Source: Chryseobacterium sp. MYb264 (GTDB lineage: Bacteria > Bacteroidota > Bacteroidia > Flavobacteriales > Weeksellaceae). From it: DNA of 64,000 nucleotides. The notes under the pieces were generated by a model, which was not told the DNA's origin, did no database searches, and worked only from the letters and a program-made list of their open reading frames with translations. Both the position numbers and the translations under genes were made by a program. The DNA is taken from NCBI RefSeq assembly GCF_035974275.1, contig NZ_CP142422.1, positions 682,001-746,000 on the forward strand, written 5' to 3'. Of the stretch, positions 1-64,000 are shown in pieces. The number at the start of each line of letters is the position of its first letter. Positions within the stretch are counted from its first letter, which is position 1.

Positions 1-270
1 TTTCGCCAGAGAAAATTTTTTTTTTGTTTTGCTTAAAGTGTATAAATAGATCAACGGACCGTAACAGATAGAAATAAACGTATTCATTTGCTGTCTGATA
101 CTTTCATCAGGTATAAAATTGAAGATCACAAACTTTATAATCAGATGCACAGCAATCGCCGAAAGCAGAAACATGAAAAGGTAATTTGAAGTGGCTTTTT
201 TCTCTCTGACCTGCAAAAGCCAAAGCGCAACAATTGCCTGAAAAGCCCCAATAATAACGATATATTGCAT
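1..270 (-). CDS. N-terminal part of a membrane-anchored helix-turn-helix regulator, cut by the window edge
   Basis: Reading the minus strand from the ATG at 270 gives 90 open codons to the edge without a stop. The peptide is hydrophobic, with likely membrane segments at about residues 2-19, 29-50 and 66-80. It carries the sequence GPLIYLYTLSKT, which is typical of flavobacterial regulators that join a multi-pass membrane sensor to a C-terminal AraC-type DNA-binding domain. That DNA-binding part would lie outside the window, so the call rests on the membrane half only. The gene is divergent from the TonB receptor at 530 across a 259-base AT-rich gap and could control it. Another kind of multi-pass membrane protein remains possible. 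Confidence 0.65.
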   Translation of the reverse strand, partial: MQYIVIIGAFQAIVALWLLQVREKKATSNYLFMFLLSAIAVHLIIKFVIFNFIPDESIRQQMNTFISICYGPLIYLYTLSKTKKKFSLAK

Positions 271-529
271 TTTCCCTTAGGTTTATACAAAATAAATACA
301 AAACCATCACTTATACCTTCTCAATCTTATTATATATCTATTAAAAATTTAATAATGAAATTAATATTTGGTTAATAGATAAATAATAAATAGTTAAAAT
401 GGTTTAATTTGTTAATAATCAATTATTTGAAGGTATCAAACCAACGAGTGACACGTTTGGATTTATGATTTTTTTCACAGGACGAATTGAAGTGCGGATC
501 TGCCCAATTTTACCATAAAAAAAATTCCT

Positions 530-3418
530 ATGAATAATTCTATTGGTTTTTCAAATCAGAAGTCGAGGATTATACAGATATCTGCTTTTTTTCTGTTGGC
601 TTCTTTTGGAACCATTCATGCACAAACCATCAAAGGAACTGTGGTTGGAAAAACAAACGGAGCGCTTCCTGGAGCTAATATTTCGATTGTAGATGCTGAT
701 GCGAAATCTGTTTCGTCTTTAGATGGAGATTTTAATTTATTATCTCCAAAGTTAGGCGAGATTAATGTAAAAGTTGAATATATCGGCTATGAGACGAAAA
801 TTTTCCCTGTAACCATTAAAGAAGGAACGAATGATCTGGGCTACCTCACAATAAATCCTGAAGACAAAAAAGTAAAAGATAAGGTAAGCGATATTCAGGA
901 GGTTGTGATTGCGCGACCTAATGCACTAACTCAGGCGAAAGCGTACGAAATCAAGAAAAATAATAACGCGATTATGGAAGTTATCGCCGCCGATGCGATT
1001 GGTAAACTTCCGGATAGAAACGCCGCAGAAGCTGTACAGAGAGTTCAGGGTGTTGCGGTGGCAAGGTATCATGGGGAAGCAGATCAGGCAACGGTGCGAG
1101 GAACTCCTTTTGCATGGACTTCCGCTTTATTCAACGGAAACCGACTTCCTAGTGCCAACGTTTTAGGAAACAGATCTTTCGTTTTGGATGTTGTTCCTTC
1201 TGAATTGATTCAGTTTGTACAGGTTTCAAAAGCGGTAACGCCTGATATGGATGGCGATGCGATTGGCGGAAGCATCAATTTCATCACAAGAACGGCGCCG
1301 GCAAAGAAAACATTAAGCGTAAGTGGAGCAGGAGGGTATAATAATTTCTCTCATAATGCGACGTACAACGGTTCTATCGTATATGGCGATCGCTTTTTCA
1401 AAAATAAATTAGGCGTTATCTTATCGGGTGCGATTTGGGACAGACAATGGGGCGCAGATGCTTTTGATGTGACGTATAATACAGGTGCTGAAAATGATGT
1501 TCAGAAGAAATCGATCAACTCGGTGATGATGAAAAGGTATATGGGAACGAGACGAACAATTGGTCTGAATGGCGGTCTGGAATATAAATTAAATGCCAAT
1601 AACAAGTTCTATTTCAGAGGAATGTTTAATAAATTTGATGATATTCGTCCAGTTTACGAATCGTATGTAGATTATACCAACAATCGTTATCAGTACAATT
1701 TCAGATATTCTCATTATCAAACGGAATTATACGGAATGGAGTTAGGCGGGGAACACAGCATCACTCCAAAACTGAATATTGATTGGATGTTAAGCGATTA
1801 TCAGGCAAAATATTTCCTGGATACGCCGCCAACTAATGAAATAAAAGGGCTTCCAATAGCGACTTTCAGACAAAAAATAACAGGCGGATTTACCAATCTT
1901 TCCAATGATGGAAAACGCTATTGGGGATTTGATTCACCAAACGGAATTGGCGGAGAATATATGGATTATACCTCCGATACAGCCAATCCGAACGAAGTAA
2001 TGAGCGCAGATAAGTTATTGCTTTCTCAATTGGTCATTGCAAAATTGGATAATAATGAAAGGGATAAAATCGCAAGAGTTAATTTAAAATATGATGTTAA
2101 TTCAAATATTACATTGAAAATTGGCGCAAAATACAGAGAAAAAGACAGAAATAGCACTTATGGTTACAATGCTGTTTTTATTCCCACGACTTCATCATTG
2201 TTAAATCTTTCTCAGCTTTCAACTTCTGAACCACCGAAAGGAACAGCATTTTTAGGCGGAATGAATGGTAATTTTGATCAATATGTGATGAATCCGCCAA
2301 CGAAGGATCAATTATTCCAGATGTTTTCTCCTGCGTTTCTTCAGGAAAATGGTTTTAAAGATTATTCAAGTGCTGAAGCCAATGCCACAAGTGTTTACAC
2401 AGGTGAAGAATCGGTTTTTGCAACTTATGCAATGGCAGAAATTAAAGCCAGCGATAAATTTAAAATCGTAGGAGGTTTTAGAAATGAAACGACGAGACTA
2501 ACACTAAAAGGAGCAAAATCTACCAAAGAAGGAAGCTCAAGCGTCATTACGCCGTCTGTGGTCGAAAGTAACTACAACGCTTTTCTTCCGATGTTGCATT
2601 TGCGTTATAATTTTTCGCCAAAAGCGAGCGTGAGATTTGCCTATACAAAATCATTCATTAGACCGAATTTCGGAGATATGTCGCCGGGTTCTACGATAGA
2701 TAATACCACAAACCCGATGAGAATTACAAGAGGAAATCCTGATCTGAAGCCTACTTTCAGCCATAATTTAGATTTGATGGGAGAGTATTACTTCAATAAT
2801 ATCGGAATTCTTTCTGGTGGAGTTTTCTACAAAAAAATCTCAGATATTGTATTTTCAGACACTTCGATGATGAATGTGGGCGGAACAGATTATATGGTTT
2901 CTCAGCCTAAAAATCTTCAGGATTCTAAATTATTCGGTTTTGAAATAGGAATTAATAAAAGACTAGATTTCTTGCCAGGCTTCTGGAACGGTTTCGGAGT
3001 TGAATTTAATTATACATTCATCGATTCAAAAGTGGAAGTTCCGAGAACGGATAAAAATGGAGTTATTCATTTTGATAAAACAGCGCTTCCGAATCAATCC
3101 AGAAATTTATTCAATGCGATTCTGTATTACGAAAGCAACAAAGTGATGATTCGTCTGGCCGGAAATTATCGTGGAAAATCGGTGGAAACCATCAACCAAA
3201 GTTTAGGTCCGGATTATTATATCTGGTCTGACAAAAATTTCACCATCGATTTCTCCGCAAGCTATGACATCAGCAAAAAAGTGAAATTATTTATTGAATT
3301 AAACAACTTAAGCAACGAAAGTCTGAGACTGTATATGGGTGATAACAAACAGAGGATCACTTCTAATGAATGGTACGGCAGCAGAGGACAAATGGGCGTT
3401 CGTTGGCAAATATTTTAA
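530..3418 (+). CDS. TonB-dependent outer-membrane receptor with N-terminal carboxypeptidase-like domain
   Basis: This 962-residue protein is an outer-membrane importer driven by TonB and the proton gradient. A signal peptide ends near residue 32 (GTIHAQ). It is followed by a carboxypeptidase-D-like beta domain at about 33-110 (KGTVVGKTNGALPGANISI), then the plug at about 120-255 (LPDRNAAEAVQRVQGVAV, GGSINFITRTAP). The rest is a beta-barrel that closes on the aromatic terminus GVRWQIF. The plug resembles the large receptors first defined in Xanthomonas and Caulobacter rather than SusC. No SusD partner follows. The next gene is a secreted phosphatase starting 9 bases downstream, so the two are probably one transcript. 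The substrate cannot be read from sequence; a phosphorylated compound is only an inference from the partner. Confidence 0.93.
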   Translation: MNNSIGFSNQKSRIIQISAFFLLASFGTIHAQTIKGTVVGKTNGALPGANISIVDADAKSVSSLDGDFNLLSPKLGEINVKVEYIGYETKIFPVTIKEGTNDLGYLTINPEDKKVKDKVSDIQEVVIARPNALTQAKAYEIKKNNNAIMEVIAADAIGKLPDRNAAEAVQRVQGVAVARYHGEADQATVRGTPFAWTSALFNGNRLPSANVLGNRSFVLDVVPSELIQFVQVSKAVTPDMDGDAIGGSINFITRTAPAKKTLSVSGAGGYNNFSHNATYNGSIVYGDRFFKNKLGVILSGAIWDRQWGADAFDVTYNTGAENDVQKKSINSVMMKRYMGTRRTIGLNGGLEYKLNANNKFYFRGMFNKFDDIRPVYESYVDYTNNRYQYNFRYSHYQTELYGMELGGEHSITPKLNIDWMLSDYQAKYFLDTPPTNEIKGLPIATFRQKITGGFTNLSNDGKRYWGFDSPNGIGGEYMDYTSDTANPNEVMSADKLLLSQLVIAKLDNNERDKIARVNLKYDVNSNITLKIGAKYREKDRNSTYGYNAVFIPTTSSLLNLSQLSTSEPPKGTAFLGGMNGNFDQYVMNPPTKDQLFQMFSPAFLQENGFKDYSSAEANATSVYTGEESVFATYAMAEIKASDKFKIVGGFRNETTRLTLKGAKSTKEGSSSVITPSVVESNYNAFLPMLHLRYNFSPKASVRFAYTKSFIRPNFGDMSPGSTIDNTTNPMRITRGNPDLKPTFSHNLDLMGEYYFNNIGILSGGVFYKKISDIVFSDTSMMNVGGTDYMVSQPKNLQDSKLFGFEIGINKRLDFLPGFWNGFGVEFNYTFIDSKVEVPRTDKNGVIHFDKTALPNQSRNLFNAILYYESNKVMIRLAGNYRGKSVETINQSLGPDYYIWSDKNFTIDFSASYDISKKVKLFIELNNLSNESLRLYMGDNKQRITSNEWYGSRGQMGVRWQIF

Positions 3419-3427
3419 AATGTAAAC

Positions 3428-4252
3428 ATGAAAAAATTAGTATTAACAGCAGCAATTATTGCTTTTGGAGCAACAGCAAATGCGCAAATTAAAGACAGTA
3501 TTCGCAGAGTGGTAAAAATGGAAGGAGCCTACAATTTCAGAGATACGGGAGGCTATAAAACAGCAGACGGCAAAGAAGTAATGTTGGGGAAGGTTTTCAG
3601 AAGTGACGCTATTGATAAGCTTTCTGATAAGGATTTAAAAACTTTTCAGGATAAGAAAATCACGACGGTGGTAGATTTCAGGGGAATTGAAGAAGCGAAA
3701 AAAGCTCCGGACAGATTGCCGCAAAATACAAACTATCTTCTATGCCCGGCGGGAAGCAACAATCTTCCGAATGCTCAGGATATGGTGAAATTTTTGAAGG
3801 ATAAAAATTTCCTTTTTGATATGTATGGCGAAGGTGGATTGCCTTATTTCGGTGAAAGATACAGACCTTTATTTGTGAAATTACTGACAATGCAACCCAA
3901 CGAAGCGCTTTTATATCATTGCACGGGAGGTCGCGACAGAACAGGAATGGCTTCAGCATTATTCTTAAAAATATTAGGCGTTCCGCAGGATGTGATTGAA
4001 AATGATTATGTGGCTTCCAACTATTATTTAGCTAAAAATCCAACGATGAAAAATATGTATTCGGGATTGTCTAAAATGGCTGGAATGAGTGAAGCAGAAA
4101 TTAAACAACAAATGGAATTACGTCCGGAACTGATCAGAAATTTCTTCGCTGCGATCAATAAAAAATACGGAAGTGTAGAAAATTTCTTTCAGGTTGAAAT
4201 AGGAATGGGACCGAATGAAATTGCTATTTTAAAACAGAAATATTTGAAATAA
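3428..4252 (+). CDS. Secreted tyrosine-protein phosphatase-like enzyme
   Basis: The product is 274 residues with a Sec signal peptide (cleavage after ANAQ, about residue 20), so it acts in the periplasm or outside. Residues 164-173 hold the cysteine-phosphatase loop HCTGGRDRTG, with nucleophile C165 and phosphate-binding R171 in CX5R spacing. An upstream NFRDTGGY motif is typical of the Y_phosphatase3 (tyrosine/serine phosphatase) family. These enzymes remove phosphate from phosphotyrosine, lipids or small phosphoesters. The gene follows the TonB receptor by 9 bases. A role in freeing phosphate or dephosphorylating an imported ligand is inferred from this pairing. Family membership is clear; the substrate is not. 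Confidence 0.88.
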   Translation: MKKLVLTAAIIAFGATANAQIKDSIRRVVKMEGAYNFRDTGGYKTADGKEVMLGKVFRSDAIDKLSDKDLKTFQDKKITTVVDFRGIEEAKKAPDRLPQNTNYLLCPAGSNNLPNAQDMVKFLKDKNFLFDMYGEGGLPYFGERYRPLFVKLLTMQPNEALLYHCTGGRDRTGMASALFLKILGVPQDVIENDYVASNYYLAKNPTMKNMYSGLSKMAGMSEAEIKQQMELRPELIRNFFAAINKKYGSVENFFQVEIGMGPNEIAILKQKYLK

Positions 4253-4256
4253 AGAA

Positions 4257-4303
4257 TGGTGAATTAACAATTCATTTGCTTTAGCAAAATTCACAATTCA
4301 CCA
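4257..4303. repeat. Imperfect palindrome just after the phosphatase gene
   Basis: The sequence begins TGGTGAATT and ends AATTCACCA, with a centre TTTGCTTTAGCAAA, so it can fold into a long imperfect hairpin five bases after the phosphatase stop. AT-rich hairpins built from AATTCAC and GTGAATT words are common between flavobacterial genes as I recall them. It is probably a dispersed intergenic repeat rather than the main terminator, which follows at 4327. Confidence 0.5.
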
Positions 4304-4326
4304 ATAAAATACTAGATTTAAATTTG

Positions 4327-4359
4327 AAAAAGCCGTCTCAATAGCTGAGGCGACTTTTT
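4327..4359. terminator. Bidirectional terminator between convergent genes
   Basis: AAAAAG, a GC-containing stem around the loop ATAG, and CTTTTT form a 14-pair hairpin with one mismatch and one G-T wobble. A-run and T-run flank it on both sides, as expected for a terminator shared by the convergent genes ending at 4252 and 4384. Confidence 0.75.
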
Positions 4360-4383
4360 CTTATATAATAAATAAACTTGCTG

Positions 4384-4890
4384 TTAAACGGTGGCGTTTC
4401 CTTCCACGCCATCCGAATTATCGGTCTTTTTACCGGTAATCGCGGCAGCCACAAAACTGAATAAACTTACTAGTTTTCCGGCTTTTGTATCCCAATAATA
4501 GGTTTCCTTCGGTTCCACACGAATAATAGAAACATTGGGGTCATCTTTTCCATCAAACCATGCATTGGCCATTGGCGACCATTTGTCTTCAATGGTAGAT
4601 TTATCCTTATAAATAGAGGCATCTCCATACACCGAAAGGTATTGAGAATCGCTGTTGTTCATAAAGAAAAGCTGAACTCTTTTGTCTTCTTTTATTTCAA
4701 AATTTTTGTTGCTGGCTTCACTGCTGATAAACCAAAGATTTCCTTCATCATCAGTTTCCTGTAAGCCCATCGGACGCGAGTTGACCGGAATTGTATCGAG
4801 CTCTGTACAAAACATACAGATTTTTGCTTTTTCCGATAATTCTTTAATTTTTTGAATCGCTTCAACGTGATTAAGATTTTCTGTTGACAT
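4384..4890 (-). CDS. Pyridoxamine 5'-phosphate oxidase-like general stress protein
   Basis: The 168-residue product has the split-barrel flavin-binding fold of the pyridoxamine phosphate oxidase-like family, general stress protein 26 branch. Supporting stretches are KICMFCTELDTIPVNSRPM, NLWFISSEASNKNFEI and RVQLFFMNNSDSQYLSVYG, followed by WSPMANAWFDGKDDPN. Family members bind FMN, FAD or F420 and are linked to stress survival, but most have no known substrate. There is no signal peptide, so it is cytoplasmic. It is transcribed alone and faces a terminator at its 3' end. Confidence 0.85.
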   Translation of the reverse strand: MSTENLNHVEAIQKIKELSEKAKICMFCTELDTIPVNSRPMGLQETDDEGNLWFISSEASNKNFEIKEDKRVQLFFMNNSDSQYLSVYGDASIYKDKSTIEDKWSPMANAWFDGKDDPNVSIIRVEPKETYYWDTKAGKLVSLFSFVAAAITGKKTDNSDGVEGNATV

Positions 4891-5360
4891 AATATTATAT
4901 TTTAAGTTATTTGGTGTAAGAAATTATTTAAAATCAAAATTTTGATTTCTAATTACCATTCAAATATGTGACCAAAAGAAAATTTTAAAGTGTTAAAAAA
5001 ATAAATAAGTGATCTTTTATTTAAAGCTTATTTAAACTTTTTTACCACAAAAGAACCAAAATATTTTTGCACTCTAGTTATTTTAAGTTGGGTAGCTAAG
5101 TATAAAAAAGAGCATATAAGTAAAAAGAAATCAAATATTTTTGTTTTGCAGACTTTTGAAATGCTTTTAAAAAACCGAATAAAGTCTTTTGCTTCTTTTG
5201 CGGTTAAATTCAAAGTTAGTTTAAACAGGTTTTAAACTTAAAAAAGTGTATCTTCTTCATTATAATTGATTAAAATGTCTTCATTTATACAAGTATTGTC
5301 AGCATTTTAACTATTATTCAGCTATGAAAAATCTTATTTTTGTATTATAGTAAATATTGT
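4891..5360. other. 470-base gap with a dispersed repeat
   Basis: The gap separates the divergent stress-protein and serine-hydrolase genes and so should hold both promoters. It contains the repeat copy at 5041-5208. The rest is AT-rich, and I could not place a convincing promoter pair. Confidence 0.6.
5041..5208. repeat. Dispersed inverted repeat, copy A (ACCACAAAAG ends)
   Basis: The left end reads TTTACCACAAAAGAACC and the right end TTCTTTTGCGGTTAAA. These are near reverse complements about 140 bases apart. The same terminal words recur at 7834-7893, 28840-28896, 47535-47746, 53029-53343 and 58665-58723, always between genes. The open frame across this copy on the minus strand is a by-product of the repeat. 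Confidence 0.6.
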
Positions 5361-6473
5361 ATGCGCTTATTATTTTCACTTGTTGCTACGGCGGTTTTTA
5401 GTTTTCATTCTTTTGCTCAGAATCGGGAAGCTGCTTTTCAGAAAATCATGGATTCTGCCTATAAAGTCAATCCTGAAACGCTTGGGATGATTGTTCATAT
5501 AGAATCGCCAGCTCAGAAAATTTCCTGGAGCTATGCAGTTGGTCACAACGGAAACAATAATTCTTCAAAGATCGATCCGCAACAACCACTTTTGATAGCC
5601 AGTAATACAAAACCTTACATTTCATCAACCATTCTTCAGTTAATTGAACAAAATAAACTGAATATAGATGAACCTGTTAAAAATTTACTAAGCGAAAAAA
5701 CAGTCAAAGCACTTTCTGGGAACGGTTATAATTTGGATAAAATTAATCTGAAACATCTTTTATCTCATACTTCGGGTATCAATGATTACGTAACGGAGGA
5801 TTATTTTAAATTTATTGATGAACATAAAAAGTATAATTGGACAAGAGATGAGCAGATTGCTTTGGCTTCAAAACAGCCGAAAGTAGGAGAACCGGGAACG
5901 GTTTTCAGATATGCTGATATCAATTATGTTGTGCTTTCTGAAATTATTGAGATAAAAACAGGAAAACCTTTCTATAAAGCTGTTCGCGAACTTTTAGATT
6001 ATAAAAAATTAGGTTTGAAAAACACTTGGTTTGTTCAGTTGGAAAATAAGCCGAAAAATAGTTTGCCTTTGGTGAATCAGTTTTGGAGCGGCCACCATTG
6101 GGAAATTAAAGATTTAAACCCTTCCTGGGATTTGTATGGCGGCGGCGGAATGGCTTCTAATGTTGATGAAATGGCAAAATATTTTCAATTATTATTCAAC
6201 GGAAAAGTGATTAAAAATCCTGAAATTTTAAAACTAATATACACCGATGTTCCACCCAATCTTGAGATCAATTACTGTTTGGGAATCCGAAAAATAAAAG
6301 TAGGAGATATGATGGCGTATAATCACGGCGGTGGTTTGGGAACAGATGTCATTTACCTTCCGGAGCTTGATTCAACAATTTCCATCGCTTCATTAGATGC
6401 CGAAAAACGACCGGTTGTTGTGGGAGCGGAGAAACTTTTAGCTAAGAAATTAAAGACTTTCTATAAAAAGTAA
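5361..6473 (+). CDS. Secreted serine hydrolase, class C beta-lactamase-like
   Basis: I chose the ATG at 5361 over an in-frame TTG at 5340 because it begins a clean signal peptide (MRLLFSLVATAVFSFHSFAQ), giving 370 residues. The beta-lactamase/D-aminopeptidase fold is shown by SNTK at 81-84 (catalytic serine and lysine), FRYADINY with the general tyrosine at 184, and NHGG at 321-324 in place of KTG. Members include esterases, D-aminopeptidases and peptidoglycan-editing enzymes; true class C beta-lactamases have YSN where this has YAD. It is probably a periplasmic peptidase or esterase rather than a resistance enzyme. It stands alone. Confidence 0.87.
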   Translation: MRLLFSLVATAVFSFHSFAQNREAAFQKIMDSAYKVNPETLGMIVHIESPAQKISWSYAVGHNGNNNSSKIDPQQPLLIASNTKPYISSTILQLIEQNKLNIDEPVKNLLSEKTVKALSGNGYNLDKINLKHLLSHTSGINDYVTEDYFKFIDEHKKYNWTRDEQIALASKQPKVGEPGTVFRYADINYVVLSEIIEIKTGKPFYKAVRELLDYKKLGLKNTWFVQLENKPKNSLPLVNQFWSGHHWEIKDLNPSWDLYGGGGMASNVDEMAKYFQLLFNGKVIKNPEILKLIYTDVPPNLEINYCLGIRKIKVGDMMAYNHGGGLGTDVIYLPELDSTISIASLDAEKRPVVVGAEKLLAKKLKTFYKK

Positions 6474-6636
6474 TCAATGAAGAATTTTAACTAATTTAAA
6501 AATAATTACAAATTATTTTCATCATCCAAATTCACATTACTATCTAAATCTTCCATCGATTTATTTAATGAAACTTAATCTGAAAATCTTAATATTTATA
6601 GTAATTTCGTCGTTCAATTAAAACTTTCAGGTATAC

Positions 6637-7824
6637 ATGCAGATTGATTCTACCCCTCGTATTTCACGTACCGTTATTTGGCTTATGTCGATTATTTCCG
6701 GATTGGTTGTGGCCAATAATTATTATAACCAGCCTTTGCTAGGACTTATTTCTAAAGATTTAGCTATCACCGAAAGCGCTGCAGGAAAAATTTCAGTTTT
6801 AACCCAGTTGGGATATGCCGCCGGATTATTGCTGATTGTACCTTTGGGAGATAAGTTTCTCCGTAAAAAACTGATTCTTATTGATTTATTGCTAGTTTTT
6901 GGTTCATTATTGTGGATGACTTTCGCTACCGAATTGTGGATGCTCTATGTTGCCAGTCTGCTGATTGGGACGACCTCTGTTATTCCGCAGTTATTTGTTC
7001 CTATTGCGGCCGAACTTTCATCGGATGAAGAAAGATCTGGAAATATAGGACTGGTAATGTCAGGATTGTTGCTGGGGATTCTTTTGTCCCGTTTCGTGGG
7101 CGGAATTGTAGGCGAAATTTGGGGATGGAGAGCCATGTTTGGAATTGCTGCCGGATTAATGATCGTTGTCTGGCTTGCCGTTTATAAGATGTTGCCTGAA
7201 ATTCATCCTAATTTTAAAGGAACTTATAAAGAATTGATGCGTTCTGTAGCAAATTTAGCGAGAACTCAGCCCGTTTTACAATTGGCTTCTTTCCGAGGTG
7301 CAATGGCTTTCGGATCAATGTGCGCTTTGTTCACCACCTTGGTATTTCATATGGAAAAACCTCCTTTCAATGCGGGAGCTTCCGTAGTTGGCAGTTTCGG
7401 ATTGGCAGGAGCTGTTGGAGCATTAGCTGCTGCAAAAGTGGGCAAACTTCAGAAATATTTTGATATCAACCGAATTATTTTTTATTCTTTACTGATCGTT
7501 TTGGGAAGCTGGGCATTTACCTATTTTGCCGGAGAAACCTATTGGGGGCTGATTGTTGGGGTTGTTCTTGTCGATTTAGGCGTACAATCCAGCCATATTA
7601 TGAATCAGACAAATTATTTCATGATTAAATCCAATGCTGTAAACCGATTGAACACCGTGTATATGGTTTCGTATTTCATCGGTGGATCCTTGGGAACCTG
7701 GACGGCCTCTTTGGCATGGCAACAGGCACAATGGGCGGGCGTTTGTACAGTAGGCGCTACGATGGGTGTTTTAGCCTTAATTGCCCATTTATTATTCTGC
7801 AAAAAAGTAAATGCTGCTCAATAA
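6637..7824 (+). CDS. MFS transporter
   Basis: The product is 395 residues with about 12 membrane segments and the loop-2/3 signature GDKFLRKKLI of the major facilitator superfamily. It resembles the YgaY-like group of predicted drug or metabolite exporters: NNYYNQPLLGLI near the N-terminus and SRFVGGIVGEIWGWRAMFGIAA around segments 5-6. It is a single-gene unit and ends ten bases before the hairpin repeat at 7834, which can act as its terminator. The substrate is unknown. Confidence 0.88.
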   Translation: MQIDSTPRISRTVIWLMSIISGLVVANNYYNQPLLGLISKDLAITESAAGKISVLTQLGYAAGLLLIVPLGDKFLRKKLILIDLLLVFGSLLWMTFATELWMLYVASLLIGTTSVIPQLFVPIAAELSSDEERSGNIGLVMSGLLLGILLSRFVGGIVGEIWGWRAMFGIAAGLMIVVWLAVYKMLPEIHPNFKGTYKELMRSVANLARTQPVLQLASFRGAMAFGSMCALFTTLVFHMEKPPFNAGASVVGSFGLAGAVGALAAAKVGKLQKYFDINRIIFYSLLIVLGSWAFTYFAGETYWGLIVGVVLVDLGVQSSHIMNQTNYFMIKSNAVNRLNTVYMVSYFIGGSLGTWTASLAWQQAQWAGVCTVGATMGVLALIAHLLFCKKVNAAQ

Positions 7825-7833
7825 TATTTTTAA

Positions 7834-7893
7834 TTTTTAACCACAAAAGTTTACTTAAAATAATTAATGTATAAATGCTTTTGTGGTTAAAAA
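7834..7893. terminator. Perfect 16-bp hairpin, dispersed repeat copy B, between convergent genes
   Basis: TTTTTAACCACAAAAG at 7834-7849 and its exact reverse complement at 7878-7893 enclose a 28-base loop. The T-run on each side fits a bidirectional terminator for the MFS gene and hxlR. This is the shortest and most perfect copy of the family seen in the window. Confidence 0.7.
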
Positions 7894-7904
7894 TCATTAT
7901 TTCC

Positions 7905-8282
7905 TTAGTCTTCAACAAGACTTTCTTCCTGAACTAAACTTCTGTGTTTATTTCCCCATTTGCTCAATTGTTTCCATATTGGGATCAGTTCATTAGCAAT
8001 TTCTGTCATTTCATAATGGACTCTTGGCGGAACTTCTGCATAAACGGTTCTTTTTACCAGCCCTTCCTTTTCTAATTCACGAAGTTGAAGCGTAAGCATT
8101 CTTTCTGTAATTCCGTTGATACATTTTCGAAGTTCACTGAAACGCAGTTTTCCATATTCTAATTTACACAATATCAATAGTTTCCATCTTCCTCCGATTT
8201 TGCAAACGGCATAGGTAAGATCGCACTCTGTAATATATTGTTCATTAATGCTATTCGTCGAATTTTCCTTTCTTTTTCCCAT
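7905..8282 (-). CDS. HxlR-family winged-helix transcriptional regulator
   Basis: This 125-residue protein has the HxlR/DUF24 domain: CDLTYAVCKIGGRWKLLILCKL, then FSELRKCINGITERMLTLQLRELEKEGLVKR as the winged helix and a wing ending VHYEMTE. A cysteine near the start of the domain (in ITECDLTY) is conserved in redox-sensing members such as YodB and HypR. It diverges from an alpha/beta hydrolase and an MFS exporter, and a long inverted repeat lies in the shared 91-base gap. It is therefore likely to repress or activate those genes in response to an electrophile or oxidant. The control link is inferred from context. Confidence 0.92.
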   Translation of the reverse strand: MGKRKENSTNSINEQYITECDLTYAVCKIGGRWKLLILCKLEYGKLRFSELRKCINGITERMLTLQLRELEKEGLVKRTVYAEVPPRVHYEMTEIANELIPIWKQLSKWGNKHRSLVQEESLVED

Positions 8283-8284
8283 TA

Positions 8285-8336
8285 CTTACAAATTTGTTCG
8301 TACCATACAATTAGCTGCGTACTGTGCAAATGTAAG
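8285..8336. promoter_or_regulatory. Candidate HxlR operator (long inverted repeat)
   Basis: CTTACA at 8285 and TGTAAG ending at 8336 are exact inverted copies. Further in lie AATTTG against CAAAT, and GTAC at 8300-8303 against GTAC at 8319-8322. The right half ends ten bases before the -7 box of the divergent hydrolase gene. This position suits a regulator from the neighbouring hxlR gene. Confidence 0.65.
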
Positions 8337-8345
8337 ACTTCTATT

Positions 8346-8353
8346 TAATTTTG
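8346..8353 (+). promoter_or_regulatory. Candidate -7 promoter box of the hydrolase-MFS operon
   Basis: TAATTTTG matches the Bacteroidota -7 consensus TAnnTTTG and lies 20 bases before the start codon at 8374. No clear TTG -33 box is seen at the usual distance; the operator half-site occupies that place. Confidence 0.45.
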
Positions 8354-8373
8354 CATCAAACTTTAAAGACTCC

Positions 8374-9375
8374 ATGAAAAAACTCGTCGGAATAATGCTC
8401 CTGTCAGGATTGATTTCCTGCAATACGATAAATAATAAAAAAATGAATACAATTCAGTTAAATCCAGAAATAGCCAAAATTCTTGAAAACCTACAGCAAA
8501 TCCATGTTTTTGATGGTAAAGATATTTTAGATATGAGCCGAAAAGGCTATGAAACGATGGCTGTTCAGCTTGGTGGAAAAAAAGAAGCGGTAAGAATGAT
8601 CGAAGAATTTAATATTCCTCAAAACGACCACGAAATTCCTATCCGAATTTACAGACCTAACGAAATTGAAAGTGAAAAATCATCAGCCATCGTTTATCTT
8701 CATGGCGGTTGGTTTATTTCCGGAAGTTTTGAAACTCATGATGCTATCGTTCGTCAATTGGCAAATGCAACAGGTTCTGCTGTCATTTTTGTTGATTATC
8801 GTCTGGCTCCTGAATATCCTTTTCCTGCAGGTTTTAATGATGCTCAATTGGCCACGGAATGGATCATTAATAATGCAGAACAACTTCATTTAGACAAAAA
8901 TAAGATCGGAATCATTGGCGACAGTGCCGGAGGAGCTTTAGCGACAGGAGTTTCAACTCAATTAGGTGAAAAACTGAAATTTCAGGTACTGATTTATCCC
9001 GCAGCAGACAATACATTTCAAACAGCATCATGGAAAGACTATGAAAATGGACCGATTATCAATAAAGAAGAGGGAATAAGAGCCTGGAATTGGTATCTGG
9101 ACAACACTTCCTATCATCAAAATCCATTAGCCGTTCCCTTATTAATTAAAGATTTTAAAAATACGCCGCCAACTTTTGTTTTATTGGCTGAACATGATCC
9201 GTTACGGGATGAAAGTCAGCAATTGGCAGAGCAGATGAAAGCTTCCGGAATTCAGGTGAAGACGGTTGTTTATAAAGAAATGGTTCATGGCTTTATGCAC
9301 ATGGGCGCTGTCTTAAAAGAAGCAAAAGAGGCTGCTCAGGAAATTGCGGCATTTACGAAAGAAAATTTAAAATAA
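8374..9375 (+). CDS. Alpha/beta hydrolase, hormone-sensitive-lipase-like lipoprotein
   Basis: The start at 8374 gives a lipoprotein signal with lipobox LISC (C16); an upstream in-frame start would overlap hxlR. The mature enzyme has the HSL-type oxyanion motif HGGW at 110-113, nucleophile S184 in GDSAGG, acid D275 in EHDPLRDE and base H305 in VHGFMHM. These esterases cut short-chain acyl esters. Being membrane-anchored and co-transcribed with an efflux pump 17 bases downstream, it may detoxify an ester-containing compound. It is probably controlled by the divergent HxlR protein. Confidence 0.92.
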   Translation: MKKLVGIMLLSGLISCNTINNKKMNTIQLNPEIAKILENLQQIHVFDGKDILDMSRKGYETMAVQLGGKKEAVRMIEEFNIPQNDHEIPIRIYRPNEIESEKSSAIVYLHGGWFISGSFETHDAIVRQLANATGSAVIFVDYRLAPEYPFPAGFNDAQLATEWIINNAEQLHLDKNKIGIIGDSAGGALATGVSTQLGEKLKFQVLIYPAADNTFQTASWKDYENGPIINKEEGIRAWNWYLDNTSYHQNPLAVPLLIKDFKNTPPTFVLLAEHDPLRDESQQLAEQMKASGIQVKTVVYKEMVHGFMHMGAVLKEAKEAAQEIAAFTKENLK

Positions 9376-9392
9376 TCGAAGAGAATTTTTAC

Positions 9393-10559
9393 ATGAAAAA
9401 ATATGCATACGTTGGCTTTTTAGGCTTTTTAGCCGTTATTACCACCGAATTTGGAGTGATTGGGATTTTACCGCAAATCGCTGAACACTATAAAATCAGT
9501 ATTGATAAAGCAGGCTATTTATTAAGTGCTTTTGCTTTAATTATCGCACTTACAGGACCATTCATGACCTTATTGACCTCAGGTTTTGATCGTAAAAAGA
9601 TCATGTTCACCTCCATCGCGATATTTCTTTTTACAGGTTTTGTATCCTCATTTTCGCCGCCATTTTGGGCTTTGATTCTGGTCAGGATTCTTCCTGCTTT
9701 TTTACAGCCCGTTTATATCGCGACCGCTTTATCCGTTGCAATCTCGAATGCTGAAGATGATAAGAAAAATGAATTGATGAGCATTGTTTTCAGTGGAGTG
9801 ACTGTTGCTATGGTTACTACAGTTCCTTTTGCAACTTGGATTTCCAGCCTTTGGTCGTGGGAATATTCATTCATGATTCAAACCGTTGTCAGTTTTATTG
9901 CTTTGGTTATCATTTATTTTACGCTTCCTTCCATGCCGGTAAAAGAGAAAAAATCGTACGGAACACAACTTAAAATCCTTACTCAGCCTACTTTTGTGCT
10001 AAGTACAGCAGCCAATTTTTTCATGATTACGGCATGGTTTTCTACCTACAGCTATTTTGCTGATTATCTGAATAAAGCAAAAGGAATGAATGAAACTATG
10101 GTAAGTTATATGTTGTTCGTATTCGGGATTATCGGTGTTTTATCAACCTGGATGGCCGGAAAAATGCTTAATAAAAATGTAACGAAAACAACTGCATTTT
10201 TTCTTTCCGGAACATTGATAATTCCTGTTTTATTGTACTTTTCAAATGGAAATTTATTGTCAACTATTGTGGTGATAGGGATTTGGGGCTTCATGTACTC
10301 GCCAAGTTTTCTGAATGCTTCAACCTATATGATCTCATCAGCTCCCGATTCTTTAGAATTTGCGAACAGTTTAGCAACCTCATTCGGGAATCTTGGGGTA
10401 ACGCTCGGAACGACTTTGGGCGGTTGGATGATCGTAACGAAAGGAGTGGAATATAATCCGTGGATTGGTTTTGTATTTGGTATAATGGCTTTTCTGATGA
10501 TGATTTTAAGGAGTTTTTACGAGAAAAAAGACAGCAGATTATTGATTTGCAAAGAATAA
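9393..10559 (+). CDS. MFS efflux transporter, DHA1/AraJ-like
   Basis: The 388-residue product has 12 predicted membrane segments. It opens with GFLGFLAVITTEFGVIGILPQIA, characteristic of the DHA1 sugar/drug efflux group. SGFDRKKIM is the segment 2-3 loop. It follows the esterase lipoprotein by 17 bases and is likely in the same HxlR-controlled operon, exporting a drug or a toxic product. The substrate is not predictable from sequence. Confidence 0.88.
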   Translation: MKKYAYVGFLGFLAVITTEFGVIGILPQIAEHYKISIDKAGYLLSAFALIIALTGPFMTLLTSGFDRKKIMFTSIAIFLFTGFVSSFSPPFWALILVRILPAFLQPVYIATALSVAISNAEDDKKNELMSIVFSGVTVAMVTTVPFATWISSLWSWEYSFMIQTVVSFIALVIIYFTLPSMPVKEKKSYGTQLKILTQPTFVLSTAANFFMITAWFSTYSYFADYLNKAKGMNETMVSYMLFVFGIIGVLSTWMAGKMLNKNVTKTTAFFLSGTLIIPVLLYFSNGNLLSTIVVIGIWGFMYSPSFLNASTYMISSAPDSLEFANSLATSFGNLGVTLGTTLGGWMIVTKGVEYNPWIGFVFGIMAFLMMILRSFYEKKDSRLLICKE

Positions 10560-10633
10560 AATTGATGATGAAATGATTATCTTTGAAAGCAAATATCAGC
10601 AGCCATGTTGATGAGAAATGTAATGTTAATCAT

Positions 10634-11215
10634 ATGATAATTATAAACGAAGGACAACAGTTTGAAATTTCAGAAACACTTTTTGTTTTTGCCCTGGATT
10701 CAGAAGCCGGAAAGGTTTTTAATGATAAAAATAAATTAATTACAGGCATCGGAAAAGTAAATGCCGCGATGGAATTAACGAAAGAAATTCATCGAAAAAA
10801 GCCAAAATTAATTATTAATCTGGGGTCGGCAGGAAGTAAAAATTTTCATAAAGGAGACGTAGTTTGCTGTACAAAATTCATTCAGCGGGATATGGATGTA
10901 AGAGGTTTGGGATTCAGTTTATATGAAACTCCGCTTTCAGGAATTCCTCCCGTTTTAGAATATGGTTTGCAAAAAGAAAACCTGCCCGAAGGTATTTGTG
11001 GAAGTGGTGACAGTTTTGAAATGAATCATTCGGAAACGGCTTATAATATTGTTGATATGGAAGCTTATCCATTGGCTTTAATTGCGATGAAAGAAGAGAT
11101 TCCGTTTCTGTGCCTGAAATACATTTCGGATGATGCAGGAAGTGATGCAGCGGACGATTGGGCGGTTCAGGTTCATCTTGCTTCGGAAGCTTTTAATAAA
11201 ATTTTATTTTCATAA
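10634..11215 (+). CDS. Nucleoside phosphorylase / nucleosidase-like protein
   Basis: The first ATG with good context is at 10634, giving 193 residues; a TTG 17 codons earlier is less likely. The fold is that of the purine/uridine phosphorylase superfamily: FVFALDSEAG, ITGIGKVNAAMEL, LIINLGSAG, then the ligand-binding segment NIVDMEAYPLALIAMKEEIPFLCLKYISDDA, where VDMEA holds the ribose-contacting Glu. This matches MTA/SAH nucleosidase-like enzymes that free purine from methylthioadenosine or similar nucleosides. It is shorter than classical MtnN (about 230 residues). It follows the efflux gene by 74 bases and ends in a clear terminator. Confidence 0.82.
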   Translation: MIIINEGQQFEISETLFVFALDSEAGKVFNDKNKLITGIGKVNAAMELTKEIHRKKPKLIINLGSAGSKNFHKGDVVCCTKFIQRDMDVRGLGFSLYETPLSGIPPVLEYGLQKENLPEGICGSGDSFEMNHSETAYNIVDMEAYPLALIAMKEEIPFLCLKYISDDAGSDAADDWAVQVHLASEAFNKILFS

Positions 11216-11221
11216 ACTTAT

Positions 11222-11249
11222 AAAATCTGGAGAATTTTCTTCAGATTTT
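11222..11249 (+). terminator. Rho-independent-like terminator
   Basis: AAAATCTG and CAGATTTT flank an inner AGAA/TTCT stem, with a T-rich tail, seven bases after the nucleosidase stop codon. Confidence 0.65.
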
Positions 11250-11304
11250 GTTTTTATTATTGTTTTCCCGCGATTTAAACATTTAGCAAAATTTAATTTT
11301 TAAA

Positions 11305-12096
11305 ATGAAAGTCAATTTCTACAAGCCTCACAATCATATCCTTGCAAAATATATTGAAGGATATTATTTTATGCTTAAGGATGATACCGATAGCTTGGAT
11401 TATCTTACTTTTCCGGATAATTATTTCATCATTTCTGCTTGTCAGAATGTGTCTTTTTCTCGTGAAAATAATAGAATAGGAATTGACCGGTCAAAAGAAG
11501 AAAATGTTGTAATTGACTTTGTTTCGCGTTGCAATTCACCTGTGGAAGTTCATTATACGAAATCGATTAATGAAGTCACAATTTACTTTAAACCATTAGG
11601 AATTTATCATTTTTTTAATTCCTATGAATGTAAGCTCTTACAAAACGAAATTATTTCCTCTGAATTTAAAGATTTCATGAAAATTATTTTAAGCGAAACA
11701 GATCAGAACATTCAAATTGAAGAACTGGAAAATTATTGGCTTTCAAAATTCAATGAAAAAGATTTAAATAAAATTGAAGAAATTTTTCAGGATTTTGATT
11801 CTGATTTAAAAATTGAAGAAATAGCAGAAAAACATTTGATTTCAAGACAATATTTAAATAAAATTTGTACAAAATATTTGGGAAAACCAGCTTCAGAGTT
11901 TAGAAAAATACAGCGTTTCAGAAATTCTGTAATTCAGAATAAAAACGTGAAAAATTTAACTGAGCTTTCTTATGAAAATTTGTTCTATGATCAATCCCAT
12001 TTCATTAAAGATTTTAAGGATTTAACAAAAATTCAACCTAAAAAATTTTTCGAAAATGTAAATACTGAACAGAAAAACATTTGGTTTTTTATATAA
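11305..12096 (+). CDS. AraC-family transcriptional regulator
   Basis: This 263-residue regulator has an N-terminal beta-rich sensing part of the DUF6597-like kind (MKVNFYKPHNHILAKYIEGYYFM) and a C-terminal AraC DNA-binding domain at about 165-255. The domain shows IEEIAEKHLISRQYLNKICTKYLGKPASEFRKIQRF and FYDQSHFIKDFKDLTKIQPKKFF. It is encoded alone between the nucleosidase and the S41 peptidase. No target can be named. Its last residues are lysine- and aromatic-rich. Confidence 0.88.
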   Translation: MKVNFYKPHNHILAKYIEGYYFMLKDDTDSLDYLTFPDNYFIISACQNVSFSRENNRIGIDRSKEENVVIDFVSRCNSPVEVHYTKSINEVTIYFKPLGIYHFFNSYECKLLQNEIISSEFKDFMKIILSETDQNIQIEELENYWLSKFNEKDLNKIEEIFQDFDSDLKIEEIAEKHLISRQYLNKICTKYLGKPASEFRKIQRFRNSVIQNKNVKNLTELSYENLFYDQSHFIKDFKDLTKIQPKKFFENVNTEQKNIWFFI

Positions 12097-12111
12097 AATT
12101 TGTTTTACATT

Positions 12112-12274
12112 TTTATGACGCAAAGTTTTACTTTATAGATGTAAATATTTGAGTGAGCAAAGAGTAATCAACAAATTGATTTATTGAAGCGTTTTTTTAA
12201 GCTTCGCGAAGCAAATTTTATTTGCCTTTGCCATTTGAAAATAAGCTGTATCTAACAAAATCTTTGCGTTAAAT
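12112..12274. repeat. Intergenic inverted repeat with GACGCAAAG ends
   Basis: The left end reads TGACGCAAAGTTTTAC and the right end ATCTTTGCGTTAAATA; GACGCAAAG and CTTTGCGTT are inverted with one mismatch. Inside is a second palindrome, AGCTTCGCGAAGC. The layout is like the ACCACAAAAG family but with different end words, so it may be a related subfamily. It fills most of the gap between the AraC gene and the S41 peptidase. Confidence 0.45.
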
Positions 12275-12339
12275 AATATACATATCAAGAAAAAAAACTT
12301 GAGTTTCCATTTTTACAATTTTAACGATTTCATTTGAAA

Positions 12340-12347
12340 TAATTTTG
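12340..12347 (+). promoter_or_regulatory. Candidate -7 promoter box
   Basis: TAATTTTG matches TAnnTTTG and lies 22 bases before the S41 peptidase start. No matching -33 TTG is seen at the expected distance, so this rests on one box. Confidence 0.35.
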
Positions 12348-12369
12348 CTTAAAAATAAATGTCATTTCA

Positions 12370-13377
12370 ATGAAAAAAATAAGCTTTCTGATTCTGATAG
12401 TTTTCTATTCATCAACATTTGCGCAAACGGATCGAACAGAAGTATTAACAGAAATTTCAGCAAAAATCAAACAAAATTATATTAATGAAGATGTTTTACA
12501 AAGTGTAGATTCATTATTTCAAAGTGAAATTAAATCTAAAGATTTCAATGCTTTACATGAAAAGGAATTTACAATAACACTGACTCAAAAATTAAGAACG
12601 GTAGCGAAAGACAAACATTTTTTCATTAAATATTTAGAAAAATATACACCTCAAAAAAAGATCAACGAAAAAGAGCAACAAAAACAAGATAACTTCCATA
12701 ACAGCCTTGAAAATTTCGGTTTTGAAAAAGCAGAACGACTGGAAGGAAACATCGGATACATTAATTATAAAGGATTTGCAGAATTAAATTCAAGCAAAAA
12801 AGCTGCAGAAGCTGCTATGAATTTTGTGTCAAATACCAATTCGTTAATCATCGATTTAAGAGAAAATGGAGGCGGAGATAATGACATGTTGGTTTATTTC
12901 TGTAGTTATTTTTTTAAAGATAAAACCAATTTATATCAAACCTTTTTCCGAAATTCAGGGAAAACAGTTAACAATAAAATACAATCAAAAGTTTTAGGTA
13001 AAAAGTATCTTGATAAAAATATTTACTTCTTAACAAGCGAAAAAACATTCTCTGCTGGGGAAGCTTTGGCGTATTTTTTACAGGAAAGAAAAATGGCAAA
13101 AGTGATTGGCGAAAAAACGGGTGGAGCGGCAAATCCTGTTGATCCCTTTTTTATACAAAATAAATATCTTTTGTTGGTTCCGACAGGGAAAATTACTTCC
13201 ATTTACTCAGGGAAAAACTGGGAGCATATCGGGGTTATTCCTGATCAAGAAGTAAAAGTTGAAAATGCTCTGAAAGTCGCTTACACATTAGCTTTAAAGG
13301 AAATTTTAAAAAATAAAACAAAAACAGAACTTTCTGAAACAGAAATAAAAAATCTTATCACTAAATTAGAAGAATAA
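12370..13377 (+). CDS. S41-family serine peptidase, secreted
   Basis: The 335-residue protein has a signal peptide ending at about residue 19 (SSTFAQ), a helical N-terminal domain, and a C-terminal S41 fold from about 125. The catalytic pair is visible: S228 in TSEKTFSAGEALAY and K249 in VIGEKTGGAANP, with the substrate-binding segment LIIDLRENGGGDNDML. It lacks a PDZ domain, which places it nearer the retinol-binding-protein-like and tricorn-like S41 enzymes than the tail-specific processing proteases. It probably acts in the periplasm. An acetyltransferase begins 11 bases later and is likely in the same transcript. Confidence 0.9.
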   Translation: MKKISFLILIVFYSSTFAQTDRTEVLTEISAKIKQNYINEDVLQSVDSLFQSEIKSKDFNALHEKEFTITLTQKLRTVAKDKHFFIKYLEKYTPQKKINEKEQQKQDNFHNSLENFGFEKAERLEGNIGYINYKGFAELNSSKKAAEAAMNFVSNTNSLIIDLRENGGGDNDMLVYFCSYFFKDKTNLYQTFFRNSGKTVNNKIQSKVLGKKYLDKNIYFLTSEKTFSAGEALAYFLQERKMAKVIGEKTGGAANPVDPFFIQNKYLLLVPTGKITSIYSGKNWEHIGVIPDQEVKVENALKVAYTLALKEILKNKTKTELSETEIKNLITKLEE

Positions 13378-13388
13378 TTCAAGAAATA

Positions 13389-13910
13389 ATGACGTCGATT
13401 ACAATAAAAAAAGCTTCCATAGAAGATTTGGAAACCATTCAAAATATAGGAAGAGAGACCTTTTACGAGACTTTTGCGGAACATAATTCCGAAGAACAAA
13501 TTCAACAATACCTTACCGAAAGTTTTGCTTCGGAAAAAGTTATTAATGAGTTAAACGATCCTGATTCTCAATTTTTTATTGCGTATGAAGCAGAAGATCC
13601 GATAGGATATTTAAAAGTTAATTCGGGAAAAGCACAAACCGAACTTCAGGATGAAACTTCTTTAGAAATTGAAAGAATTTATGTAAAAAGCTCACATCAC
13701 GGAAAAAAAATTGGTCAGCTTTTATACGATAAAGCTTTAGAAATTGCTTTGCAGGAAAAGAAAAAATATCTTTGGTTAGGTGTTTGGGAAGAAAATTTGA
13801 GAGCGGTTAATTTTTATAAAAAGAACGGATTTATAGAATTTGCTCAACATATTTTCAGACTTGGAAATGATGAACAAACTGATCTGATGATGAAAAAAGT
13901 CTTAGCATAA
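13389..13910 (+). CDS. GNAT-family N-acetyltransferase
   Basis: The product is 173 residues with a GNAT fold: LEIERIYVKSSHHGKKIGQLLYDKAL is the acetyl-CoA-binding region (variant Q/R-x-x-G-x-G/A loop), followed by YLWLGVWEENLRAVNFYKKNGF. The arrangement resembles the PaiA-like spermidine/spermine acetyltransferases. It acts in the cytoplasm and transfers acetyl from acetyl-CoA to an amine. It is downstream of the S41 peptidase by 11 bases and convergent with pdeM, with only three bases between stop codons. The substrate is uncertain. Confidence 0.88.
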   Translation: MTSITIKKASIEDLETIQNIGRETFYETFAEHNSEEQIQQYLTESFASEKVINELNDPDSQFFIAYEAEDPIGYLKVNSGKAQTELQDETSLEIERIYVKSSHHGKKIGQLLYDKALEIALQEKKKYLWLGVWEENLRAVNFYKKNGFIEFAQHIFRLGNDEQTDLMMKKVLA

Positions 13911-13913
13911 ATC

Positions 13914-14558
13914 TCAAATTTCATAAATCTCAGCATCGGTAAAAACATAAAATCTTCCTTTTTTAGGGAGATTTTTCGTATCCAATCCGGTAAATTCACT
14001 GAAAGCAGGAAGTAATAACTGGTCATCTGTAATAACAAAACAAGGTAATTTTATTTTTTTAACGGGAGAATTAATAACAAATCCAGGATGAATATGACCC
14101 GTAATTTGAAATTTTGGTTGATTTTTTTCAAAATCATGGATGAAAATAAAATCATCTATTTCTAGCGTTTCATCTTTAAAATTTAAACATAATTTTGATT
14201 CTAATTTTTTGGAAATTTTATCATGATTTCCTTCAATTAAATAAAATCGTAAATCAGGATATTGATTTCTCCAAATACAAAAATCATCAACATCTGAATT
14301 GTCACCGGCATGAAGTAGATCGCCGACAACAATAAATTTTTCAGGTTGAAAGTATTCTATTAAAATAGATAATCGTTCCAAATCATTTTTCATAATTTGA
14401 TTGGCTAAAGCGATTCCGTTTTTACGAAAATGAGCTGTCTTGCCAATGTGTAAATCAGACAAAATCAATGCTTTTTCTTTTTTCCAAAAAACTGCACGCT
14501 GATTGGTTAATGTGAAAATTTCGTTTTGGATTTTTATATTTTTCGTTGATATATTCAT
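13914..14558 (-). CDS. pdeM: Ligase-associated DNA damage response endonuclease PdeM
   Basis: This 214-residue calcineurin-like phosphoesterase has all expected metal motifs: SDLHIGK, VVGDLLHAG, EGNHD and TGHIHPG. The binuclear Mn-dependent family cuts phosphodiesters. It is the last gene of a minus-strand cluster of exonuclease, ligase, Lhr helicase and phosphoesterase, a set known in bacteria as a DNA repair cassette. Its start is 59 bases after the helicase stop. The order here is exonuclease, ligase, helicase, phosphoesterase. Identification rests on motif content plus this context. Confidence 0.92.
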   Translation of the reverse strand: MNISTKNIKIQNEIFTLTNQRAVFWKKEKALILSDLHIGKTAHFRKNGIALANQIMKNDLERLSILIEYFQPEKFIVVGDLLHAGDNSDVDDFCIWRNQYPDLRFYLIEGNHDKISKKLESKLCLNFKDETLEIDDFIFIHDFEKNQPKFQITGHIHPGFVINSPVKKIKLPCFVITDDQLLLPAFSEFTGLDTKNLPKKGRFYVFTDAEIYEI

Positions 14559-14617
14559 TTAACTTAAAAACATTTAGATTTTAAAATTGACAATTAATTT
14601 ATTGACCATTCATAAGC

Positions 14618-17065
14618 TTATTTCACTTTTTTCGCTTGCTGAATGAGTTTCTGGATTCTCGCGTCCAATCCTTCACTGGAAAGCGTTTGCCGCAAACTAT
14701 CCACTTTAATAGGAAAGCTTAACGGGGTGAAAGTATTGGCAAATTTCAAAATAATTTTTGATTTTTCGATTCGCTTAAAGGCTTCAACTAAACGTTGCTC
14801 CTGCAATTGTGCATTGAAAACCTCAGTGTAAGACTGCCGAACAAGAAAATGATTAGGATCGTAATCCTCCAAAACTTTAAAAATCAATCCTGCAGAACTT
14901 TGCAGAGATTTATTCGAACGTTGTTTTCCTGCATAATTCTGAATCACCATTCCAGAAATTACCGCAATGTCGCGGAATTTTCGGCGAGCCATTTCCGCAG
15001 AATTAATACTCGAAATAACATCGGTCATCAGATTTTCTCTGGTTAAAATTTTATGCAGATTTTCTTCATTTAACGGAATTTCTTTATCGCTGAATAATTC
15101 AAAACCATAGTCATTCATCGCCATAGAAAAGGAAATAGGAGCCAGTTTTGAAATTCGGTAAGCAATTAAAGCGGACATTACTTCATGCACTAATCGACCT
15201 TCAAACGGATACATAAATAAATGATACCCTTCGCGGTTTTTAATCAGTTCCACCAAAAATTCATCTTCTTTTGGAATATGTGAACGTTCTTCTTGATTTA
15301 TCAGTAATGGATGTAAGAATTTCAGTTCCTTTTCCGAAGCTTTTGGATTTAAGGCTCCTGATAATTTTTCTCTTAAAAAATGTCCCAAATTGGAACTCAA
15401 TGGTAATCTTCCACCAAGATAGCTTGGTGCAAATGCTTTTCCTTTTGCCGCGCGAACATACACCGTCATATCTTTGATCATGGCGACTTCCAATACTCTT
15501 CCGGCTAATATAAATTTTTCTTCTTTTTTTAATTTTGAAATAAAATATTCCTCAACCATTCCGATATAGCCTCCTGAAATAAATTTCACTTTCAGCATCG
15601 CATCACTTACAATGACACCCATATTCATGCGGTGAAGCATGGCAATTTTTCTTGAAGTAACTTTATACAAACCGTCTTCCATAATGACGATTTTATGGAA
15701 TTCTTCATAACTTTTTAGAACACTTCCACCAATGGTAAGAAAATCGAGAATATTTTTCCATTCTTGATCGGTCATTTCCTGAAAAGCATATACTTTTTTA
15801 ATTCTTTCATGCAATTCATCAGGATAAAATCCATCACCAATCGCTAAAGTCATTAAAAATTGAACCAAAACATCAAAACACAAAACTTGTGGCTCGCGCG
15901 GTTCTATTACTTTTTGTTTTACCGCTTCCTTCAGAGCTGCTACTTCAATAAGTTCCAGAGAATGAGTGGGAACGCAATAGATTTTCGAAGTTTCAAAAGG
16001 GGAGTGACCACTTCTTCCGGCACGTTGCAAAAATCTCGCAACACCTTTTGCAGAACCGATTTGAATAATCGTATCCACAGGTTTAAAATCAATTCCCAAA
16101 TCCAGAGACGAAGTAGAAACTACCGCTTTTAATTTTCCAGAACTTAAATTTTCTTCAATCCAGATTCGTAAATGAGCATCGATCGAACTGTGATGAATAG
16201 CGATTTGTCCCGCAAAATCAGGGTAAGCATTCAACAATAATTGATACCACATCTCGCTCTGACTACGGGTATTTGTAAAAACAATCGTAGATTTAGACTC
16301 TAAAATAATTGGAACTACTTTATCTGCTAACTTTTGTCCAAGATGCCCAGCCCACGGTAAAATTTCAACTTCATCTGGAAAAACAGGAAGAATTTCTATC
16401 TTTTTCTGTTCTTTGGCTGTAATTTTTGTTTTCTTAATGTCATAAGGGATTAAAACTTCCATAGCTTCATCAAGATTTCCAATGGTTGCTGTAATTCCCC
16501 AGATCTTAAGTTTAGGAACATATTTCGTCAGTTGAGAAATTCCCAATTCTACCATGACACCGCGTTTTGAGCCTAATAATTCATGCCATTCGTCTACCGC
16601 AATGCATTTCATTTCTTTGAAAAAACGTTCATGATTTTTTTGTCCCAAAAGCAAATGCAGACTTTCAGGAGTAACCACCAAAATTTCGGGCATATTTCTA
16701 ACCTGTTGCTGACGAACTTTCGGGTCGGTATCGCCATTTCGAACTCCAACCATCCAATCCAGACCAATTTCATCAATGGCTTCCTGCATCGCTTTTGCAA
16801 TATCTTTTGAAAGGGAACGAAGCGGAGTAATCCAAATCATTTTCAAGCCCTTTTTATACTTTTCGGGATTGTTTAAAAAATTCGTTAATAAAGCTAAAAA
16901 AACGGAAAATGTTTTTCCAAAACCTGTCGGTGCAACGACCATTCCACTGTAGCCATTTTCAAATTTTTGCCAGGTATCCAACTGGAATTTAAAAGGAGAA
17001 TTACCTTTATCAGCCATCCATTGTTGAATGACCTTGAATCCGTTGGTATTTTCAAAATTGCTCAA
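14618..17065 (-). CDS. Ligase-associated Lhr-type DEXH helicase
   Basis: The 815-residue SF2 helicase carries Walker A APTGFGKT with K51, motif II DEWH at 158-161, ITATIGN as motif III and QRAGRSGHS as motif VI. A long C-terminal Lhr-core region follows. It is a 3'-5' ATP-dependent translocase in the characterised homologues. The start is TTG: no ATG occurs before the upstream in-frame stop. The first residues (GFKVIQQWMADKGNSPFKFQ) are the conserved beginning of this family, so a later ATG would remove conserved sequence. It sits between the ligase gene and pdeM. Confidence 0.94.
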   Translation of the reverse strand: MSNFENTNGFKVIQQWMADKGNSPFKFQLDTWQKFENGYSGMVVAPTGFGKTFSVFLALLTNFLNNPEKYKKGLKMIWITPLRSLSKDIAKAMQEAIDEIGLDWMVGVRNGDTDPKVRQQQVRNMPEILVVTPESLHLLLGQKNHERFFKEMKCIAVDEWHELLGSKRGVMVELGISQLTKYVPKLKIWGITATIGNLDEAMEVLIPYDIKKTKITAKEQKKIEILPVFPDEVEILPWAGHLGQKLADKVVPIILESKSTIVFTNTRSQSEMWYQLLLNAYPDFAGQIAIHHSSIDAHLRIWIEENLSSGKLKAVVSTSSLDLGIDFKPVDTIIQIGSAKGVARFLQRAGRSGHSPFETSKIYCVPTHSLELIEVAALKEAVKQKVIEPREPQVLCFDVLVQFLMTLAIGDGFYPDELHERIKKVYAFQEMTDQEWKNILDFLTIGGSVLKSYEEFHKIVIMEDGLYKVTSRKIAMLHRMNMGVIVSDAMLKVKFISGGYIGMVEEYFISKLKKEEKFILAGRVLEVAMIKDMTVYVRAAKGKAFAPSYLGGRLPLSSNLGHFLREKLSGALNPKASEKELKFLHPLLINQEERSHIPKEDEFLVELIKNREGYHLFMYPFEGRLVHEVMSALIAYRISKLAPISFSMAMNDYGFELFSDKEIPLNEENLHKILTRENLMTDVISSINSAEMARRKFRDIAVISGMVIQNYAGKQRSNKSLQSSAGLIFKVLEDYDPNHFLVRQSYTEVFNAQLQEQRLVEAFKRIEKSKIILKFANTFTPLSFPIKVDSLRQTLSSEGLDARIQKLIQQAKKVK

Positions 17066-17085
17066 ATAATTGGTTTTATAATTTA

Positions 17086-17116
17086 AGAGTCTTCGACTTC
17101 GCTCAGACTGACATCT
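17086..17116. repeat. Short palindromic intergenic repeat in the repair cluster
   Basis: The sequence AGAGTCTTCGACTTCGCTCA followed by GACTGACA contains AGTCT/AGACT and GAGTC/GACT pairs. I recall close relatives of this word as frequent dispersed intergenic sequences in Bacteroidota genomes. It lies in the 109-base gap between ligase and helicase genes, the widest gap in the cluster. Confidence 0.45.
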
Positions 17117-17174
17117 CTAAAAATTAATCATTTAGTATTAGAATTGTTACATTGGGCGCAGTCCAAACGTATAT

Positions 17175-18755
17175 TTATTTTATCAATTTCTTAATCTCTT
17201 CAATATCATCAATTTCATCCACTGTTTTGTCTTTTCGCCATCGTTCAATCCTTGGAAAACGTAGTGCCACACCGCTTTTATGTCGGTTACTGAAACCAAT
17301 TCCTTCAAATGCAATTTCAAAAACAAGTTCGGCTTTTACAGTTCGAACGGGACCGAATTTTTCGATCGCATTTTTATTGACAAACTTGCTGACTTCCATA
17401 ATTTCTTTATCCGTTAATCCGGAATATGCCTTCGCAATCGTGACTAATTTATCTTCACTTTTCACAGCAAAAGTGTAATCGGTATAATATGCACTTCTTC
17501 TTCCGCTTCCTTTCTGAGCGTAAATAAGAACGGCATCAATGGTTAACGGATTGATTTTCCATTTCCACCAATCGCCTTTTTTTCTTCCGGAATGATAAGG
17601 AGAATTTTTCTGTTTTAGCATCAAACCTTCACTGTTGATCTCTCTTGAATTTTCTCGGATTGGGTTTAATTTTTCCCATTGATCAAACTCGATGGCTTGA
17701 GAAATTTTTATGTTTTCTGGATTTTCATTTAACAATAATTCTTCCAACATCGCTCGTCTTGCAGAAATCGGTTTGTCGCGTAAATCGTTGTTTTCAAGTT
17801 CCAATAAATCATAAGCAAACACTTCAATCGGAATTTCGGAAAGCATTTTTTTAGTTAAAGTTTTCCTGTTTAACCTTTTTTGTAATTCGTTAAAATTTAA
17901 AACTTTACCATCCTTTACCGCAAGTATTTCTCCATCTAAAACAAAGTTACCTTTCATGTGCTGTACCACTTCTTTAATCTCAGGAAATTGTTCTGTAATG
18001 AGTTCTTCACCTCTCGACCAAATGAAAACTTCATCGTTTCTGCGAATAATCTGTCCGCGAATGCCATCCCATTTATATTCAATCAGCCATTCCTCAGGAC
18101 TTCCAAGTTCCTGCAATTCTTTTTCTAAAGGATAGGCTAAACAGAAAGGATAAGGTTTTGAATTGTCGGGGTTAATTTTTTCAGCCGAAATCAACTCTTT
18201 GAATGAAATTTCATCAGGCTGCCATTTTCCCATTAAACTGTGTGTTAAAGCACTTGATTCTTGTTCTGAGAACTTAGTTAAAGCATTAATCAATGTTTTA
18301 TCGGAAACTCCAATCCTGAAGCTTCCGCCTAATAATTTGTTGAAAATCAGTCGTTCTGTATAATCTAAACCATTCCAGGAATTCAGAACAAATTCTTTTT
18401 TCTCAATATCTGTTTTATTTTTTAAATCAATAATAGCATTCATCCATTCGGATAAGGATTGCTCAATTTTTTTCGTCGGAGTAGGCAAAATCAACGAAAG
18501 AGTTTCACCGAGATCTCCAACCGAAGAATAGCTTTCCTGAAACAGCCAAAACGGTAAATGCGTAATTTCCAAAGCCCATTCTTTCATATAATTTGTATTT
18601 ACGTTTCGTTTCGGTCTTTTTCCCGTAAACAAAGCGATAAACCATACTTTATCTTCATCTGGTGCACGTTCCAGATAATCAATAATCGCATCAATTTTGG
18701 CATTGGTTTTATTGGTGCTTTCCAAAGCGTTGATTAAATCTGCAAAATGTTTCAT
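17175..18755 (-). CDS. ATP-dependent DNA ligase
   Basis: The 526-residue ligase seals nicks using ATP. The adenylated lysine is K228 in EYKWDGIRGQ, and later nucleotidyltransferase motifs include DGEILAV, SEGLMLKQ and WWKWKINPLTIDAVLIYAQ. An N-terminal DNA-binding domain (FNKLLGGSFRIGVSDKTLINAL) and a C-terminal OB domain complete the usual length for the repair-cluster ligases. It is the second gene of the cluster, 79 bases after the exonuclease. No Ku gene is seen, so it should not be read as a non-homologous end-joining LigD. Confidence 0.94.
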   Translation of the reverse strand: MKHFADLINALESTNKTNAKIDAIIDYLERAPDEDKVWFIALFTGKRPKRNVNTNYMKEWALEITHLPFWLFQESYSSVGDLGETLSLILPTPTKKIEQSLSEWMNAIIDLKNKTDIEKKEFVLNSWNGLDYTERLIFNKLLGGSFRIGVSDKTLINALTKFSEQESSALTHSLMGKWQPDEISFKELISAEKINPDNSKPYPFCLAYPLEKELQELGSPEEWLIEYKWDGIRGQIIRRNDEVFIWSRGEELITEQFPEIKEVVQHMKGNFVLDGEILAVKDGKVLNFNELQKRLNRKTLTKKMLSEIPIEVFAYDLLELENNDLRDKPISARRAMLEELLLNENPENIKISQAIEFDQWEKLNPIRENSREINSEGLMLKQKNSPYHSGRKKGDWWKWKINPLTIDAVLIYAQKGSGRRSAYYTDYTFAVKSEDKLVTIAKAYSGLTDKEIMEVSKFVNKNAIEKFGPVRTVKAELVFEIAFEGIGFSNRHKSGVALRFPRIERWRKDKTVDEIDDIEEIKKLIK

Positions 18756-18834
18756 CTGGAAATTTTTATATTTTCCAGGGTCAGCTGCAACGCCACAAAT
18801 ATTTTTGTGATAAAGTGTATTTTGTATAAGCGTT

Positions 18835-19860
18835 TCATACCTCTGGATTTTCTATGGTTTCTTTTTCCGTTACTTCCTCGTCATCATCGCCATAAAGCGT
18901 TTCTACCACATCAGATTTTATTCCGATTTCGTTTAAATATTTAGAAAAAACTTCTGTTTGTCCGTGCGTTACATGAACAATTTCAGCTTCAGTGGCTTTT
19001 ATGGCTTGTAATAATCCTTTCCAGTCGGCATGATCACTCATCGGAAAACCCGCGTCGGCACTTCGCCATCTTCTGGCACCGCGAACCTGCATCCAGCCTG
19101 AGCAAAGGGCAGTTGCCGCGTTGGGAATTTTTTTAATTACATTAGAATCCAGCAAAGAAGGGGGAATAATCACGATTTCATCTTGTAAATGTTTTACACT
19201 TTCTCTAAAATCAGGAATTTCATAATCGGGAAGTTTAATTCCAACGTTTTCAAACGCTTCATTCAGTTTTCCGATGGAGTAGTGAACATGAATTTTTCCT
19301 AACCCTTCAACGGCTTTCATAATTCTTTGAGCCTTTCCTAAAGAGTAGCCGATAAACACAGACGTTTTTTGATTTTCTTTATTTCTTAAAACCCAGTTTT
19401 GAAGTCTTTTATTAAGATCATCCACTTCCAGCCAATTGTAAATCGGAAGTCCGAAAGTACTTTCCGTGACAAATTCATTGCATTTCACCAATTCAAAAGG
19501 GGTACTTAAGCCGTCGTTCTGAACTTTATAATCTCCGGAAACAACGCTCACATATCCTTTATATTCCATTCGAATTTGCGCAGAACCAATGATATGACCT
19601 GCAGGATGAAGCGAAACTTTTACGCCATTAATATTGATAACTTCACCATATTCCACGCTTTGACATTCAATATCTTCACTGATTCTTTTATGCAAAATAG
19701 GTTTGGTAAAATGGTGACAGAGGTATTTTTTCATTCCCCAGCGTGCGTGATCGGCGTGACCATGCGTGATCACCGCCAAATCAACAGGCCGCCAGGGATC
19801 GATGTAGAATTTCCCTTGCGGACAATAGATACCTTTGTTTGTAAATGTAATAAGTTTCAA
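18835..19860 (-). CDS. Ligase-associated DNA damage response exonuclease (MBL fold)
   Basis: The 341-residue protein is a metallo-beta-lactamase/beta-CASP-like nuclease related to SNM1. The metal site HGHADH is at 33-38, in the family start ITFTNKGIYCPQGKFYIDPW. GSAQIRMEYKGYVSVVSGDY and the late MSDHADWKGL segment complete it. The start is TTG; no upstream ATG exists before the in-frame stop, and the initial residues are conserved in the family. It is the first gene of the repair cluster and faces away from a Crp-like regulator at 19959. Confidence 0.93.
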   Translation of the reverse strand: MKLITFTNKGIYCPQGKFYIDPWRPVDLAVITHGHADHARWGMKKYLCHHFTKPILHKRISEDIECQSVEYGEVININGVKVSLHPAGHIIGSAQIRMEYKGYVSVVSGDYKVQNDGLSTPFELVKCNEFVTESTFGLPIYNWLEVDDLNKRLQNWVLRNKENQKTSVFIGYSLGKAQRIMKAVEGLGKIHVHYSIGKLNEAFENVGIKLPDYEIPDFRESVKHLQDEIVIIPPSLLDSNVIKKIPNAATALCSGWMQVRGARRWRSADAGFPMSDHADWKGLLQAIKATEAEIVHVTHGQTEVFSKYLNEIGIKSDVVETLYGDDDEEVTEKETIENPEV

Positions 19861-19921
19861 GTGATGTGGTGTTATAGATACTTTTATTATTCAAAAACCT
19901 AACCAATTCTATAACTTATAG

Positions 19922-19929
19922 TAAATTTG
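19922..19929 (+). promoter_or_regulatory. Candidate -7 promoter box
   Basis: TAAATTTG matches TAnnTTTG and lies 29 bases before the Crp-like gene at 19959. A -33 box is not clear. Confidence 0.35.
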
Positions 19930-19958
19930 TTCATTCAACATCAGAAATAATAGAAAAA

Positions 19959-20555
19959 ATGTCGCAATCTTCCGCAGAACCTTTGCTTACTTACTTTAAT
20001 GAGCTTATTCCTTTGAAAAGTGAAGAAAAAAAGCTGGTGTCTGAACTTTTTAAACCAAGATTATACAGAAAAAGACAATATGTTTTGCAGGAAGGAGATG
20101 TTTGTCATCATTTTAACTTTGTGGTAAGTAGCTGTTTACGAATGTATAAAGTGGATGAAAAGGGAAATACTCATATTATTCAGTTTGCTTCTGAAAATTG
20201 GTGGATGATCGATATCGGAAGCTTTCATCATAAAAAACCTTCGGCGCTTAATATCGATGCGTTAGAAAATACGACCGTTTTACAGATCAGTTATGAAGAT
20301 TTAATTTCATTGTATATTAATTATCCAAAATTTGATAAAATTTTCAGAGTGCTGATTGAGAATAGCTTTGTAACGCTTCAAAACCGCCTGCTTCAGAATA
20401 TCAGTTCTACGGCGGAAGAGCGCTATCTTTCTTTTCTTGAAACCTATCCGCATCTTTCCAATCGATTGCCGCAGACTCAAATTGCTTCATTTTTAGGGTT
20501 GACTCCTGAGTTTTTGAGTAAGCTTAAAAGCAAGCTTCTCCGATCAAAATCTTAA
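19959..20555 (+). CDS. Crp/Fnr-family regulator, module 1
   Basis: The 198-residue protein has the cyclic-nucleotide-binding-like beta roll (KRQYVLQEGDVCHHFNFVVSSCLRMY) and a C-terminal helix-turn-helix (LPQTQIASFLGLTPEFLSKLKSKL). No iron-sulfur cysteine cluster like that of Fnr is present, so it is not an oxygen sensor of that type. It is clearly paralogous to the regulator at 25087-25665 (shared QYVLQEGDVC/QYLLQEGEVC, ASENWWMIDIGSF/AFEGWWISDFNSF, ALNIDALE/VLNIDAIE). It is followed by an oxidoreductase whose upstream palindrome overlaps its stop codon. Confidence 0.92.
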   Translation: MSQSSAEPLLTYFNELIPLKSEEKKLVSELFKPRLYRKRQYVLQEGDVCHHFNFVVSSCLRMYKVDEKGNTHIIQFASENWWMIDIGSFHHKKPSALNIDALENTTVLQISYEDLISLYINYPKFDKIFRVLIENSFVTLQNRLLQNISSTAEERYLSFLETYPHLSNRLPQTQIASFLGLTPEFLSKLKSKLLRSKS

Positions 20556-20566
20556 TCTGGATTAAG
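20551..20566 (+). promoter_or_regulatory. Candidate Crp-like operator, module 1
   Basis: CTTAATCTGGATTAAG is a near-perfect 16-base palindrome overlapping the regulator stop codon, with its centre 87 bases before the reductase start. Its 14-base core TTAATCTGGATTAA differs from the module 2 site at only two symmetric positions. Confidence 0.6.
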
Positions 20567-20645
20567 ACTATTTCTTAATGTAGTTCATTGTTATCAAGCC
20601 GCTTTTCTTCTGAAATTTGCCTTATAATTTTAAAAGAAAAATAAA

Positions 20646-21290
20646 ATGACAACATTAAAAACAGCCGTTATCGGTTTAGGAAATATCGGGCAGGCTATCG
20701 CAGGAAATTTAGCAAAATCAACAAGAGATTTTATTGTCGCCGACAGAAATTTTGATAGAGCAAAAGAACTTTCTGAAAAATGGGGAAATCATGTTCAAGC
20801 TGATGATATTGCTCATGCCGTGAAAAACGCAGATCTTATTATTCCGGCGATTCCGTTTGGAGCTATCGAAGAATTTTTAAAGCAATATGCTTCCGATCTT
20901 GAAGGGAAAATCATCATCGATCCGTCCAACGCCATTGCTCCGGATGAAAACGGAGGTTTTAAAAAGATCATCGGAGCAGAAGAATCTGCGGGCGAAATCA
21001 ATGCTCAGTTTTTACCTGAAAATGCAAAATTGGTAAAAGCTTTGGGAACTTTAGGAGTTGCTTCTTTGGCTGAAAAAGCCTATCAAAATCCGAAGCAGAC
21101 CCTTTTTTATGCTTCTGATGATGCAGATATTGATGGTGAAATCGAAGAATTGATCCGTGATAATGGGTTTGATGCTCTGAAAATTGGTGGTTTAAATGAA
21201 TCAGCTAGAATTGAAGTGTTTGGAGATATCCACGAATTCGGAGCATTGGGAAAAACGGTAACCTTGGATGAAGCTCAGCAAAAACTGTAA
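20646..21290 (+). CDS. NADPH-dependent F420 reductase-like oxidoreductase
   Basis: The product of 214 residues begins with a Rossmann dinucleotide site, AVIGLGNIGQAIAGNL (about 7-22), and continues with DLIIPAIPFGAIEEFL and GKIIIDPSNAI. These are typical of the F420-dependent NADP reductase-like family (coenzyme F420-dependent NADP oxidoreductase, DUF2520-related). Flavobacteria are not known to make F420, so this is probably an NADPH enzyme acting on another acceptor. It lies 90 bases after the Crp-like regulator and is the likely target of the palindrome at 20551. The next gene starts one base after its stop. Confidence 0.85.
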   Translation: MTTLKTAVIGLGNIGQAIAGNLAKSTRDFIVADRNFDRAKELSEKWGNHVQADDIAHAVKNADLIIPAIPFGAIEEFLKQYASDLEGKIIIDPSNAIAPDENGGFKKIIGAEESAGEINAQFLPENAKLVKALGTLGVASLAEKAYQNPKQTLFYASDDADIDGEIEELIRDNGFDALKIGGLNESARIEVFGDIHEFGALGKTVTLDEAQQKL

Positions 21291-21291
21291 G

Positions 21292-21993
21292 ATGTTGAAA
21301 AGAATTTTAATTTTATTGGCAGTCTCTTTTTCTATTGCGAATTTATCTTCACAAACCATTCGTTTTGATAATCAGGAATTTGAAACGGTAAATGTAAACG
21401 CGTCTATTGTTAATTTCAATGGAGAAAAAGTATTAAAAGCTGAAAGAGATTTGGATAAAGTTCCGTTTGACATCAATCGATTAGAAGAAACTGTAGACGA
21501 ACCTACATTTCTGAAGCTGAAAAATGTAAATCTTAAAAACGGAATCATTGAAATGAAAGTGTTGGCTCAAATACAAAATCCTTCGCCATTCGAGGCTTCG
21601 CGCGGATTTATAGGAATTGCTTACAGAATTAATGAAGATAATTCGCAATTTAAATCCATTTATCTTCGTCCCAAAAACGGGCGTTCAGACAATCAGATCC
21701 AAAGAAATCATTCGATTCAATATTTCTCTTATCCGAATTTTAAGTTTGAAAAATTACGTGATCCAAAATATTCCGGGCAGTATGAAACGTATGCAGATAT
21801 GGGTTTGAATGAATGGATTACGATGAAAATTGAAGTCAAAGATCAACGGGCAACGCTGTATCTGAATGACCAAAAATATCCGTCTTTTATCGTAGACCGA
21901 ATGTTGGGAACTCTTAAAAACGGAAGCATTGGTTTGAGAGTTGACATTGGAACGATTGGCTATTTTAAGGACATAAAAATTACAAAGTATTGA
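21292..21993 (+). CDS. Secreted protein with lectin-like (DUF1080-like) fold
   Basis: I start at the ATG at 21292, one base after the previous stop, because it begins the signal peptide MLKRILILLAVSFSIANLSS. An in-frame ATG at 21268 would add eight polar residues. The 233-residue product looks like a single concanavalin-A-type beta sandwich, with GFIGIAYRINEDNSQFKSIYLRPKNG and NEWITMKIEVKDQRATLYLNDQ. This resembles the 3-keto-disaccharide hydrolase/DUF1080 and LamG groups. I see no certain catalytic residues. It is co-transcribed with the reductase and ends at a strong terminator. Confidence 0.78.
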   Translation: MLKRILILLAVSFSIANLSSQTIRFDNQEFETVNVNASIVNFNGEKVLKAERDLDKVPFDINRLEETVDEPTFLKLKNVNLKNGIIEMKVLAQIQNPSPFEASRGFIGIAYRINEDNSQFKSIYLRPKNGRSDNQIQRNHSIQYFSYPNFKFEKLRDPKYSGQYETYADMGLNEWITMKIEVKDQRATLYLNDQKYPSFIVDRMLGTLKNGSIGLRVDIGTIGYFKDIKITKY

Positions 21994-22025
21994 AAAATAG
22001 TTTGTATAATTTCTAATTTGTTGTT

Positions 22026-22051
22026 ATTCCGAAAGAAAAGTCTTTCGGAAT
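22026..22051. terminator. Bidirectional terminator
   Basis: ATTCCGAAAGA, loop AAAG, and TCTTTCGGAAT form a perfect 11-pair hairpin followed by a T-run. It separates the convergent genes ending at 21993 and 22054. Confidence 0.85.
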
Positions 22052-22053
22052 TT

Positions 22054-22413
22054 TTATTTTAAATCTAAACTCTTCTGCAAATCGCTCCATGCTCCACCAT
22101 TATGAACATGCTTAAAGCCTTTTTCCTTTAAAATATGCTCAACTTTTACACTTCGAAGACCGTGGGAACAAACGGTAATATAGGTTTTGTTTCGGTCAAG
22201 TTCCGTATATCGCTCACGAATGGTTCCCAAAGAAATATTGATGGAACCATTGATATGATCCGTTTCATACTCTTTTTCCGTTCGCACATCTAGAATAACA
22301 GCTCCTTTTTTTATCAAAGTATCTAAACCTTCATCAAGCGTTTGGTATCTGTATATTCTGTAAATGATATAGATGGTAAGTACAATTCCGCAAAAAATCA
22401 ATGTATTTTTCAT
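22054..22413 (-). CDS. Membrane-anchored rhodanese-like protein
   Basis: This 119-residue protein has one N-terminal membrane segment (about 4-20) and a rhodanese domain with catalytic C82 in VCSHGLRS, plus LDVRTEKEYETDHINGSINI. Rhodanese domains transfer sulfur from a persulfide on the cysteine. Its start overlaps the stop of the DUF3817 gene by 4 bases (ATGA), so the two are translationally coupled. It is the last gene of a TetR-linked operon. Anchoring suggests a role at the inner membrane, but the acceptor is unknown. Confidence 0.88.
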   Translation of the reverse strand: MKNTLIFCGIVLTIYIIYRIYRYQTLDEGLDTLIKKGAVILDVRTEKEYETDHINGSINISLGTIRERYTELDRNKTYITVCSHGLRSVKVEHILKEKGFKHVHNGGAWSDLQKSLDLK

Positions 22414-22712
22414 AATTTGCTTAAAATTTTTTTGTCAATATAAAAAGTTCCAAACGGAATAATACACGCCAAAAGTACTTTCCAGGTCGTTTCTTTAAAC
22501 TTCCATTGTTGCTCGATCCCAACACTTAATGTATTGAATAAAAAAAGCAGAAATAAGGTTCCGTGGATCGGCCCCATCATTTTAACGAGCGAAGGATTTT
22601 CGAATCCATATTTCAACGGAACTGCGATGAATACTAAGGTTAATAATGAAATTCCTTCCAGAATGGCAATTATTCTTAATCTTCCGATTTTTGTTTTAAA
22701 TAAATCTGTCAT
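22410..22712 (-). CDS. DUF3817 integral membrane protein
   Basis: The 100-residue product has three membrane segments and the DUF3817 pattern: RIIAILEGISLLTLVFIAVPLKY, MGPIHGTLFLLF, and LACIIPFGTFYIDKKIL. The conserved His in GPIHG is typical of the family. Function is unknown. It starts two bases before the upstream membrane gene ends and overlaps the rhodanese gene downstream. Confidence 0.86.
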   Translation of the reverse strand: MTDLFKTKIGRLRIIAILEGISLLTLVFIAVPLKYGFENPSLVKMMGPIHGTLFLLFLFNTLSVGIEQQWKFKETTWKVLLACIIPFGTFYIDKKILSKL

Positions 22713-22714
22713 AA

Positions 22715-23176
22715 TTATCTGAAATAAGGTCTGTTAGCAAGAGGTGAAAAAGGCCACGGAATAGCCATGAAAATAATGATGAGTGCTATTGTAAAATAAA
22801 TCAGCATTATTTTAAACTTCTCTTTATCAGTTGATTTTCTTTTGGAAATTGCCGATCCGATGGTGATTAAAACAATAGAAAAAAGCATGAAGAAAATATG
22901 AATCAATCCGAAAAACAACAGATCTAAAGATTGTTTTGCTTCACCGAAATTCTTCCAAAAATATTTAATGATCGGACTTTGAGAATATAAGAGTATTCCC
23001 AAAACGAGTTGGATGTGAGCAATAGTTGCCGTCCAATGTCTTACGGAATCATCAGTTTCTGAAAACTCCTTGTCTGCAAAATATCCTTTACACGCTCTAA
23101 AAATAGCATATAAAATACTCAGCAACACGAGCCAGCGAAAAGTAGAATGAAGAAAAGTAATGCTTTGGTACATCAT
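22715..23176 (-). CDS. Four-helix membrane protein, cytochrome b-like, function unknown
   Basis: I use the ATG at 23176 (MMYQSITFLHSTFRW); a TTG seven codons earlier lies nearer the operator and is less likely. The 153-residue protein has four membrane segments with histidines in the first two (TFLHSTFRW, TIAHIQLVLGILLY), a pattern seen in b-type cytochrome-like and DUF families of Bacteroidota. It is first in an operon with DUF3817 and rhodanese genes. The palindrome at 23207 lies 31 bases upstream. No biochemical function can be assigned. Confidence 0.78.
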   Translation of the reverse strand: MMYQSITFLHSTFRWLVLLSILYAIFRACKGYFADKEFSETDDSVRHWTATIAHIQLVLGILLYSQSPIIKYFWKNFGEAKQSLDLLFFGLIHIFFMLFSIVLITIGSAISKRKSTDKEKFKIMLIYFTIALIIIFMAIPWPFSPLANRPYFR

Positions 23177-23206
23177 CAAATTTTTAAGATATAGCAAAGG
23201 TAAAGT

Positions 23207-23232
23207 AAAAACATACTAATTAGTATGTTTTT
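23207..23232. promoter_or_regulatory. Candidate TetR operator (26-base perfect palindrome)
   Basis: The core is ACATACTAATTAGTATGT, extended on both sides by A and T runs to a perfect 26-base palindrome. It lies between the tetR stop at 23244 and the start of the membrane-protein operon at 23176, where it would cover the operon promoter. ATACTAATTAGTAT-type sites are usual for TetR/AcrR regulators. Confidence 0.75.
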
Positions 23233-23243
23233 TGATAAAAAAA

Positions 23244-23834
23244 TTATTGCAAAGTTTTAAAATAAGATTTAAGTTGCTGTAAATAAATTAGATAAATTGA
23301 TTTGTTGCTTTCTAATTTTCCTAAATTTCGTATTCCCCAATAACCCGAAAGTACAAATACAGCAATTCCTTTTGCATTTAAGCCTTCTTTTATTTTACCA
23401 TTTTCCATTCCTTTTTCAATCGATTGAATCATTGTATTTTCCCATTGCTGAGACAATTCATTCAATGCTTTTGTAAACTCAACATTCCAAGGAGCCATTT
23501 CCTGAGTAAAATTAGAAGCCGGACAACCGTATTCAACTTTTAAAAATTCATTATCAATCAGCAAATGATACATCATCTGATAAATGTTTTCTAAAGGATT
23601 TTCGTCATTTTGTAAAGGTTGAATAAAATTATTCGTAAAATTGGGAATCATCAGCTCGTTAATAATCGCCAGACCCATGTCATCTTTCGTTTTGAAATGA
23701 TAATAAAAAGCTCCTTTTGTCACCTGAGTGGTCGCAATAATCTCATCGACACTGGTCGTCTGATAACCTTTGGTATAGATCAGTTCAAATGCTTTCTGAA
23801 GAATATTGAGTCGGGTAGCTTCGGACTTTTTCAT
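23244..23834 (-). CDS. TetR/AcrR-family transcriptional regulator
   Basis: The product is 196 residues with an N-terminal helix-turn-helix, TTSVDEIIATTQVTKGAFYYHFKTKDDMG, and a ligand domain with WGIRNLGKLE near the end, like the YcdC/AcrR-type regulators with a C-terminal TetR_C domain. It is directly upstream of, and in line with, the membrane-protein/DUF3817/rhodanese operon. A perfect palindrome lies in the 67-base gap, so it most likely represses that operon. Its ligand is unknown. Confidence 0.93.
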   Translation of the reverse strand: MKKSEATRLNILQKAFELIYTKGYQTTSVDEIIATTQVTKGAFYYHFKTKDDMGLAIINELMIPNFTNNFIQPLQNDENPLENIYQMMYHLLIDNEFLKVEYGCPASNFTQEMAPWNVEFTKALNELSQQWENTMIQSIEKGMENGKIKEGLNAKGIAVFVLSGYWGIRNLGKLESNKSIYLIYLQQLKSYFKTLQ

Positions 23835-23884
23835 GATGATATTAATAGGTATTTTTTACAAAGGAACGATATTTTAGATAAAGA

Positions 23885-23914
23885 AAAAAGGAGCTGTGTC
23901 AACAACTCCTTTAT
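23885..23914 (-). terminator. Terminator of the SDR gene
   Basis: On the minus strand AAAGGAGTTGT, loop TGAC, and ACAGCTCCTTT form a hairpin with one mismatch, followed by TTTTC. It lies just past the SDR stop at 23925. Confidence 0.7.
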
Positions 23915-23924
23915 GGTGAAAATT

Positions 23925-24998
23925 CTACGGAATTAGCTTTTCCACTTTTAATTTTTCAAACAGATCGATGAAAGATCTTGCTGTATTTTGATATTCTGTA
24001 AAGCCTAAAGTTCTGCTGTTTGCCATATCAGTCATTACTTCTAAAGGTCTTCCCAAATCAAGATCGGTATGCCATGCCGAAGATAATTTATTTAGGTTTT
24101 CTTCTTTTAAATGATGTTTTTTCGCTATTTCCTTCCAAATTTCAGCATAATTTTCCATTTCTTTTTCTAAAGGTTTAATAGAATCTTCAAAACCTACTGC
24201 TTCAATTTCAAACCAGTCTGCCAATCTTTTCCAAAGCCATTTCCAACGGAAAACATCACCATTTGCAATATTAAAAGCCTGATTTTTTGCTGAATCAGTT
24301 GATGAAGCCCAAACTAATTGTTTAGCTAAAATGCGTGCATCCGTCACATCTGAAATTCCGTTCCATTGTTCGGAAGATCCGGGCCAGATGAATTTTTTTC
24401 CGGTTTCTTTACAGATGCTTGCATACACTGCTAAAGTCGTTCCCATGTTCATCAGATTTCCGACTGCATACCCGATTACGGTGTGCGGTCTGTGGATGCT
24501 CCATGTAAATCCGTCTCTTTCTGAGGCTTTATACACTTCATCTTCCTGAGCGTAATAGAAATTGGGAAGTGGCAAGCGTGGATGCTCTTCTCTCACAGGA
24601 GTTTCCGGCAAAGTTCCTTCTTTTGCATAGGCTTCAAACGGTCCTAAATAATGTTTTAAACCCGTCACCAATGCGACATGCTGTACAGATTTTTTTGATG
24701 AAAGAACATCTAATAAATTTCTTACCAAAGCACTGTTTATACGAATATTTTCCTCTTCCGTATCATTACGCATCCAAGTAGTGAAGTAAATATGGGTAGG
24801 CGAGATATTTTCCAATGCTTTTTCAAGACTTTCAACATTCAGAAGATCGGCTTGTATGGGAATCAAACCTTCAGTAGAATGATTGGTATTTCTTGATAAT
24901 CCGTAGGTTGTCCAACCTTGAGCGATCAGTTCCTGAGCGAGATTACTCCCTGTAATTCCTGTAGCACCCACCACAAGTGCACTATTTTTATTTTCCAT
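23925..24998 (-). CDS. SDR-family oxidoreductase, PRISE (progesterone 5-beta-reductase)-like, module 2
   Basis: This 357-residue extended SDR begins with the cofactor site ALVVGATGITGSNLAQEL. It shows TTWMRNDTEEENIRINSALVRNLL, VTGLKHYLGPFEAY, PNFYYAQEDEVY and FTWSIHRPHTVIGYAVG, which is the pattern of the PRISE/iridoid-synthase-like family. These enzymes reduce enones using NADPH and often act on electrophilic carbonyl compounds. It follows a Crp-like regulator on the same strand by 88 bases. An FNR-like palindrome lies in the gap, and the gene ends at a terminator. Confidence 0.9.
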   Translation of the reverse strand: MENKNSALVVGATGITGSNLAQELIAQGWTTYGLSRNTNHSTEGLIPIQADLLNVESLEKALENISPTHIYFTTWMRNDTEEENIRINSALVRNLLDVLSSKKSVQHVALVTGLKHYLGPFEAYAKEGTLPETPVREEHPRLPLPNFYYAQEDEVYKASERDGFTWSIHRPHTVIGYAVGNLMNMGTTLAVYASICKETGKKFIWPGSSEQWNGISDVTDARILAKQLVWASSTDSAKNQAFNIANGDVFRWKWLWKRLADWFEIEAVGFEDSIKPLEKEMENYAEIWKEIAKKHHLKEENLNKLSSAWHTDLDLGRPLEVMTDMANSRTLGFTEYQNTARSFIDLFEKLKVEKLIP

Positions 24999-25034
24999 AA
25001 CTGTAAAATTATTTCACAAAATTATGGGAGATAA

Positions 25035-25053
25035 AGATCAAAAAAATTGATCT
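25035..25053. promoter_or_regulatory. Second inverted repeat before the SDR gene
   Basis: AGATCAA and TTGATCT are exact inverted copies separated by five A. It lies between the palindrome at 25070 and the SDR start. It may be a second, wider-spaced site for the same regulator. Confidence 0.4.
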
Positions 25054-25068
25054 GTGTCAGAGGTTTTT

Positions 25069-25084
25069 ATTGATCCAGATCAAG
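25069..25084 (-). promoter_or_regulatory. Candidate Crp-like operator, module 2
   Basis: In gene orientation the core reads TTGATCTGGATCAA (25070-25083), a match to the Fnr-type pattern TTGATnnnnATCAA. It starts four bases after the regulator stop codon, and its centre is 78 bases before the SDR start. It is almost identical to the module 1 site at 20552-20565. Confidence 0.65.
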
Positions 25085-25086
25085 TA

Positions 25087-25665
25087 TTATTTAAAAGAAA
25101 TCTTTTTGCGAATTCGGCTTACCGTTTCGGGAGCCAAACCAAGATAGGACGCAATAAGATTATGAGGAATTCTTTGAATGATATCAGCATTTTTCTGTGC
25201 AAACTGCGTATATTTTTCTTCTGCAGTAAATGAATTGGAAACAATTAACCGATAGTCTTTTGTAACAAGACTGTTTTGGTATAAAATTCTAAAATAACGA
25301 TCCATTAAAGGAATTTTTACCATCAGATTTTCATAATCTTCACGAGTGATCATCAGTAATTCTGTTTCTTCAATCGCATCGATGTTCAGGACTGCTTTTT
25401 CCTGATTAATAAAACTGTTAAAATCTGAGATCCACCAACCTTCAAAAGCAAACATATTGATATGTTCGCTTCCTTTTTCGTCCAAAATATAAGATTTTAA
25501 CAATCCTTTACTGACAAAAGAAAGGTATTTGCAAACTTCACCTTCCTGAAGTAAATATTGTTTTTTGCGAAGCTTTTTATAAGTGAAAAATTGCTGGAGT
25601 TCACTTTTATCCTTTTCAGTGATCTCAATTTTATTTTTAATATGGGAAAGAAGAATCTCTAGCAT
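25087..25665 (-). CDS. Crp/Fnr-family regulator, module 2
   Basis: The 192-residue protein has the cNMP-binding-like roll (KKQYLLQEGEVCKYLSFVSKGLLKSY) and the C-terminal helix-turn-helix (IPHNLIASYLGLAPETVSRIRKKI). It lacks the Fnr cysteine cluster. It is a paralogue of the protein encoded at 19959 and has the same genetic partner type, an NAD(P)-dependent oxidoreductase placed next in line. The intergenic palindrome matches that of the other module. The inducing signal is unknown; an electrophile or redox cue is inferred from the target enzymes. Confidence 0.92.
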   Translation of the reverse strand: MLEILLSHIKNKIEITEKDKSELQQFFTYKKLRKKQYLLQEGEVCKYLSFVSKGLLKSYILDEKGSEHINMFAFEGWWISDFNSFINQEKAVLNIDAIEETELLMITREDYENLMVKIPLMDRYFRILYQNSLVTKDYRLIVSNSFTAEEKYTQFAQKNADIIQRIPHNLIASYLGLAPETVSRIRKKISFK

Positions 25666-25785
25666 GGGAATGATTTTATCAATCTGAAAGTCTTTTCAAT
25701 AGTAAACACCTTCTAAAGTACAAATATCTTTTATAAATAAATGAAAAAAAAGAAAACCAGGTTTTCCATTTACGTGGAACCTGAT

Positions 25786-26169
25786 TTACGGTTCTTCCGT
25801 TCTGAATTTTTCATAAAATATAAACAACGCGAAAAAATAGAATGCATGGAGCAGCTGAGCTTCTATGGCAGCCCAGTTTTCAATGGTACAGCTTCCGAAT
25901 ATTAAAATACTCATAAGGATCAGTGAGGCATATATACTGTTTCTGAATTGCCACCCAATGAGTAAAATAATTCCCAAAGCGATTTCAATAAATGGCAGAG
26001 CATAGCTGAACGGGATAATAATAAGCTGTGGAATCATTGACTTCCCCATAGTGGTTACCATCCAGTCGCTGAAAACAGAAAGCTTGGGTATTCTTACCAG
26101 GCCATGTCCCAATAGTGAAATAGCTATAGGAAGTCTCAGCAGGAAAAATGCGGTTTTAAAATCTTTCAT
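25786..26169 (-). CDS. DoxX-like four-helix membrane protein
   Basis: The product is 127 residues with four membrane segments: RLPIAISLLGHGLVRI, LIIIPFSYALPFIEIALGIILLIGW, ASLILMSILIFGS and LLHAFYFFALFIFY. This is the DoxX/DoxD-like pattern. Such proteins are linked to oxidoreductase and thiol-redox systems, but their activity is rarely known. It is the last gene of an operon with cupin, esterase, monooxygenase and dehydrogenase genes, 12 bases after the cupin stop. Confidence 0.82.
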   Translation of the reverse strand: MKDFKTAFFLLRLPIAISLLGHGLVRIPKLSVFSDWMVTTMGKSMIPQLIIIPFSYALPFIEIALGIILLIGWQFRNSIYASLILMSILIFGSCTIENWAAIEAQLLHAFYFFALFIFYEKFRTEEP

Positions 26170-26181
26170 AGTATTTCGTTT

Positions 26182-26769
26182 TTATTTCCAAATTTGGATT
26201 AAGCCTTTTTTTGTACCTAAGAGAGGATCTGATGAAGGAATTTTTACTTTTTCAATGGTGTGCACGGAGGTTGTGTATTTTGACTTGTCCTCACGTACCA
26301 GGTCTGGTTCCATACCATCAGGATAGGCGCCAACCACGGTAAAGTCATCTGAATGGGAGAGGCATTGATGCCCCACACCGGCAGGAATAATTATAATATC
26401 CCCTGCTGAAATTTTCATTTTTTTTCCTTTCGGACCACCGGTCATGATCTCGGCAGAACCTTGAAAAATACCCAAAACTTCATGTGTATTGCTATGGTAA
26501 TGGTGAAAAGGATAAATTCCGTATCGCCATGAATTGTACCAGTTATTGGCTTTAAATTTACTTTCAAGCCATTCCGCTCCAGAATTTCCTCTTTCTGAAA
26601 AAGCATTTCTATACACCAAAAGAGGATATTTGCTGTTCGGAATGACTCCGTCGTTCTCAAAAAAATAAGTTTCGGGGATAAGATCTGAAATCAGCATTGC
26701 ATTTATTTTTGTGAACGGAAAAAATGCCAAAGCCCATGCTGAAGTTTTTACAAATGTTTTCCTGTTCAT
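26182..26769 (-). CDS. Exported cupin-domain protein (YjlB-like)
   Basis: The 195-residue protein begins with an export signal carrying NRKTFVKTS, a weak twin-arginine-like motif (RK in place of RR), followed by AWALAFFPFTKINA. The cupin metal site is HHYHSNTHE at 89-97, with the second-motif histidine H134 in PAGVGHQ. It resembles the YjlB-type cupins, many of which have no known activity. It overlaps no neighbour; the esterase gene ends two bases upstream. Metal-dependent isomerase, dioxygenase or sensor roles are all possible. Confidence 0.84.
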   Translation of the reverse strand: MNRKTFVKTSAWALAFFPFTKINAMLISDLIPETYFFENDGVIPNSKYPLLVYRNAFSERGNSGAEWLESKFKANNWYNSWRYGIYPFHHYHSNTHEVLGIFQGSAEIMTGGPKGKKMKISAGDIIIIPAGVGHQCLSHSDDFTVVGAYPDGMEPDLVREDKSKYTTSVHTIEKVKIPSSDPLLGTKKGLIQIWK

Positions 26770-26770
26770 A

Positions 26771-27529
26771 TTACAAATTTTTTATCGTAAAACTGATGAA
26801 ATCCTGAACTTCTTCCGGAGAAATAGAATGGGACATTCCTGTATACGTATGCAGTTCAGATTCAAAATGATGTTGGTCAAGCCAATTTTTGGAGTGTACT
26901 GCTTCGGTATATGGAATTCGGTCATCTAAATTTCCATGTCCTATAAAGATTTTAAGTGAGGATGCTTTGTCCTTTTCATGCTCTTTCTGCAGTGAGCTGA
27001 AGATTGTTCCGCTCAACACGCCGATGCCTTTACATAAAGAAGGATCCTTTAGCCCCAGATGATAACTCATATTTGCCCCCTGACTAAAACCTCCGATAAA
27101 AGTCCTTGAAGCTGAAACTTTATATTGGTTCTGAAGATCTTTCACCAAAGTTTCCACTTTTTGAATACTTGAGCTCAGTTCATCTGTTTTTGCACCAAAA
27201 CCACCATCCTTATCCTTTTCACCAGTATACCACTGATAATTCTGCTGCCCGATTTTATAAGGAGCCTGCGGTGTAACCACAATATAATTTTCTGGGAAAT
27301 ATTGGGCTATGGGCTGCAAATCATCTTCATTGGCACCGTAGCCATGCAGTAAAATAACCAAGACAGGTTTCTCACCGCCTTGGGCTTCACGGACTTTGTA
27401 AAGTAAAGTTTCAGACTGAGAATTTCGTGCATGCTCTGTAGTTGGGTTCAAATTTTTATCAGTTTCCTTTGCTTCACAGGAAGTTAAAAAGGATAAACAA
27501 AATCCAATGTTGACAATTTTTCTGATCAT
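26771..27529 (-). CDS. Lipoprotein carboxylesterase/phospholipase-like alpha/beta hydrolase
   Basis: The 252-residue product has a lipoprotein signal with box LTSC (C18). The carboxylesterase (YpfH/Abhydrolase_2) domain shows LLHGYGANEDDL, nucleophile S149 in GGFSQGA, acid D203 in HGNLDDRIP and base H234 in GMSHSI. It should hydrolyse short or medium acyl esters from the periplasmic face. Neighbours are two and one bases away, indicating a tight operon. Confidence 0.9.
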   Translation of the reverse strand: MIRKIVNIGFCLSFLTSCEAKETDKNLNPTTEHARNSQSETLLYKVREAQGGEKPVLVILLHGYGANEDDLQPIAQYFPENYIVVTPQAPYKIGQQNYQWYTGEKDKDGGFGAKTDELSSSIQKVETLVKDLQNQYKVSASRTFIGGFSQGANMSYHLGLKDPSLCKGIGVLSGTIFSSLQKEHEKDKASSLKIFIGHGNLDDRIPYTEAVHSKNWLDQHHFESELHTYTGMSHSISPEEVQDFISFTIKNL

Positions 27530-27530
27530 C

Positions 27531-27815
27531 TTATACTTTTTTCAATAAAGAGACTTCCATAGGGCTATCAAGTAAATCATCAGATTTTCCTTTCCAGTTG
27601 ATGAAATGATCTGTGGCAAGATGAGCATCTAAATGCGCATTGCTTTCCCAGATTTCCGTGAAAAAGAATAATGCCGGATTGGAATGATCCTGCAAAAGAT
27701 CATACTGGATGCACCCATTTTCCTTACGGGTTGGTTCAATTAAAGCTTCCAAAGCATTTTTTGTTTCTTCAATTTTATCTTTTTTAGCAATACTTTTCGC
27801 GATTACGTGTAGCAT
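27531..27815 (-). CDS. Antibiotic biosynthesis monooxygenase-domain protein (putative quinol monooxygenase)
   Basis: This 94-residue protein has the ferredoxin-like ABM fold: VIAKSIAKKDKIEETKNALEALIEPTRKENGCIQYDLLQD, then FFTEIWESNAHLDAHLATDHFINW. The family includes YgiN-type quinol monooxygenases and dimeric heme-free oxygenases. Together with the NAD-dependent dehydrogenase and esterase in the operon this suggests turnover of a quinone or other aromatic. That function is inferred. Confidence 0.88.
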   Translation of the reverse strand: MLHVIAKSIAKKDKIEETKNALEALIEPTRKENGCIQYDLLQDHSNPALFFFTEIWESNAHLDAHLATDHFINWKGKSDDLLDSPMEVSLLKKV

Positions 27816-27819
27816 TTTT

Positions 27820-28665
27820 TTATTTTTTTAGATAATTAATAATTCCGATCACGTCGTCTTTTCCAAATCCCTCGTTATGAGCGGACTGATACGTTTCAAT
27901 TAAAGTTTGAGACAAAGGATAATCTGCACCTGCATCTTTAGCCAGTAAGATATCTTTCAGCATCAGATCTAGGGCAAAAGCGGGTTCGTAATTATTTTCC
28001 ACTAACAAAGGGGTTTTTACCTTCGTGGCACCGCTTCCGCTGGCACTTTCATTGATGATTTCAAGCATATCCTGACGCTCAATGCCTAGTTTGTCTGAAA
28101 ACAGAATGGTTTCCGCCAAACCCTGATAAAGAGTTGAAATGAAATAATTAACCGATAGTTTGGCGGCAATTCCTTTTCCGTTTTCACCTAAATGTTTAAT
28201 GTTTTTTCCCAGTTTCTGAAGGAACGGTTCGGCGCGCTGAACATCTTTTTCTTCGCCACCAACCATAATAATTAACGTTCCATCTGCTGCAGGCTTTGTG
28301 CTTCCAGCAACTGGTGCATCAATGAATGAACCTTCTTTTATTTTTATTGCCGACGAAATTTCGTTACTTTTTTCGGGGGAAATCGTACTCATGTCGATGA
28401 ATAGTTTTCCGGTGATATCCAAGGCTAGAACCTCTTCATACACTGCTTTTACGGCTGCATCGTTTGTAAGCATCGTGAAAATGATATCATTGTTTTTTAC
28501 CAGCTCCGAAACATTCTCAAAGACTGTTGACTTTTCTTTAAATTCTTCAGCTTTTTCAATTGTTCTATTGTAAACGGATAATGAAAATCCGGCTTTTTCT
28601 AAATTTTTTGCCATCGGATGTCCCATATTTCCGAGACCGATGAATCCTATTTTTTCTGTACTCAT
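27820..28665 (-). CDS. NAD(P)-dependent 3-hydroxyisobutyrate dehydrogenase-like oxidoreductase
   Basis: I use the ATG at 28665 (MSTEKIGFIGLGNMGHPMAKNL); an ATG six codons upstream adds only MNKIKT. The 281-residue enzyme has the beta-hydroxyacid dehydrogenase motifs: the GLGNMG cofactor site, IDMSTISP, DAPVAGSTKPAADGTL as the substrate-binding segment, and the catalytic lysine in GIAAKLSVNYF. It oxidises a beta-hydroxy acid or reduces a succinic-semialdehyde-like carbonyl. It heads the operon 28665-25786. Confidence 0.9.
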   Translation of the reverse strand: MSTEKIGFIGLGNMGHPMAKNLEKAGFSLSVYNRTIEKAEEFKEKSTVFENVSELVKNNDIIFTMLTNDAAVKAVYEEVLALDITGKLFIDMSTISPEKSNEISSAIKIKEGSFIDAPVAGSTKPAADGTLIIMVGGEEKDVQRAEPFLQKLGKNIKHLGENGKGIAAKLSVNYFISTLYQGLAETILFSDKLGIERQDMLEIINESASGSGATKVKTPLLVENNYEPAFALDLMLKDILLAKDAGADYPLSQTLIETYQSAHNEGFGKDDVIGIINYLKK

Positions 28666-28748
28666 TGTTTTTATTTTGTTCATTAAAATTCGTGAAAGAA
28701 TATTTAAATATCAAATTAATGACCAATATTTTTATGTTTGACTGATTT

Positions 28749-28828
28749 GCAGCCCGGCTTGAACGGAGCTCTTTTTGTGTAGCGAAGCGGAACAAAAAAG
28801 CGGGAGTGGAAGACGGATAAAGCTGCCC
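28749..28828 (+). ncRNA. Structured intergenic element, possibly Flavo-1-like
   Basis: The block opens GCAGCCCGGCTTGAACGGAG and closes GATAAAGCTGCCC. Outer GCAGC/GCTGC arms enclose an inner stem pairing CTTTTTGT with AACAAAAAAG, and an AGCGGGAGTGGAAGACGG segment. I recall very similar blocks as repeated structured sequences between flavobacterial genes, and think it may match the Flavo-1 RNA motif. That match is from memory and unverified. Its strand is not certain. Confidence 0.45.
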
Positions 28829-28839
28829 TAAAGTATATT

Positions 28840-28896
28840 AACTACAAAAGAGACGAAAAAAACGTTAGAAATTTTTGTCTCTTTTGCGGTTAGAAA
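28840..28896 (-). terminator. Hairpin terminator, dispersed repeat copy C
   Basis: AACTACAAAAGAGAC and GTCTCTTTTGCGGTT are near reverse complements around an A/T-rich loop, just past the stop of the aldo/keto reductase gene on the minus strand. End words match the ACCACAAAAG repeat family. Confidence 0.6.
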
Positions 28897-28897
28897 A

Positions 28898-29950
28898 TTA
28901 TTTCAGATGACTGTAAAAATCCGGTGTCGGATTCAGACTTTTATTCTGCCACTGATGCCAATACGGATAAATAGGAGGGACTTCACTGGCTTTATCCAGT
29001 TTTTCAACCTGCTCTCGCGTAAGATTCCAGCCTACTGATTCCAGATTTTGCTTTAACTGCTCCTCATTTCTCGCTCCGATAATGATACTGGAAACGGTAG
29101 GACGCTGCAACAGCCAGTTCAAAGCCACCTGAGCAACATTTTTACCGACTTCGGCTGCCACTTCTTCCAATGCATCGATGGTGTTGTAGAAAATCTCTTC
29201 CTGAACCACGGCTTCAGGAACAGGGCTGCCGCCTTGCGCGATTCTGCCTTCCTGAGGAATTGGTTTATTCCTGCCGTATTTACCGCTCAAACGCCCTGAA
29301 GAAAGGGGAGACCACACGATAGCTCCAACGTTTTGATCTAATCCTAAAGGCATCAGTTCCCATTCATACTCGCGGTTGGCTAAGGAATAATAAACTTGAT
29401 GCGCAATGTATTTGCTCCAGCCATATTTTTCTGAAATCCCGATCGATTTCATTAAATTCCAGCCTGAAAAATTGGATGCGGCAATATAGCGTACTTTCCC
29501 GCTGGTAACGAGTTCGTCCAAAACTTTCAAGGTTTCATCAACAGGCGTGTTGCCATCGAAGCCGTGCATATGATAAATATCGATATAATCGGTACCCAGA
29601 CGTTTTAAACTTCCTTCTACCTGCTTTAAGATATGAAGCCGGGAAGAACCCTGATTGTTGGCGCCGTCACCAAAAGTAAACGTTGATTTAGTCGATAAAA
29701 GCAGCTGATCGCGGGAAATTCCTTCAATAGCCTTTCCTAAGACTTCCTCCGATTTGCCATCTGAATAAATATCGGCAGTATCAAACAGATTGACGCCTGC
29801 TTCCAGGCAGATATTCACGAGCTTCTTAGCTTCTTCCACCTGAGTATTTCCCCAAGCTTTAAAGAAATCGCCTTCCCCGCCGAATGTGGCAGTTCCAAAG
29901 CTTAATACAGGAACTTTTAATCCTGATTTTCCTAAAAATCTATATTCCAT
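28898..29950 (-). CDS. Aldo/keto reductase
   Basis: This 350-residue TIM-barrel enzyme reduces carbonyl groups with NADPH. The tetrad is visible: FDTADIYSDGKSEEVLGKA (Asp, Tyr), LLLSTKSTF (Lys) and IDIYHMHGFD (His). The late IIIGARNEEQLKQNL binds cofactor. It is the last gene of the minus-strand operon that starts at 33806. A second, different aldo/keto reductase lies two genes upstream. Confidence 0.93.
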   Translation of the reverse strand: MEYRFLGKSGLKVPVLSFGTATFGGEGDFFKAWGNTQVEEAKKLVNICLEAGVNLFDTADIYSDGKSEEVLGKAIEGISRDQLLLSTKSTFTFGDGANNQGSSRLHILKQVEGSLKRLGTDYIDIYHMHGFDGNTPVDETLKVLDELVTSGKVRYIAASNFSGWNLMKSIGISEKYGWSKYIAHQVYYSLANREYEWELMPLGLDQNVGAIVWSPLSSGRLSGKYGRNKPIPQEGRIAQGGSPVPEAVVQEEIFYNTIDALEEVAAEVGKNVAQVALNWLLQRPTVSSIIIGARNEEQLKQNLESVGWNLTREQVEKLDKASEVPPIYPYWHQWQNKSLNPTPDFYSHLK

Positions 29951-30004
29951 TTCTTATTTTTTTTAATTGAATTGTTTTCAGTATGAACTCTTGTTTAGTT
30001 GAGT

Positions 30005-30295
30005 TTACTGACTTTTAAGCTTTTTCATGAATTCCATAATGGCCGGACGAAGCTCCTCAAACAAAGGATGCTGCTTATTCTTCAGCATCACTTCGGTGAA
30101 CAGTTTTAAACCTAAAGCAAATTCCTGTGCTGTTTGCTCGTCTTCAAATATCTTTTTCGAGTTGATGAGCTCGAAGATCTGGAAGAGATTATCATGATTG
30201 TCGAAATCAAATTCTACTATTTTATCACCTTCAGACCCATCTTTTAGGGTTAACTCTTTAAGTGTAAGCTGGTAAGTATTGTTTCTTTTTTCCAT
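30005..30295 (-). CDS. DUF3861-domain protein
   Basis: The start is the ATG at 30295 (MEKRNNTYQLTLKELTLKDG), giving 96 residues; the TTG three codons before is less likely. It matches the DUF3861 family by FDFDNHDNLFQIFELI, TAQEFALGLKLFTEVML and HPLFEELRPAIMEFMKKL. No function is known. It is placed between two aldo/keto reductase genes, 15 and 54 bases from them. A role linked to these enzymes is suggested only by context. Confidence 0.85.
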   Translation of the reverse strand: MEKRNNTYQLTLKELTLKDGSEGDKIVEFDFDNHDNLFQIFELINSKKIFEDEQTAQEFALGLKLFTEVMLKNKQHPLFEELRPAIMEFMKKLKSQ

Positions 30296-30310
30296 TATTT
30301 TCAAATGAGA

Positions 30311-31297
30311 TTATTTAAACTGATTGACCAACTCATTAATTGCCGTTAATTCCTCTTTGCTTAAATCGATATCAATGGCTTTCGCATTCTGAACGGCCTG
30401 TTCTGCATTTCTTGCTCCTGCTAAAGCGATGGTAATTCCTGCTCTTTCGATCGTCCAACGAATAACCAATTGTCCTAAACTCGCGTTATGTTCTTCAGCA
30501 ATAGGTTTAATTTTATCTAAAAGCTGATTGGTTTTTTCAATGAATTCCGGTTGGAAATGCTTGTGTCCGGCTCTGTGATCACCTTCCTGAAATTGGTAGC
30601 CGCTATGAATTTTACCTGTAAGCAAACCTCTTTCCAACGGACTGTAGGCTAAAATAGATTTTCCGTTTTCAATACAATAAGGTACGGTTTCCTCTTCAAT
30701 TCCGCGATTGACCATACTGAACGGAATCTGATTGGATACCAAATTCAGCGTTTTTTCAGCTTCGGCCATTTGCTGGGCATTATAATTACAAACCCCTGCA
30801 TGACGGACTTTCCCCTGCTCAATTAATCTTGAAACCGCTTCAAAAGTTTCATCAATAGGCGTTGTGGAATCCGGCCAGTGAATCTGGTATAAATCGATAT
30901 AATCTGTTCCCAGTCTCTTCAGACTCTGTTCGCATTCGTAGATAATGCTGTCTTTTCCTGCAAATTTATAGACATCGATCGCATTTCCGCTGTTGTCTTT
31001 GCTGTGCATGGCAAAATCTCCTTTTGCCAGATCCCAACGCATTCCAAACTTTGTTAAGATCTGAACTTTATCACGGGAAATCCCTTTAATGCCTTCTCCA
31101 ACGATCTCTTCACTGGTTCCCTGTCCATAAATAGGAGCGGTATCGATAGAAGTTACGCCGACATCATAAGATGCTTTGATGGCCTCGATGGCCTCATTTC
31201 GGTCTGTGCTTCCCCACATCCATCCTCCGGCAGCCCAGGCTCCAAAAGTGATCGCAGAAACTTTTAATTCGCTATTTCCTAATTTTCTGTATTCCAT
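30311..31297 (-). CDS. Aldo/keto reductase (second)
   Basis: The 328-residue NADPH-dependent reductase shows SIDTAPIYGQGTSEEIVGE (Asp, Tyr), VQILTKFGM (Lys), IDLYQIHWPDSTTPIDET (His) and ALAGARNAEQAVQNA. WAAGGWMWGSTD near the start is typical of the YajO/Tas-like branch. It is not close to the reductase at 28898, so the pair is not a recent duplication. It lies in the middle of the operon. Confidence 0.92.
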   Translation of the reverse strand: MEYRKLGNSELKVSAITFGAWAAGGWMWGSTDRNEAIEAIKASYDVGVTSIDTAPIYGQGTSEEIVGEGIKGISRDKVQILTKFGMRWDLAKGDFAMHSKDNSGNAIDVYKFAGKDSIIYECEQSLKRLGTDYIDLYQIHWPDSTTPIDETFEAVSRLIEQGKVRHAGVCNYNAQQMAEAEKTLNLVSNQIPFSMVNRGIEEETVPYCIENGKSILAYSPLERGLLTGKIHSGYQFQEGDHRAGHKHFQPEFIEKTNQLLDKIKPIAEEHNASLGQLVIRWTIERAGITIALAGARNAEQAVQNAKAIDIDLSKEELTAINELVNQFK

Positions 31298-31319
31298 TTT
31301 TATAATTTAAATATCTGTT

Positions 31320-32426
31320 TTATTCGCTTTTTATTTTCACCACTAAATAGGGTGGCTTTCTAAGATCTTTTCCGTTGTTAAACCCCGGGAGACGATTCCA
31401 TTGACCTAATGTGACATAAACGTACCCGTTTCTGTAGGCCAACCCGTCCGGCCACACATAATTTTCCTGATCATGAGAGAGTAATTCATATTTTCCGTCT
31501 GCTTTTCTTTTGACAATCGACTGTTGCTCAAATGCTCCGAAATAAATACTCCCGTTTTCATCTTCAGCCAATCCATCGCAGGCAGGCCTTTCGCCTTCGA
31601 ACTTTACCGCCTTTTCAATCTCCTGTTCAGAAGTATTAAAGTTACTGATAACTTCGGTAGAAATGCTGTATAATTTTCTTCCTGTAATGGCAGTCCAGTA
31701 TAATTTTTTCTGATCCGGACTTAACGCAATTCCATCTGCGCCACCACTGGGAAAAGTTTGTTTTTTAAAATCATAAACGAGGGGTTTTCCTTCAAGAAAT
31801 CCCATAAATCCGGGCTCGGGAGAAGTTGTAGGATGATTTAACAAGATTTCTCTCGATTTTCCGGTAGCTACATCCAATATCACCAGAGAATAGCGCTCTC
31901 CAAATCCGGAATTGGCAATATATACTGTTCCCTTCTCACCATGAGAAAGATCCACACGAAGATCGTTATAATGAGAGTCATCCGATAAAACAGGCTTCGG
32001 AATAATGACCGAATGCAGAATTTTTTTAGTCTTGATGTCAATGGCGACAACTTTAGCAGCCCCCAAAGGAATTTCTTTAATTCCCGATCTTTTACCATCG
32101 TCCAAAACCCATAGAATATCATTTTTATCCATATAGATTCCATGTGGAGAAACCAGCCAATCCTGATAAGGTTTTGTACTTGGATACACAAAATCTTTAT
32201 TGGGGAAAGGAATTAACTTGTTATCCACTAATTCTGCTAACGCAAATTCTTTGTGATTGTCTGCGTGGCGGGGAAATCCTAAGAAAACTCTGTTTTTTGA
32301 ACTCACAGCGATTCCGGAAGGATCGGGATTGGGAGGGTATATTTTAGAGATCACTTCAGCCTTAGACTGTGCATATACACTCATGAAGCTGGCTACAAAA
32401 ACTAAACTGACAAGAATTTTCTTCAT
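31320..32426 (-). CDS. Secreted major royal jelly protein / L-dopachrome tautomerase-related beta-propeller
   Basis: The 368-residue protein has a signal peptide (MSVYAQ, about residue 20) and repeated propeller blades. Examples are NDILWVLDDG, GTVYIANSG, GADGIALSPDQKKLYWTAITGRKLYSI, CDGLAEDENGSIYFGAFEQQSI and WPDGLAYRNGYVYVTLGQWNRLP. This is the MRJP/yellow family. The substrate in bacteria is unknown; many such propellers act as lactonases or ligand binders in the periplasm. It starts three bases after the amidohydrolase stop. Confidence 0.87.
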   Translation of the reverse strand: MKKILVSLVFVASFMSVYAQSKAEVISKIYPPNPDPSGIAVSSKNRVFLGFPRHADNHKEFALAELVDNKLIPFPNKDFVYPSTKPYQDWLVSPHGIYMDKNDILWVLDDGKRSGIKEIPLGAAKVVAIDIKTKKILHSVIIPKPVLSDDSHYNDLRVDLSHGEKGTVYIANSGFGERYSLVILDVATGKSREILLNHPTTSPEPGFMGFLEGKPLVYDFKKQTFPSGGADGIALSPDQKKLYWTAITGRKLYSISTEVISNFNTSEQEIEKAVKFEGERPACDGLAEDENGSIYFGAFEQQSIVKRKADGKYELLSHDQENYVWPDGLAYRNGYVYVTLGQWNRLPGFNNGKDLRKPPYLVVKIKSE

Positions 32427-32429
32427 GAT

Positions 32430-33806
32430 TTACTTATTTAAGACGCTTTTGGAAACTTCTTTTCCGGCTTTATACACTGAAACTATTTTTCGGGTGTCCT
32501 GAATATTTTTCGCAGGATTTCCTTCAACAATCATAAAATCTGCTGTTTTTCCTTGTTCAATAGTTCCAAAATTGTTATCTATTTTTAATGCTTTTGCTGA
32601 ATTTTTTGTCGCAACCGTTAATGCCTGTAAGGGAGTCAATCCCGCTTCAGTCATCAGCTGTAATTCTAAATGTTCTGAAAAACCCTGTGCACGAAGTGGC
32701 ATGGCTCCGCTGTCTGTACCCATTGCCACTAAAATTCCGGCATCGTAAACTTTTTTAAGATTTTGTTTTGCCGTTTCAAACGCTTTCCTATTTGTTGTAT
32801 AGGAAGGTGAATTTTTTAAATCATTTTTATATTTTTCAGAAGTTATCATTTCATAAACTCCCGGTTCCAGTGATTTTTTGAAAAATTCTTCATCAATCCA
32901 TTCCGGTTTTTCAGCATAGGCAAATGAGTACTTATCCAAAGAAAGTGTAGGAATATATACGACGCCTTTAGCTTTCATTTGTGCTAAAGTTGTCGGATCA
33001 ATCACTTCACTTCTGATGCTGTGACCAATTATATCAATCCCGTCAGCAAGCAGTTTCTTAAGGTCTGCAAGATAATACACGTGAGCCGCCACTCTCAAAT
33101 TTCTTTTGTGAGCCTCTGTAATAATCGCTTTGTAAATCTCAGGACTTACTTTTGCTTTAAATTTTCCGTTAAAATCATCAACCCAAATTTTAACTAATTC
33201 AGCATTGATTTTTTTCAGACTGTCTAACTCTGCTGGAATTTCTTTTACTGAAGTTGGACGATAGACTTTATCCATTGCAAAATCAAGCGGTGGTGCACCA
33301 TTGGGAGCACCAAAACCATATCCGGCAGAATGTATTCTCGCACCGTCAATTTCGCCATTCACTGATTTATCTCTCAAACCGCTTTCGAACAGAAAAGGGC
33401 GATCAGTTCCCATCGACATCACATTCAGTATTCCATAATCCTGATATTTTTTAAGTTGGGAAAGAATATTTTCTTCGGTATAATTTTCAGGTTTTGTGGT
33501 AGTTCCTTTCAATGTTCCGATATGAGAATGTGCAGAAATAAGCGCAGGAATAATTGTTTTTCCTTTCAAGTCAATAACCTGAGCTTCTTTATCGGAAATA
33601 TCATTACCAATTTGAGCAATTTTTCCGTCTTTAATCAAAACTTTTGTGTTTTCAACAGGATTTCCGCCGTTTCCGTCGATTAAGCGAACATTTTCAAGTA
33701 GCAATGTTTCGTTTGAAGCTGTAGAATTTTCTTTATTTTTTTGATTACACGATAGAAGCAAAAGACTTCCCAATACAATTCCTGAAATTTTTTTTAGAAC
33801 CTTCAT
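32430..33806 (-). CDS. Lipoprotein amidohydrolase
   Basis: The start at 33806 gives a clean lipoprotein signal ending LLLLSC (C20); longer in-frame starts add unrelated residues. The 458-residue amidohydrolase has the metal motif HSH at 93-95 (ISAHSHIG), a further His in VAAHVYY and IIGHSIRS, and the Asp in MGTDSGAMPLRAQGF. This is the imidazolonepropionase-like branch of metal-dependent hydrolases acting on cyclic amides or similar bonds. It heads the operon, 157 bases from the divergent AraC regulator, which may control it. Confidence 0.9.
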   Translation of the reverse strand: MKVLKKISGIVLGSLLLLSCNQKNKENSTASNETLLLENVRLIDGNGGNPVENTKVLIKDGKIAQIGNDISDKEAQVIDLKGKTIIPALISAHSHIGTLKGTTTKPENYTEENILSQLKKYQDYGILNVMSMGTDRPFLFESGLRDKSVNGEIDGARIHSAGYGFGAPNGAPPLDFAMDKVYRPTSVKEIPAELDSLKKINAELVKIWVDDFNGKFKAKVSPEIYKAIITEAHKRNLRVAAHVYYLADLKKLLADGIDIIGHSIRSEVIDPTTLAQMKAKGVVYIPTLSLDKYSFAYAEKPEWIDEEFFKKSLEPGVYEMITSEKYKNDLKNSPSYTTNRKAFETAKQNLKKVYDAGILVAMGTDSGAMPLRAQGFSEHLELQLMTEAGLTPLQALTVATKNSAKALKIDNNFGTIEQGKTADFMIVEGNPAKNIQDTRKIVSVYKAGKEVSKSVLNK

Positions 33807-33963
33807 AGTTAAAATTTTGTCGATTAATTTAAAATGCAAGAGGAATAAGGATAAAACGACCTTGAAGATCATTTCCCCAAATTCTTCAAGATCTATACAA
33901 ATTTTGTTAAAAAAAATGATTTTTAGGTTGTAAAAATCGTTTAACAAATTGTAATTTTAAGAC

Positions 33964-34806
33964 ATGAAAAGAAAACAGTTTGAACCTTTAGAAATTGATA
34001 CATTTGAAGTTGCTGTTTATCCGTTTCCCAAACACAGCCATACCTATTATGAAATGATATATATTTTCAAAGGTTGTGGCGATCACCATATTAACGGAAT
34101 TATCATTCCCTATAAAGCAGGAGATTTTTATCTTATTTCTCCAGATGATGAACATTTTTTTTGCATCAAAAAACTGACCAGGTTTTGTTTTATAAAATTT
34201 AATGACAGTTATTTTGATCAGAATAAACATCTTTCACCGGATAATCTTGCGACGGCTTCTCCCACAGATATTATGCGAAATCCTTTGTTGAAAGAAGAAA
34301 AACTCATCTTTGATGAACCTTGTAAAACCATTTTAAAAAAGACAATTGAAAATATTATTGATTACAATACATTCAATAAAGTTTCCGATTCGCCGATTAT
34401 GTTTTTTCAGGTTTTGTCGTTATTTGGTTTAATTCGTGAAGCTTCTGCGAAATTTTTACATGTTAAAGTTGATCACGGAGCACCTAAAAAAGATGATTTG
34501 ATTTCCTATATTCATCAAAATATTTATAAACCTGAACTTATCAGAATTTCTGCAATTGCCAAGCATTTTAATATTTCTGACACCTATTTCGGAGCCTATT
34601 TTAAACGAAATTTTGAAATTTCTTACCGAAAATATATCACAGATTATAAGTTAAAATTAATTGAAAGAAGAATCCAATCCGGTCAAATGACGATGAAGCA
34701 AATCGCTTTTGAGTTTGGTTTTACTGATGAAAGTCATTTAACCAACTATTTTAAAAAATTAATGAAAGTAAATCCTTCTGATTATAAATTTCAACAGGCA
34801 TTATAG
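33964..34806 (+). CDS. AraC-family transcriptional regulator
   Basis: The 280-residue regulator has an N-terminal cupin-type sensing domain (FPKHSHTYYEMIYIFKGCGDHHINGIIIPYKAGDFYLISPDDEHFF) and a C-terminal AraC domain at about 180-275. There IRISAIAKHFNISDTYFGAYFKRNFEISYRKYI and MKQIAFEFGFTDESHLTNYFKKLMKVNPSDYK are visible. It is divergent from the amidohydrolase operon and most likely regulates it. The inducer is not predictable. Confidence 0.92.
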   Translation: MKRKQFEPLEIDTFEVAVYPFPKHSHTYYEMIYIFKGCGDHHINGIIIPYKAGDFYLISPDDEHFFCIKKLTRFCFIKFNDSYFDQNKHLSPDNLATASPTDIMRNPLLKEEKLIFDEPCKTILKKTIENIIDYNTFNKVSDSPIMFFQVLSLFGLIREASAKFLHVKVDHGAPKKDDLISYIHQNIYKPELIRISAIAKHFNISDTYFGAYFKRNFEISYRKYITDYKLKLIERRIQSGQMTMKQIAFEFGFTDESHLTNYFKKLMKVNPSDYKFQQAL

Positions 34807-34900
34807 TTTTGATTAAAATTAAAACCTTACGTTTAAATTTCATATTCCAAAAGTTTTTAAAACGGTAAATCTTACGGAAATTTGCAAAAAATTAAATTTA

Positions 34901-35527
34901 ATGAAGGTAATAGATTTAGAAAACTGGAACAGAAAGGAGCATTTTGAATTTTTCTCTAAAATGAAAAGTCCTTATTTCGGTTTTACAACGGAGGTGGACT
35001 GCACAATAGCGTATGAAAAAGCAAAAGAAAGCGGTAAGTCGTTTTTTGCCTATTATCTTCACAAATCAATGATCGCGATAAATTCTGTGGAAGAATTGAG
35101 ATTGAGAATGGTTGACGATCAAATTATTTTGTTTGATGAAGTGCATTGCGGAAGTACGATTGGAAGGGAAGACGGCACTTTTGGCTTTTCTTTTTTTCAT
35201 TATTCGGAAAATTTTGAAACTTTTAATGAAGGATTACAAAATCAGATAAAAATTGTGCAAAATTCAACAGGTTTGGGAATTAGCAATGATGTTTTACCTA
35301 TTAATCATATCAGACACACGACCATTCCCTGGAGTTCGTTTACCACAGTTTTACATCCAACTAATTTTGATCCTAAAGAATGTATTCCGAAAATTGCATT
35401 TGGGAAATTCACGGTTAAAGATGGTAAAAAGATGATGCCGGTTTCCATTGAAGCACATCACGGTTTGGCAGATGGATTACATTTGGCGAAATATTTTGAA
35501 GCTTTTCAGAGAGAATTAGATAAATAA
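34901..35527 (+). CDS. Chloramphenicol acetyltransferase-like protein
   Basis: The product is 208 residues, close to the usual length of trimeric CATs. The catalytic segment is EAHHGLADGLHLAKYFE (HH at 186-187, D191), and FTTEVDCT plus FFAYYLHKSM match the N-terminal fold. These enzymes acetylate chloramphenicol with acetyl-CoA, although distant members act on other alcohols. It lies 95 bases after the AraC gene and ends at a small hairpin before the defence-like operon. Whether it confers resistance is uncertain. Confidence 0.85.
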   Translation: MKVIDLENWNRKEHFEFFSKMKSPYFGFTTEVDCTIAYEKAKESGKSFFAYYLHKSMIAINSVEELRLRMVDDQIILFDEVHCGSTIGREDGTFGFSFFHYSENFETFNEGLQNQIKIVQNSTGLGISNDVLPINHIRHTTIPWSSFTTVLHPTNFDPKECIPKIAFGKFTVKDGKKMMPVSIEAHHGLADGLHLAKYFEAFQRELDK

Positions 35528-35533
35528 TTCAAT

Positions 35534-35556
35534 TTACGGGAAGCCGTAACGAATAT
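35534..35556 (+). terminator. Small hairpin terminator after the acetyltransferase gene
   Basis: TTACGG, loop GAAG and CCGTAA, followed a few bases later by ATTTTTTG. It would separate this gene from the three-gene operon at 35657. Confidence 0.5.
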
Positions 35557-35656
35557 TTTTTGTTAATGAATAAATTTGAGTAATTATATTGTTATATTAG
35601 ATCTTTGAATTGATTTCAAATAGAACTAATAACCCATTACTCAATTTTATTTTAAG

Positions 35657-38077
35657 ATGACTACTTTCGAAAATTCGGATTTACAGATCGTTACTACTAA
35701 AGCAAGGGCAGATAAGGCCATTAATTCTTTAAAAGGTCTTTTGTTAGGGATTATTTCAGATGATATTATTGATGCTAAAGAAATGCGTGAGCTCAGATTA
35801 TGGGCTCAGGAGCATTATGATCTGGTCAATAGAAATCCGTTTCGTGAATTTATGCTTTTAATCGAAAATACGGCTTCAAATGAAATCCCTACAAAAGAAG
35901 CGGTAGAAGATTTATATTGGCTTTGTCAGAAATATGAGCATGATAGCATTTATTATAACGGGATTACCTCTGATTTACAACTTTTACAGGGTATTTTCCA
36001 TGGAATTCTGGCGGACGGTATTTTAAGTGACGAAGAAATTTTTAAACTTGATGCGTGGCTTTCTGAGAATAAACATCTAAGTTCATATTATCCCTACGAT
36101 GAAATACGAAGCTTGGTTTCGTCCGTTGTAGAAGACGGAATTATTACAGAAGAAGAAAGGGCAGTTCTCACTGCTTTTATTAAACAGTTTGTTGAAATAA
36201 AGAACAAGGAAGTTGCCGATAAAATTGAAAGAGATACAATTAATATCAATATTTCAGGTATTTGTGCTCAAAATCGAGAAATTATTTTTACAAATAAAAC
36301 GTTCTGTATCACTGGTATTTTAAACAGAGGTTCACGAACAGAACTTCAGAAAGCCATACAGGATCAGGGAGGAATTTCTGTAAATTCTATTTCAAAAAAG
36401 ACCGATTATTTGATCATAGGCTCGACTAATAATGCTTGTTGGACCTATTCCTGTTATGGGAGAAAAGTTGAAAAAGCTTTAGAATTAAGAAAATCGGGAC
36501 ACACGATTATCTTGATCCATGAGTCTGATATTTTTAATAATCTTGACGGAAATCATGATATAAAAAATTCATTTCAACAGAAAAATGACATTCCGGTACA
36601 GAGCAGCTTGTCCGTAACGATGCATAATGATTCAGTTACTGATGTATCAGGTCATGAAGATATTGCCATTAATTTTTGTTCTGATTTTTCAAAAAATGAA
36701 TCTGTTTCAGCAGATAATAAGGAGAGTAATATAGTACCTCTCCAAGAGGCTAAAATCGGAAAGAGATATTCCCGGAAATTAAATCTCAATGAAAATCAGG
36801 AGGAGCTTCTGAACCAACTTTCGTTTGATAATAATGCCTTTAATGAAATTGATTATTGTAAAGTTCAAATTTTAAAGCAATTTTTAAGGTCTATAGAATT
36901 TCTGAATACTCATTGTATTCCGGTCAATAAATCGTATTCTTCGGTTATTGATGAATTATCTGAAATTATTATCTATCTGCAGTACAATTATAAACCGGAA
37001 AGTCTTAATTATAAATATACTTACGATTCTATTCGGGCTGAAATTTTAAATCATATCATAAAATTATGCGAAAATAACGTCCGCGAATTTTATGGCATTA
37101 AAAGAAAAATCAGCGAAGATTTCACATATAGTCATCCCGATATTCTTATTAAATACAATAAAAAAATAATTTCAAAACTTCAGGATTTTTTAGTAGACCA
37201 TCAACATCAGATTTTAGATGCAGATTACAAAACAAATATTATTCTGAATGAAAACAATACCAATCGCTGGAAAACGAAATTTGAAATCATTAAAGAAGAT
37301 TATTCCAATTCTTTAGCTTTTGAACGTGAAATTTTCAGGCTAACGGATGTGAATATTAAAAATCCTTCTGTTGATAATATCTTTTTTGAAGCATCAAAAT
37401 TTATTGCTGGATATGATAAAACCTGTGCATTGCGACTTTATATTCATTATTTGGATAAAGATTTAAATTCTCAAACATTTGATAAAAAACAGCTTACTAA
37501 AACGATTCAGAAAAGTTTGTTTTCAACCTCTGAGCAATTTAATGATTTCGAAAAAATAGTAAGTGATTTTGTTGTTAGTAGAGATATCGAAACAGCCATC
37601 GGGAAAGTTAATTTATTATATACGCCCAAAAGAAAAAAAATATTTATTGACACAAACGCCGTTGAAAATGTTCAGCGGCTGGATTCAGAAATTGCTAAGA
37701 AACTAGGAGATATTCTTAATGAAGAGTATGAAGACGAAAATACTTCTGCTAAGACAGAAGAAGCTTTACATAAAGAAGAGTTAACCATTAGCATAACAAA
37801 TAAAGATTCTGAACCCGAAATTTCAAAATATCTTGAAGAATTAAATTTTACAGAAATTCAATGTGAAATTTTAACGAGGTTCGAAAAACACAGTTTTACC
37901 ATTTTTCAAAATGATCTTAAAGATTTTATTCAATCTAAAAATCTTTTCATGGGTTCAGCAATAGATTCAATAAACGAGGTTTGTTACGAAATTCTTGACG
38001 ATGTTTTGATTGAAGAAGAAGATGAATATTTTACCATTAATACAGATTATTATAAAAAACTTTTAAACAATGATTGA
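35657..38077 (+). CDS. sngA: TerB-like / BRCT / TerB-C protein, SngA-like component of a Shango-type defence operon
   Basis: This 806-residue cytoplasmic protein has several parts. Residues about 24-178 hold three acidic TerB-like helical repeats (SDDIIDAKEMREL, ADGILSDEEIFKL, EDGIITEEERAVL). Residues about 207-295 are a BRCT domain of the DNA-ligase/RFC kind (FCITGILNRGSRTEL, QGGISVNSISKKTDYLIIG). A helical middle follows. The C-terminal 130 residues are TerB-C-like (IFIDTNAVENVQRLDSEIAKKL; MGSAIDSINEVCYEILDDVLIEE). Its stop overlaps the next start by 8 bases. A TerB protein with a BrxD-like ATPase and a helicase is the Shango anti-phage gene set as I recall it. The BRCT module is not part of what I remember for SngA. 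The defence role is inferred. Confidence 0.75.
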   Translation: MTTFENSDLQIVTTKARADKAINSLKGLLLGIISDDIIDAKEMRELRLWAQEHYDLVNRNPFREFMLLIENTASNEIPTKEAVEDLYWLCQKYEHDSIYYNGITSDLQLLQGIFHGILADGILSDEEIFKLDAWLSENKHLSSYYPYDEIRSLVSSVVEDGIITEEERAVLTAFIKQFVEIKNKEVADKIERDTININISGICAQNREIIFTNKTFCITGILNRGSRTELQKAIQDQGGISVNSISKKTDYLIIGSTNNACWTYSCYGRKVEKALELRKSGHTIILIHESDIFNNLDGNHDIKNSFQQKNDIPVQSSLSVTMHNDSVTDVSGHEDIAINFCSDFSKNESVSADNKESNIVPLQEAKIGKRYSRKLNLNENQEELLNQLSFDNNAFNEIDYCKVQILKQFLRSIEFLNTHCIPVNKSYSSVIDELSEIIIYLQYNYKPESLNYKYTYDSIRAEILNHIIKLCENNVREFYGIKRKISEDFTYSHPDILIKYNKKIISKLQDFLVDHQHQILDADYKTNIILNENNTNRWKTKFEIIKEDYSNSLAFEREIFRLTDVNIKNPSVDNIFFEASKFIAGYDKTCALRLYIHYLDKDLNSQTFDKKQLTKTIQKSLFSTSEQFNDFEKIVSDFVVSRDIETAIGKVNLLYTPKRKKIFIDTNAVENVQRLDSEIAKKLGDILNEEYEDENTSAKTEEALHKEELTISITNKDSEPEISKYLEELNFTEIQCEILTRFEKHSFTIFQNDLKDFIQSKNLFMGSAIDSINEVCYEILDDVLIEEEDEYFTINTDYYKKLLNND

Positions 38078-39386
38078 CAATATTAAACCTAAGGAAGCCA
38101 CATCTATTATCAATTCTCTTGTGAGCGGAGTTGTTCCTAAAATTGGTGTTCAGCATATCACCGTAGGCCGGTCGGAAGAAGTAAATGCTTCTATTTCAGC
38201 TTTGGAAGATGTGAAAAACGGGCATAGTTTAGTGAAATTCTGGATCGGAGATTTCGGAAGCGGAAAATCATTTATGCTTCATTTATTAAATACGGTGGCT
38301 TTAAAACAAAAATTTGTTGTTGCGAACGCAGATTTCACACCGGACAACAGATTGTATTCAAACGACGGAAAGGCGGTGATTCTGTATACTGCAATCATGG
38401 ATAATATCGCAATCCAGACCAAACCGGAAGGTGGTGCTTTGCAGACTTTGCTCGAAAAATGGATTGAACAGGTGATTGCAAAAACTGCAGAAGCGAATAC
38501 TATTTCGCTGGCTGATATCAGGAATGAACAGTATTTGGAAATTATTCAAAACTCAATCATGAAAACAGTTAATGAAATCACAGAAGTTGGCGGATTTGAC
38601 TTTGGTTCTGTGATTGTAAAATATTATGAGGGATATATTAAAAATGATGAGTTATTACGGAGAAATGCTCTGAAATGGCTAAAAGGAGAATATACTACAA
38701 AAACAGAAGCAAGGCAGGATCTGGGAGTTCGTGAGATCATTAACGATTCAAATTATTATGATATGCTGAAGAATTTCTGTAAGTTTTTCGTGAGTATGGG
38801 ATATAGCGGTTTCATGATCAATCTGGATGAAGCAATCAATCTTTATAAGATTTCAACGGCTGCGGCACGCGAAAAAAACTATGAAAAAATACTTTCTATT
38901 TATAATGACTGTTTTCAGGGGAAAATTTCAAATCTCTTTATCAATTTTGCAGGAACAGAAGAGTTTTTAGAGAACGAAAGAAGAGGATTATTCAGTTATC
39001 AGGCTCTAAAATCGAGATTGGAAACAAATAAATTTGAAACACTTGAAATCAGAGATTTTGCCCAACCGGTCATCAAATTAACGCCTTTAAATCATAATGA
39101 GATCTTTGTCTTACTTAAAAAACTGAAATTTATTTTTGATTGTAATTATAAAACGGATCTTGATATTTCAGATGAAGAAATCTCGTCTTTCATGGAGGAA
39201 ATCTTTAATAAACCGGGAGCTTCAGAGTTTTTAACTCCTAGGGAAGTGATTCGTGACTTCCTGAATATTCTAAATATTATCAGACAGAATCCGGATGTTG
39301 ATAAAAAAAGACTGTTCGGCGAAATTGAAATTGAGGATGAAAGACCGAATGATGCTGCCTTCATTAATACGATTGAAGAAATATGA
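38070..39386 (+). CDS. sngB: BrxD/DUF2791-type ATP-binding protein, SngB-like
   Basis: The 438-residue P-loop ATPase has Walker A GDFGSGKSF with K66 and Walker B GFMINLDEA with D253-E254. FAGTEEFLENERRGLFSYQALKSRL and the late TPREVIRDFLNIL are hallmarks of the DUF2791/BREX BrxD-like family. Such ATPases act with helicases in BREX and related phage-defence systems. It overlaps the upstream gene by 8 bases and the helicase by 4 (ATGA), so the three proteins are translationally coupled. No other BREX genes (methylase, BrxC, PglZ) are present, so this is not a BREX locus. Confidence 0.88.
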   Translation: MIDNIKPKEATSIINSLVSGVVPKIGVQHITVGRSEEVNASISALEDVKNGHSLVKFWIGDFGSGKSFMLHLLNTVALKQKFVVANADFTPDNRLYSNDGKAVILYTAIMDNIAIQTKPEGGALQTLLEKWIEQVIAKTAEANTISLADIRNEQYLEIIQNSIMKTVNEITEVGGFDFGSVIVKYYEGYIKNDELLRRNALKWLKGEYTTKTEARQDLGVREIINDSNYYDMLKNFCKFFVSMGYSGFMINLDEAINLYKISTAAAREKNYEKILSIYNDCFQGKISNLFINFAGTEEFLENERRGLFSYQALKSRLETNKFETLEIRDFAQPVIKLTPLNHNEIFVLLKKLKFIFDCNYKTDLDISDEEISSFMEEIFNKPGASEFLTPREVIRDFLNILNIIRQNPDVDKKRLFGEIEIEDERPNDAAFINTIEEI

Positions 39387-41524
39387 TACAGCAGTCATTT
39401 GATATGCTCTCACCACCGATCAGGAAATATATTTATGAGAAGGGTTGGGGGAGTTTAAGACCCATTCAGGATGCGGCGATAAAAAGAATTATCCCCACAG
39501 ACAATAACTACGTTTTAATATCAAGAACAGCTTCAGGCAAAACTGAGGCTGCTTTCTTGCCTATTTTATCAAAAGTGAATTTTAAAGAGCAAGGGGTAAA
39601 AGTTCTTTATATTTCACCTTTAATTGCATTGATTAATGATCAGTTTTTAAGGGTTGAAAAGCTTTGTGAATATTTAGATGTTCCGGTTACCAAATGGCAC
39701 GGAGAAGCTTCGAAAGGAGCAAAAGACAGACTAGTAAAAAATCCTGAAGGCATTGTTCTCATTACTCCCGAATCCATAGAGGCGATGTTCGTGAACAAAC
39801 CCTATTATATTCGCCATCTGTTCTCAAATTTAGAATATATTGTTATTGACGAAATTCATTCTTTTTTAGGTTCGGATCGTGGAATTCAATTACAATCTTT
39901 ATTAAACCGTTTACAGAGAATCAATAATAAAAAATTCAGTATTGTGGGTTTATCTGCTACAGTAAGTGATGTAAACCAATATGTTGAGCTAAAAGAGTTT
40001 TTAGGGAATTCTGAAAATACTAAAATTATTCGTGATACTACACCCAAGCCAATCAATGCTGTTTTTAAGTATTTCGAGACGAGTACAAGTGAATTACCTT
40101 CTCTGTTATTAGACGATATATACAGCCGAACTAGAGACCGTAAAACCTTAATTTTTCCTAATGCCAGAGGTCGCGTGGAAGAAGTTGCTGTAAAGCTTAA
40201 AAAAACAGCGAATAGACTGGGCGGGCATACGAATTATTTTTCGCATCATTCGTCCGTTGATAAGGAAGTTCGCGAATATGTGGAACTTTTTGCTAAAAAC
40301 AGTACTGGTCAAAACTTCTGCATTTCCTGTACTTCCACTTTAGAGCTGGGAATTGATATAGGAAACGTAGACGAAGTAGTTCAGATTGATGCAACGCACA
40401 GTATTGCTTCGTTAATTCAAAGAGTGGGGCGAAGTGGTCGGCGTGAGGGGAAATCCAGCAATCTTTTTCTGTATGCAACAGATCCTTGGAGTCTGCTACA
40501 ATCGTTGGCATGCTGGCTATTATATAAAGAGCAATATATTGAGCCTATTTCTGTGAATAAAAAACCATATGATATTTTGGTTCATCAGATTTTATCAGTT
40601 GTTAAAGGGAGTTCCGGTATATCATTGAGTGAGCTTACAGAGCAATTTACTTCAAATTCTACATTTTCAGATATTGAATATGAAGTGATAATTGAAATTA
40701 TCAACCATCTGACTGCAATTGATTTCTTAGAAAAACTAGGAAATGAATATATTGTTGGAATTGAAGGCGAAAAACTGGTAAATACCAAAGATTTTTATAT
40801 TCTTTTCAAAACAGAAATACTATTTAAAGTTTCTAATCAAGGGGTGAAAATAGGCGAGTTGCCTTTGTCTCCTAAAATTGATATTGATGAAAATATTTAC
40901 CTTTCTGCTAAAATATGGAAAATTAAAAATATTGACTTTGATACAAAAAAGATTGAAGTAATTCCTGCTTATGATGGGGATAAGCCTCTTTTTGATAGTG
41001 AGGGTGGTTTAGTTTCTTCTAAAATAAAAGAGAAGATGCTTGAGATTCTGACTTCTGATGAAAAATATGATTTATTGGACAGCAATGGACAATTATGTAT
41101 TTCTGATTTACAAAGTGATTTCGTTGGTTTCAGTATAGTAGATAGTATGACAGACAGGCCTTTACGGTCAAGTAATGAGAATCTATTTTTTTATCCTTTT
41201 ATCGGTTCTAAAATTGTTGAGACATTAAAATTTGTATTTGAGAAAGCAAATATCTCTTTTGATTATTATCCACTTAATGATGAATTTAAAATGAAAATGT
41301 TGAGTTCTGAATTTATTGCACGAGTTAAAAATATTGATTTTAAAATCCTAGATACTAATGAATATTTGCATCAGTTAATAAAAACGAGTCCTGAAATTCT
41401 TGATTTTTCAAAATGGGGGAAATTCCTTCCCATACAATATCAGATAGAACTACTCAAAAACAATTATTACGATTTTGAAGGCTGTCAGCATTTTCTTCAA
41501 AATTTAAATTTTATTGAAAATTAA
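39383..41524 (+). CDS. sngC: DEAD/DEAH-box helicase, Lhr-like, SngC-like
   Basis: The 713-residue SF2 helicase shows the Q-motif area RPIQDAAI, motif I RTASGKTEAA (K53), motif II DEIH at 156-159, motif III LSATVSD and motif VI QRVGRSGRREG at 346-356. HHSSVDKEVRE and CTSTLELGIDIG resemble Lhr and Hrq1-like helicases. The C-terminal half, about 370-713, has no motif I can name and is notably rich in Lys, Ile and Asn. It is shorter than the repair-cluster Lhr enzyme at 14618 and distinct from it. It ends the operon before a strong terminator. Confidence 0.87.
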   Translation: MIQQSFDMLSPPIRKYIYEKGWGSLRPIQDAAIKRIIPTDNNYVLISRTASGKTEAAFLPILSKVNFKEQGVKVLYISPLIALINDQFLRVEKLCEYLDVPVTKWHGEASKGAKDRLVKNPEGIVLITPESIEAMFVNKPYYIRHLFSNLEYIVIDEIHSFLGSDRGIQLQSLLNRLQRINNKKFSIVGLSATVSDVNQYVELKEFLGNSENTKIIRDTTPKPINAVFKYFETSTSELPSLLLDDIYSRTRDRKTLIFPNARGRVEEVAVKLKKTANRLGGHTNYFSHHSSVDKEVREYVELFAKNSTGQNFCISCTSTLELGIDIGNVDEVVQIDATHSIASLIQRVGRSGRREGKSSNLFLYATDPWSLLQSLACWLLYKEQYIEPISVNKKPYDILVHQILSVVKGSSGISLSELTEQFTSNSTFSDIEYEVIIEIINHLTAIDFLEKLGNEYIVGIEGEKLVNTKDFYILFKTEILFKVSNQGVKIGELPLSPKIDIDENIYLSAKIWKIKNIDFDTKKIEVIPAYDGDKPLFDSEGGLVSSKIKEKMLEILTSDEKYDLLDSNGQLCISDLQSDFVGFSIVDSMTDRPLRSSNENLFFYPFIGSKIVETLKFVFEKANISFDYYPLNDEFKMKMLSSEFIARVKNIDFKILDTNEYLHQLIKTSPEILDFSKWGKFLPIQYQIELLKNNYYDFEGCQHFLQNLNFIEN

Positions 41525-41537
41525 TTATAATTAGAAG

Positions 41538-41570
41538 ATTGCTTTATCGGCTGGGATAAAGCAATTTTTA
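41538..41570. terminator. Bidirectional terminator at the end of the defence-like operon
   Basis: ATTGCTTTATC, loop GGCTGG and GATAAAGCAAT form a perfect 11-pair hairpin followed by a T-run. It lies between convergent genes ending at 41524 and 41579. Confidence 0.85.
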
Positions 41571-41578
41571 TATTTAAA

Positions 41579-42328
41579 CTACCAGTTGCTCAATCCGTTC
41601 TCAAGTGCTTTAGCATAATTATCTTCATCAAATGAATACAGATCCGGAGCTTTATGCGCGCCACCGGTTCTTCTTTCATCCAGCTTTTTTAAAATTCCTA
41701 GATTTTTAATTTTTCTATAAAAATTTCCTCTGTTAAGCTCTTTTCCGAGAATAACTTCGTATAATTTTTGCAGCTCAGAAAGGGTAAATTTTTCGGGTAA
41801 TAAATTAAATCCGATAGGTTTATGCGAGATTTTCTCTCTTAAAGTTAATAGAGCTTTTTCGATGATTTCACGGTGATCCATTGCCAATTCGATGTTGGGC
41901 AACTCACTTAAATAGATCCATTCACAGCTTTCACTGAATTCATCACGAATCAGATTAAAGCGATCAGGATTGTAAAGAGCATAAAATCCAATGGTTACAA
42001 ATCTTTGTTTATGGAAAAGAGTTTCATCAAAATCTTCGAAATAAAATTCACTTCTATTTTTCTTCCCGAACACCGCAAATTGCTCAAGATATACTTCCGT
42101 CACTCCGGCGCGGTCTTTTAGAATTCTCATAACGGCATCATCGAGGTCTTCATCCTTTCTGACATATCCGCCAGGCAGAAACCACTGCTTTCTGTAATTC
42201 ATTTTCAGCAGTAAAACTTTTAGTTCGTTTTGATCAAAACCAAAAATAACAGGATCGGCTGACAGGTGAGGAATAAAAATTTCCTTTGCCTCAATTGATT
42301 TTTTTAAAAATTGCTCTTTAGAATCCAT
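41579..42328 (-). CDS. NrtR/AraR-like transcriptional regulator with degenerate Nudix domain
   Basis: The 249-residue protein has a Nudix domain at about 20-150 and a C-terminal winged helix-turn-helix at about 165-240 (FTLSELQKLYEVILGKELNRGNFYRKIKNLGILKK; ERRTGGAHKAPDLYSFD). The Nudix box starts G54 with E60 and R68, but the catalytic RE-x-x-EE is changed to R-I-L-K-D-R at 68-73. Hydrolysis is therefore unlikely, and the domain probably binds a ligand, as in NrtR and the Bacteroides arabinose regulator AraR. It diverges from the glycan-use locus starting at 42906 and is the likely controller of it. The ligand is unknown. Confidence 0.87.
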   Translation of the reverse strand: MDSKEQFLKKSIEAKEIFIPHLSADPVIFGFDQNELKVLLLKMNYRKQWFLPGGYVRKDEDLDDAVMRILKDRAGVTEVYLEQFAVFGKKNRSEFYFEDFDETLFHKQRFVTIGFYALYNPDRFNLIRDEFSESCEWIYLSELPNIELAMDHREIIEKALLTLREKISHKPIGFNLLPEKFTLSELQKLYEVILGKELNRGNFYRKIKNLGILKKLDERRTGGAHKAPDLYSFDEDNYAKALENGLSNW

Positions 42329-42905
42329 TATTAGAAATCAAAAATGTGTATTTACAAATTTAGTGATAAAAAAATGGAGTAAAGACGAAAAAGAAGGTCT
42401 TGAGGTACTTTTTGGGGAAATTTTAACGTGATATTAATCATTGTTTCAATAAGAATCAATGGTTATTTTTTTTAATTTGCAAAAAATATAAATCTGTAAT
42501 ACAGTTTGTTATATTAAATATTAAGAAAATTTAATATTTTTTTTGGTGAATTCATTGAAACAATGTAGTATTGTATTGCTTCGCATGGAAGCAATGAAAA
42601 CGAACACTTTTTTGAACGAAATTTATTCGAAATGACTCTTTCCAAAGAGTAGGTTTTAGTTGAAAATGGAGATGAACCATTTAATTAAAATAAAAAATAG
42701 GGTTTGAAAATGAGATGAAACGTTTCGCCCATTTAAACCTCGTTCCGATATGCTGATGAATAGCCGGTTTTGGAAAGCAACCCAATCCGGTGTTGATGAA
42801 AAATAAAGTCCATCCAATATGTTTTGGATGCAGGATATTCCTGTGTCTTTATGTAAAAATTGCTAAACAACAACGTAAGAAGAAATTATACTAACTAACT
42901 GTACG
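42329..42905 (+). promoter_or_regulatory. 577-base divergent regulatory region of the glycan locus
   Basis: No gene is seen here. CATTGTTTCAAT at 42439-42450 recurs as its exact reverse complement at 42554-42565, where it also forms the hairpin CATTGAAACAATG. ATTGCTTC/GAAGCAAT makes a second hairpin at 42575-42595, CTCTTTCCAAAGAG a third near 42636-42649, and GAAACGTTTC at 42717-42726 is a LacI-like palindrome. A weak promoter candidate is TTTG at 42476 with TACAGTTTG at 42500. Together these suggest a long regulated leader before the TonB receptor gene. Confidence 0.5.
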
Positions 42906-45167
42906 ATGAGAAAATCAACTTTAAAAATTTCAGCATTGGGGCTGATGTTTTCCTTTGCCGTAGCTTTTGGGCAGGAGACGGACAGCCTTGCGGTGAAAAG
43001 CGCTTTGAAAGAGGCTTCTAAAACCGAAGAAGGCGTAAAGACCGTTACCACTTCCTCCAAAGAAGATAACAACAGGAATGTGATGCTTAATGCGGCTAAC
43101 AACACCAGCCCAAGGGACGTAAACATCGGTTTACCGGCAACGGTTGGAGGAATTACCATCCTTGAAAATGATTTGCCTGCCGTTTACTTTTTCTGGCCGG
43201 AACTTCCCAACAAAACATGGAGACAAAGTGTAGGTTTAGAGAGAACCGGACTTTTAAAAATGGATCAATTGGCCAATACCATGGGGGATCTTGGTTTCGC
43301 GGTGAATTCTTATTCTCAAACGGGAACGAAAGAACTTAAAGTAAAAGGAAAGTTTACGACGAGTACTTTTGGATGGCTACAGGGTGATGTGAATGTTTCA
43401 GGACCGATTTCTAAAAACGGATGGACATATACTGCCGGAGCTTTTGTTAACTATGATCCGAGTACTTTCAAACTAGGTTTTGCCAGAAATGTGGATGAAA
43501 CAAAGATCTTCAGAGTGGGTGCTACGAAATATTTTAAAGATAATAAAGGTCAGATCTCATTTTTGTACAAATATTCAGATTCTTATAACGTAGGAAATTA
43601 CGCGGTTTTCCAATATGGTGAAAACGGTAAAGTGACGGAGCTTGATAATTTTAAGATTGGTAGAGATTCTTACGTGGTGAATGACGGACAGATCAGAATG
43701 AAAGATATTCTGACCGGACGTGACTTCTGGGCAAGCATGAGCGGCAGTGATAACAGTTCAAAGGCTCATAATATTGATATTTTAGGTAATTATCTGTTGA
43801 ATAACGGCTGGAATTTCAAATTCTCCACAAGAGCTCACTTTGCGGATGTGAAGATGGCGAATATTATCCCTTTGAGTATTTTCAATGCAGATTCTTCGGC
43901 GGGTTATACGCTGGCTTCTAATGGCCAGGCTTACTCTGGTCCTGTGGGAACGCAATTGGCGATGTATACTCCTAAAACACCGATTACGAATATTGCAGGG
44001 CGTTTCTCTTTAAACAAGCAAATCGGAGATCACAATGTGACCGTTGGGATCTTGGAACAGTATTATAATATTGATAAATTCACGTCCAACAGATCGTTCT
44101 TCTTCCAGACGGTGGGGGCACAGCCGGAAAGATTAATCGGTCCTTCAACCGATTCCAATGGTTTCTACAATTATAATGTTGGCGGAGAATTCCACAGCGG
44201 AACTGAAAATAAATTATCAGTATATGCTGCAGATGACTGGAAAGTATCTGATAATTTTAACCTAAGCTATGGGCTTCATTTAAGAAATCATATGATCGAT
44301 GGTGAATTTTCTATGACGCCGAGATCGCCTAATTTTGTTTTTGCAGCGAATGATTTCCAAAACATTAAAGAAAGTTGGTTTCATGTGGGAGGAAGTGTAA
44401 ATGCTACTTATAATATCAGCAAAAATTTCGGTGTTTTGGCAAATTTCCTTTATACAGAAGAAAACAGAAGATTAGAGAGTTATTCTCAGCCATTTACTCC
44501 TGATATGAAGAAAATCAGAAGTCCTTTGGGAGCGATCGGAGTTTTCTGGAATACAGATTATATCCAATTGATTTCTCAGGCTACCTGGTTAACGAAAAAC
44601 GGATATTTAGGAAGATACAACCTTGTAAACCCGAACAACAGCACTCAGGTTGAAGTGGCGAGTGTAGATTACAGCATCCAGACTTTGGGCTGGACAACCG
44701 ATTTCGTTTTGAAGCCTTTCAAAGGATTTAACTTCCATTATTTAATTACATTCCAAAATCCGGTGTATAAAGATTTCGCATTCAGTGCTTTTGGCGAAAA
44801 TTATAATTATGCTGATAAAAATGTATTGGGTGTTTCTAAAGTTTTAATGGAAATCGATCCTAGTTATACCATTGATAAATGGAGATTCTGGGCAAGTTTC
44901 AGATATTTCTCAAAACAATACGCGAATCTTACCAACGCCTTGTATTTCGCACCAAGATGGGAAACTTTTGGTGGGGTAAGCTATACAGTTAATAAAAATA
45001 TCAATGTGGGAGCAACTGTAATTAACTTCTTAAACCAAAGAGGAGCCAGCGGAACCATCAACGGTGCTGAATTGATTACTGATGCAACGCCTTTCTATGG
45101 GAAGTTGTTGACGGGAACGTACATTATGCCATTGACAGGTCAGTTCTCAGTAAGCTTTAATTTCTAA
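42906..45167 (+). CDS. TonB-dependent receptor of the glycan-use locus
   Basis: This 753-residue outer-membrane protein has a signal peptide (cleavage near FAVAFGQ) and a short plug-like region (PRDVNIGLPATVGGITILENDLPAVYFFWPELP, about 70-110). A beta barrel follows, ending in the aromatic terminus QFSVSFNF. It lacks the carboxypeptidase-like domain typical of SusC, and no SusD gene is nearby. It starts an array of secreted glycoside hydrolases with a 10-base gap to the next gene, so it likely imports the oligosaccharides they release. Confidence 0.88.
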   Translation: MRKSTLKISALGLMFSFAVAFGQETDSLAVKSALKEASKTEEGVKTVTTSSKEDNNRNVMLNAANNTSPRDVNIGLPATVGGITILENDLPAVYFFWPELPNKTWRQSVGLERTGLLKMDQLANTMGDLGFAVNSYSQTGTKELKVKGKFTTSTFGWLQGDVNVSGPISKNGWTYTAGAFVNYDPSTFKLGFARNVDETKIFRVGATKYFKDNKGQISFLYKYSDSYNVGNYAVFQYGENGKVTELDNFKIGRDSYVVNDGQIRMKDILTGRDFWASMSGSDNSSKAHNIDILGNYLLNNGWNFKFSTRAHFADVKMANIIPLSIFNADSSAGYTLASNGQAYSGPVGTQLAMYTPKTPITNIAGRFSLNKQIGDHNVTVGILEQYYNIDKFTSNRSFFFQTVGAQPERLIGPSTDSNGFYNYNVGGEFHSGTENKLSVYAADDWKVSDNFNLSYGLHLRNHMIDGEFSMTPRSPNFVFAANDFQNIKESWFHVGGSVNATYNISKNFGVLANFLYTEENRRLESYSQPFTPDMKKIRSPLGAIGVFWNTDYIQLISQATWLTKNGYLGRYNLVNPNNSTQVEVASVDYSIQTLGWTTDFVLKPFKGFNFHYLITFQNPVYKDFAFSAFGENYNYADKNVLGVSKVLMEIDPSYTIDKWRFWASFRYFSKQYANLTNALYFAPRWETFGGVSYTVNKNINVGATVINFLNQRGASGTINGAELITDATPFYGKLLTGTYIMPLTGQFSVSFNF

Positions 45168-45177
45168 AATATAAACA

Positions 45178-47469
45178 ATGAAAAGAACAGTTTTAAATGT
45201 AGCCGCTTTATTTTTTGGAATAACAGCATTTTCGCAAAACATTCAGACGGTAACCAATTCAAAAGGTCCTGCATTGGGATATTCCGCAGAGTCTGGGGTA
45301 AAAATCCTTACGGTTGGCGGAAATAAGTTTAAAGATCTCAACAGAAACGGAAAGCTTGATAAGTATGAAGACTGGAGACTTCCGGTTGATGAAAGAGCGA
45401 AAGATTTAGCTTCAAAAATGAGCATTGAACAGATCGCAGGTTTGATGCTGTATAGTGGCCATCAATCGGTTCCTGCTCCTGCAGATGGTTTCAGAGCAGG
45501 AAAATATAACGGAATGTTATACAAAGAAAGCGGTGCAAAAGCTTCTGATTTAACAGATCAGCAAAAGAAATTTCTAAAAGACGATAATCTTCGCCACGTT
45601 TTGGTAACAACGGTTGAATCTCCGGAAGTTGCAGCACAGTGGAGCAATAATATTCAGGCATATATCGAAGGCTTAGGATTGGGAATCCCCGCCAATAACA
45701 GTACAGACCCGAGACATTCGGCAACGGTGACTGCAGAATTCAATGAAGGCGCGGGTGGACAAATTTCTCTTTGGCCAGATGGTTTGGCAATGGGTGCCAC
45801 TTTCGACCCCGAATTGGTTAGAAAATTCGGAAATATCGCAGCTCAGGAATATCGTGCGTTAGGAATTTCAACAGCTTTATCGCCTCAAATCGATTTAGGA
45901 ACAGAACCTCGTTGGTACAGAATTGCTTATGTTTTCTCTGAAAGTCCGGAATTGACGGCTGATTTAGGAAGAGGATATATTGACGGATTCCAAACAACAG
46001 TTGGCAATAAAAACGGTTGGGGAAACAAAAGTGTAAATGCTATGGTAAAACACTGGCCTGGAGGCGGACCTGAAGAAGGCGGTCGCGACGGTCACTGGGC
46101 GATGGGGAAATATGCGGTTTATCCTGGAAATAACTTCCAGAATCACGTGAAACCTTTTACAGAAGGCGCTTTCAAATTAGCTGGAGGAACCAAAGAAGCT
46201 TCTGCGGTAATGCCTTACTATACGATCAGCTTTAATCAGGACACGAAAAACGGAGAAAATGTTGGAAATGGATATAGTAAATATTTAATAACTGATTTAC
46301 TTCGTGGAAAATATAAATACGACGGGGTCGTTTGTACTGATTGGCTAATTACTGCTGATGAACCAAAATCTCCTGGCGGATTTGCCGGAAAACCTTGGGG
46401 CGCAGAAAAATTATCCATCGCTGAACGTCATTACAAAGTTTTGGAAGCTGGCGTTGACCAGTTCGGAGGAAATAATGATAAAGGACCCGTTTTGGAAGCC
46501 TATCAGATGGGGGTAAAAGAGCATGGAGAAAAAGCATACCGCGCCAAATTTGAGCAGTCTGCTGTTCGTTTGTTAAGAAATTTCTTCAGAACCGGATTGT
46601 TTGAAAATCCTTATGTAAATGTTGAAGAAACCAAGAAAATCGTCGGAAATCCTGAATTCATGAAAGCAGGTTACGAAGCTCAGGTAAAATCTATCGTGAT
46701 GCTGAAAAACAAAGCGAATGTTCTTCCGATTAAAGAAAGAAAAACGGTGTATATTCCAAAGAGATATTCTCCCGCAACATTCAACTGGTGGGGAATTTAC
46801 ACGGCTCCGTCTCTGGAATACCCAGTTGATATTGAGAAAATTAAAAAACATTATAACGTAACAGAAGATCCTGCAAAAGCTGATTTTGCATTGGTTTTTG
46901 TAAAAAGTCCGCACAGTGAGGAAGGCGGTTACAGCGATATCGATGCTAAAGAAGGCGGAAATGGGTATTTGCCAATTTCTCTTCAGTACCAGACATACAC
47001 AGCGACAGAAGCTCGTGACAAAAGTATTGCAGCGGGCGACCCGGTTGTTGCGCCAAATGTACACGACAGAACATTCAAAAATAAAACGTCAACGGTTACC
47101 AATTTCACAGATTTGTTGACGATTGAAAATACGTACAAAGCAATGAACGGAAAACCTGTCATTGTTTCTATAACAGCCTCAAAACCGATGATTTTTAACG
47201 AATTTGAAGGTCATGCAGATGCAATTTTGATGAATTTCAATGTATCCAATCAGGCGGTGGTAGACATCGTAACCGGAAAATATGAGCCTTCAGGTTTGCT
47301 TCCTTTACAAATGCCTGCGAATATGGTAACGGTTGAAAAACAGAAAGAAGACGTGCCTTACGATATGGAAACGCACAAAGATTCCGAAGGTCACAACTAC
47401 GATTTCGGATACGGAATGAACTGGTCTGGTGTAATCAAAGATGCAAGAACAGAGAAATATAAAAAGTAA
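45178..47469 (+). CDS. Secreted glycoside hydrolase family 3 enzyme
   Basis: The 763-residue protein has a signal peptide (ITAFSQ, about residue 20) and an EF-hand-like loop, FKDLNRNGKLDKYEDWRLPV, at 51-70. The GH3 barrel shows KHWPGGGPEEGGRD at about 291-303 and the nucleophile D388 in GVVCTDWL. The second GH3 alpha/beta domain follows, with VSITASKPMIFNEF and GLLPLQMP. No FnIII-like domain is seen, so it is shorter at the C-terminus than the enzyme at 54386. It should remove beta-linked sugars from non-reducing ends in the periplasm; linkage specificity is not readable. Confidence 0.92.
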   Translation: MKRTVLNVAALFFGITAFSQNIQTVTNSKGPALGYSAESGVKILTVGGNKFKDLNRNGKLDKYEDWRLPVDERAKDLASKMSIEQIAGLMLYSGHQSVPAPADGFRAGKYNGMLYKESGAKASDLTDQQKKFLKDDNLRHVLVTTVESPEVAAQWSNNIQAYIEGLGLGIPANNSTDPRHSATVTAEFNEGAGGQISLWPDGLAMGATFDPELVRKFGNIAAQEYRALGISTALSPQIDLGTEPRWYRIAYVFSESPELTADLGRGYIDGFQTTVGNKNGWGNKSVNAMVKHWPGGGPEEGGRDGHWAMGKYAVYPGNNFQNHVKPFTEGAFKLAGGTKEASAVMPYYTISFNQDTKNGENVGNGYSKYLITDLLRGKYKYDGVVCTDWLITADEPKSPGGFAGKPWGAEKLSIAERHYKVLEAGVDQFGGNNDKGPVLEAYQMGVKEHGEKAYRAKFEQSAVRLLRNFFRTGLFENPYVNVEETKKIVGNPEFMKAGYEAQVKSIVMLKNKANVLPIKERKTVYIPKRYSPATFNWWGIYTAPSLEYPVDIEKIKKHYNVTEDPAKADFALVFVKSPHSEEGGYSDIDAKEGGNGYLPISLQYQTYTATEARDKSIAAGDPVVAPNVHDRTFKNKTSTVTNFTDLLTIENTYKAMNGKPVIVSITASKPMIFNEFEGHADAILMNFNVSNQAVVDIVTGKYEPSGLLPLQMPANMVTVEKQKEDVPYDMETHKDSEGHNYDFGYGMNWSGVIKDARTEKYKK

Positions 47470-47477
47470 TTGAAAAG

Positions 47478-47518
47478 ATTCTGAGTCTGTAGTTTACGGG
47501 CTCAGAATTTTATTTTTT
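47478..47518 (+). terminator. Terminator after the first GH3 gene
   Basis: ATTCTGAGTCTGT and ACGGGCTCAGAAT pair over 13 bases with G-T wobbles around the loop AGTTT, followed by TTTATTTTTT. It may only partly stop transcription, since genes of the locus continue downstream. Confidence 0.7.
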
Positions 47519-47534
47519 GAATTAAAACTGATTT

Positions 47535-47746
47535 TTAACCACAAAAGTTACAAAAGCTTTAAGTCTAAAATAATAATTCTAAAAGTTCACAAAATCGAAA
47601 ATCAAAGATTGTCAAAACTAATGTATTCTAAGATTTTCAGCTTTTTAAACTTAAAGCGTGTGTCAAAACAAAAACTTTTGTGCCTTTTGACTACGTTGAA
47701 ATATCATTCATCGCCTGAAAGGAGATAATCTTCGATTTGTGGTTAA
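47535..47746. repeat. Dispersed inverted repeat, copy D
   Basis: The left end is TTAACCACAAAAG and the right end AATCTTCGATTTGTGGTTAA, with ACTTTTGTGCCTTTTGACTA in between. The 20-base right end occurs exactly, inverted, at 53029-53048. The copy fills most of the 308-base gap after the GH3 gene and includes the rejected GTG start at 47739. Confidence 0.65.
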
Positions 47747-47777
47747 GATTTACAGTTGTCAAACTAAAAGAAAAACA

Positions 47778-49376
47778 ATGAAAATTAATTTCAAACCTTA
47801 TAAAAAAGTTCAGAAGTTAGCTGTTGGTTTCCTGATAATGGGTTCTTTTTTTGGACAGGCTCAAACGGCTTCTCATCCTGAAAGACCGAGAATTATCATC
47901 ACAGCCGACCCGGAATTGGATGATAGCAATTCGATGATTCGTTTTTTGTTGTACAGTTCAGATTTGGATATTGATGGATTGATTTATGCAAGCAGCGCAT
48001 TTCACTGGAAAGGCGATGGAAAAGGTACAAAATGGTTTGTTCCGAGCAGAGAATATTCAAGATTTGGAACCGGAATTTGCCCTTGTGAATCATGGCGTTG
48101 GGGCGAAGATGAAAAATTCATTCACGATGCGGTAGATGCTTATGCTAAATCGTATTCCAATTTAAAAGTTCACAATCCGAATTATCCTTCTCCTGAAGTT
48201 TTACAATCAAAAATAAAATATGGAAATATTGAATTTGATGGTGATATTTCTAAAGATTCAGAAGGTTCAAATTTAATTAAAGCTGCGATTCTCGATAACA
48301 AGCCAGGAAAATTATACGTCACAGCCTGGGGCGGATTAAGTACAATTGCAAGAGCTTTAAAATCGATTCAGGAAGAGTTTGAAAATACGACAGATTGGGA
48401 GAAAATTCAAACTAAAGTGGCCAGAAAACTAGTCATTTTACCTTCAGGTGACCAAGACGATACGTATGCCTCTTACATCAAACCGAATTGGCCAAAACTG
48501 GATTACAGAGAATTTGTAGACGGTCCAAATTATGGCTACACGGCTCCTCTGAAAGCAAGTCCGGAAAATGTAAAATACTTCTCCGCCGATTGGATGAAAA
48601 AAAATATCTCCAATAAAGGTGCTTTTGGCGAATTGTACAGAGTTTGGGGCGACGGAAAGCAGATGGTGAAAAATGACATTGTAGATTTCTTCGGATTTTC
48701 AGGTGTAACCGCCGAAGAACTGAAAAAGCAAGGTTACAAAGTCTGGATGCCATTACAGCCAAAAGGTTCTTTCTTAAGCGAAGGCGACAATTTTACCTTT
48801 ATGAATATGCTCGGAAACGGATTGCGTTCTTACGAATCTGGTTCTTACGGAGGTTGGGGCGGAATTGAACCTGCTTCTAAAGCCAATTCCAATATGTTTT
48901 TCGATAATGCAGCCGACGGAAATAACAGTGCAGAAGCAATGGCAAATTCGATGGCTTCAAAAGAAAAATCGGATAAAGAATTGGCTTTCCCTAACTTTTT
49001 ATCACAGGCTATGAATGATTTTGCGGCAAGATTAACTTGGTCTATTACACCTACTTTTTCCAAAGTGAATCACGAACCGGTTGTGAAAATTTCAGGTCCG
49101 ATAAACATTCGTTCTTCCGCAGGTGAAAAAGTTCCTTTATATGGTTCTGTAATCGACCCAGACGGAAATAAAGTTACTGTAAAATGGTGGCAATTCAAAC
49201 AAGCCGGAACGTATAATGGCGACATTGAGATTTCAAAATCTGACAGCTTAAATCCTGAAATTTTGGTTCCTAAAACAGCAAAAAGTGGACAAACTATGCA
49301 TTTGATTTTAGAAGCGACAGACAACGGAACTCCTGCATTGACGAGATATCAGCGTGTTATCATCACAGTCAGATAA
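47778..49376 (+). CDS. DUF1593 (nucleoside-hydrolase-like) secreted protein
   Basis: I start at the ATG at 47778 (MKINFKPYKKVQKLAVGFL), because the earlier GTG lies inside the dispersed repeat. The 532-residue protein has a signal peptide (SFFGQAQ) and the DUF1593 start RIIITADPELDDSNSMIRFLLYSSDLDIDGLIYASS. That carries the Asp cluster of the inosine-uridine hydrolase fold. The C-terminal 100 residues form a beta domain with PDGNKVTVKWWQF. The family is often labelled cellulose-binding, but the fold suggests an N- or O-glycoside hydrolase. It is part of the glycan locus. Confidence 0.87.
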   Translation: MKINFKPYKKVQKLAVGFLIMGSFFGQAQTASHPERPRIIITADPELDDSNSMIRFLLYSSDLDIDGLIYASSAFHWKGDGKGTKWFVPSREYSRFGTGICPCESWRWGEDEKFIHDAVDAYAKSYSNLKVHNPNYPSPEVLQSKIKYGNIEFDGDISKDSEGSNLIKAAILDNKPGKLYVTAWGGLSTIARALKSIQEEFENTTDWEKIQTKVARKLVILPSGDQDDTYASYIKPNWPKLDYREFVDGPNYGYTAPLKASPENVKYFSADWMKKNISNKGAFGELYRVWGDGKQMVKNDIVDFFGFSGVTAEELKKQGYKVWMPLQPKGSFLSEGDNFTFMNMLGNGLRSYESGSYGGWGGIEPASKANSNMFFDNAADGNNSAEAMANSMASKEKSDKELAFPNFLSQAMNDFAARLTWSITPTFSKVNHEPVVKISGPINIRSSAGEKVPLYGSVIDPDGNKVTVKWWQFKQAGTYNGDIEISKSDSLNPEILVPKTAKSGQTMHLILEATDNGTPALTRYQRVIITVR

Positions 49377-49405
49377 TTTAAAATGATTCATAATTGATAG
49401 TAATG

Positions 49406-50642
<1,237 letters not shown>

Positions 50643-50655
50643 AATTTAAATCAAA

Positions 50656-52128
50656 ATGAAAAAATTACTATTTGGAATCCTAACCACGGTAAGTCTTACT
50701 GCAACAGCACAAAATATGCAGGTTTCAGAATGGATAAGTTCTACAGAAACAAAACCTTGGCAGACAAAAAAACTGAATAAAGAGAAATCTTCTCAAAAAG
50801 CAGTCGAAGTTTTTACCAACAAATCTTTACAGAAAATAGAAGGTTTCGGTTCTTGTTTCAATGAGTTGGGGTGGACTTCATTAAATCAACTCAATTCTGT
50901 TGATAAAGAAACAATTTTCAAAGAGCTTTTCACAAAGGAAGGAGCGAACTTTACCATTTCCAGAATGCCGATTGGAGCAAATGATTTCTCAAGAGATTGG
51001 TATTCCTACGATGAAACAGATGGAGATTTTGAAATGAAAAATTTCTCTATTAAAAACGATTATGAAACGCTAATTCCTTTCATTAAATCTGCTCAGAAAT
51101 ATAATTCTTCATTGAAATTATGGGCTTCACCTTGGAGTCCGCCAACTTGGATGAAGTATAATAAGCATTATGCACTCAACAAAGCGCCATCTGTCATGCA
51201 GCAGGTTGATAACGGAATTAATGATAATCAACTCGTAAAAGAAGGAACGGACAATTTTATTCAGGAAGACCGATATTTTAAGGCATATGCTTTATACTTT
51301 AAAAAGTTTGTAGAGGCCTATAAAAAGGAAAATATTAAGATTTCTATGGTTATGCCTCAGAATGAATTCAATTCTGCTCAATGGTATCCGAGTAATACCT
51401 GGACGCCAAAGGGATTATCAAAATTCATCTCGTTTTTAGGTCCTGAAATGAAAAAATCCGGAGTGGATATTTTCTTCGGAACTTTAGAAAGAGGAAATCC
51501 TGCGTTATTTTCTGAAGTTTATAAAAACCCTGAATCCGGAAAATATATTAAAGGACTAGGTGTACAATGGGCAGGGAAAGAAGCAGTATCACAGATTCAT
51601 AAAGAATATCCAAACCTTACGATTTATCAAAGCGAACACGAATGTGGAAATGGTAAAAACGACTGGGCGTATGCAGAATACAGCTGGGATCTGATGAAAC
51701 ACTATTTCCTTAACGGCACTTCTTCTTATTTATACTGGAATACTTCGCTTCTGAAAGGTGGGGTTAGCCGTTGGGGATGGACACAGAATTCTTTGGTAAC
51801 GGTTGATTCTCAAAACAAAACCTATCACTGGAATCCTGAGTTTTATCTGATGAAGCATTTCAGCCATTATGTTCAGCCGGGAGCTGTTTTGCTGGAAACT
51901 TCAAGTGCTTCTGTTGAAAAACACAGAAATGATGTTTTAGGTTGGTGGGAAGGAAATTTGAGCAGTAACGCAGATAATATTTTAGCCTTTAAAAATCCGG
52001 ATAATTCTATTGCCATTATTACTTACAATGATGAAGCCATCTCAAAACAGCTTCATCTGAAAGTCAACAATCTGGATTTAAATCCTATTCTGGAAGCTAA
52101 ATCATTCAATACAATTTTAATTAAATAA
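50656..52128 (+). CDS. Secreted glycoside hydrolase family 30 enzyme
   Basis: The product is 490 residues with a signal peptide (TATAQ, about residue 19). The GH30 barrel plus side beta domain shows GFGSCFNELGW and ISRMPIGANDFSRDWYSYDE. The acid/base is E237 in MPQNEF and the likely nucleophile E327 in YQSEHECGNGKNDW. GH30 members of this type act as beta-1,6-glucanases, glucosylceramidases or related beta-glycosidases. The sequence favours the glucanase/glucosylceramidase side over the xylanase side, but I cannot fix the subfamily. The esterase gene precedes it by 13 bases and the next gene starts two bases after it. Confidence 0.92.
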   Translation: MKKLLFGILTTVSLTATAQNMQVSEWISSTETKPWQTKKLNKEKSSQKAVEVFTNKSLQKIEGFGSCFNELGWTSLNQLNSVDKETIFKELFTKEGANFTISRMPIGANDFSRDWYSYDETDGDFEMKNFSIKNDYETLIPFIKSAQKYNSSLKLWASPWSPPTWMKYNKHYALNKAPSVMQQVDNGINDNQLVKEGTDNFIQEDRYFKAYALYFKKFVEAYKKENIKISMVMPQNEFNSAQWYPSNTWTPKGLSKFISFLGPEMKKSGVDIFFGTLERGNPALFSEVYKNPESGKYIKGLGVQWAGKEAVSQIHKEYPNLTIYQSEHECGNGKNDWAYAEYSWDLMKHYFLNGTSSYLYWNTSLLKGGVSRWGWTQNSLVTVDSQNKTYHWNPEFYLMKHFSHYVQPGAVLLETSSASVEKHRNDVLGWWEGNLSSNADNILAFKNPDNSIAIITYNDEAISKQLHLKVNNLDLNPILEAKSFNTILIK

Positions 52129-52130
52129 AA

Positions 52131-53009
52131 ATGAAAAAAGTCATCATAGCAGGTTTATTCCTTTTTGGTTTAAACAGCATCAACGCTCAGAAATCAATTC
52201 CATTATATCAGGGAAAAGCGCCTGGAACAGAAAACTGGACACAGAAAGAAGCACAGCAATTTAATGAACTGTTCAAAACAGAGGTTGTTTTCAATGTCGC
52301 TCAGCCTTCTATGTTGTTATTTGAAGCTGATAAAAAGAAAGCCAACGGAACGGTAATCGTTGTGGCTCCCGGCGGTGGTTTTCAAAGCTTATCCATCAAC
52401 CGTGAAGGAATTGATATGGCGAAAAAACTGGCAGAAAACGGAATTACAGCAGTTGTTTTAAAATATAGATTATTGGAAACACAATCGAATGACCCGGCTA
52501 AGGAAATGATGGAAAACCTTAAAGACAGAAAAGCTTTTGATGCGAAAACAGCACCGATAAAAGTAATGGCGGGTGACGATATTAAAACGGCAATTTCTTA
52601 CATCAGAACCCACGCCAAAGAATTGAATATCAATCCTGAAAAATTAGGAGTGATCGGATTTTCTGCGGGAGCAAGTGTAATCCTTGAAAGTGTTCTTCAC
52701 AGCAAAGATGCGTCTACATTACCCAATTTTGCAGCATCCATTTACGGCGGACCAAGTCAGGAAATTTTAGATACCGAAATTCCGAAATCTCCGCTTCCGT
52801 TATTTATTTGCGCGGCAAGTGACGACCAATTGAAATTGGCTCCAAAATCAGTTCTACTGTACAACAAATGGTTGGAAGCAGGACAGCCAACCGAGCTTCA
52901 TATCTATGAAAAAGGGGGGCACGGTTTCGGAATGGGAAAACAGAATCTTCCTGTTGACAAGTGGTCGGATGTCTATCTGGATTGGTTAAGATTCCACAAA
53001 TTTTTATAA
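52131..53009 (+). CDS. Secreted alpha/beta hydrolase, acetylxylan-esterase-like
   Basis: The 292-residue enzyme has a signal peptide (NSINAQ) and the lipase-like oxyanion segment VVAPGGGFQSLSINREG. The nucleophile is S178 in GFSAGAS, and the late His is in KGGHGFGMG. It resembles the Axe/BD-FAE-like family that removes acetyl or feruloyl groups from sugars. It starts two bases after the GH30 stop. With the CE1 enzyme it gives the locus two debranching esterases. Confidence 0.88.
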   Translation: MKKVIIAGLFLFGLNSINAQKSIPLYQGKAPGTENWTQKEAQQFNELFKTEVVFNVAQPSMLLFEADKKKANGTVIVVAPGGGFQSLSINREGIDMAKKLAENGITAVVLKYRLLETQSNDPAKEMMENLKDRKAFDAKTAPIKVMAGDDIKTAISYIRTHAKELNINPEKLGVIGFSAGASVILESVLHSKDASTLPNFAASIYGGPSQEILDTEIPKSPLPLFICAASDDQLKLAPKSVLLYNKWLEAGQPTELHIYEKGGHGFGMGKQNLPVDKWSDVYLDWLRFHKFL

Positions 53010-53353
53010 ATATTTAAATCAAAAATATTAACCACAAATCGAAGATTCGAGGAAGTCAAAAGTCACAAAAGCGTCTAGTTTTTAAAAAGATTAATAAAAT
53101 CAATTGTATAGGTTAAATCAACAGGTCGCTCCGATAGAGCTTTGCTTTGGTGCTAGATTTTTCTATTAACAGTAAGCCCTGATGGGGCTAAATGTAACTC
53201 CATTAGGAGTCAACAGATAATAGAAAGTAATTTTTATTTGTAATTAAAGCTCCAGAGGAGCGATCTGTTAATTGTATTTTAATTTTTATCGGACAACTAT
53301 TTAAAATTAATGTGACAAAAACTTTTGTGCCTTTTGTGGTTAAAAAATAAACA
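53010..53353. repeat. 344-base gap with nested inverted repeats, copy E
   Basis: The outer ends TTAACCACAAA (53029-53039) and TTTGTGGTTAA (53333-53343) are exact inverted copies. Inside, 24-base arms at 53120-53143 and 53246-53269 are inverted with 20 of 24 matching; each contains TCGCTCC or GGAGCGA. Between these are the hairpins AGCCCTGATGGGGCT and AACTCCATTAGGAGT. The whole looks like a palindromic element with a second, REP-like element inserted in it. No gene is seen. Confidence 0.65.
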
Positions 53354-54382
53354 ATGAAATCAATTTTTAATATAGTTTCTTTTTTTACGGCAATGGCTGT
53401 GTCCGCACAGTCTACTGCCGTGATTTCGGAAATGGATAAATATGTAAAACCACGTTATCGCGTCATCGTCGACAATGATTTCGGTGGCGATCCGGATGGA
53501 CTTTTTCAGTTGGTTCATCAGATCTTATCACCTTCCACGGAAATTCGTGGGATTATCGGTTCGCATTTAAAGCCCGGAGATCCGTTTGATTCATCAAAAA
53601 TTACCGCTGAAAATGCAGTGAAAAAAGTGAACGAAACATTGGAAGTGATGAATCTTAAAAATAAGTTTAATGTTTTTCAAGGTTCAAATGATCAGTTGAA
53701 AGATCTCAAAACTCCAAATATTTCCGAAGGTGCAAAAGCAATCGTTGCCGAAGCAATGAAAGCTGATGAAAAAAATCCTCTGTTTATAGTTTGTGGTGCC
53801 AGTTTAACAGAAGTGGCAAGCGCTTATATGATGGAACCCAAAATTGCCGACAAAATCGTTGTGGTTTGGATTGGCGGTCCCGAATATTCAGATTTAGCAA
53901 CACCGCCGCCTGGTTATACGCCTTTGGAATATAATTTAGGAATCGATATAAAAGCAGCTCAGGTGGTTTTTAATCAATCTAATTTAAATATTTGGCAGGT
54001 TCCGAGAAATGCGTATCGACAGACTTTGATGTCTTATGCTGAATTACTGAGTAAAGTGAAACCTGAAGGAAAAACGGGAGCTTATTTAACGCAAAAAATT
54101 GAAGATTTGATGCTTAAAACGCAAAAATTCAATTTACTGGTGGGCGAAACCTATATTATGGGCGACAGTCCGTTGGTTTTATTAACGGCGCTTCAGTCTT
54201 CTTTTGAAGCAGACCCATCATCAAGCAGTTATGTCTTAAAAAATGCTCCGAAAATTAATGATAATGGAGCTTACGAATACAATTCCAACGGTAGAAATAT
54301 AAGAGTGTACACCCATCTTGATACCAGATTGATGTTCGAAGATTTCTATGCCAAATTAAAAATGTTTAATTCTAAAAAATAA
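53354..54382 (+). CDS. Secreted nucleoside hydrolase-like protein
   Basis: The 342-residue protein has a signal peptide (AVSAQ) and the IUNH calcium motif VDNDFGGDPDGLFQL (D40, D42, D46, D48), with LFIVCGASLTEVASAY and VVWIGGPEYS further on. Inosine-uridine hydrolases split the N-glycosidic bond of ribonucleosides; most are cytoplasmic, so a secreted form is notable. It starts only four bases before the GH3 gene's start and is in the glycan locus with the DUF1593 protein of the same fold. Sugar rather than nucleoside substrates are therefore possible. Confidence 0.88.
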   Translation: MKSIFNIVSFFTAMAVSAQSTAVISEMDKYVKPRYRVIVDNDFGGDPDGLFQLVHQILSPSTEIRGIIGSHLKPGDPFDSSKITAENAVKKVNETLEVMNLKNKFNVFQGSNDQLKDLKTPNISEGAKAIVAEAMKADEKNPLFIVCGASLTEVASAYMMEPKIADKIVVVWIGGPEYSDLATPPPGYTPLEYNLGIDIKAAQVVFNQSNLNIWQVPRNAYRQTLMSYAELLSKVKPEGKTGAYLTQKIEDLMLKTQKFNLLVGETYIMGDSPLVLLTALQSSFEADPSSSSYVLKNAPKINDNGAYEYNSNGRNIRVYTHLDTRLMFEDFYAKLKMFNSKK

Positions 54383-54385
54383 AAT

Positions 54386-56842
54386 ATGAAGAAGAATGTA
54401 TCCACATTAATCAAGCTTTCTCAGAAGGCAAAATATTCAGGTTTATTCTTGGCTTTGTTGGCGGCATCGCCATTGGCAAAAGCTCAGAATACACCCACGC
54501 TGAATGTTGACGGAAAAACGTTTAAAGATTTAAACAAAAACGGAAAATTAGACACTTGGGAAGATACGCGTCTTTCGGTTGATAAAAGAATTGATGCGAT
54601 CATCAAGCAAATGACCAACGCTGAAAAGGTTGATTTACTGATCGGAACAGGGATGCCGGGAATCGAAGTCCTGACAGGACCTGTTGGTGATTCAAAACAA
54701 GGATTGGTTCCGGGAGCAGCTGGAGGAACGGCCAATTTTGAGCGATTCGGAATTCCTGCGACAGTCGTGGCGGATGGGCCTGCAGGTCTGAGAATTGCAC
54801 CAACGAGAGAAAATGATACCAAAACGTATTATGCAACGGCATTTCCGGTAGGAACAGCTTTGGCTTCAACTTGGAACAAAACATTGTTAGAACAGGTTGG
54901 AAAAGCCATGGGAAATGAGGTGAAAGAATATGGAGTAGACGTTTTATTGGCTCCTGCTTTGAACATCAATAGAAATCCTTTAAACGGAAGAAATTTTGAA
55001 TATTATTCGGAAGATCCTTTAATCTCAGGAAAAACTGCTGCGGCAATTGTGAACGGAATCCAGTCGCAGGGTGTGGGAACTTCAATCAAGCATTTTGCTG
55101 CGAATAATGAAGAAACCAATCGTCTGACGATCAATGCGCATGTTTCTGAGCGGGCAATGAGAGAATTGTATTTGAGAAATTTTGAAATTACAGTAAAAGA
55201 ATCCCAGCCTTGGACGGTGATGTCTTCTTACAATAAATTAAATGGCGTTTATACTTCAGATTCTAAAGATCTGTTAACTCAGGTTTTAAGAAAAGAATGG
55301 GGGTTCAAAGGAATTGTAATGACCGACTGGTTCGGAGGTTTTCCTGGATTTGAATCAATCAGAGACGGTGGAATTTCCGATGTTGTAAAACAGATGAATG
55401 CCGGAAATGATCTTTTGATGCCGGGAATTCCTGCTCAGAAAAAAGTGTTGTTAGCAGCATTAGATTCAGGGAAATTATCTCAGGAAGTGGCTAATTTGAA
55501 TGTAAAGAGAATTTTAGAATATATCTTCAAAACACCGACTTTTGCCCAATATAAATACAGCGATCAGCCTGATTTGGCCCAACACGCGCAGGTAACGAGA
55601 AATGCAGCGGCTGAAGGGATGATTTTGCTTAAAAATGATGGGAATGCATTGCCTTTTGCAAACAAACAAAAAGAAGTTTCGCTATTTGGGGTAACATCTT
55701 ATGCATGGATCACAGGAGGGACTGGAAGCGGAAGTGTGAACAATAAGCACACTGTATCTCTTTTAGAAGGTCTGAATGCGGCCGGATACAAGCTGGACAA
55801 AGAACTGGTGGATCTTTATAAACCTCACGCCGAAAAAGAAGCTGCTGCAGAATTAGTTGAAAGAAAGAAAAAAGGAATTTTAGGGCTGCCGGGAAGATTA
55901 TCCGAAATGAAAATGGATGACGCCTTCTATGCTAAAAAGGCTGAAACTTCTGAAATAGCCTTTGTGACATTAGGAAGAAATTCCGGAGAAGGAGGAGATA
56001 GAGTAGTGAATGAAGATTTTGATCTGGCCGCGGAAGAAATCGAAATGCTGGATAAGATCTCGAAAGCTTTCCACACGAAAGGTAAAAAAGTGGTGGTGAT
56101 TCTGAACATCGGTGGTGTTATTGAAACCGCATCATGGAAAGATAAAGTGGATGCTGTTTTACTAGCTTGGCAACCGGGACAGGAAGGCGGGCACTCCGTT
56201 GCAGACGTGGTTTCAGGAAAGATCAATCCTTCAGGAAAACTGACGATGACTTTCCCGGTGAAATATTCAGATACACCTTCAGCAAAGAATTTCCCAGGAG
56301 TTCCTGTGGAAAATCCAAAAGAGGTAACGTATGAAGAAGGAGTTTATGTGGGATACCGTTATTTTGATACATTTAATGTAAAACCATCTTATGAATTCGG
56401 TTTTGGTAAATCCTACACGAATTTTGATTATTCCAATATAAAGATCAGTTCACCAACATTCAATAACAAAATTGAGGTAAGCATTGATGTGAAAAATACA
56501 GGAAAAGTAGCCGGAAAGGAAGTTGTTCAGCTGTATTTATCGGCTCCTCATGAGTCTATTGACAAACCAAATGCTGAATTGAAAGCCTACGCCAAAACAA
56601 AAGAATTGCATCCAAACGAAAGTCAGACGATTACTTTAAGTTTAAGTCCGAAAGATCTCGCTTCATTTGTTACCGCAAAATCTGCGTGGATCGCTGAGTC
56701 CGGGAAATATAAAGTTTCAGTCGGAGCATCTTCACAGGATATTAAACAAACCACATCCTTTGCTCTTCCAAAAGAGCTGGTAGTGGAAAAAGTACAGCAT
56801 GTTTTTCCTGCGGATAAACAGTTTACAGATTTAAAACCGTAA
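54386..56842 (+). CDS. Secreted glycoside hydrolase family 3 beta-glucosidase-like enzyme
   Basis: The 818-residue protein has a long signal peptide (to about LAKAQ, residue 34) and an EF-hand-like loop FKDLNKNGKLDTWEDTRLSV at 46-65. The GH3 barrel shows SIKHFAANNEE and the nucleophile D314 in GIVMTDWFGG. The second domain carries the probable acid/base Glu in LGRNSGEGGDR, and a C-terminal FnIII-like domain lies at about 690-770 (VSIDVKNTGKVAGKEVVQLYL). It resembles fungal and bacterial beta-glucosidases. It is the last gene of the locus before a good terminator. Confidence 0.93.
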   Translation: MKKNVSTLIKLSQKAKYSGLFLALLAASPLAKAQNTPTLNVDGKTFKDLNKNGKLDTWEDTRLSVDKRIDAIIKQMTNAEKVDLLIGTGMPGIEVLTGPVGDSKQGLVPGAAGGTANFERFGIPATVVADGPAGLRIAPTRENDTKTYYATAFPVGTALASTWNKTLLEQVGKAMGNEVKEYGVDVLLAPALNINRNPLNGRNFEYYSEDPLISGKTAAAIVNGIQSQGVGTSIKHFAANNEETNRLTINAHVSERAMRELYLRNFEITVKESQPWTVMSSYNKLNGVYTSDSKDLLTQVLRKEWGFKGIVMTDWFGGFPGFESIRDGGISDVVKQMNAGNDLLMPGIPAQKKVLLAALDSGKLSQEVANLNVKRILEYIFKTPTFAQYKYSDQPDLAQHAQVTRNAAAEGMILLKNDGNALPFANKQKEVSLFGVTSYAWITGGTGSGSVNNKHTVSLLEGLNAAGYKLDKELVDLYKPHAEKEAAAELVERKKKGILGLPGRLSEMKMDDAFYAKKAETSEIAFVTLGRNSGEGGDRVVNEDFDLAAEEIEMLDKISKAFHTKGKKVVVILNIGGVIETASWKDKVDAVLLAWQPGQEGGHSVADVVSGKINPSGKLTMTFPVKYSDTPSAKNFPGVPVENPKEVTYEEGVYVGYRYFDTFNVKPSYEFGFGKSYTNFDYSNIKISSPTFNNKIEVSIDVKNTGKVAGKEVVQLYLSAPHESIDKPNAELKAYAKTKELHPNESQTITLSLSPKDLASFVTAKSAWIAESGKYKVSVGASSQDIKQTTSFALPKELVVEKVQHVFPADKQFTDLKP

Positions 56843-56856
56843 ATAATTGAATCATG

Positions 56857-56885
56857 AGAGGTTGCTTAGGCAGCCTCTTTTTTTA
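56857..56885 (+). terminator. Terminator at the end of the glycan locus
   Basis: AGAGGTTGC, loop TTAG and GCAGCCTCT (one G-T wobble) are followed by an eight-base T-run. Confidence 0.88.
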
Positions 56886-56940
56886 TGATACAGATAGTTT
56901 TCACCTATCATTTTATGTTCATTATATAAAGAGAAAGGAT

Positions 56941-56948
56941 TAATTTTG
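56941..56948 (+). promoter_or_regulatory. Candidate -7 promoter box
   Basis: TAATTTTG matches TAnnTTTG and lies 18 bases before the DsbA-like gene at 56967. No clear -33 box is seen. Confidence 0.4.
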
Positions 56949-56966
56949 AATCGTAAAATTTAAACA

Positions 56967-57667
56967 ATGAAAATAGAAATTTGGTCGGATGTGATGTGTC
57001 CGTTTTGCTATATCGGGAAACATAATTTTGAACAGGCGCTTGAAAAACTACCTTTTAAAGATAAGGTTGAAGTAGAGTGGAAGAGCTTTCAGCTGGATCC
57101 TACATTGGAATCGGGGAAGGCCATCAGTACAGCCCAGTATTTTAAAGAAAAAAAAGGCTTTCAGGAATCTCAGTCGCAACAGATGATGAGTCATGTCGCA
57201 GAAGCCGGAAGGGCGGCGGGATTGGAGTTTAACTTTGCTAAGGCGTTAATCACCAACACCTTTTCTGCACATAAAATTCTTCATTTAGCTAAGAAATACG
57301 GTAAAGGCAATGAAATGGAAGAACTTTTGTTCAAAGCGCACTTTACAGATGGCAAAGATGTTTCGGATGCCGGTGTTTTAGCTTCTTTAGCTTCAGAATT
57401 GGGAGTAAATGAGGAAGAAACCCAAAAAGTACTGAACTCAGATGAATTTGATTATGAGGTGAGTCAGGATATTGTAGAAGCCAAAAACAATGGAATCAGC
57501 AGTGTGTTCCTTTCTTTGTATTGAACGGAAAATATGCCGTTTCAGGCGCACAACCCGTGAATGTTTTTGAAGATGCCCTGACACAAACCTACAAGGAAAC
57601 TGTATCTCCTTTCACGAATTTATCAGAGGGAGGTAACTCTTGCGATGAAAATGGCTGTGAGATTTAA
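56967..57667 (+). pseudogene. DsbA/FrnE-family oxidoreductase gene with a frameshift
   Basis: The first frame runs from 56967 to the stop at 57524 and encodes the FrnE-type start IEIWSDVMCPFCYIGKHNFEQAL, with the CxxC-like CPFC site. After codon 178 the frame fails. Reading GTGTT at 57504-57508 as GTT restores GISSVPFFVLNGKYAVSGAQP, the cis-proline segment of the family, and continues to a stop at 57667 with the usual C-terminal CDENGC. The cause looks like a duplicated TG. It may be a disabled gene or a sequencing error. An intact protein would have 233 residues and act as a cytoplasmic thiol oxidoreductase. Confidence 0.85.
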
Positions 57668-58107
57668 GAAAGGAAAAAATCATCTTCTTTTCTTCTGAAG
57701 TAAAGGATTCTGGATGATAAAGGGTGAAGAAGAAATTCACCCTTATTTATGACTTCAGCATCGTTAAGGTGCCCTGTCCATGATGAATTGTTTTCATCTT
57801 CAATAATTACATTCAAATCGAAAACGGGTCCGGCTAAAGTACTTTGAATATTTCCCGAAATGCTGGCCTCGGATTTTTGAGTGTCCATTTTTATATTAAA
57901 GTATTTTTGTGAGCCTGGAGTTTTAAAACGTATGAGAGGTCCTTTAATCATCACCACACCAAATATTTGTGCCGTTTCTATTTGCTGGCTGACTACAAAA
58001 TCGGTTAATGCTTCCCTAAGGTTGGCGTGATCTTTAATGCTGATCAGGTAACTGCTTTCAATTTTTCTCGCTGACCAAAAATTACCGCTAAGGTACTCTG
58101 TATCCAT
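57664..58107 (-). CDS. PPC/DUF296-domain protein
   Basis: The product is 147 residues and matches the plant and prokaryote conserved (PPC, DUF296) domain: ESSYLISIKDHANLREALTDFVVSQQIETAQIFGVVMIKGPLIRF, then ASISGNIQSTLAGPVFDLNVIIEDENNSSWTGHLNDAEV. In plants the domain is joined to AT-hook DNA-binding motifs. In bacteria it is a small trimeric protein of unknown role. It converges with the frameshifted gene, with stop codons overlapping by four bases. Confidence 0.85.
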   Translation of the reverse strand: MDTEYLSGNFWSARKIESSYLISIKDHANLREALTDFVVSQQIETAQIFGVVMIKGPLIRFKTPGSQKYFNIKMDTQKSEASISGNIQSTLAGPVFDLNVIIEDENNSSWTGHLNDAEVINKGEFLLHPLSSRILYFRRKEDDFFLS

Positions 58108-59101
58108 TCTTAAAAAAATTTATTATACAAGTACAAGTGGCATCAATAAAGCCTGCCGCTATACAGCATTCTTTGTGCCATCTCGTTCGGATTATGATGG
58201 ATAAAGTCCAAAACCTGGGGATTTGGCAAAAAGTGTAGATCGTTTGAAAATTAAAATAGGAGTTTGATTTTTATTTCCCAGAGGATAATGTTGATTTAAT
58301 GTCAGGTATTTAAAGGGGGCGTTATTGTAAAAACCTTGGTAAAGTATTCTGAGTTTAATCTCAAATTAATGGTCTTAGATTACTGCCAGAACGACAAAAG
58401 GGAAAGTAAACAGAATTTGAAAATTCAGCAAAATTAATCCCTATCTGGTAATTCGTGACTCTAAGAAAGTATTTCATCGGTGAAAATCTATGCGATCTGC
58501 GTGAAAATAATATATTTTAAATCTCGAAATGTCACCCCGGCTTTTGTATCTGATCCATTATGAGTAATTGCTGATATTAATAACCAAGCCTAAAAGATGT
58601 AATGCAACACTTGTCTGTTATTATATTGTTAGGATTTTAGTCTTTTAAAAGCGATAGAAAAATATACCACAAATGTATCATGTTGTGAAATATTTTACGT
58701 CATTAATGCCTTTTTGTGGTTAAGTTTTAACAATTGTTGAAAGCTTGATTGTAATCATGAAAAGGGTAGATTCTAAACCTCTACATTTGAAAAATCAATC
58801 AGAATAAATAAGCTGTGGTAAAAAGCGAGGAAAAAATGAAAAATAATACCCTAATAGCACAAAACGTGGTATGTATGTGGTATTTTAATTTTGTGAAATT
58901 TTAATCATTTTTTCTTTCTTTGCTCTTACCAAAAAATTATGACATGAAGGTTATGTTTATAATTTTAATCAAAATTAGTGTTTTAATGAAAAATATACAT
59001 TAATATACAATGGACAGGTTGTTTTTTTGAAAGTTAAAGTTTTAATAAAAAAAGAGTGGATTAATACCGGTGCTTGTTAAGAGTATCGGAAATGAATAGA
59101 G
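58108..59101. other. 994-base region without a recognisable gene
   Basis: No open frame of useful length is present on either strand. It is AT-rich and contains the repeat copy at 58665-58723, a TAATTTTG box at 58886-58893 and a direct repeat of GTGGTAT near 58866. I see no similarity to a decayed protein, but a small RNA cannot be excluded. Confidence 0.6.
58665..58723. repeat. Dispersed inverted repeat, copy F
   Basis: The left end is TACCACAAATGTATC and the right end CCTTTTTGTGGTTAA. The end words match the other copies, with a short 35-base interior. Confidence 0.55.
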
Positions 59102-59458
59102 ATGAGAAAAAATAATATGAAAAACGAAAAATCTGAAACAAATTTTGAAGATCTAAATCAAAAAATTTTGGCACAGGACGAAATTACAGTATTGGCCAAG
59201 GAAAATTCGCCACGTCTTTTGAATAAGTTTAGGTTAGTTTATCCTGATTTTTTTAACAAAATATTCGCTATACAGCCAAATCTGAAGAATTCTGAGCTAA
59301 TTTTTTGTATTTATCTTAAACTCAATTTATCAACAAAAGAGATTGCCACCTATACTTTTGTAACCCCGAAGGCGATCCAGAATCGAAAAAACCGTCTCCG
59401 GAAGAAACTGAATATTGCTTCTGACACCGATATCTATAAGTGGTTCAATCAACTTTAA
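59102..59458 (+). CDS. Orphan LuxR-type helix-turn-helix protein
   Basis: The 118-residue protein consists of a short polar N-terminus and a LuxR/NarL-like DNA-binding domain: NSELIFCIYLKLNLSTKEIATYTFVTPKAIQNRKNRLRKKLNIASDTDIYKWFNQL. The same domain ends much larger flavobacterial regulators with TPR and membrane segments. Here those sensing parts are missing. It may be a remnant or a stand-alone regulator. The start at 59102 is used; an ATG at 59117 is also possible. It converges with the MBL-fold gene, with three bases between stops. Confidence 0.75.
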   Translation: MRKNNMKNEKSETNFEDLNQKILAQDEITVLAKENSPRLLNKFRLVYPDFFNKIFAIQPNLKNSELIFCIYLKLNLSTKEIATYTFVTPKAIQNRKNRLRKKLNIASDTDIYKWFNQL

Positions 59459-59461
59459 ATA

Positions 59462-60193
59462 CTACAATTGTATCACGGTCTTCTCAAGGTCGTGATACAA
59501 AAGTACTTTCCAGTGCTCCTTCTGCCCTTGAGCCTGCCATTGTTGTCTCAAACGCATTGCTTTTTTTCCGTCGAAATCGCTTTTATAGGCAACATGATAC
59601 TTAAGATAGGATTCCTGTGGAAGATTGTCTGCCCCATAAAATACGGTATAATTATTTTCTTTAATCCAGAATACCTGCATAAAAGGCGTATGCCCTCCGA
59701 CTACCTGATAGGAAACAGCCCTGCTGATATTCCCATCATCGCTATGCATCCAGACGATATTGGGCAACTGAACCATTTTTTCCAATGTATCAAAATCAAA
59801 TGAATAATTTCCTGGATTTGATCTGGCAAAATCAAGCTCTCTTTTTTGAATGAAAATTTCGGCGTTGGGGAAATTAGGCTCGAAGCCTGATTCCGTTTTG
59901 TTGATAATGCCCTCAATATGATCTTTGTGCAAATGAGAAAGTAAGATCTTAGTGATCTGATGCGGATAAATATTTTCTTTTTCAAGAGTCTGAAGAATGA
60001 TGGGTTGCCCCTTTTCATTTTTCCAGCCAATGCCTCCGTCCAAAAGGATATAATCTTCTTCTGTAATAATTAAGAAAGGTTGTACAGACATTTTAATTCC
60101 GCTTAGCTGATTCCAATTTTCATTGGTAAGCAATGTAAATTCTTTAGTATTATTGGTGAAAAAATCACCTTCTTTTAATGGAATTACTTTCAT
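59462..60193 (-). CDS. MBL-fold metallo-hydrolase
   Basis: The 243-residue hydrolase has the metal motif SHLHKDHIEG (HxHxDH), with later ligands in GGHTPFMQ and LYHD. The glyoxalase II-like/lactonase-like arrangement with LLDGGIGW suggests a quorum-lactonase-like or general esterase relative. No signal peptide is present. It is a single gene; a 684-base gap precedes its start. The substrate is unknown. Confidence 0.87.
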   Translation of the reverse strand: MKVIPLKEGDFFTNNTKEFTLLTNENWNQLSGIKMSVQPFLIITEEDYILLDGGIGWKNEKGQPIILQTLEKENIYPHQITKILLSHLHKDHIEGIINKTESGFEPNFPNAEIFIQKRELDFARSNPGNYSFDFDTLEKMVQLPNIVWMHSDDGNISRAVSYQVVGGHTPFMQVFWIKENNYTVFYGADNLPQESYLKYHVAYKSDFDGKKAMRLRQQWQAQGQKEHWKVLLYHDLEKTVIQL

Positions 60194-60877
60194 AGTATAC
60201 TCTGAAATACTTTATAACAGCAAAGGTCTTTAATTTTTTTATATTTAAAAAACGCTTTTTTTCGATACTAATTATCGCTGAAACCGATTGAAATTAACAG
60301 ATGAACGCTATCTCATATTCCCATAGCGCTTCATACAAATGCTTCTTCATAATAGATTGGCAGTTACAAAAGTTGGAGAGAAATGGTTCCAGGCATATTT
60401 CTGGCAACGGATGAAAGAATATGTCTACGTCCCGTCGATCGTATTTCACAGATCACATTCATCTTTAGATACTGAGTAATACTGTTTTCTTTTTGAATTT
60501 ACCTTAAGAGGTTAAATATGAGTAGCGTCGGGTAAAACCCGATGAATACGTATTCAATGATGTTATAACCCCGCAGGGGTTGATTAATGTAAAGGAAATT
60601 TCAAAGATAAAATGGTATAAACAGGTTTGAAATGTAAAAATAAAAAAGCCCCTATAAAGATAGAGGCCTAAAAAAACACAAATGATGAAAAAAAATTATT
60701 TCGTGCTTCAAATATAATGAATTTATCATTATTCTAATAATTTTTTTATAAAAAATATATTTTAACTAAAAAAATATTCACTTCCTGTGAAATATTCTGA
60801 TGTTTTTCCTATTGCCTTTGCTTTGGCAGGAATGGGTTTTTTATTGCAGAATTCTGCTTAATATATCACTGCAGAGG
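60194..60877. other. 684-base region with REP-like hairpins and a lone terminator-like hairpin
   Basis: GTCGGGT/ACCCGAT at 60527-60543 and AACCCC/GGGGTT at 60567-60581 are two REP-type hairpins 23 bases apart. GCCCCTAT/ATAGAGGC at 60648-60667 with A/T flanks looks like a terminator, yet no gene lies next to it. An 11-codon frame at 60682-60717 (MMKKNYFVLQI) could be the leftover start of an exported protein. I see nothing else. Confidence 0.55.
60527..60581. repeat. Pair of REP-like hairpins
   Basis: GTCGGGT-AAA-ACCCGAT and AACCCC-GCA-GGGGTT lie close together. They resemble the hairpins at 53176-53210 in stem length and in having three-base loops, which suggests one dispersed family. Confidence 0.5.
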
Positions 60878-62218
60878 TCAGGTAACAGATAGCTTTTTAA
60901 AATAGGGCTTTATGAGCAAAATAAGAGTGGCTAAAGCGGCTGTAATCTCAATTAATGCACTTCCCCAGTAGATGCTTTTAACTCCAAAATAATAGGGGAG
61001 GATTATCATTAAAGGAATATACAGGACGAATTGCCTCAGAATCACTAAAAAACCTGCTTTTTTAGCGTGGTTTATCGCTGGATAATAGGAGAGAGCCAAA
61101 ACGGTGACCGGCAATACAGGAAGCACTGAGAAGAATAATCTGAAATCATGGATTTGTCCGGATCCGGCAATATGACCAGGCAGCATTATTCCCAGTAATT
61201 CTTTGGGAAATAATAAGGTAACAAAGAAAAAAGGAAATAAAACCGCAATACCCGCCAGGATATATGTCCTTAGAAATGCTTTGGCTCTTACTCGATTTCC
61301 GGCTCCGAAATTAATTCCTACAACAGGTTGTAAACCCCGCATAAGCCCAAAAAGAGGAGTCAAAAGAAATAAAAAAAACCGATTTAAAACGGTGAAAAAT
61401 GACAGGTCACTTTCTGTTCCGTATCGAACAATAGCATTAAGGATGATGATGCTCTGGACTACTCCTATTACGGATAATATCATTTCGGGAAGTCCCAAGC
61501 CAATCATTTTTTTTCCGATCTCAGTATGATACATCATGGATCTCCAGTTTGTTTTAAATGAACTTTTTCCTCTTGCGTAATACAAGAGACCGAGGAGTGA
61601 ATAGATTATCATCCCGCAATTGGTTGCCCAGGCTGCCCCTGCAACCCCCATGTCTAAAGTCGAAATAAAAACAGGCTTCAGGATGATGTCAATAATAAGA
61701 CCTGCAGCGATCATTGCAGCGGCAGTTTTCATTTTTCCTTCTGCACGAATCAGCATATTAATTGCCAAACCGTAAATCCAGAATATTGTTCCTACTAGTG
61801 TTGCTCGGAAATACGCAACGGCTATGGTTTGCAGATCTCCCTTGCCACCCATCACGGCCAGAAGCTGATGAGCGAAAATATAGGCCGGAACGGCACAAAT
61901 TAGAGAGAACAAAATACATAGAATATTAAAACTACCGAATAACCGGTAGAGTTTGGCCTTTTCGTTTTTTCCGATCCACAGGCTGACAGCTGCTCCGGCT
62001 CCCGTACCTACCAACCTTCCGAAGCCCAATATAATCTGAGAGAGAGGATATGCCATTCCCACTGCTGCCAGAGCTTTTGTATTGATCAGATAGCCCACAA
62101 AAATAGCATCCAAAAAATTATTGATGCCATAGAGAACAATCGCTGCGACCGCAGGCCACGAAGTTTCCCACATGACCTTTGTCAAACCACCGGTTAAGAT
62201 GAATGTTTTGCGGTCCAT
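60878..62218 (-). CDS. MATE-family efflux transporter, probable siderophore exporter
   Basis: The 446-residue protein has about 12 membrane segments in two MATE halves: TSWPAVAAIVLYGINNFLDAIFVGYLI, LVGTGAGAAVSLWIGKNEK, and PLFGLMRGLQPVVGINFGAGNRVRAKAF. MATE pumps export organic compounds using Na+ or H+. Its start lies 25 bases inside the end of the monooxygenase gene, showing a tight operon with siderophore biosynthesis. Export of that siderophore is therefore the likely job. Confidence 0.9.
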   Translation of the reverse strand: MDRKTFILTGGLTKVMWETSWPAVAAIVLYGINNFLDAIFVGYLINTKALAAVGMAYPLSQIILGFGRLVGTGAGAAVSLWIGKNEKAKLYRLFGSFNILCILFSLICAVPAYIFAHQLLAVMGGKGDLQTIAVAYFRATLVGTIFWIYGLAINMLIRAEGKMKTAAAMIAAGLIIDIILKPVFISTLDMGVAGAAWATNCGMIIYSLLGLLYYARGKSSFKTNWRSMMYHTEIGKKMIGLGLPEMILSVIGVVQSIIILNAIVRYGTESDLSFFTVLNRFFLFLLTPLFGLMRGLQPVVGINFGAGNRVRAKAFLRTYILAGIAVLFPFFFVTLLFPKELLGIMLPGHIAGSGQIHDFRLFFSVLPVLPVTVLALSYYPAINHAKKAGFLVILRQFVLYIPLMIILPYYFGVKSIYWGSALIEITAALATLILLIKPYFKKLSVT

Positions 62219-63507
62219 ACTTTTGATGTATTAAATTGCTGAAAGGCTATTCGTTTTTCTACTTTATAAATTTCTCTTCCGGCGATGGAGTTGATAATTA
62301 CCGAATTCCGATAAGCCCCCATACCAAGGTCTGGCGTTACAAAGCCATGGGTATGAAGTTCGGCATTCTGAACAAAAACAGTAGCCCGCAGGTCAATGGT
62401 ATAATTACGACTGACATTCAACTGGCCTTCCTCCGTTCTTTGAATTAAATTTTCAATGCCTTTCAGGAATTCGGGTTCTTTATATTGATAACCCGTGGCC
62501 AAAATAATAAAGTCTGAGATATGTGAAAATGATGCCCCGTCCTGAACATGAGTGAAGTTAAGCAGATGGGTATTTCCCTCGGGATGTATGCTGTCGAGCT
62601 GAGAACTGGGTCTTAGTTCTGCGTATAGGGATTTATTTCCTACACTCATTTCATACAGCATATCAAAAATTTCATTAATGAGATCAAAATTAATCCCTTT
62701 ATAAAGAGGCGGCTGTCTTGAGAGAATATTTTTACGCATTTCCGGAGGCATCTGATAAAAATGATCAACGTATTCTGGGGAGGTTAATTCCAATGTTAAC
62801 TTGGAATACTCCATCGGAAAAAAACGATCCGGTCTGGTAAACCAATGCATCTTAAATGAAGGGTCTGTTTCCGGGAGTAGATCCCTGAAGATTTCTGCAG
62901 CGCTTTGCCCTGAGCCGATAATCGAGACCGAGTCGGATTCCAAAATATCCTTTTTACGATCAAGGTACTCCGAGGTATGAAGAACATTAGCGTAATTTTT
63001 TCCTTGCATAAATTGGGGGAGATTGGGCTGAGTTCCTGTACCCAAAGCCAGTTTTCGGGTATGGTATTTCGTTACATCATTATTTCTTAAATCTAAAACG
63101 TGAACGATATAGATTTCCCGGATTTCATCATATATGATATTTTCTACTTTCTTTTCGAAAAGGCAGTTGGTGAGTTGATGGCAAACCCATTGACAATACA
63201 GGTTATATTCTTTTCTTAAAATGTAAAAACTTTCCCGGATATAAAATTTGTATAAACGGTCTGTCTCCTTTAAAAAATGAAGAAAACTGAATGGACTGGC
63301 CGGGTTTGCCATGGTGACTAAATCTGCCATAAAAGGGACCTGAAGAGTCGCTTGGTCAAGCATGAGCCCCGGATGCCAGTCGAAACCTTCGGCCTGATCC
63401 AGAAAAAGAGAGTTGATAGATGCTACAGGCTGCAGAAGGGCTGCCAAGCCAAGGTTGAAAGGGCCGATTCCTATCCCGATGATATCGTATACTTTGTTAT
63501 TTTTCAC
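62194..63507 (-). CDS. Lysine/ornithine N-monooxygenase (siderophore biosynthesis)
   Basis: This 437-residue flavoprotein has the FAD site IGIGIGPFNLGLAALL, the NADPH site SIIGSGQSAAEIFRDLLPE and the late LATGYQYKEPEFL. The LMLDQATLQVPFMADLVTMANPASPFSFLHFL segment is typical of IucD/PvdA/AlcA-type enzymes. It hydroxylates the side-chain amine of lysine, ornithine or a diamine to begin hydroxamate siderophore synthesis. The start is GTG, with no upstream ATG before a stop. It lies between an acetyltransferase and a MATE exporter gene. Confidence 0.93.
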   Translation of the reverse strand: MKNNKVYDIIGIGIGPFNLGLAALLQPVASINSLFLDQAEGFDWHPGLMLDQATLQVPFMADLVTMANPASPFSFLHFLKETDRLYKFYIRESFYILRKEYNLYCQWVCHQLTNCLFEKKVENIIYDEIREIYIVHVLDLRNNDVTKYHTRKLALGTGTQPNLPQFMQGKNYANVLHTSEYLDRKKDILESDSVSIIGSGQSAAEIFRDLLPETDPSFKMHWFTRPDRFFPMEYSKLTLELTSPEYVDHFYQMPPEMRKNILSRQPPLYKGINFDLINEIFDMLYEMSVGNKSLYAELRPSSQLDSIHPEGNTHLLNFTHVQDGASFSHISDFIILATGYQYKEPEFLKGIENLIQRTEEGQLNVSRNYTIDLRATVFVQNAELHTHGFVTPDLGMGAYRNSVIINSIAGREIYKVEKRIAFQQFNTSKVWTAKHSS

Positions 63508-63537
63508 TGTTTTTATTTTAGACTGTTTTTATTATTC

Positions 63538-63570
63538 AAACCTTATAGAATGTTAAGGCCTATAAGGTTT
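63538..63570 (-). repeat. Intercistronic hairpin in the siderophore operon
   Basis: AAACCTTATAG and CTATAAGGTTT are exact 11-base inverted copies with an 11-base loop. The hairpin lies in the 87-base gap between acetyltransferase and monooxygenase genes. It has no U-run in the minus direction, so RNA processing or stability is more likely than termination. Confidence 0.55.
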
Positions 63571-63594
63571 AGGAAGTTGATGCCATGTCGCAGG

Positions 63595-64000
63595 CTAAAA
63601 TTCCGTTATCTGCTTTTTCGCATTCAATCGGCTTGCAGGGCATTTTTCCCAGTATGCTTCGCGGGTACAGAAAGTAAGATAAGCCGTCTTGTGAGGCATC
63701 TCAATTATTCCCTCACGGATATATCCTAGCTTTGTGATGATTCTGTCGGTGGGCACCGCATCTACGGATGCCTCACCAATGCATTTTCCCACTTCAGGAA
63801 GCATAAAAATATAGTCCAGAGCCACCTGAAAAGACTGGAAAGAAAATTTCCTGTCTTTTTGTGTCTCAGCCACAAAAAAATGAGTGCCATAGTCGGTGGG
63901 AACTGCGTTGTAATATCCTCCCACAACATCTCTTACAGGCCAGTAAGGTTCAAAGCTGAATTGTGGAATATCATTAACATATCCGATAAAACTATGCTGT
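63595..64000 (-). CDS. GNAT acetyltransferase of siderophore biosynthesis, IucB-like, partial
   Basis: The frame is open from the window edge to the stop at 63595; about 135 C-terminal residues are visible and the start is outside. QHSFIGYVNDIPQFSFEPYWPVRDVVGGYY, then VALDYIFMLPEVGKCIGEASVDAVPTDRIITKLGYIREGIIEMPHKTAYLTFC, matches the IucB/AlcB-like N-acyltransferases. These acetylate or succinylate hydroxylamine siderophore precursors. The monooxygenase downstream supports this pathway role. Confidence 0.85.
   Translation of the reverse strand, partial: QHSFIGYVNDIPQFSFEPYWPVRDVVGGYYNAVPTDYGTHFFVAETQKDRKFSFQSFQVALDYIFMLPEVGKCIGEASVDAVPTDRIITKLGYIREGIIEMPHKTAYLTFCTREAYWEKCPASRLNAKKQITEF

Follow-up and report, generated by a model that had tools for sequence, protein, structure and literature searches.

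A Shango operon of Chryseobacterium with a TerB-like-BRCT module fused to SngA and a palindrome at its promoter

Shango has been described in P. aeruginosa and E. coli as a defence system comprised of genes for a TerB-type protein, an ATPase and a helicase, as set out in the accessible part of the source (PMC10250203). A description of how it recognises infection was not found in the open-licence literature searched, as far as that literature was accessible, and the term BRCT is absent from the main text of the Shango paper according to a term search (PMC10250203). A related ATPase and SF2 helicase occur together as the BrxD-BrxHI pair of type 2 BREX, where a helicase-loading role has been suggested for BrxD with BrxHI in the portion of the report available (PMC12839542). 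Two further points of comparison are the prophage family PHROG 3989, which is listed without function, and the PADLOC candidate PDC-S48, which is of the DEDDh exonuclease type.

The stretch of DNA analysed here, 64,000 nucleotides in full and referred to as the window, contains three co-directional forward-strand ORFs that overlap by 8 and 4 bp, exactly as the initial annotation had claimed (Table 1). Its proposal that they constitute a Shango system is borne out by PADLOC, whose profiles match all three proteins. The described Shango and the window thus have in common the genes for a TerB-type protein, an ATPase and a helicase, and differ in that the window SngA bears an N-terminal TerB-like-BRCT module. 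The assignment of SngC as an SF2 helicase likewise holds, with matches to Pfam DEAD (8.2e-35) and Helicase_C (1.6e-16), and, by search expressions, the motifs ASGKT at 50, DEIH at 156, SAT at 191 and QRVGRSGR at 346, from which activity is predicted. SngB was recovered as a BrxC_BrxD/DUF2791 protein (Pfam 3.8e-145) with a Walker A motif (GDFGSGKS from residue 60), and of the Walker motifs said to be intact the second is a reading by eye of GFMINLDEA, the Walker B search expression giving no match in SngB. The TerB character ascribed to SngA applies at its C-terminus, where TerB_C is found (Pfam 1.2e-19), and is weak at its N-terminus, where Pfam TerB reaches E=0.21 on residues 1-190, below the curated cut-off; among the 45 rows of a module alignment, hand-picked from several homologue searches, 24 reach E<=1 and the best 0.013.

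Table 1. Features of the Shango locus and its flanks, in window coordinates
Feature	Coordinates	Strand	Evidence or remarks
CAT-like acetyltransferase gene, site marker outside the system	34901..35527	+	Pfam CAT 8.6e-30
Palindrome TTACGGGAAGCCGTAA, candidate operator	35534..35549	+	Sole match in window; 0 in 100 shuffles
TAAATTTG, Bacteroidota-type -7 element (TAnnTTTG)	35571..35578	+	37 bp downstream of palindrome start
sngA, fused form, 806 aa	35657..38077	+	PADLOC SngA 5.2e-31 over residues 369-804; Pfam TerB_C 655-802 and BRCT 207-266
N-terminal TerB-like-BRCT module of SngA, residues 1-294	35657..36538	+	PHROG 3989 1.9e-71; stand-alone homologues
BRCT domain, about residues 207-290, with T219, G220, R227, R269 and K270	36275..36526	+	
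Linker, residues 301-363, probably disordered	36557..36745	+	pLDDT <50 in full-length SngA model
SngA core with TerB_C, residues 369-806	36761..38074	+	PADLOC, Pfam
sngB, BrxC/D-type AAA+ ATPase, 438 aa	38070..39386	+	PADLOC SngB 7.7e-166; Walker A
sngC, SF2 helicase, 713 aa	39383..41524	+	PADLOC SngC 4.4e-205; helicase motifs
NrtR-type Nudix regulator gene, site marker	41579..42328	-	Pfam NrtR_WHD 2.4e-25; same flanks in locus L007

Judged from these profiles, the three genes, in the order sngA-sngB-sngC, are a genuine Shango operon. The chromosome is Chryseobacterium-like, a one-contig genome of 5.23 Mb with one SngB, of which the window covers positions 682001-746000; the closest named SngB loci are those of Chryseobacterium. 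For comparison, 80 SngB loci were taken, the best 80 of 129 confirmed; an ORF for the SngA core adjoins SngB in all 80 and a SngC ORF of more than 600 aa is present in 77, and because the trio recurs in this way its arrangement is not due to chance. In one locus of the set, on a Limnohabitans MAG contig, about 2 kb separate sngB from sngC (L048:7314-9346). That the operon might instead be a partial remnant of type 2 BREX was considered and rejected as extremely improbable: SngB and SngC are indeed related to BrxD and BrxHI, but the Shango profiles score far higher (7.7e-166 against 1.1e-43 for BrxD; 4.4e-205 against 4.6e-128 for BrxHI), a SngA with TerB_C is present, and the trio is found again in related genomes; profile scans in the window covered the operon and its two flanking genes. 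The suggestion of a divergent flavobacterial form fares less well, since the profile matches of SngB and SngC are almost full length; SngA alone is unusual, on account of its extra TerB-like-BRCT module.

The PADLOC match of SngA spans profile positions 191-525 of 528 and leaves positions 1-190 unmatched, and the BRCT domain that lies before the core (Pfam 4.2e-11) had been overlooked in the initial annotation. Residues 1-294, a helical and weakly TerB-like part followed by the BRCT, are on the evidence of homology a separate module fused onto a Shango core. The boundaries of the module follow from its match to PHROG 3989 (residues 10-292 against profile positions 6-288 of 296), from its stand-alone homologue upstream of sngA in other loci, and from the low-confidence linker in the full-length SngA model (mean pLDDT 77.8, pTM 0.44). 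The module shares 79-83% identity with the separate genes that precede sngA in L003-L006, L009, L011 and L012, and the core shares 63-71% with the 487-500-aa SngA proteins of L002-L012. Among the 120 matches listed of 167, full-length SngA homologues number five (P0002-P0006, 71-75% identity), all of them fused, and many shorter proteins match the C-terminal 60% of SngA only. The window SngA also matches PDC-S48 weakly (1.4e-6), and a weak match to the GapS2 profile (0.0013) was recorded. The length of the region before the core varies greatly among loci, with SngA proteins of 1211 aa in L035, 1031 aa in L047 and 865 aa in L080.

In 20 of the 80 loci a separate gene of about 300 aa, lying immediately before sngA on the same strand at gaps of -41 to 75 bp, encodes a close homologue of the module. 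Distant homologues occupy this position in L076 (at 112 bp; a DEDDh exonuclease-BRCT protein) and L078 (at 102 bp), and upstream of sngA in the other 58 loci no module homologue was found. In L079 and L081 a distant homologue of 216 aa lies on the opposite strand, beyond sngC, and remnants of a module gene are detectable upstream of sngA in L010 (E 1e-13), L023 (6e-7), L058 (2e-19) and, weakly, L008 (0.005). On a SngC tree of 78 rows, comprised of the window and 77 of the 80 loci (L032, L062 and L071 were dropped, having no long SngC ORF) and with L076 and L078 scored as lacking the module, module presence needs 11 changes, at least 9 of them on well-supported branches; the module has thus been gained or lost repeatedly. 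A module tree of 51 rows, into which 18 of the 49 viral homologues were taken, places the six fused forms in one clade (100/99) inside the Shango-adjacent genes of Chryseobacterium (98/87). The module is also fused behind SngC, in P0114 (57% identical to the window SngC over 709 columns) and in P0110, a shorter piece, and it follows a DEDDh exonuclease in P0115, which matches PDC-S48 at 2.6e-24; the window SngA has the same module as P0115 but is without an exonuclease domain. The stand-alone module gene is under purifying selection in the two pairs compared, with dN/dS of 0.06 and 0.08 against 0.15 and 0.17 for SngA of the same pairs. An extra gene of about 313 aa stands just before sngA in two Flavobacterium Shango operons (L075:410-2079; L073:2892-3839); in L075 it is preceded by a gene of 243 aa and the palindrome of Table 1, neither gene has a Pfam match, and the 313-aa product has a weak PADLOC match to RT_UG19.

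Within the genus, the module was found in 13 of 173 genomes and SngB in 45 of 173; all 13 also have SngB, with the module no more than 3.3 kb from sngB in each (Fisher 6e-9, kinship ignored), and it is absent from the other 32 Shango-bearing genomes. An order-wide sample gave the module in 4 and SngB in 9 of 296 genomes, with 3 shared, and family f3 gave 3 of 299 for each with an overlap of 0; these counts, with those of the 173 genomes, indicate that module and Shango are associated within the genus, the module being neither required by Shango nor exclusive to it. In family f7 the module was found in 1 of 88 genomes and SngB in 0 of 88, the SngB profile having matched no control there either. 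The module is hence, as far as genome content can tell, dispensable and not exclusive to Shango, and the idea of an exclusive fourth Shango gene was rejected on the separate genomes that carry module and SngB in f3 and on the viral contigs with no Shango nearby. Among the four module-bearing genomes without SngB, neighbouring genes encode, in L122, a DUF3584 SMC protein that matches JetC weakly and, in L121, a TOPRIM ATPase of the OLD type, and the module neighbourhoods of L112 and L123 hold no recognised defence system.

The viral relatives were found by sequence patterns, one of them containing CYGRKVE, and place the module on 49 viral contigs, in the examined stretches of which no Shango ORF was found. 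PHROG 3989 corresponds to the whole module; its phage forms were seen as stand-alone proteins except in L170, whereas the window form is fused to SngA. In 10 of 14 viral neighbourhoods read by eye the module lies beside genes for cI-like HTH proteins, M78-type peptidases or recombinases, neighbours that suggest a lysogeny region; the M78 peptidase of L133 was confirmed by Pfam. A distant relative, with 30% identity to the prophage homologue L133, is encoded by the Vibrio phages K139 and kappa and bears the name 'BRCT domain-containing protein' in some records. On the viral contig L170 (701-2281) a HIRAN-like stretch, at 6.9e-5 just under the Pfam cut-off, is fused before the TerB-like-BRCT module.

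The chromosomal site of the operon recurs in related genomes. At least 29 of the 45 Shango-bearing genomes of the genus have the CAT-like gene within 6 kb of sngB, and L007 presents the same flanks without the module, in the order AraC-CAT-[Shango]-NrtR-SusC. In L003, L004, L006, L009 and L011 a separate module gene lies between the CAT-like gene and sngA, NrtR follows sngC at a distance of a few kb, and the window has the same flanks with the fused form. When 29 loci other than the window were checked, 16 had NrtR inside the 1.5-kb flank of the CAT-like gene, a proximity which implies that the site is empty of Shango in those loci.

The BRCT resembles the DNA-binding BRCT of RFC1 in that the fold, the TG motif and the basic residues of the phosphate pocket are present, and binding of 5'-phosphorylated DNA is predicted on this basis. 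Comparison of a stand-alone homologue with PDB sequences returned the BRCTs of RFC1 and DNA ligase as its only matches, and in PDB fold searches the rows listed were all filled by BRCT matches, RFC1 and LigA being among the top matches of the domain. Thr219 and Gly220 are present in 93 of 93 aligned homologues and Arg227 in 92 of 93. As reported in the accessible parts of two sources (PMC9293004, PMC9359705), the isolated RFC1 BRCT binds recessed 5'-phosphate DNA at ~10 nM, its TG motif touches a backbone phosphate, and full RFC displays no measurable 5'-phosphate preference in one cited study. A precedent for a BRCT in phage defence was not seen in the open-licence literature searched.

Upstream of the operon, the candidate operator is accompanied by a TAnnTTTG element, a motif which we take to be the Bacteroidota -7 consensus. 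The 5.23-Mb genome has 4 copies of the palindrome, where 0.19 would be expected given its base composition, and the reversed control has 0. Besides the window copy, there is one each before a gene for a PLD-type nuclease, a DO-GTPase operon and a gene for a 277-aa protein, with the element at 37 bp exact before the nuclease gene and with one mismatch each before the other two. A terminator of the CAT gene is disfavoured as the sole explanation of the palindrome, given that unrelated genes elsewhere also have this palindrome before them at this spacing, though L242 has it next to the CAT-like gene where Shango is absent. When the 80 loci were searched for the palindrome alone, a perfect copy upstream of Shango with TAnnTTTG at exactly 37 bp was found in 17 of the 30 from L002 to L031; the palindromes of L012, L013, L015 and L025 are imperfect with the spacing still 37 bp, those of L026 and L028 are without the element, and the Flavobacterium Shango operon of L075 has both. 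Over 24 palindrome sites (from the 80 loci, the three other genome sites and the window site), most of which are orthologous Shango promoters, the element stands at 37 bp in 20, and the only other offset within 16-75 bp is 27, seen twice. The pattern of TTACGGNNNNCCGTAA with TAnnTTTG at 37 bp occurs in 100 of 110 genomes of the genus (reversed control 0); the spacing is built into this pattern and was assessed separately by the palindrome-only searches. Rfam gave no match at gathering scores in the long leaders or the window (6 sources), nothing relevant was found among known motifs in the open-licence literature searched, and a factor binding the palindrome was not found in this analysis. In genome G298, which has no SngB, the palindrome-promoter stands beside the CAT-like gene (L242) and no ORF was found behind it.

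The genes behind this site were sampled at 90 sites in listing order among the matches listed, namely 30 loci and the next 60 rows, and 86 of the 90 have an ORF of at least 60 aa within 480 bp, in 42 clusters. Shango genes, or clusters with a PADLOC match in a member or homologue, account for 25 of the 86: Shango itself (6), type III methyltransferase (5), PLD/DrmC-like (3, weak), GajA-like (2), type II methyltransferases (2), and one each of PDC-S06, IetS, PDC-S59, a CBASS cyclase (3.7e-110), PDC-M62A, JetA (1.4e-213) and PDC-S02. HSDR_N proteins without a PADLOC match contribute 5 more, and two resemble, by eye, the first gene of the DO-GTPase operon. A pure defence regulon is argued against by DUF1508 (YegP) at 13 and YidD at 6 of the 86 sites, by the site in L242 with no ORF behind it, and by PADLOC, which was run on 20 of the 86 downstream proteins, hand-picked as informative-looking, and gave no match for 9. 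Several palindrome-site genes have leaders of about 300 nt. The pattern also occurs in 70 viral-contig stretches, where the downstream ORFs are mostly small and without assigned function; on the viral contigs L306, L318 and L350 the genes behind the palindrome-promoter are repressor-like and encode HTH proteins that look S24-like by eye.

We consider it somewhat probable that the locus is a Shango system with a tethered DNA-end sensor under a shared regulator. The BRCT would bind DNA ends, nicks or gaps (recessed 5'-phosphates), which phage DNA is expected to present when injected and when replicating, and would tether the SngA core at the bound DNA; the core would then recruit the SngB AAA+ ATPase. 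This ATPase would load SngC onto the DNA so marked, or drive the helicase there, and phage replication would be stopped as a result. The stand-alone module gene of relatives may be an optional fourth subunit with the same role, and transcription would be set by a putative factor on the palindrome, at its fixed distance from the promoter, that may also serve other defence operons. The recurrence of the module beside sngB in the genus, its fusions to SngA and SngC, the purifying selection on the stand-alone gene, the likeness of the BRCT to those of RFC1 and DNA ligase and the role suggested for BrxD speak for this reading. Against it stand the dispensability of the module, its occurrence apart from Shango, the binding of proteins or phosphopeptides by single BRCTs, the result for full RFC, the pTM of 0.44 of the full-length SngA model and the palindrome-promoter of L242.

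It is rather unlikely that the locus is instead an ordinary Shango and the module hitchhiking prophage cargo, with a small defence or DNA-damage function of its own, that arrived behind the same promoter, was fused by chance and plays no part in Shango. Such cargo could well be found alone on viral contigs near lysogeny-type genes, next to an SMC or an OLD-type ATPase in SngB-less Bacteroidota, and missing from most Shango loci with remnants that show loss, all of which are seen; it would less readily lie beside Shango in every module-bearing genome of the genus and directly upstream of sngA in a quarter of the loci, nor do the separate fusions to SngA and SngC and the purifying selection speak for it. 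A BRCT on its own may also have a protein or a phosphopeptide as its ligand. BRCTs are common protein-interaction modules according to the accessible part of a review (PMC10386641), and a further reading, which we regard as improbable, makes the BRCT a protein or phosphopeptide dock that keeps SngA, SngB and SngC, or a host repair protein, together, with SngB and SngC sensing the DNA. Fusions to different Shango subunits fit such an assembly role, but the restriction of PDB sequence matches to RFC1 and DNA ligase BRCTs, the retention of Arg227 and the lack of the module in most loci all weigh against it.

The tethered-sensor reading can be joined with the promoter data into a broader one, which is offered tentatively and is on balance doubtful: a DNA-end sensor of the PHROG 3989 type would be an exchangeable fourth subunit of Flavobacteriales Shango, repeatedly gained, fused and lost, and the operon would belong to a genus-wide TTACGGNNNNCCGTAA regulon. 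One factor on TTACGGNNNNCCGTAA, fixed 37 bp from the promoter, would jointly activate unrelated defence systems, the proposed members being Shango, CBASS, Wadjet-type JetA, type III modification, Gabija-like GajA, IetS and several candidates. What is added beyond the Shango call, with novelty judged from the accessible open-licence literature, is the exchangeable module in its fused form, together with the site at the promoter. A neighbour that recurs, becomes fused to Shango subunits and resembles a known DNA-binding domain offers a concrete sensor hypothesis, PHROG 3989, listed until now without function, gains its first functional link, and the palindrome shared at a fixed distance suggests that the chromosomal defence operons of the genus may be co-regulated.
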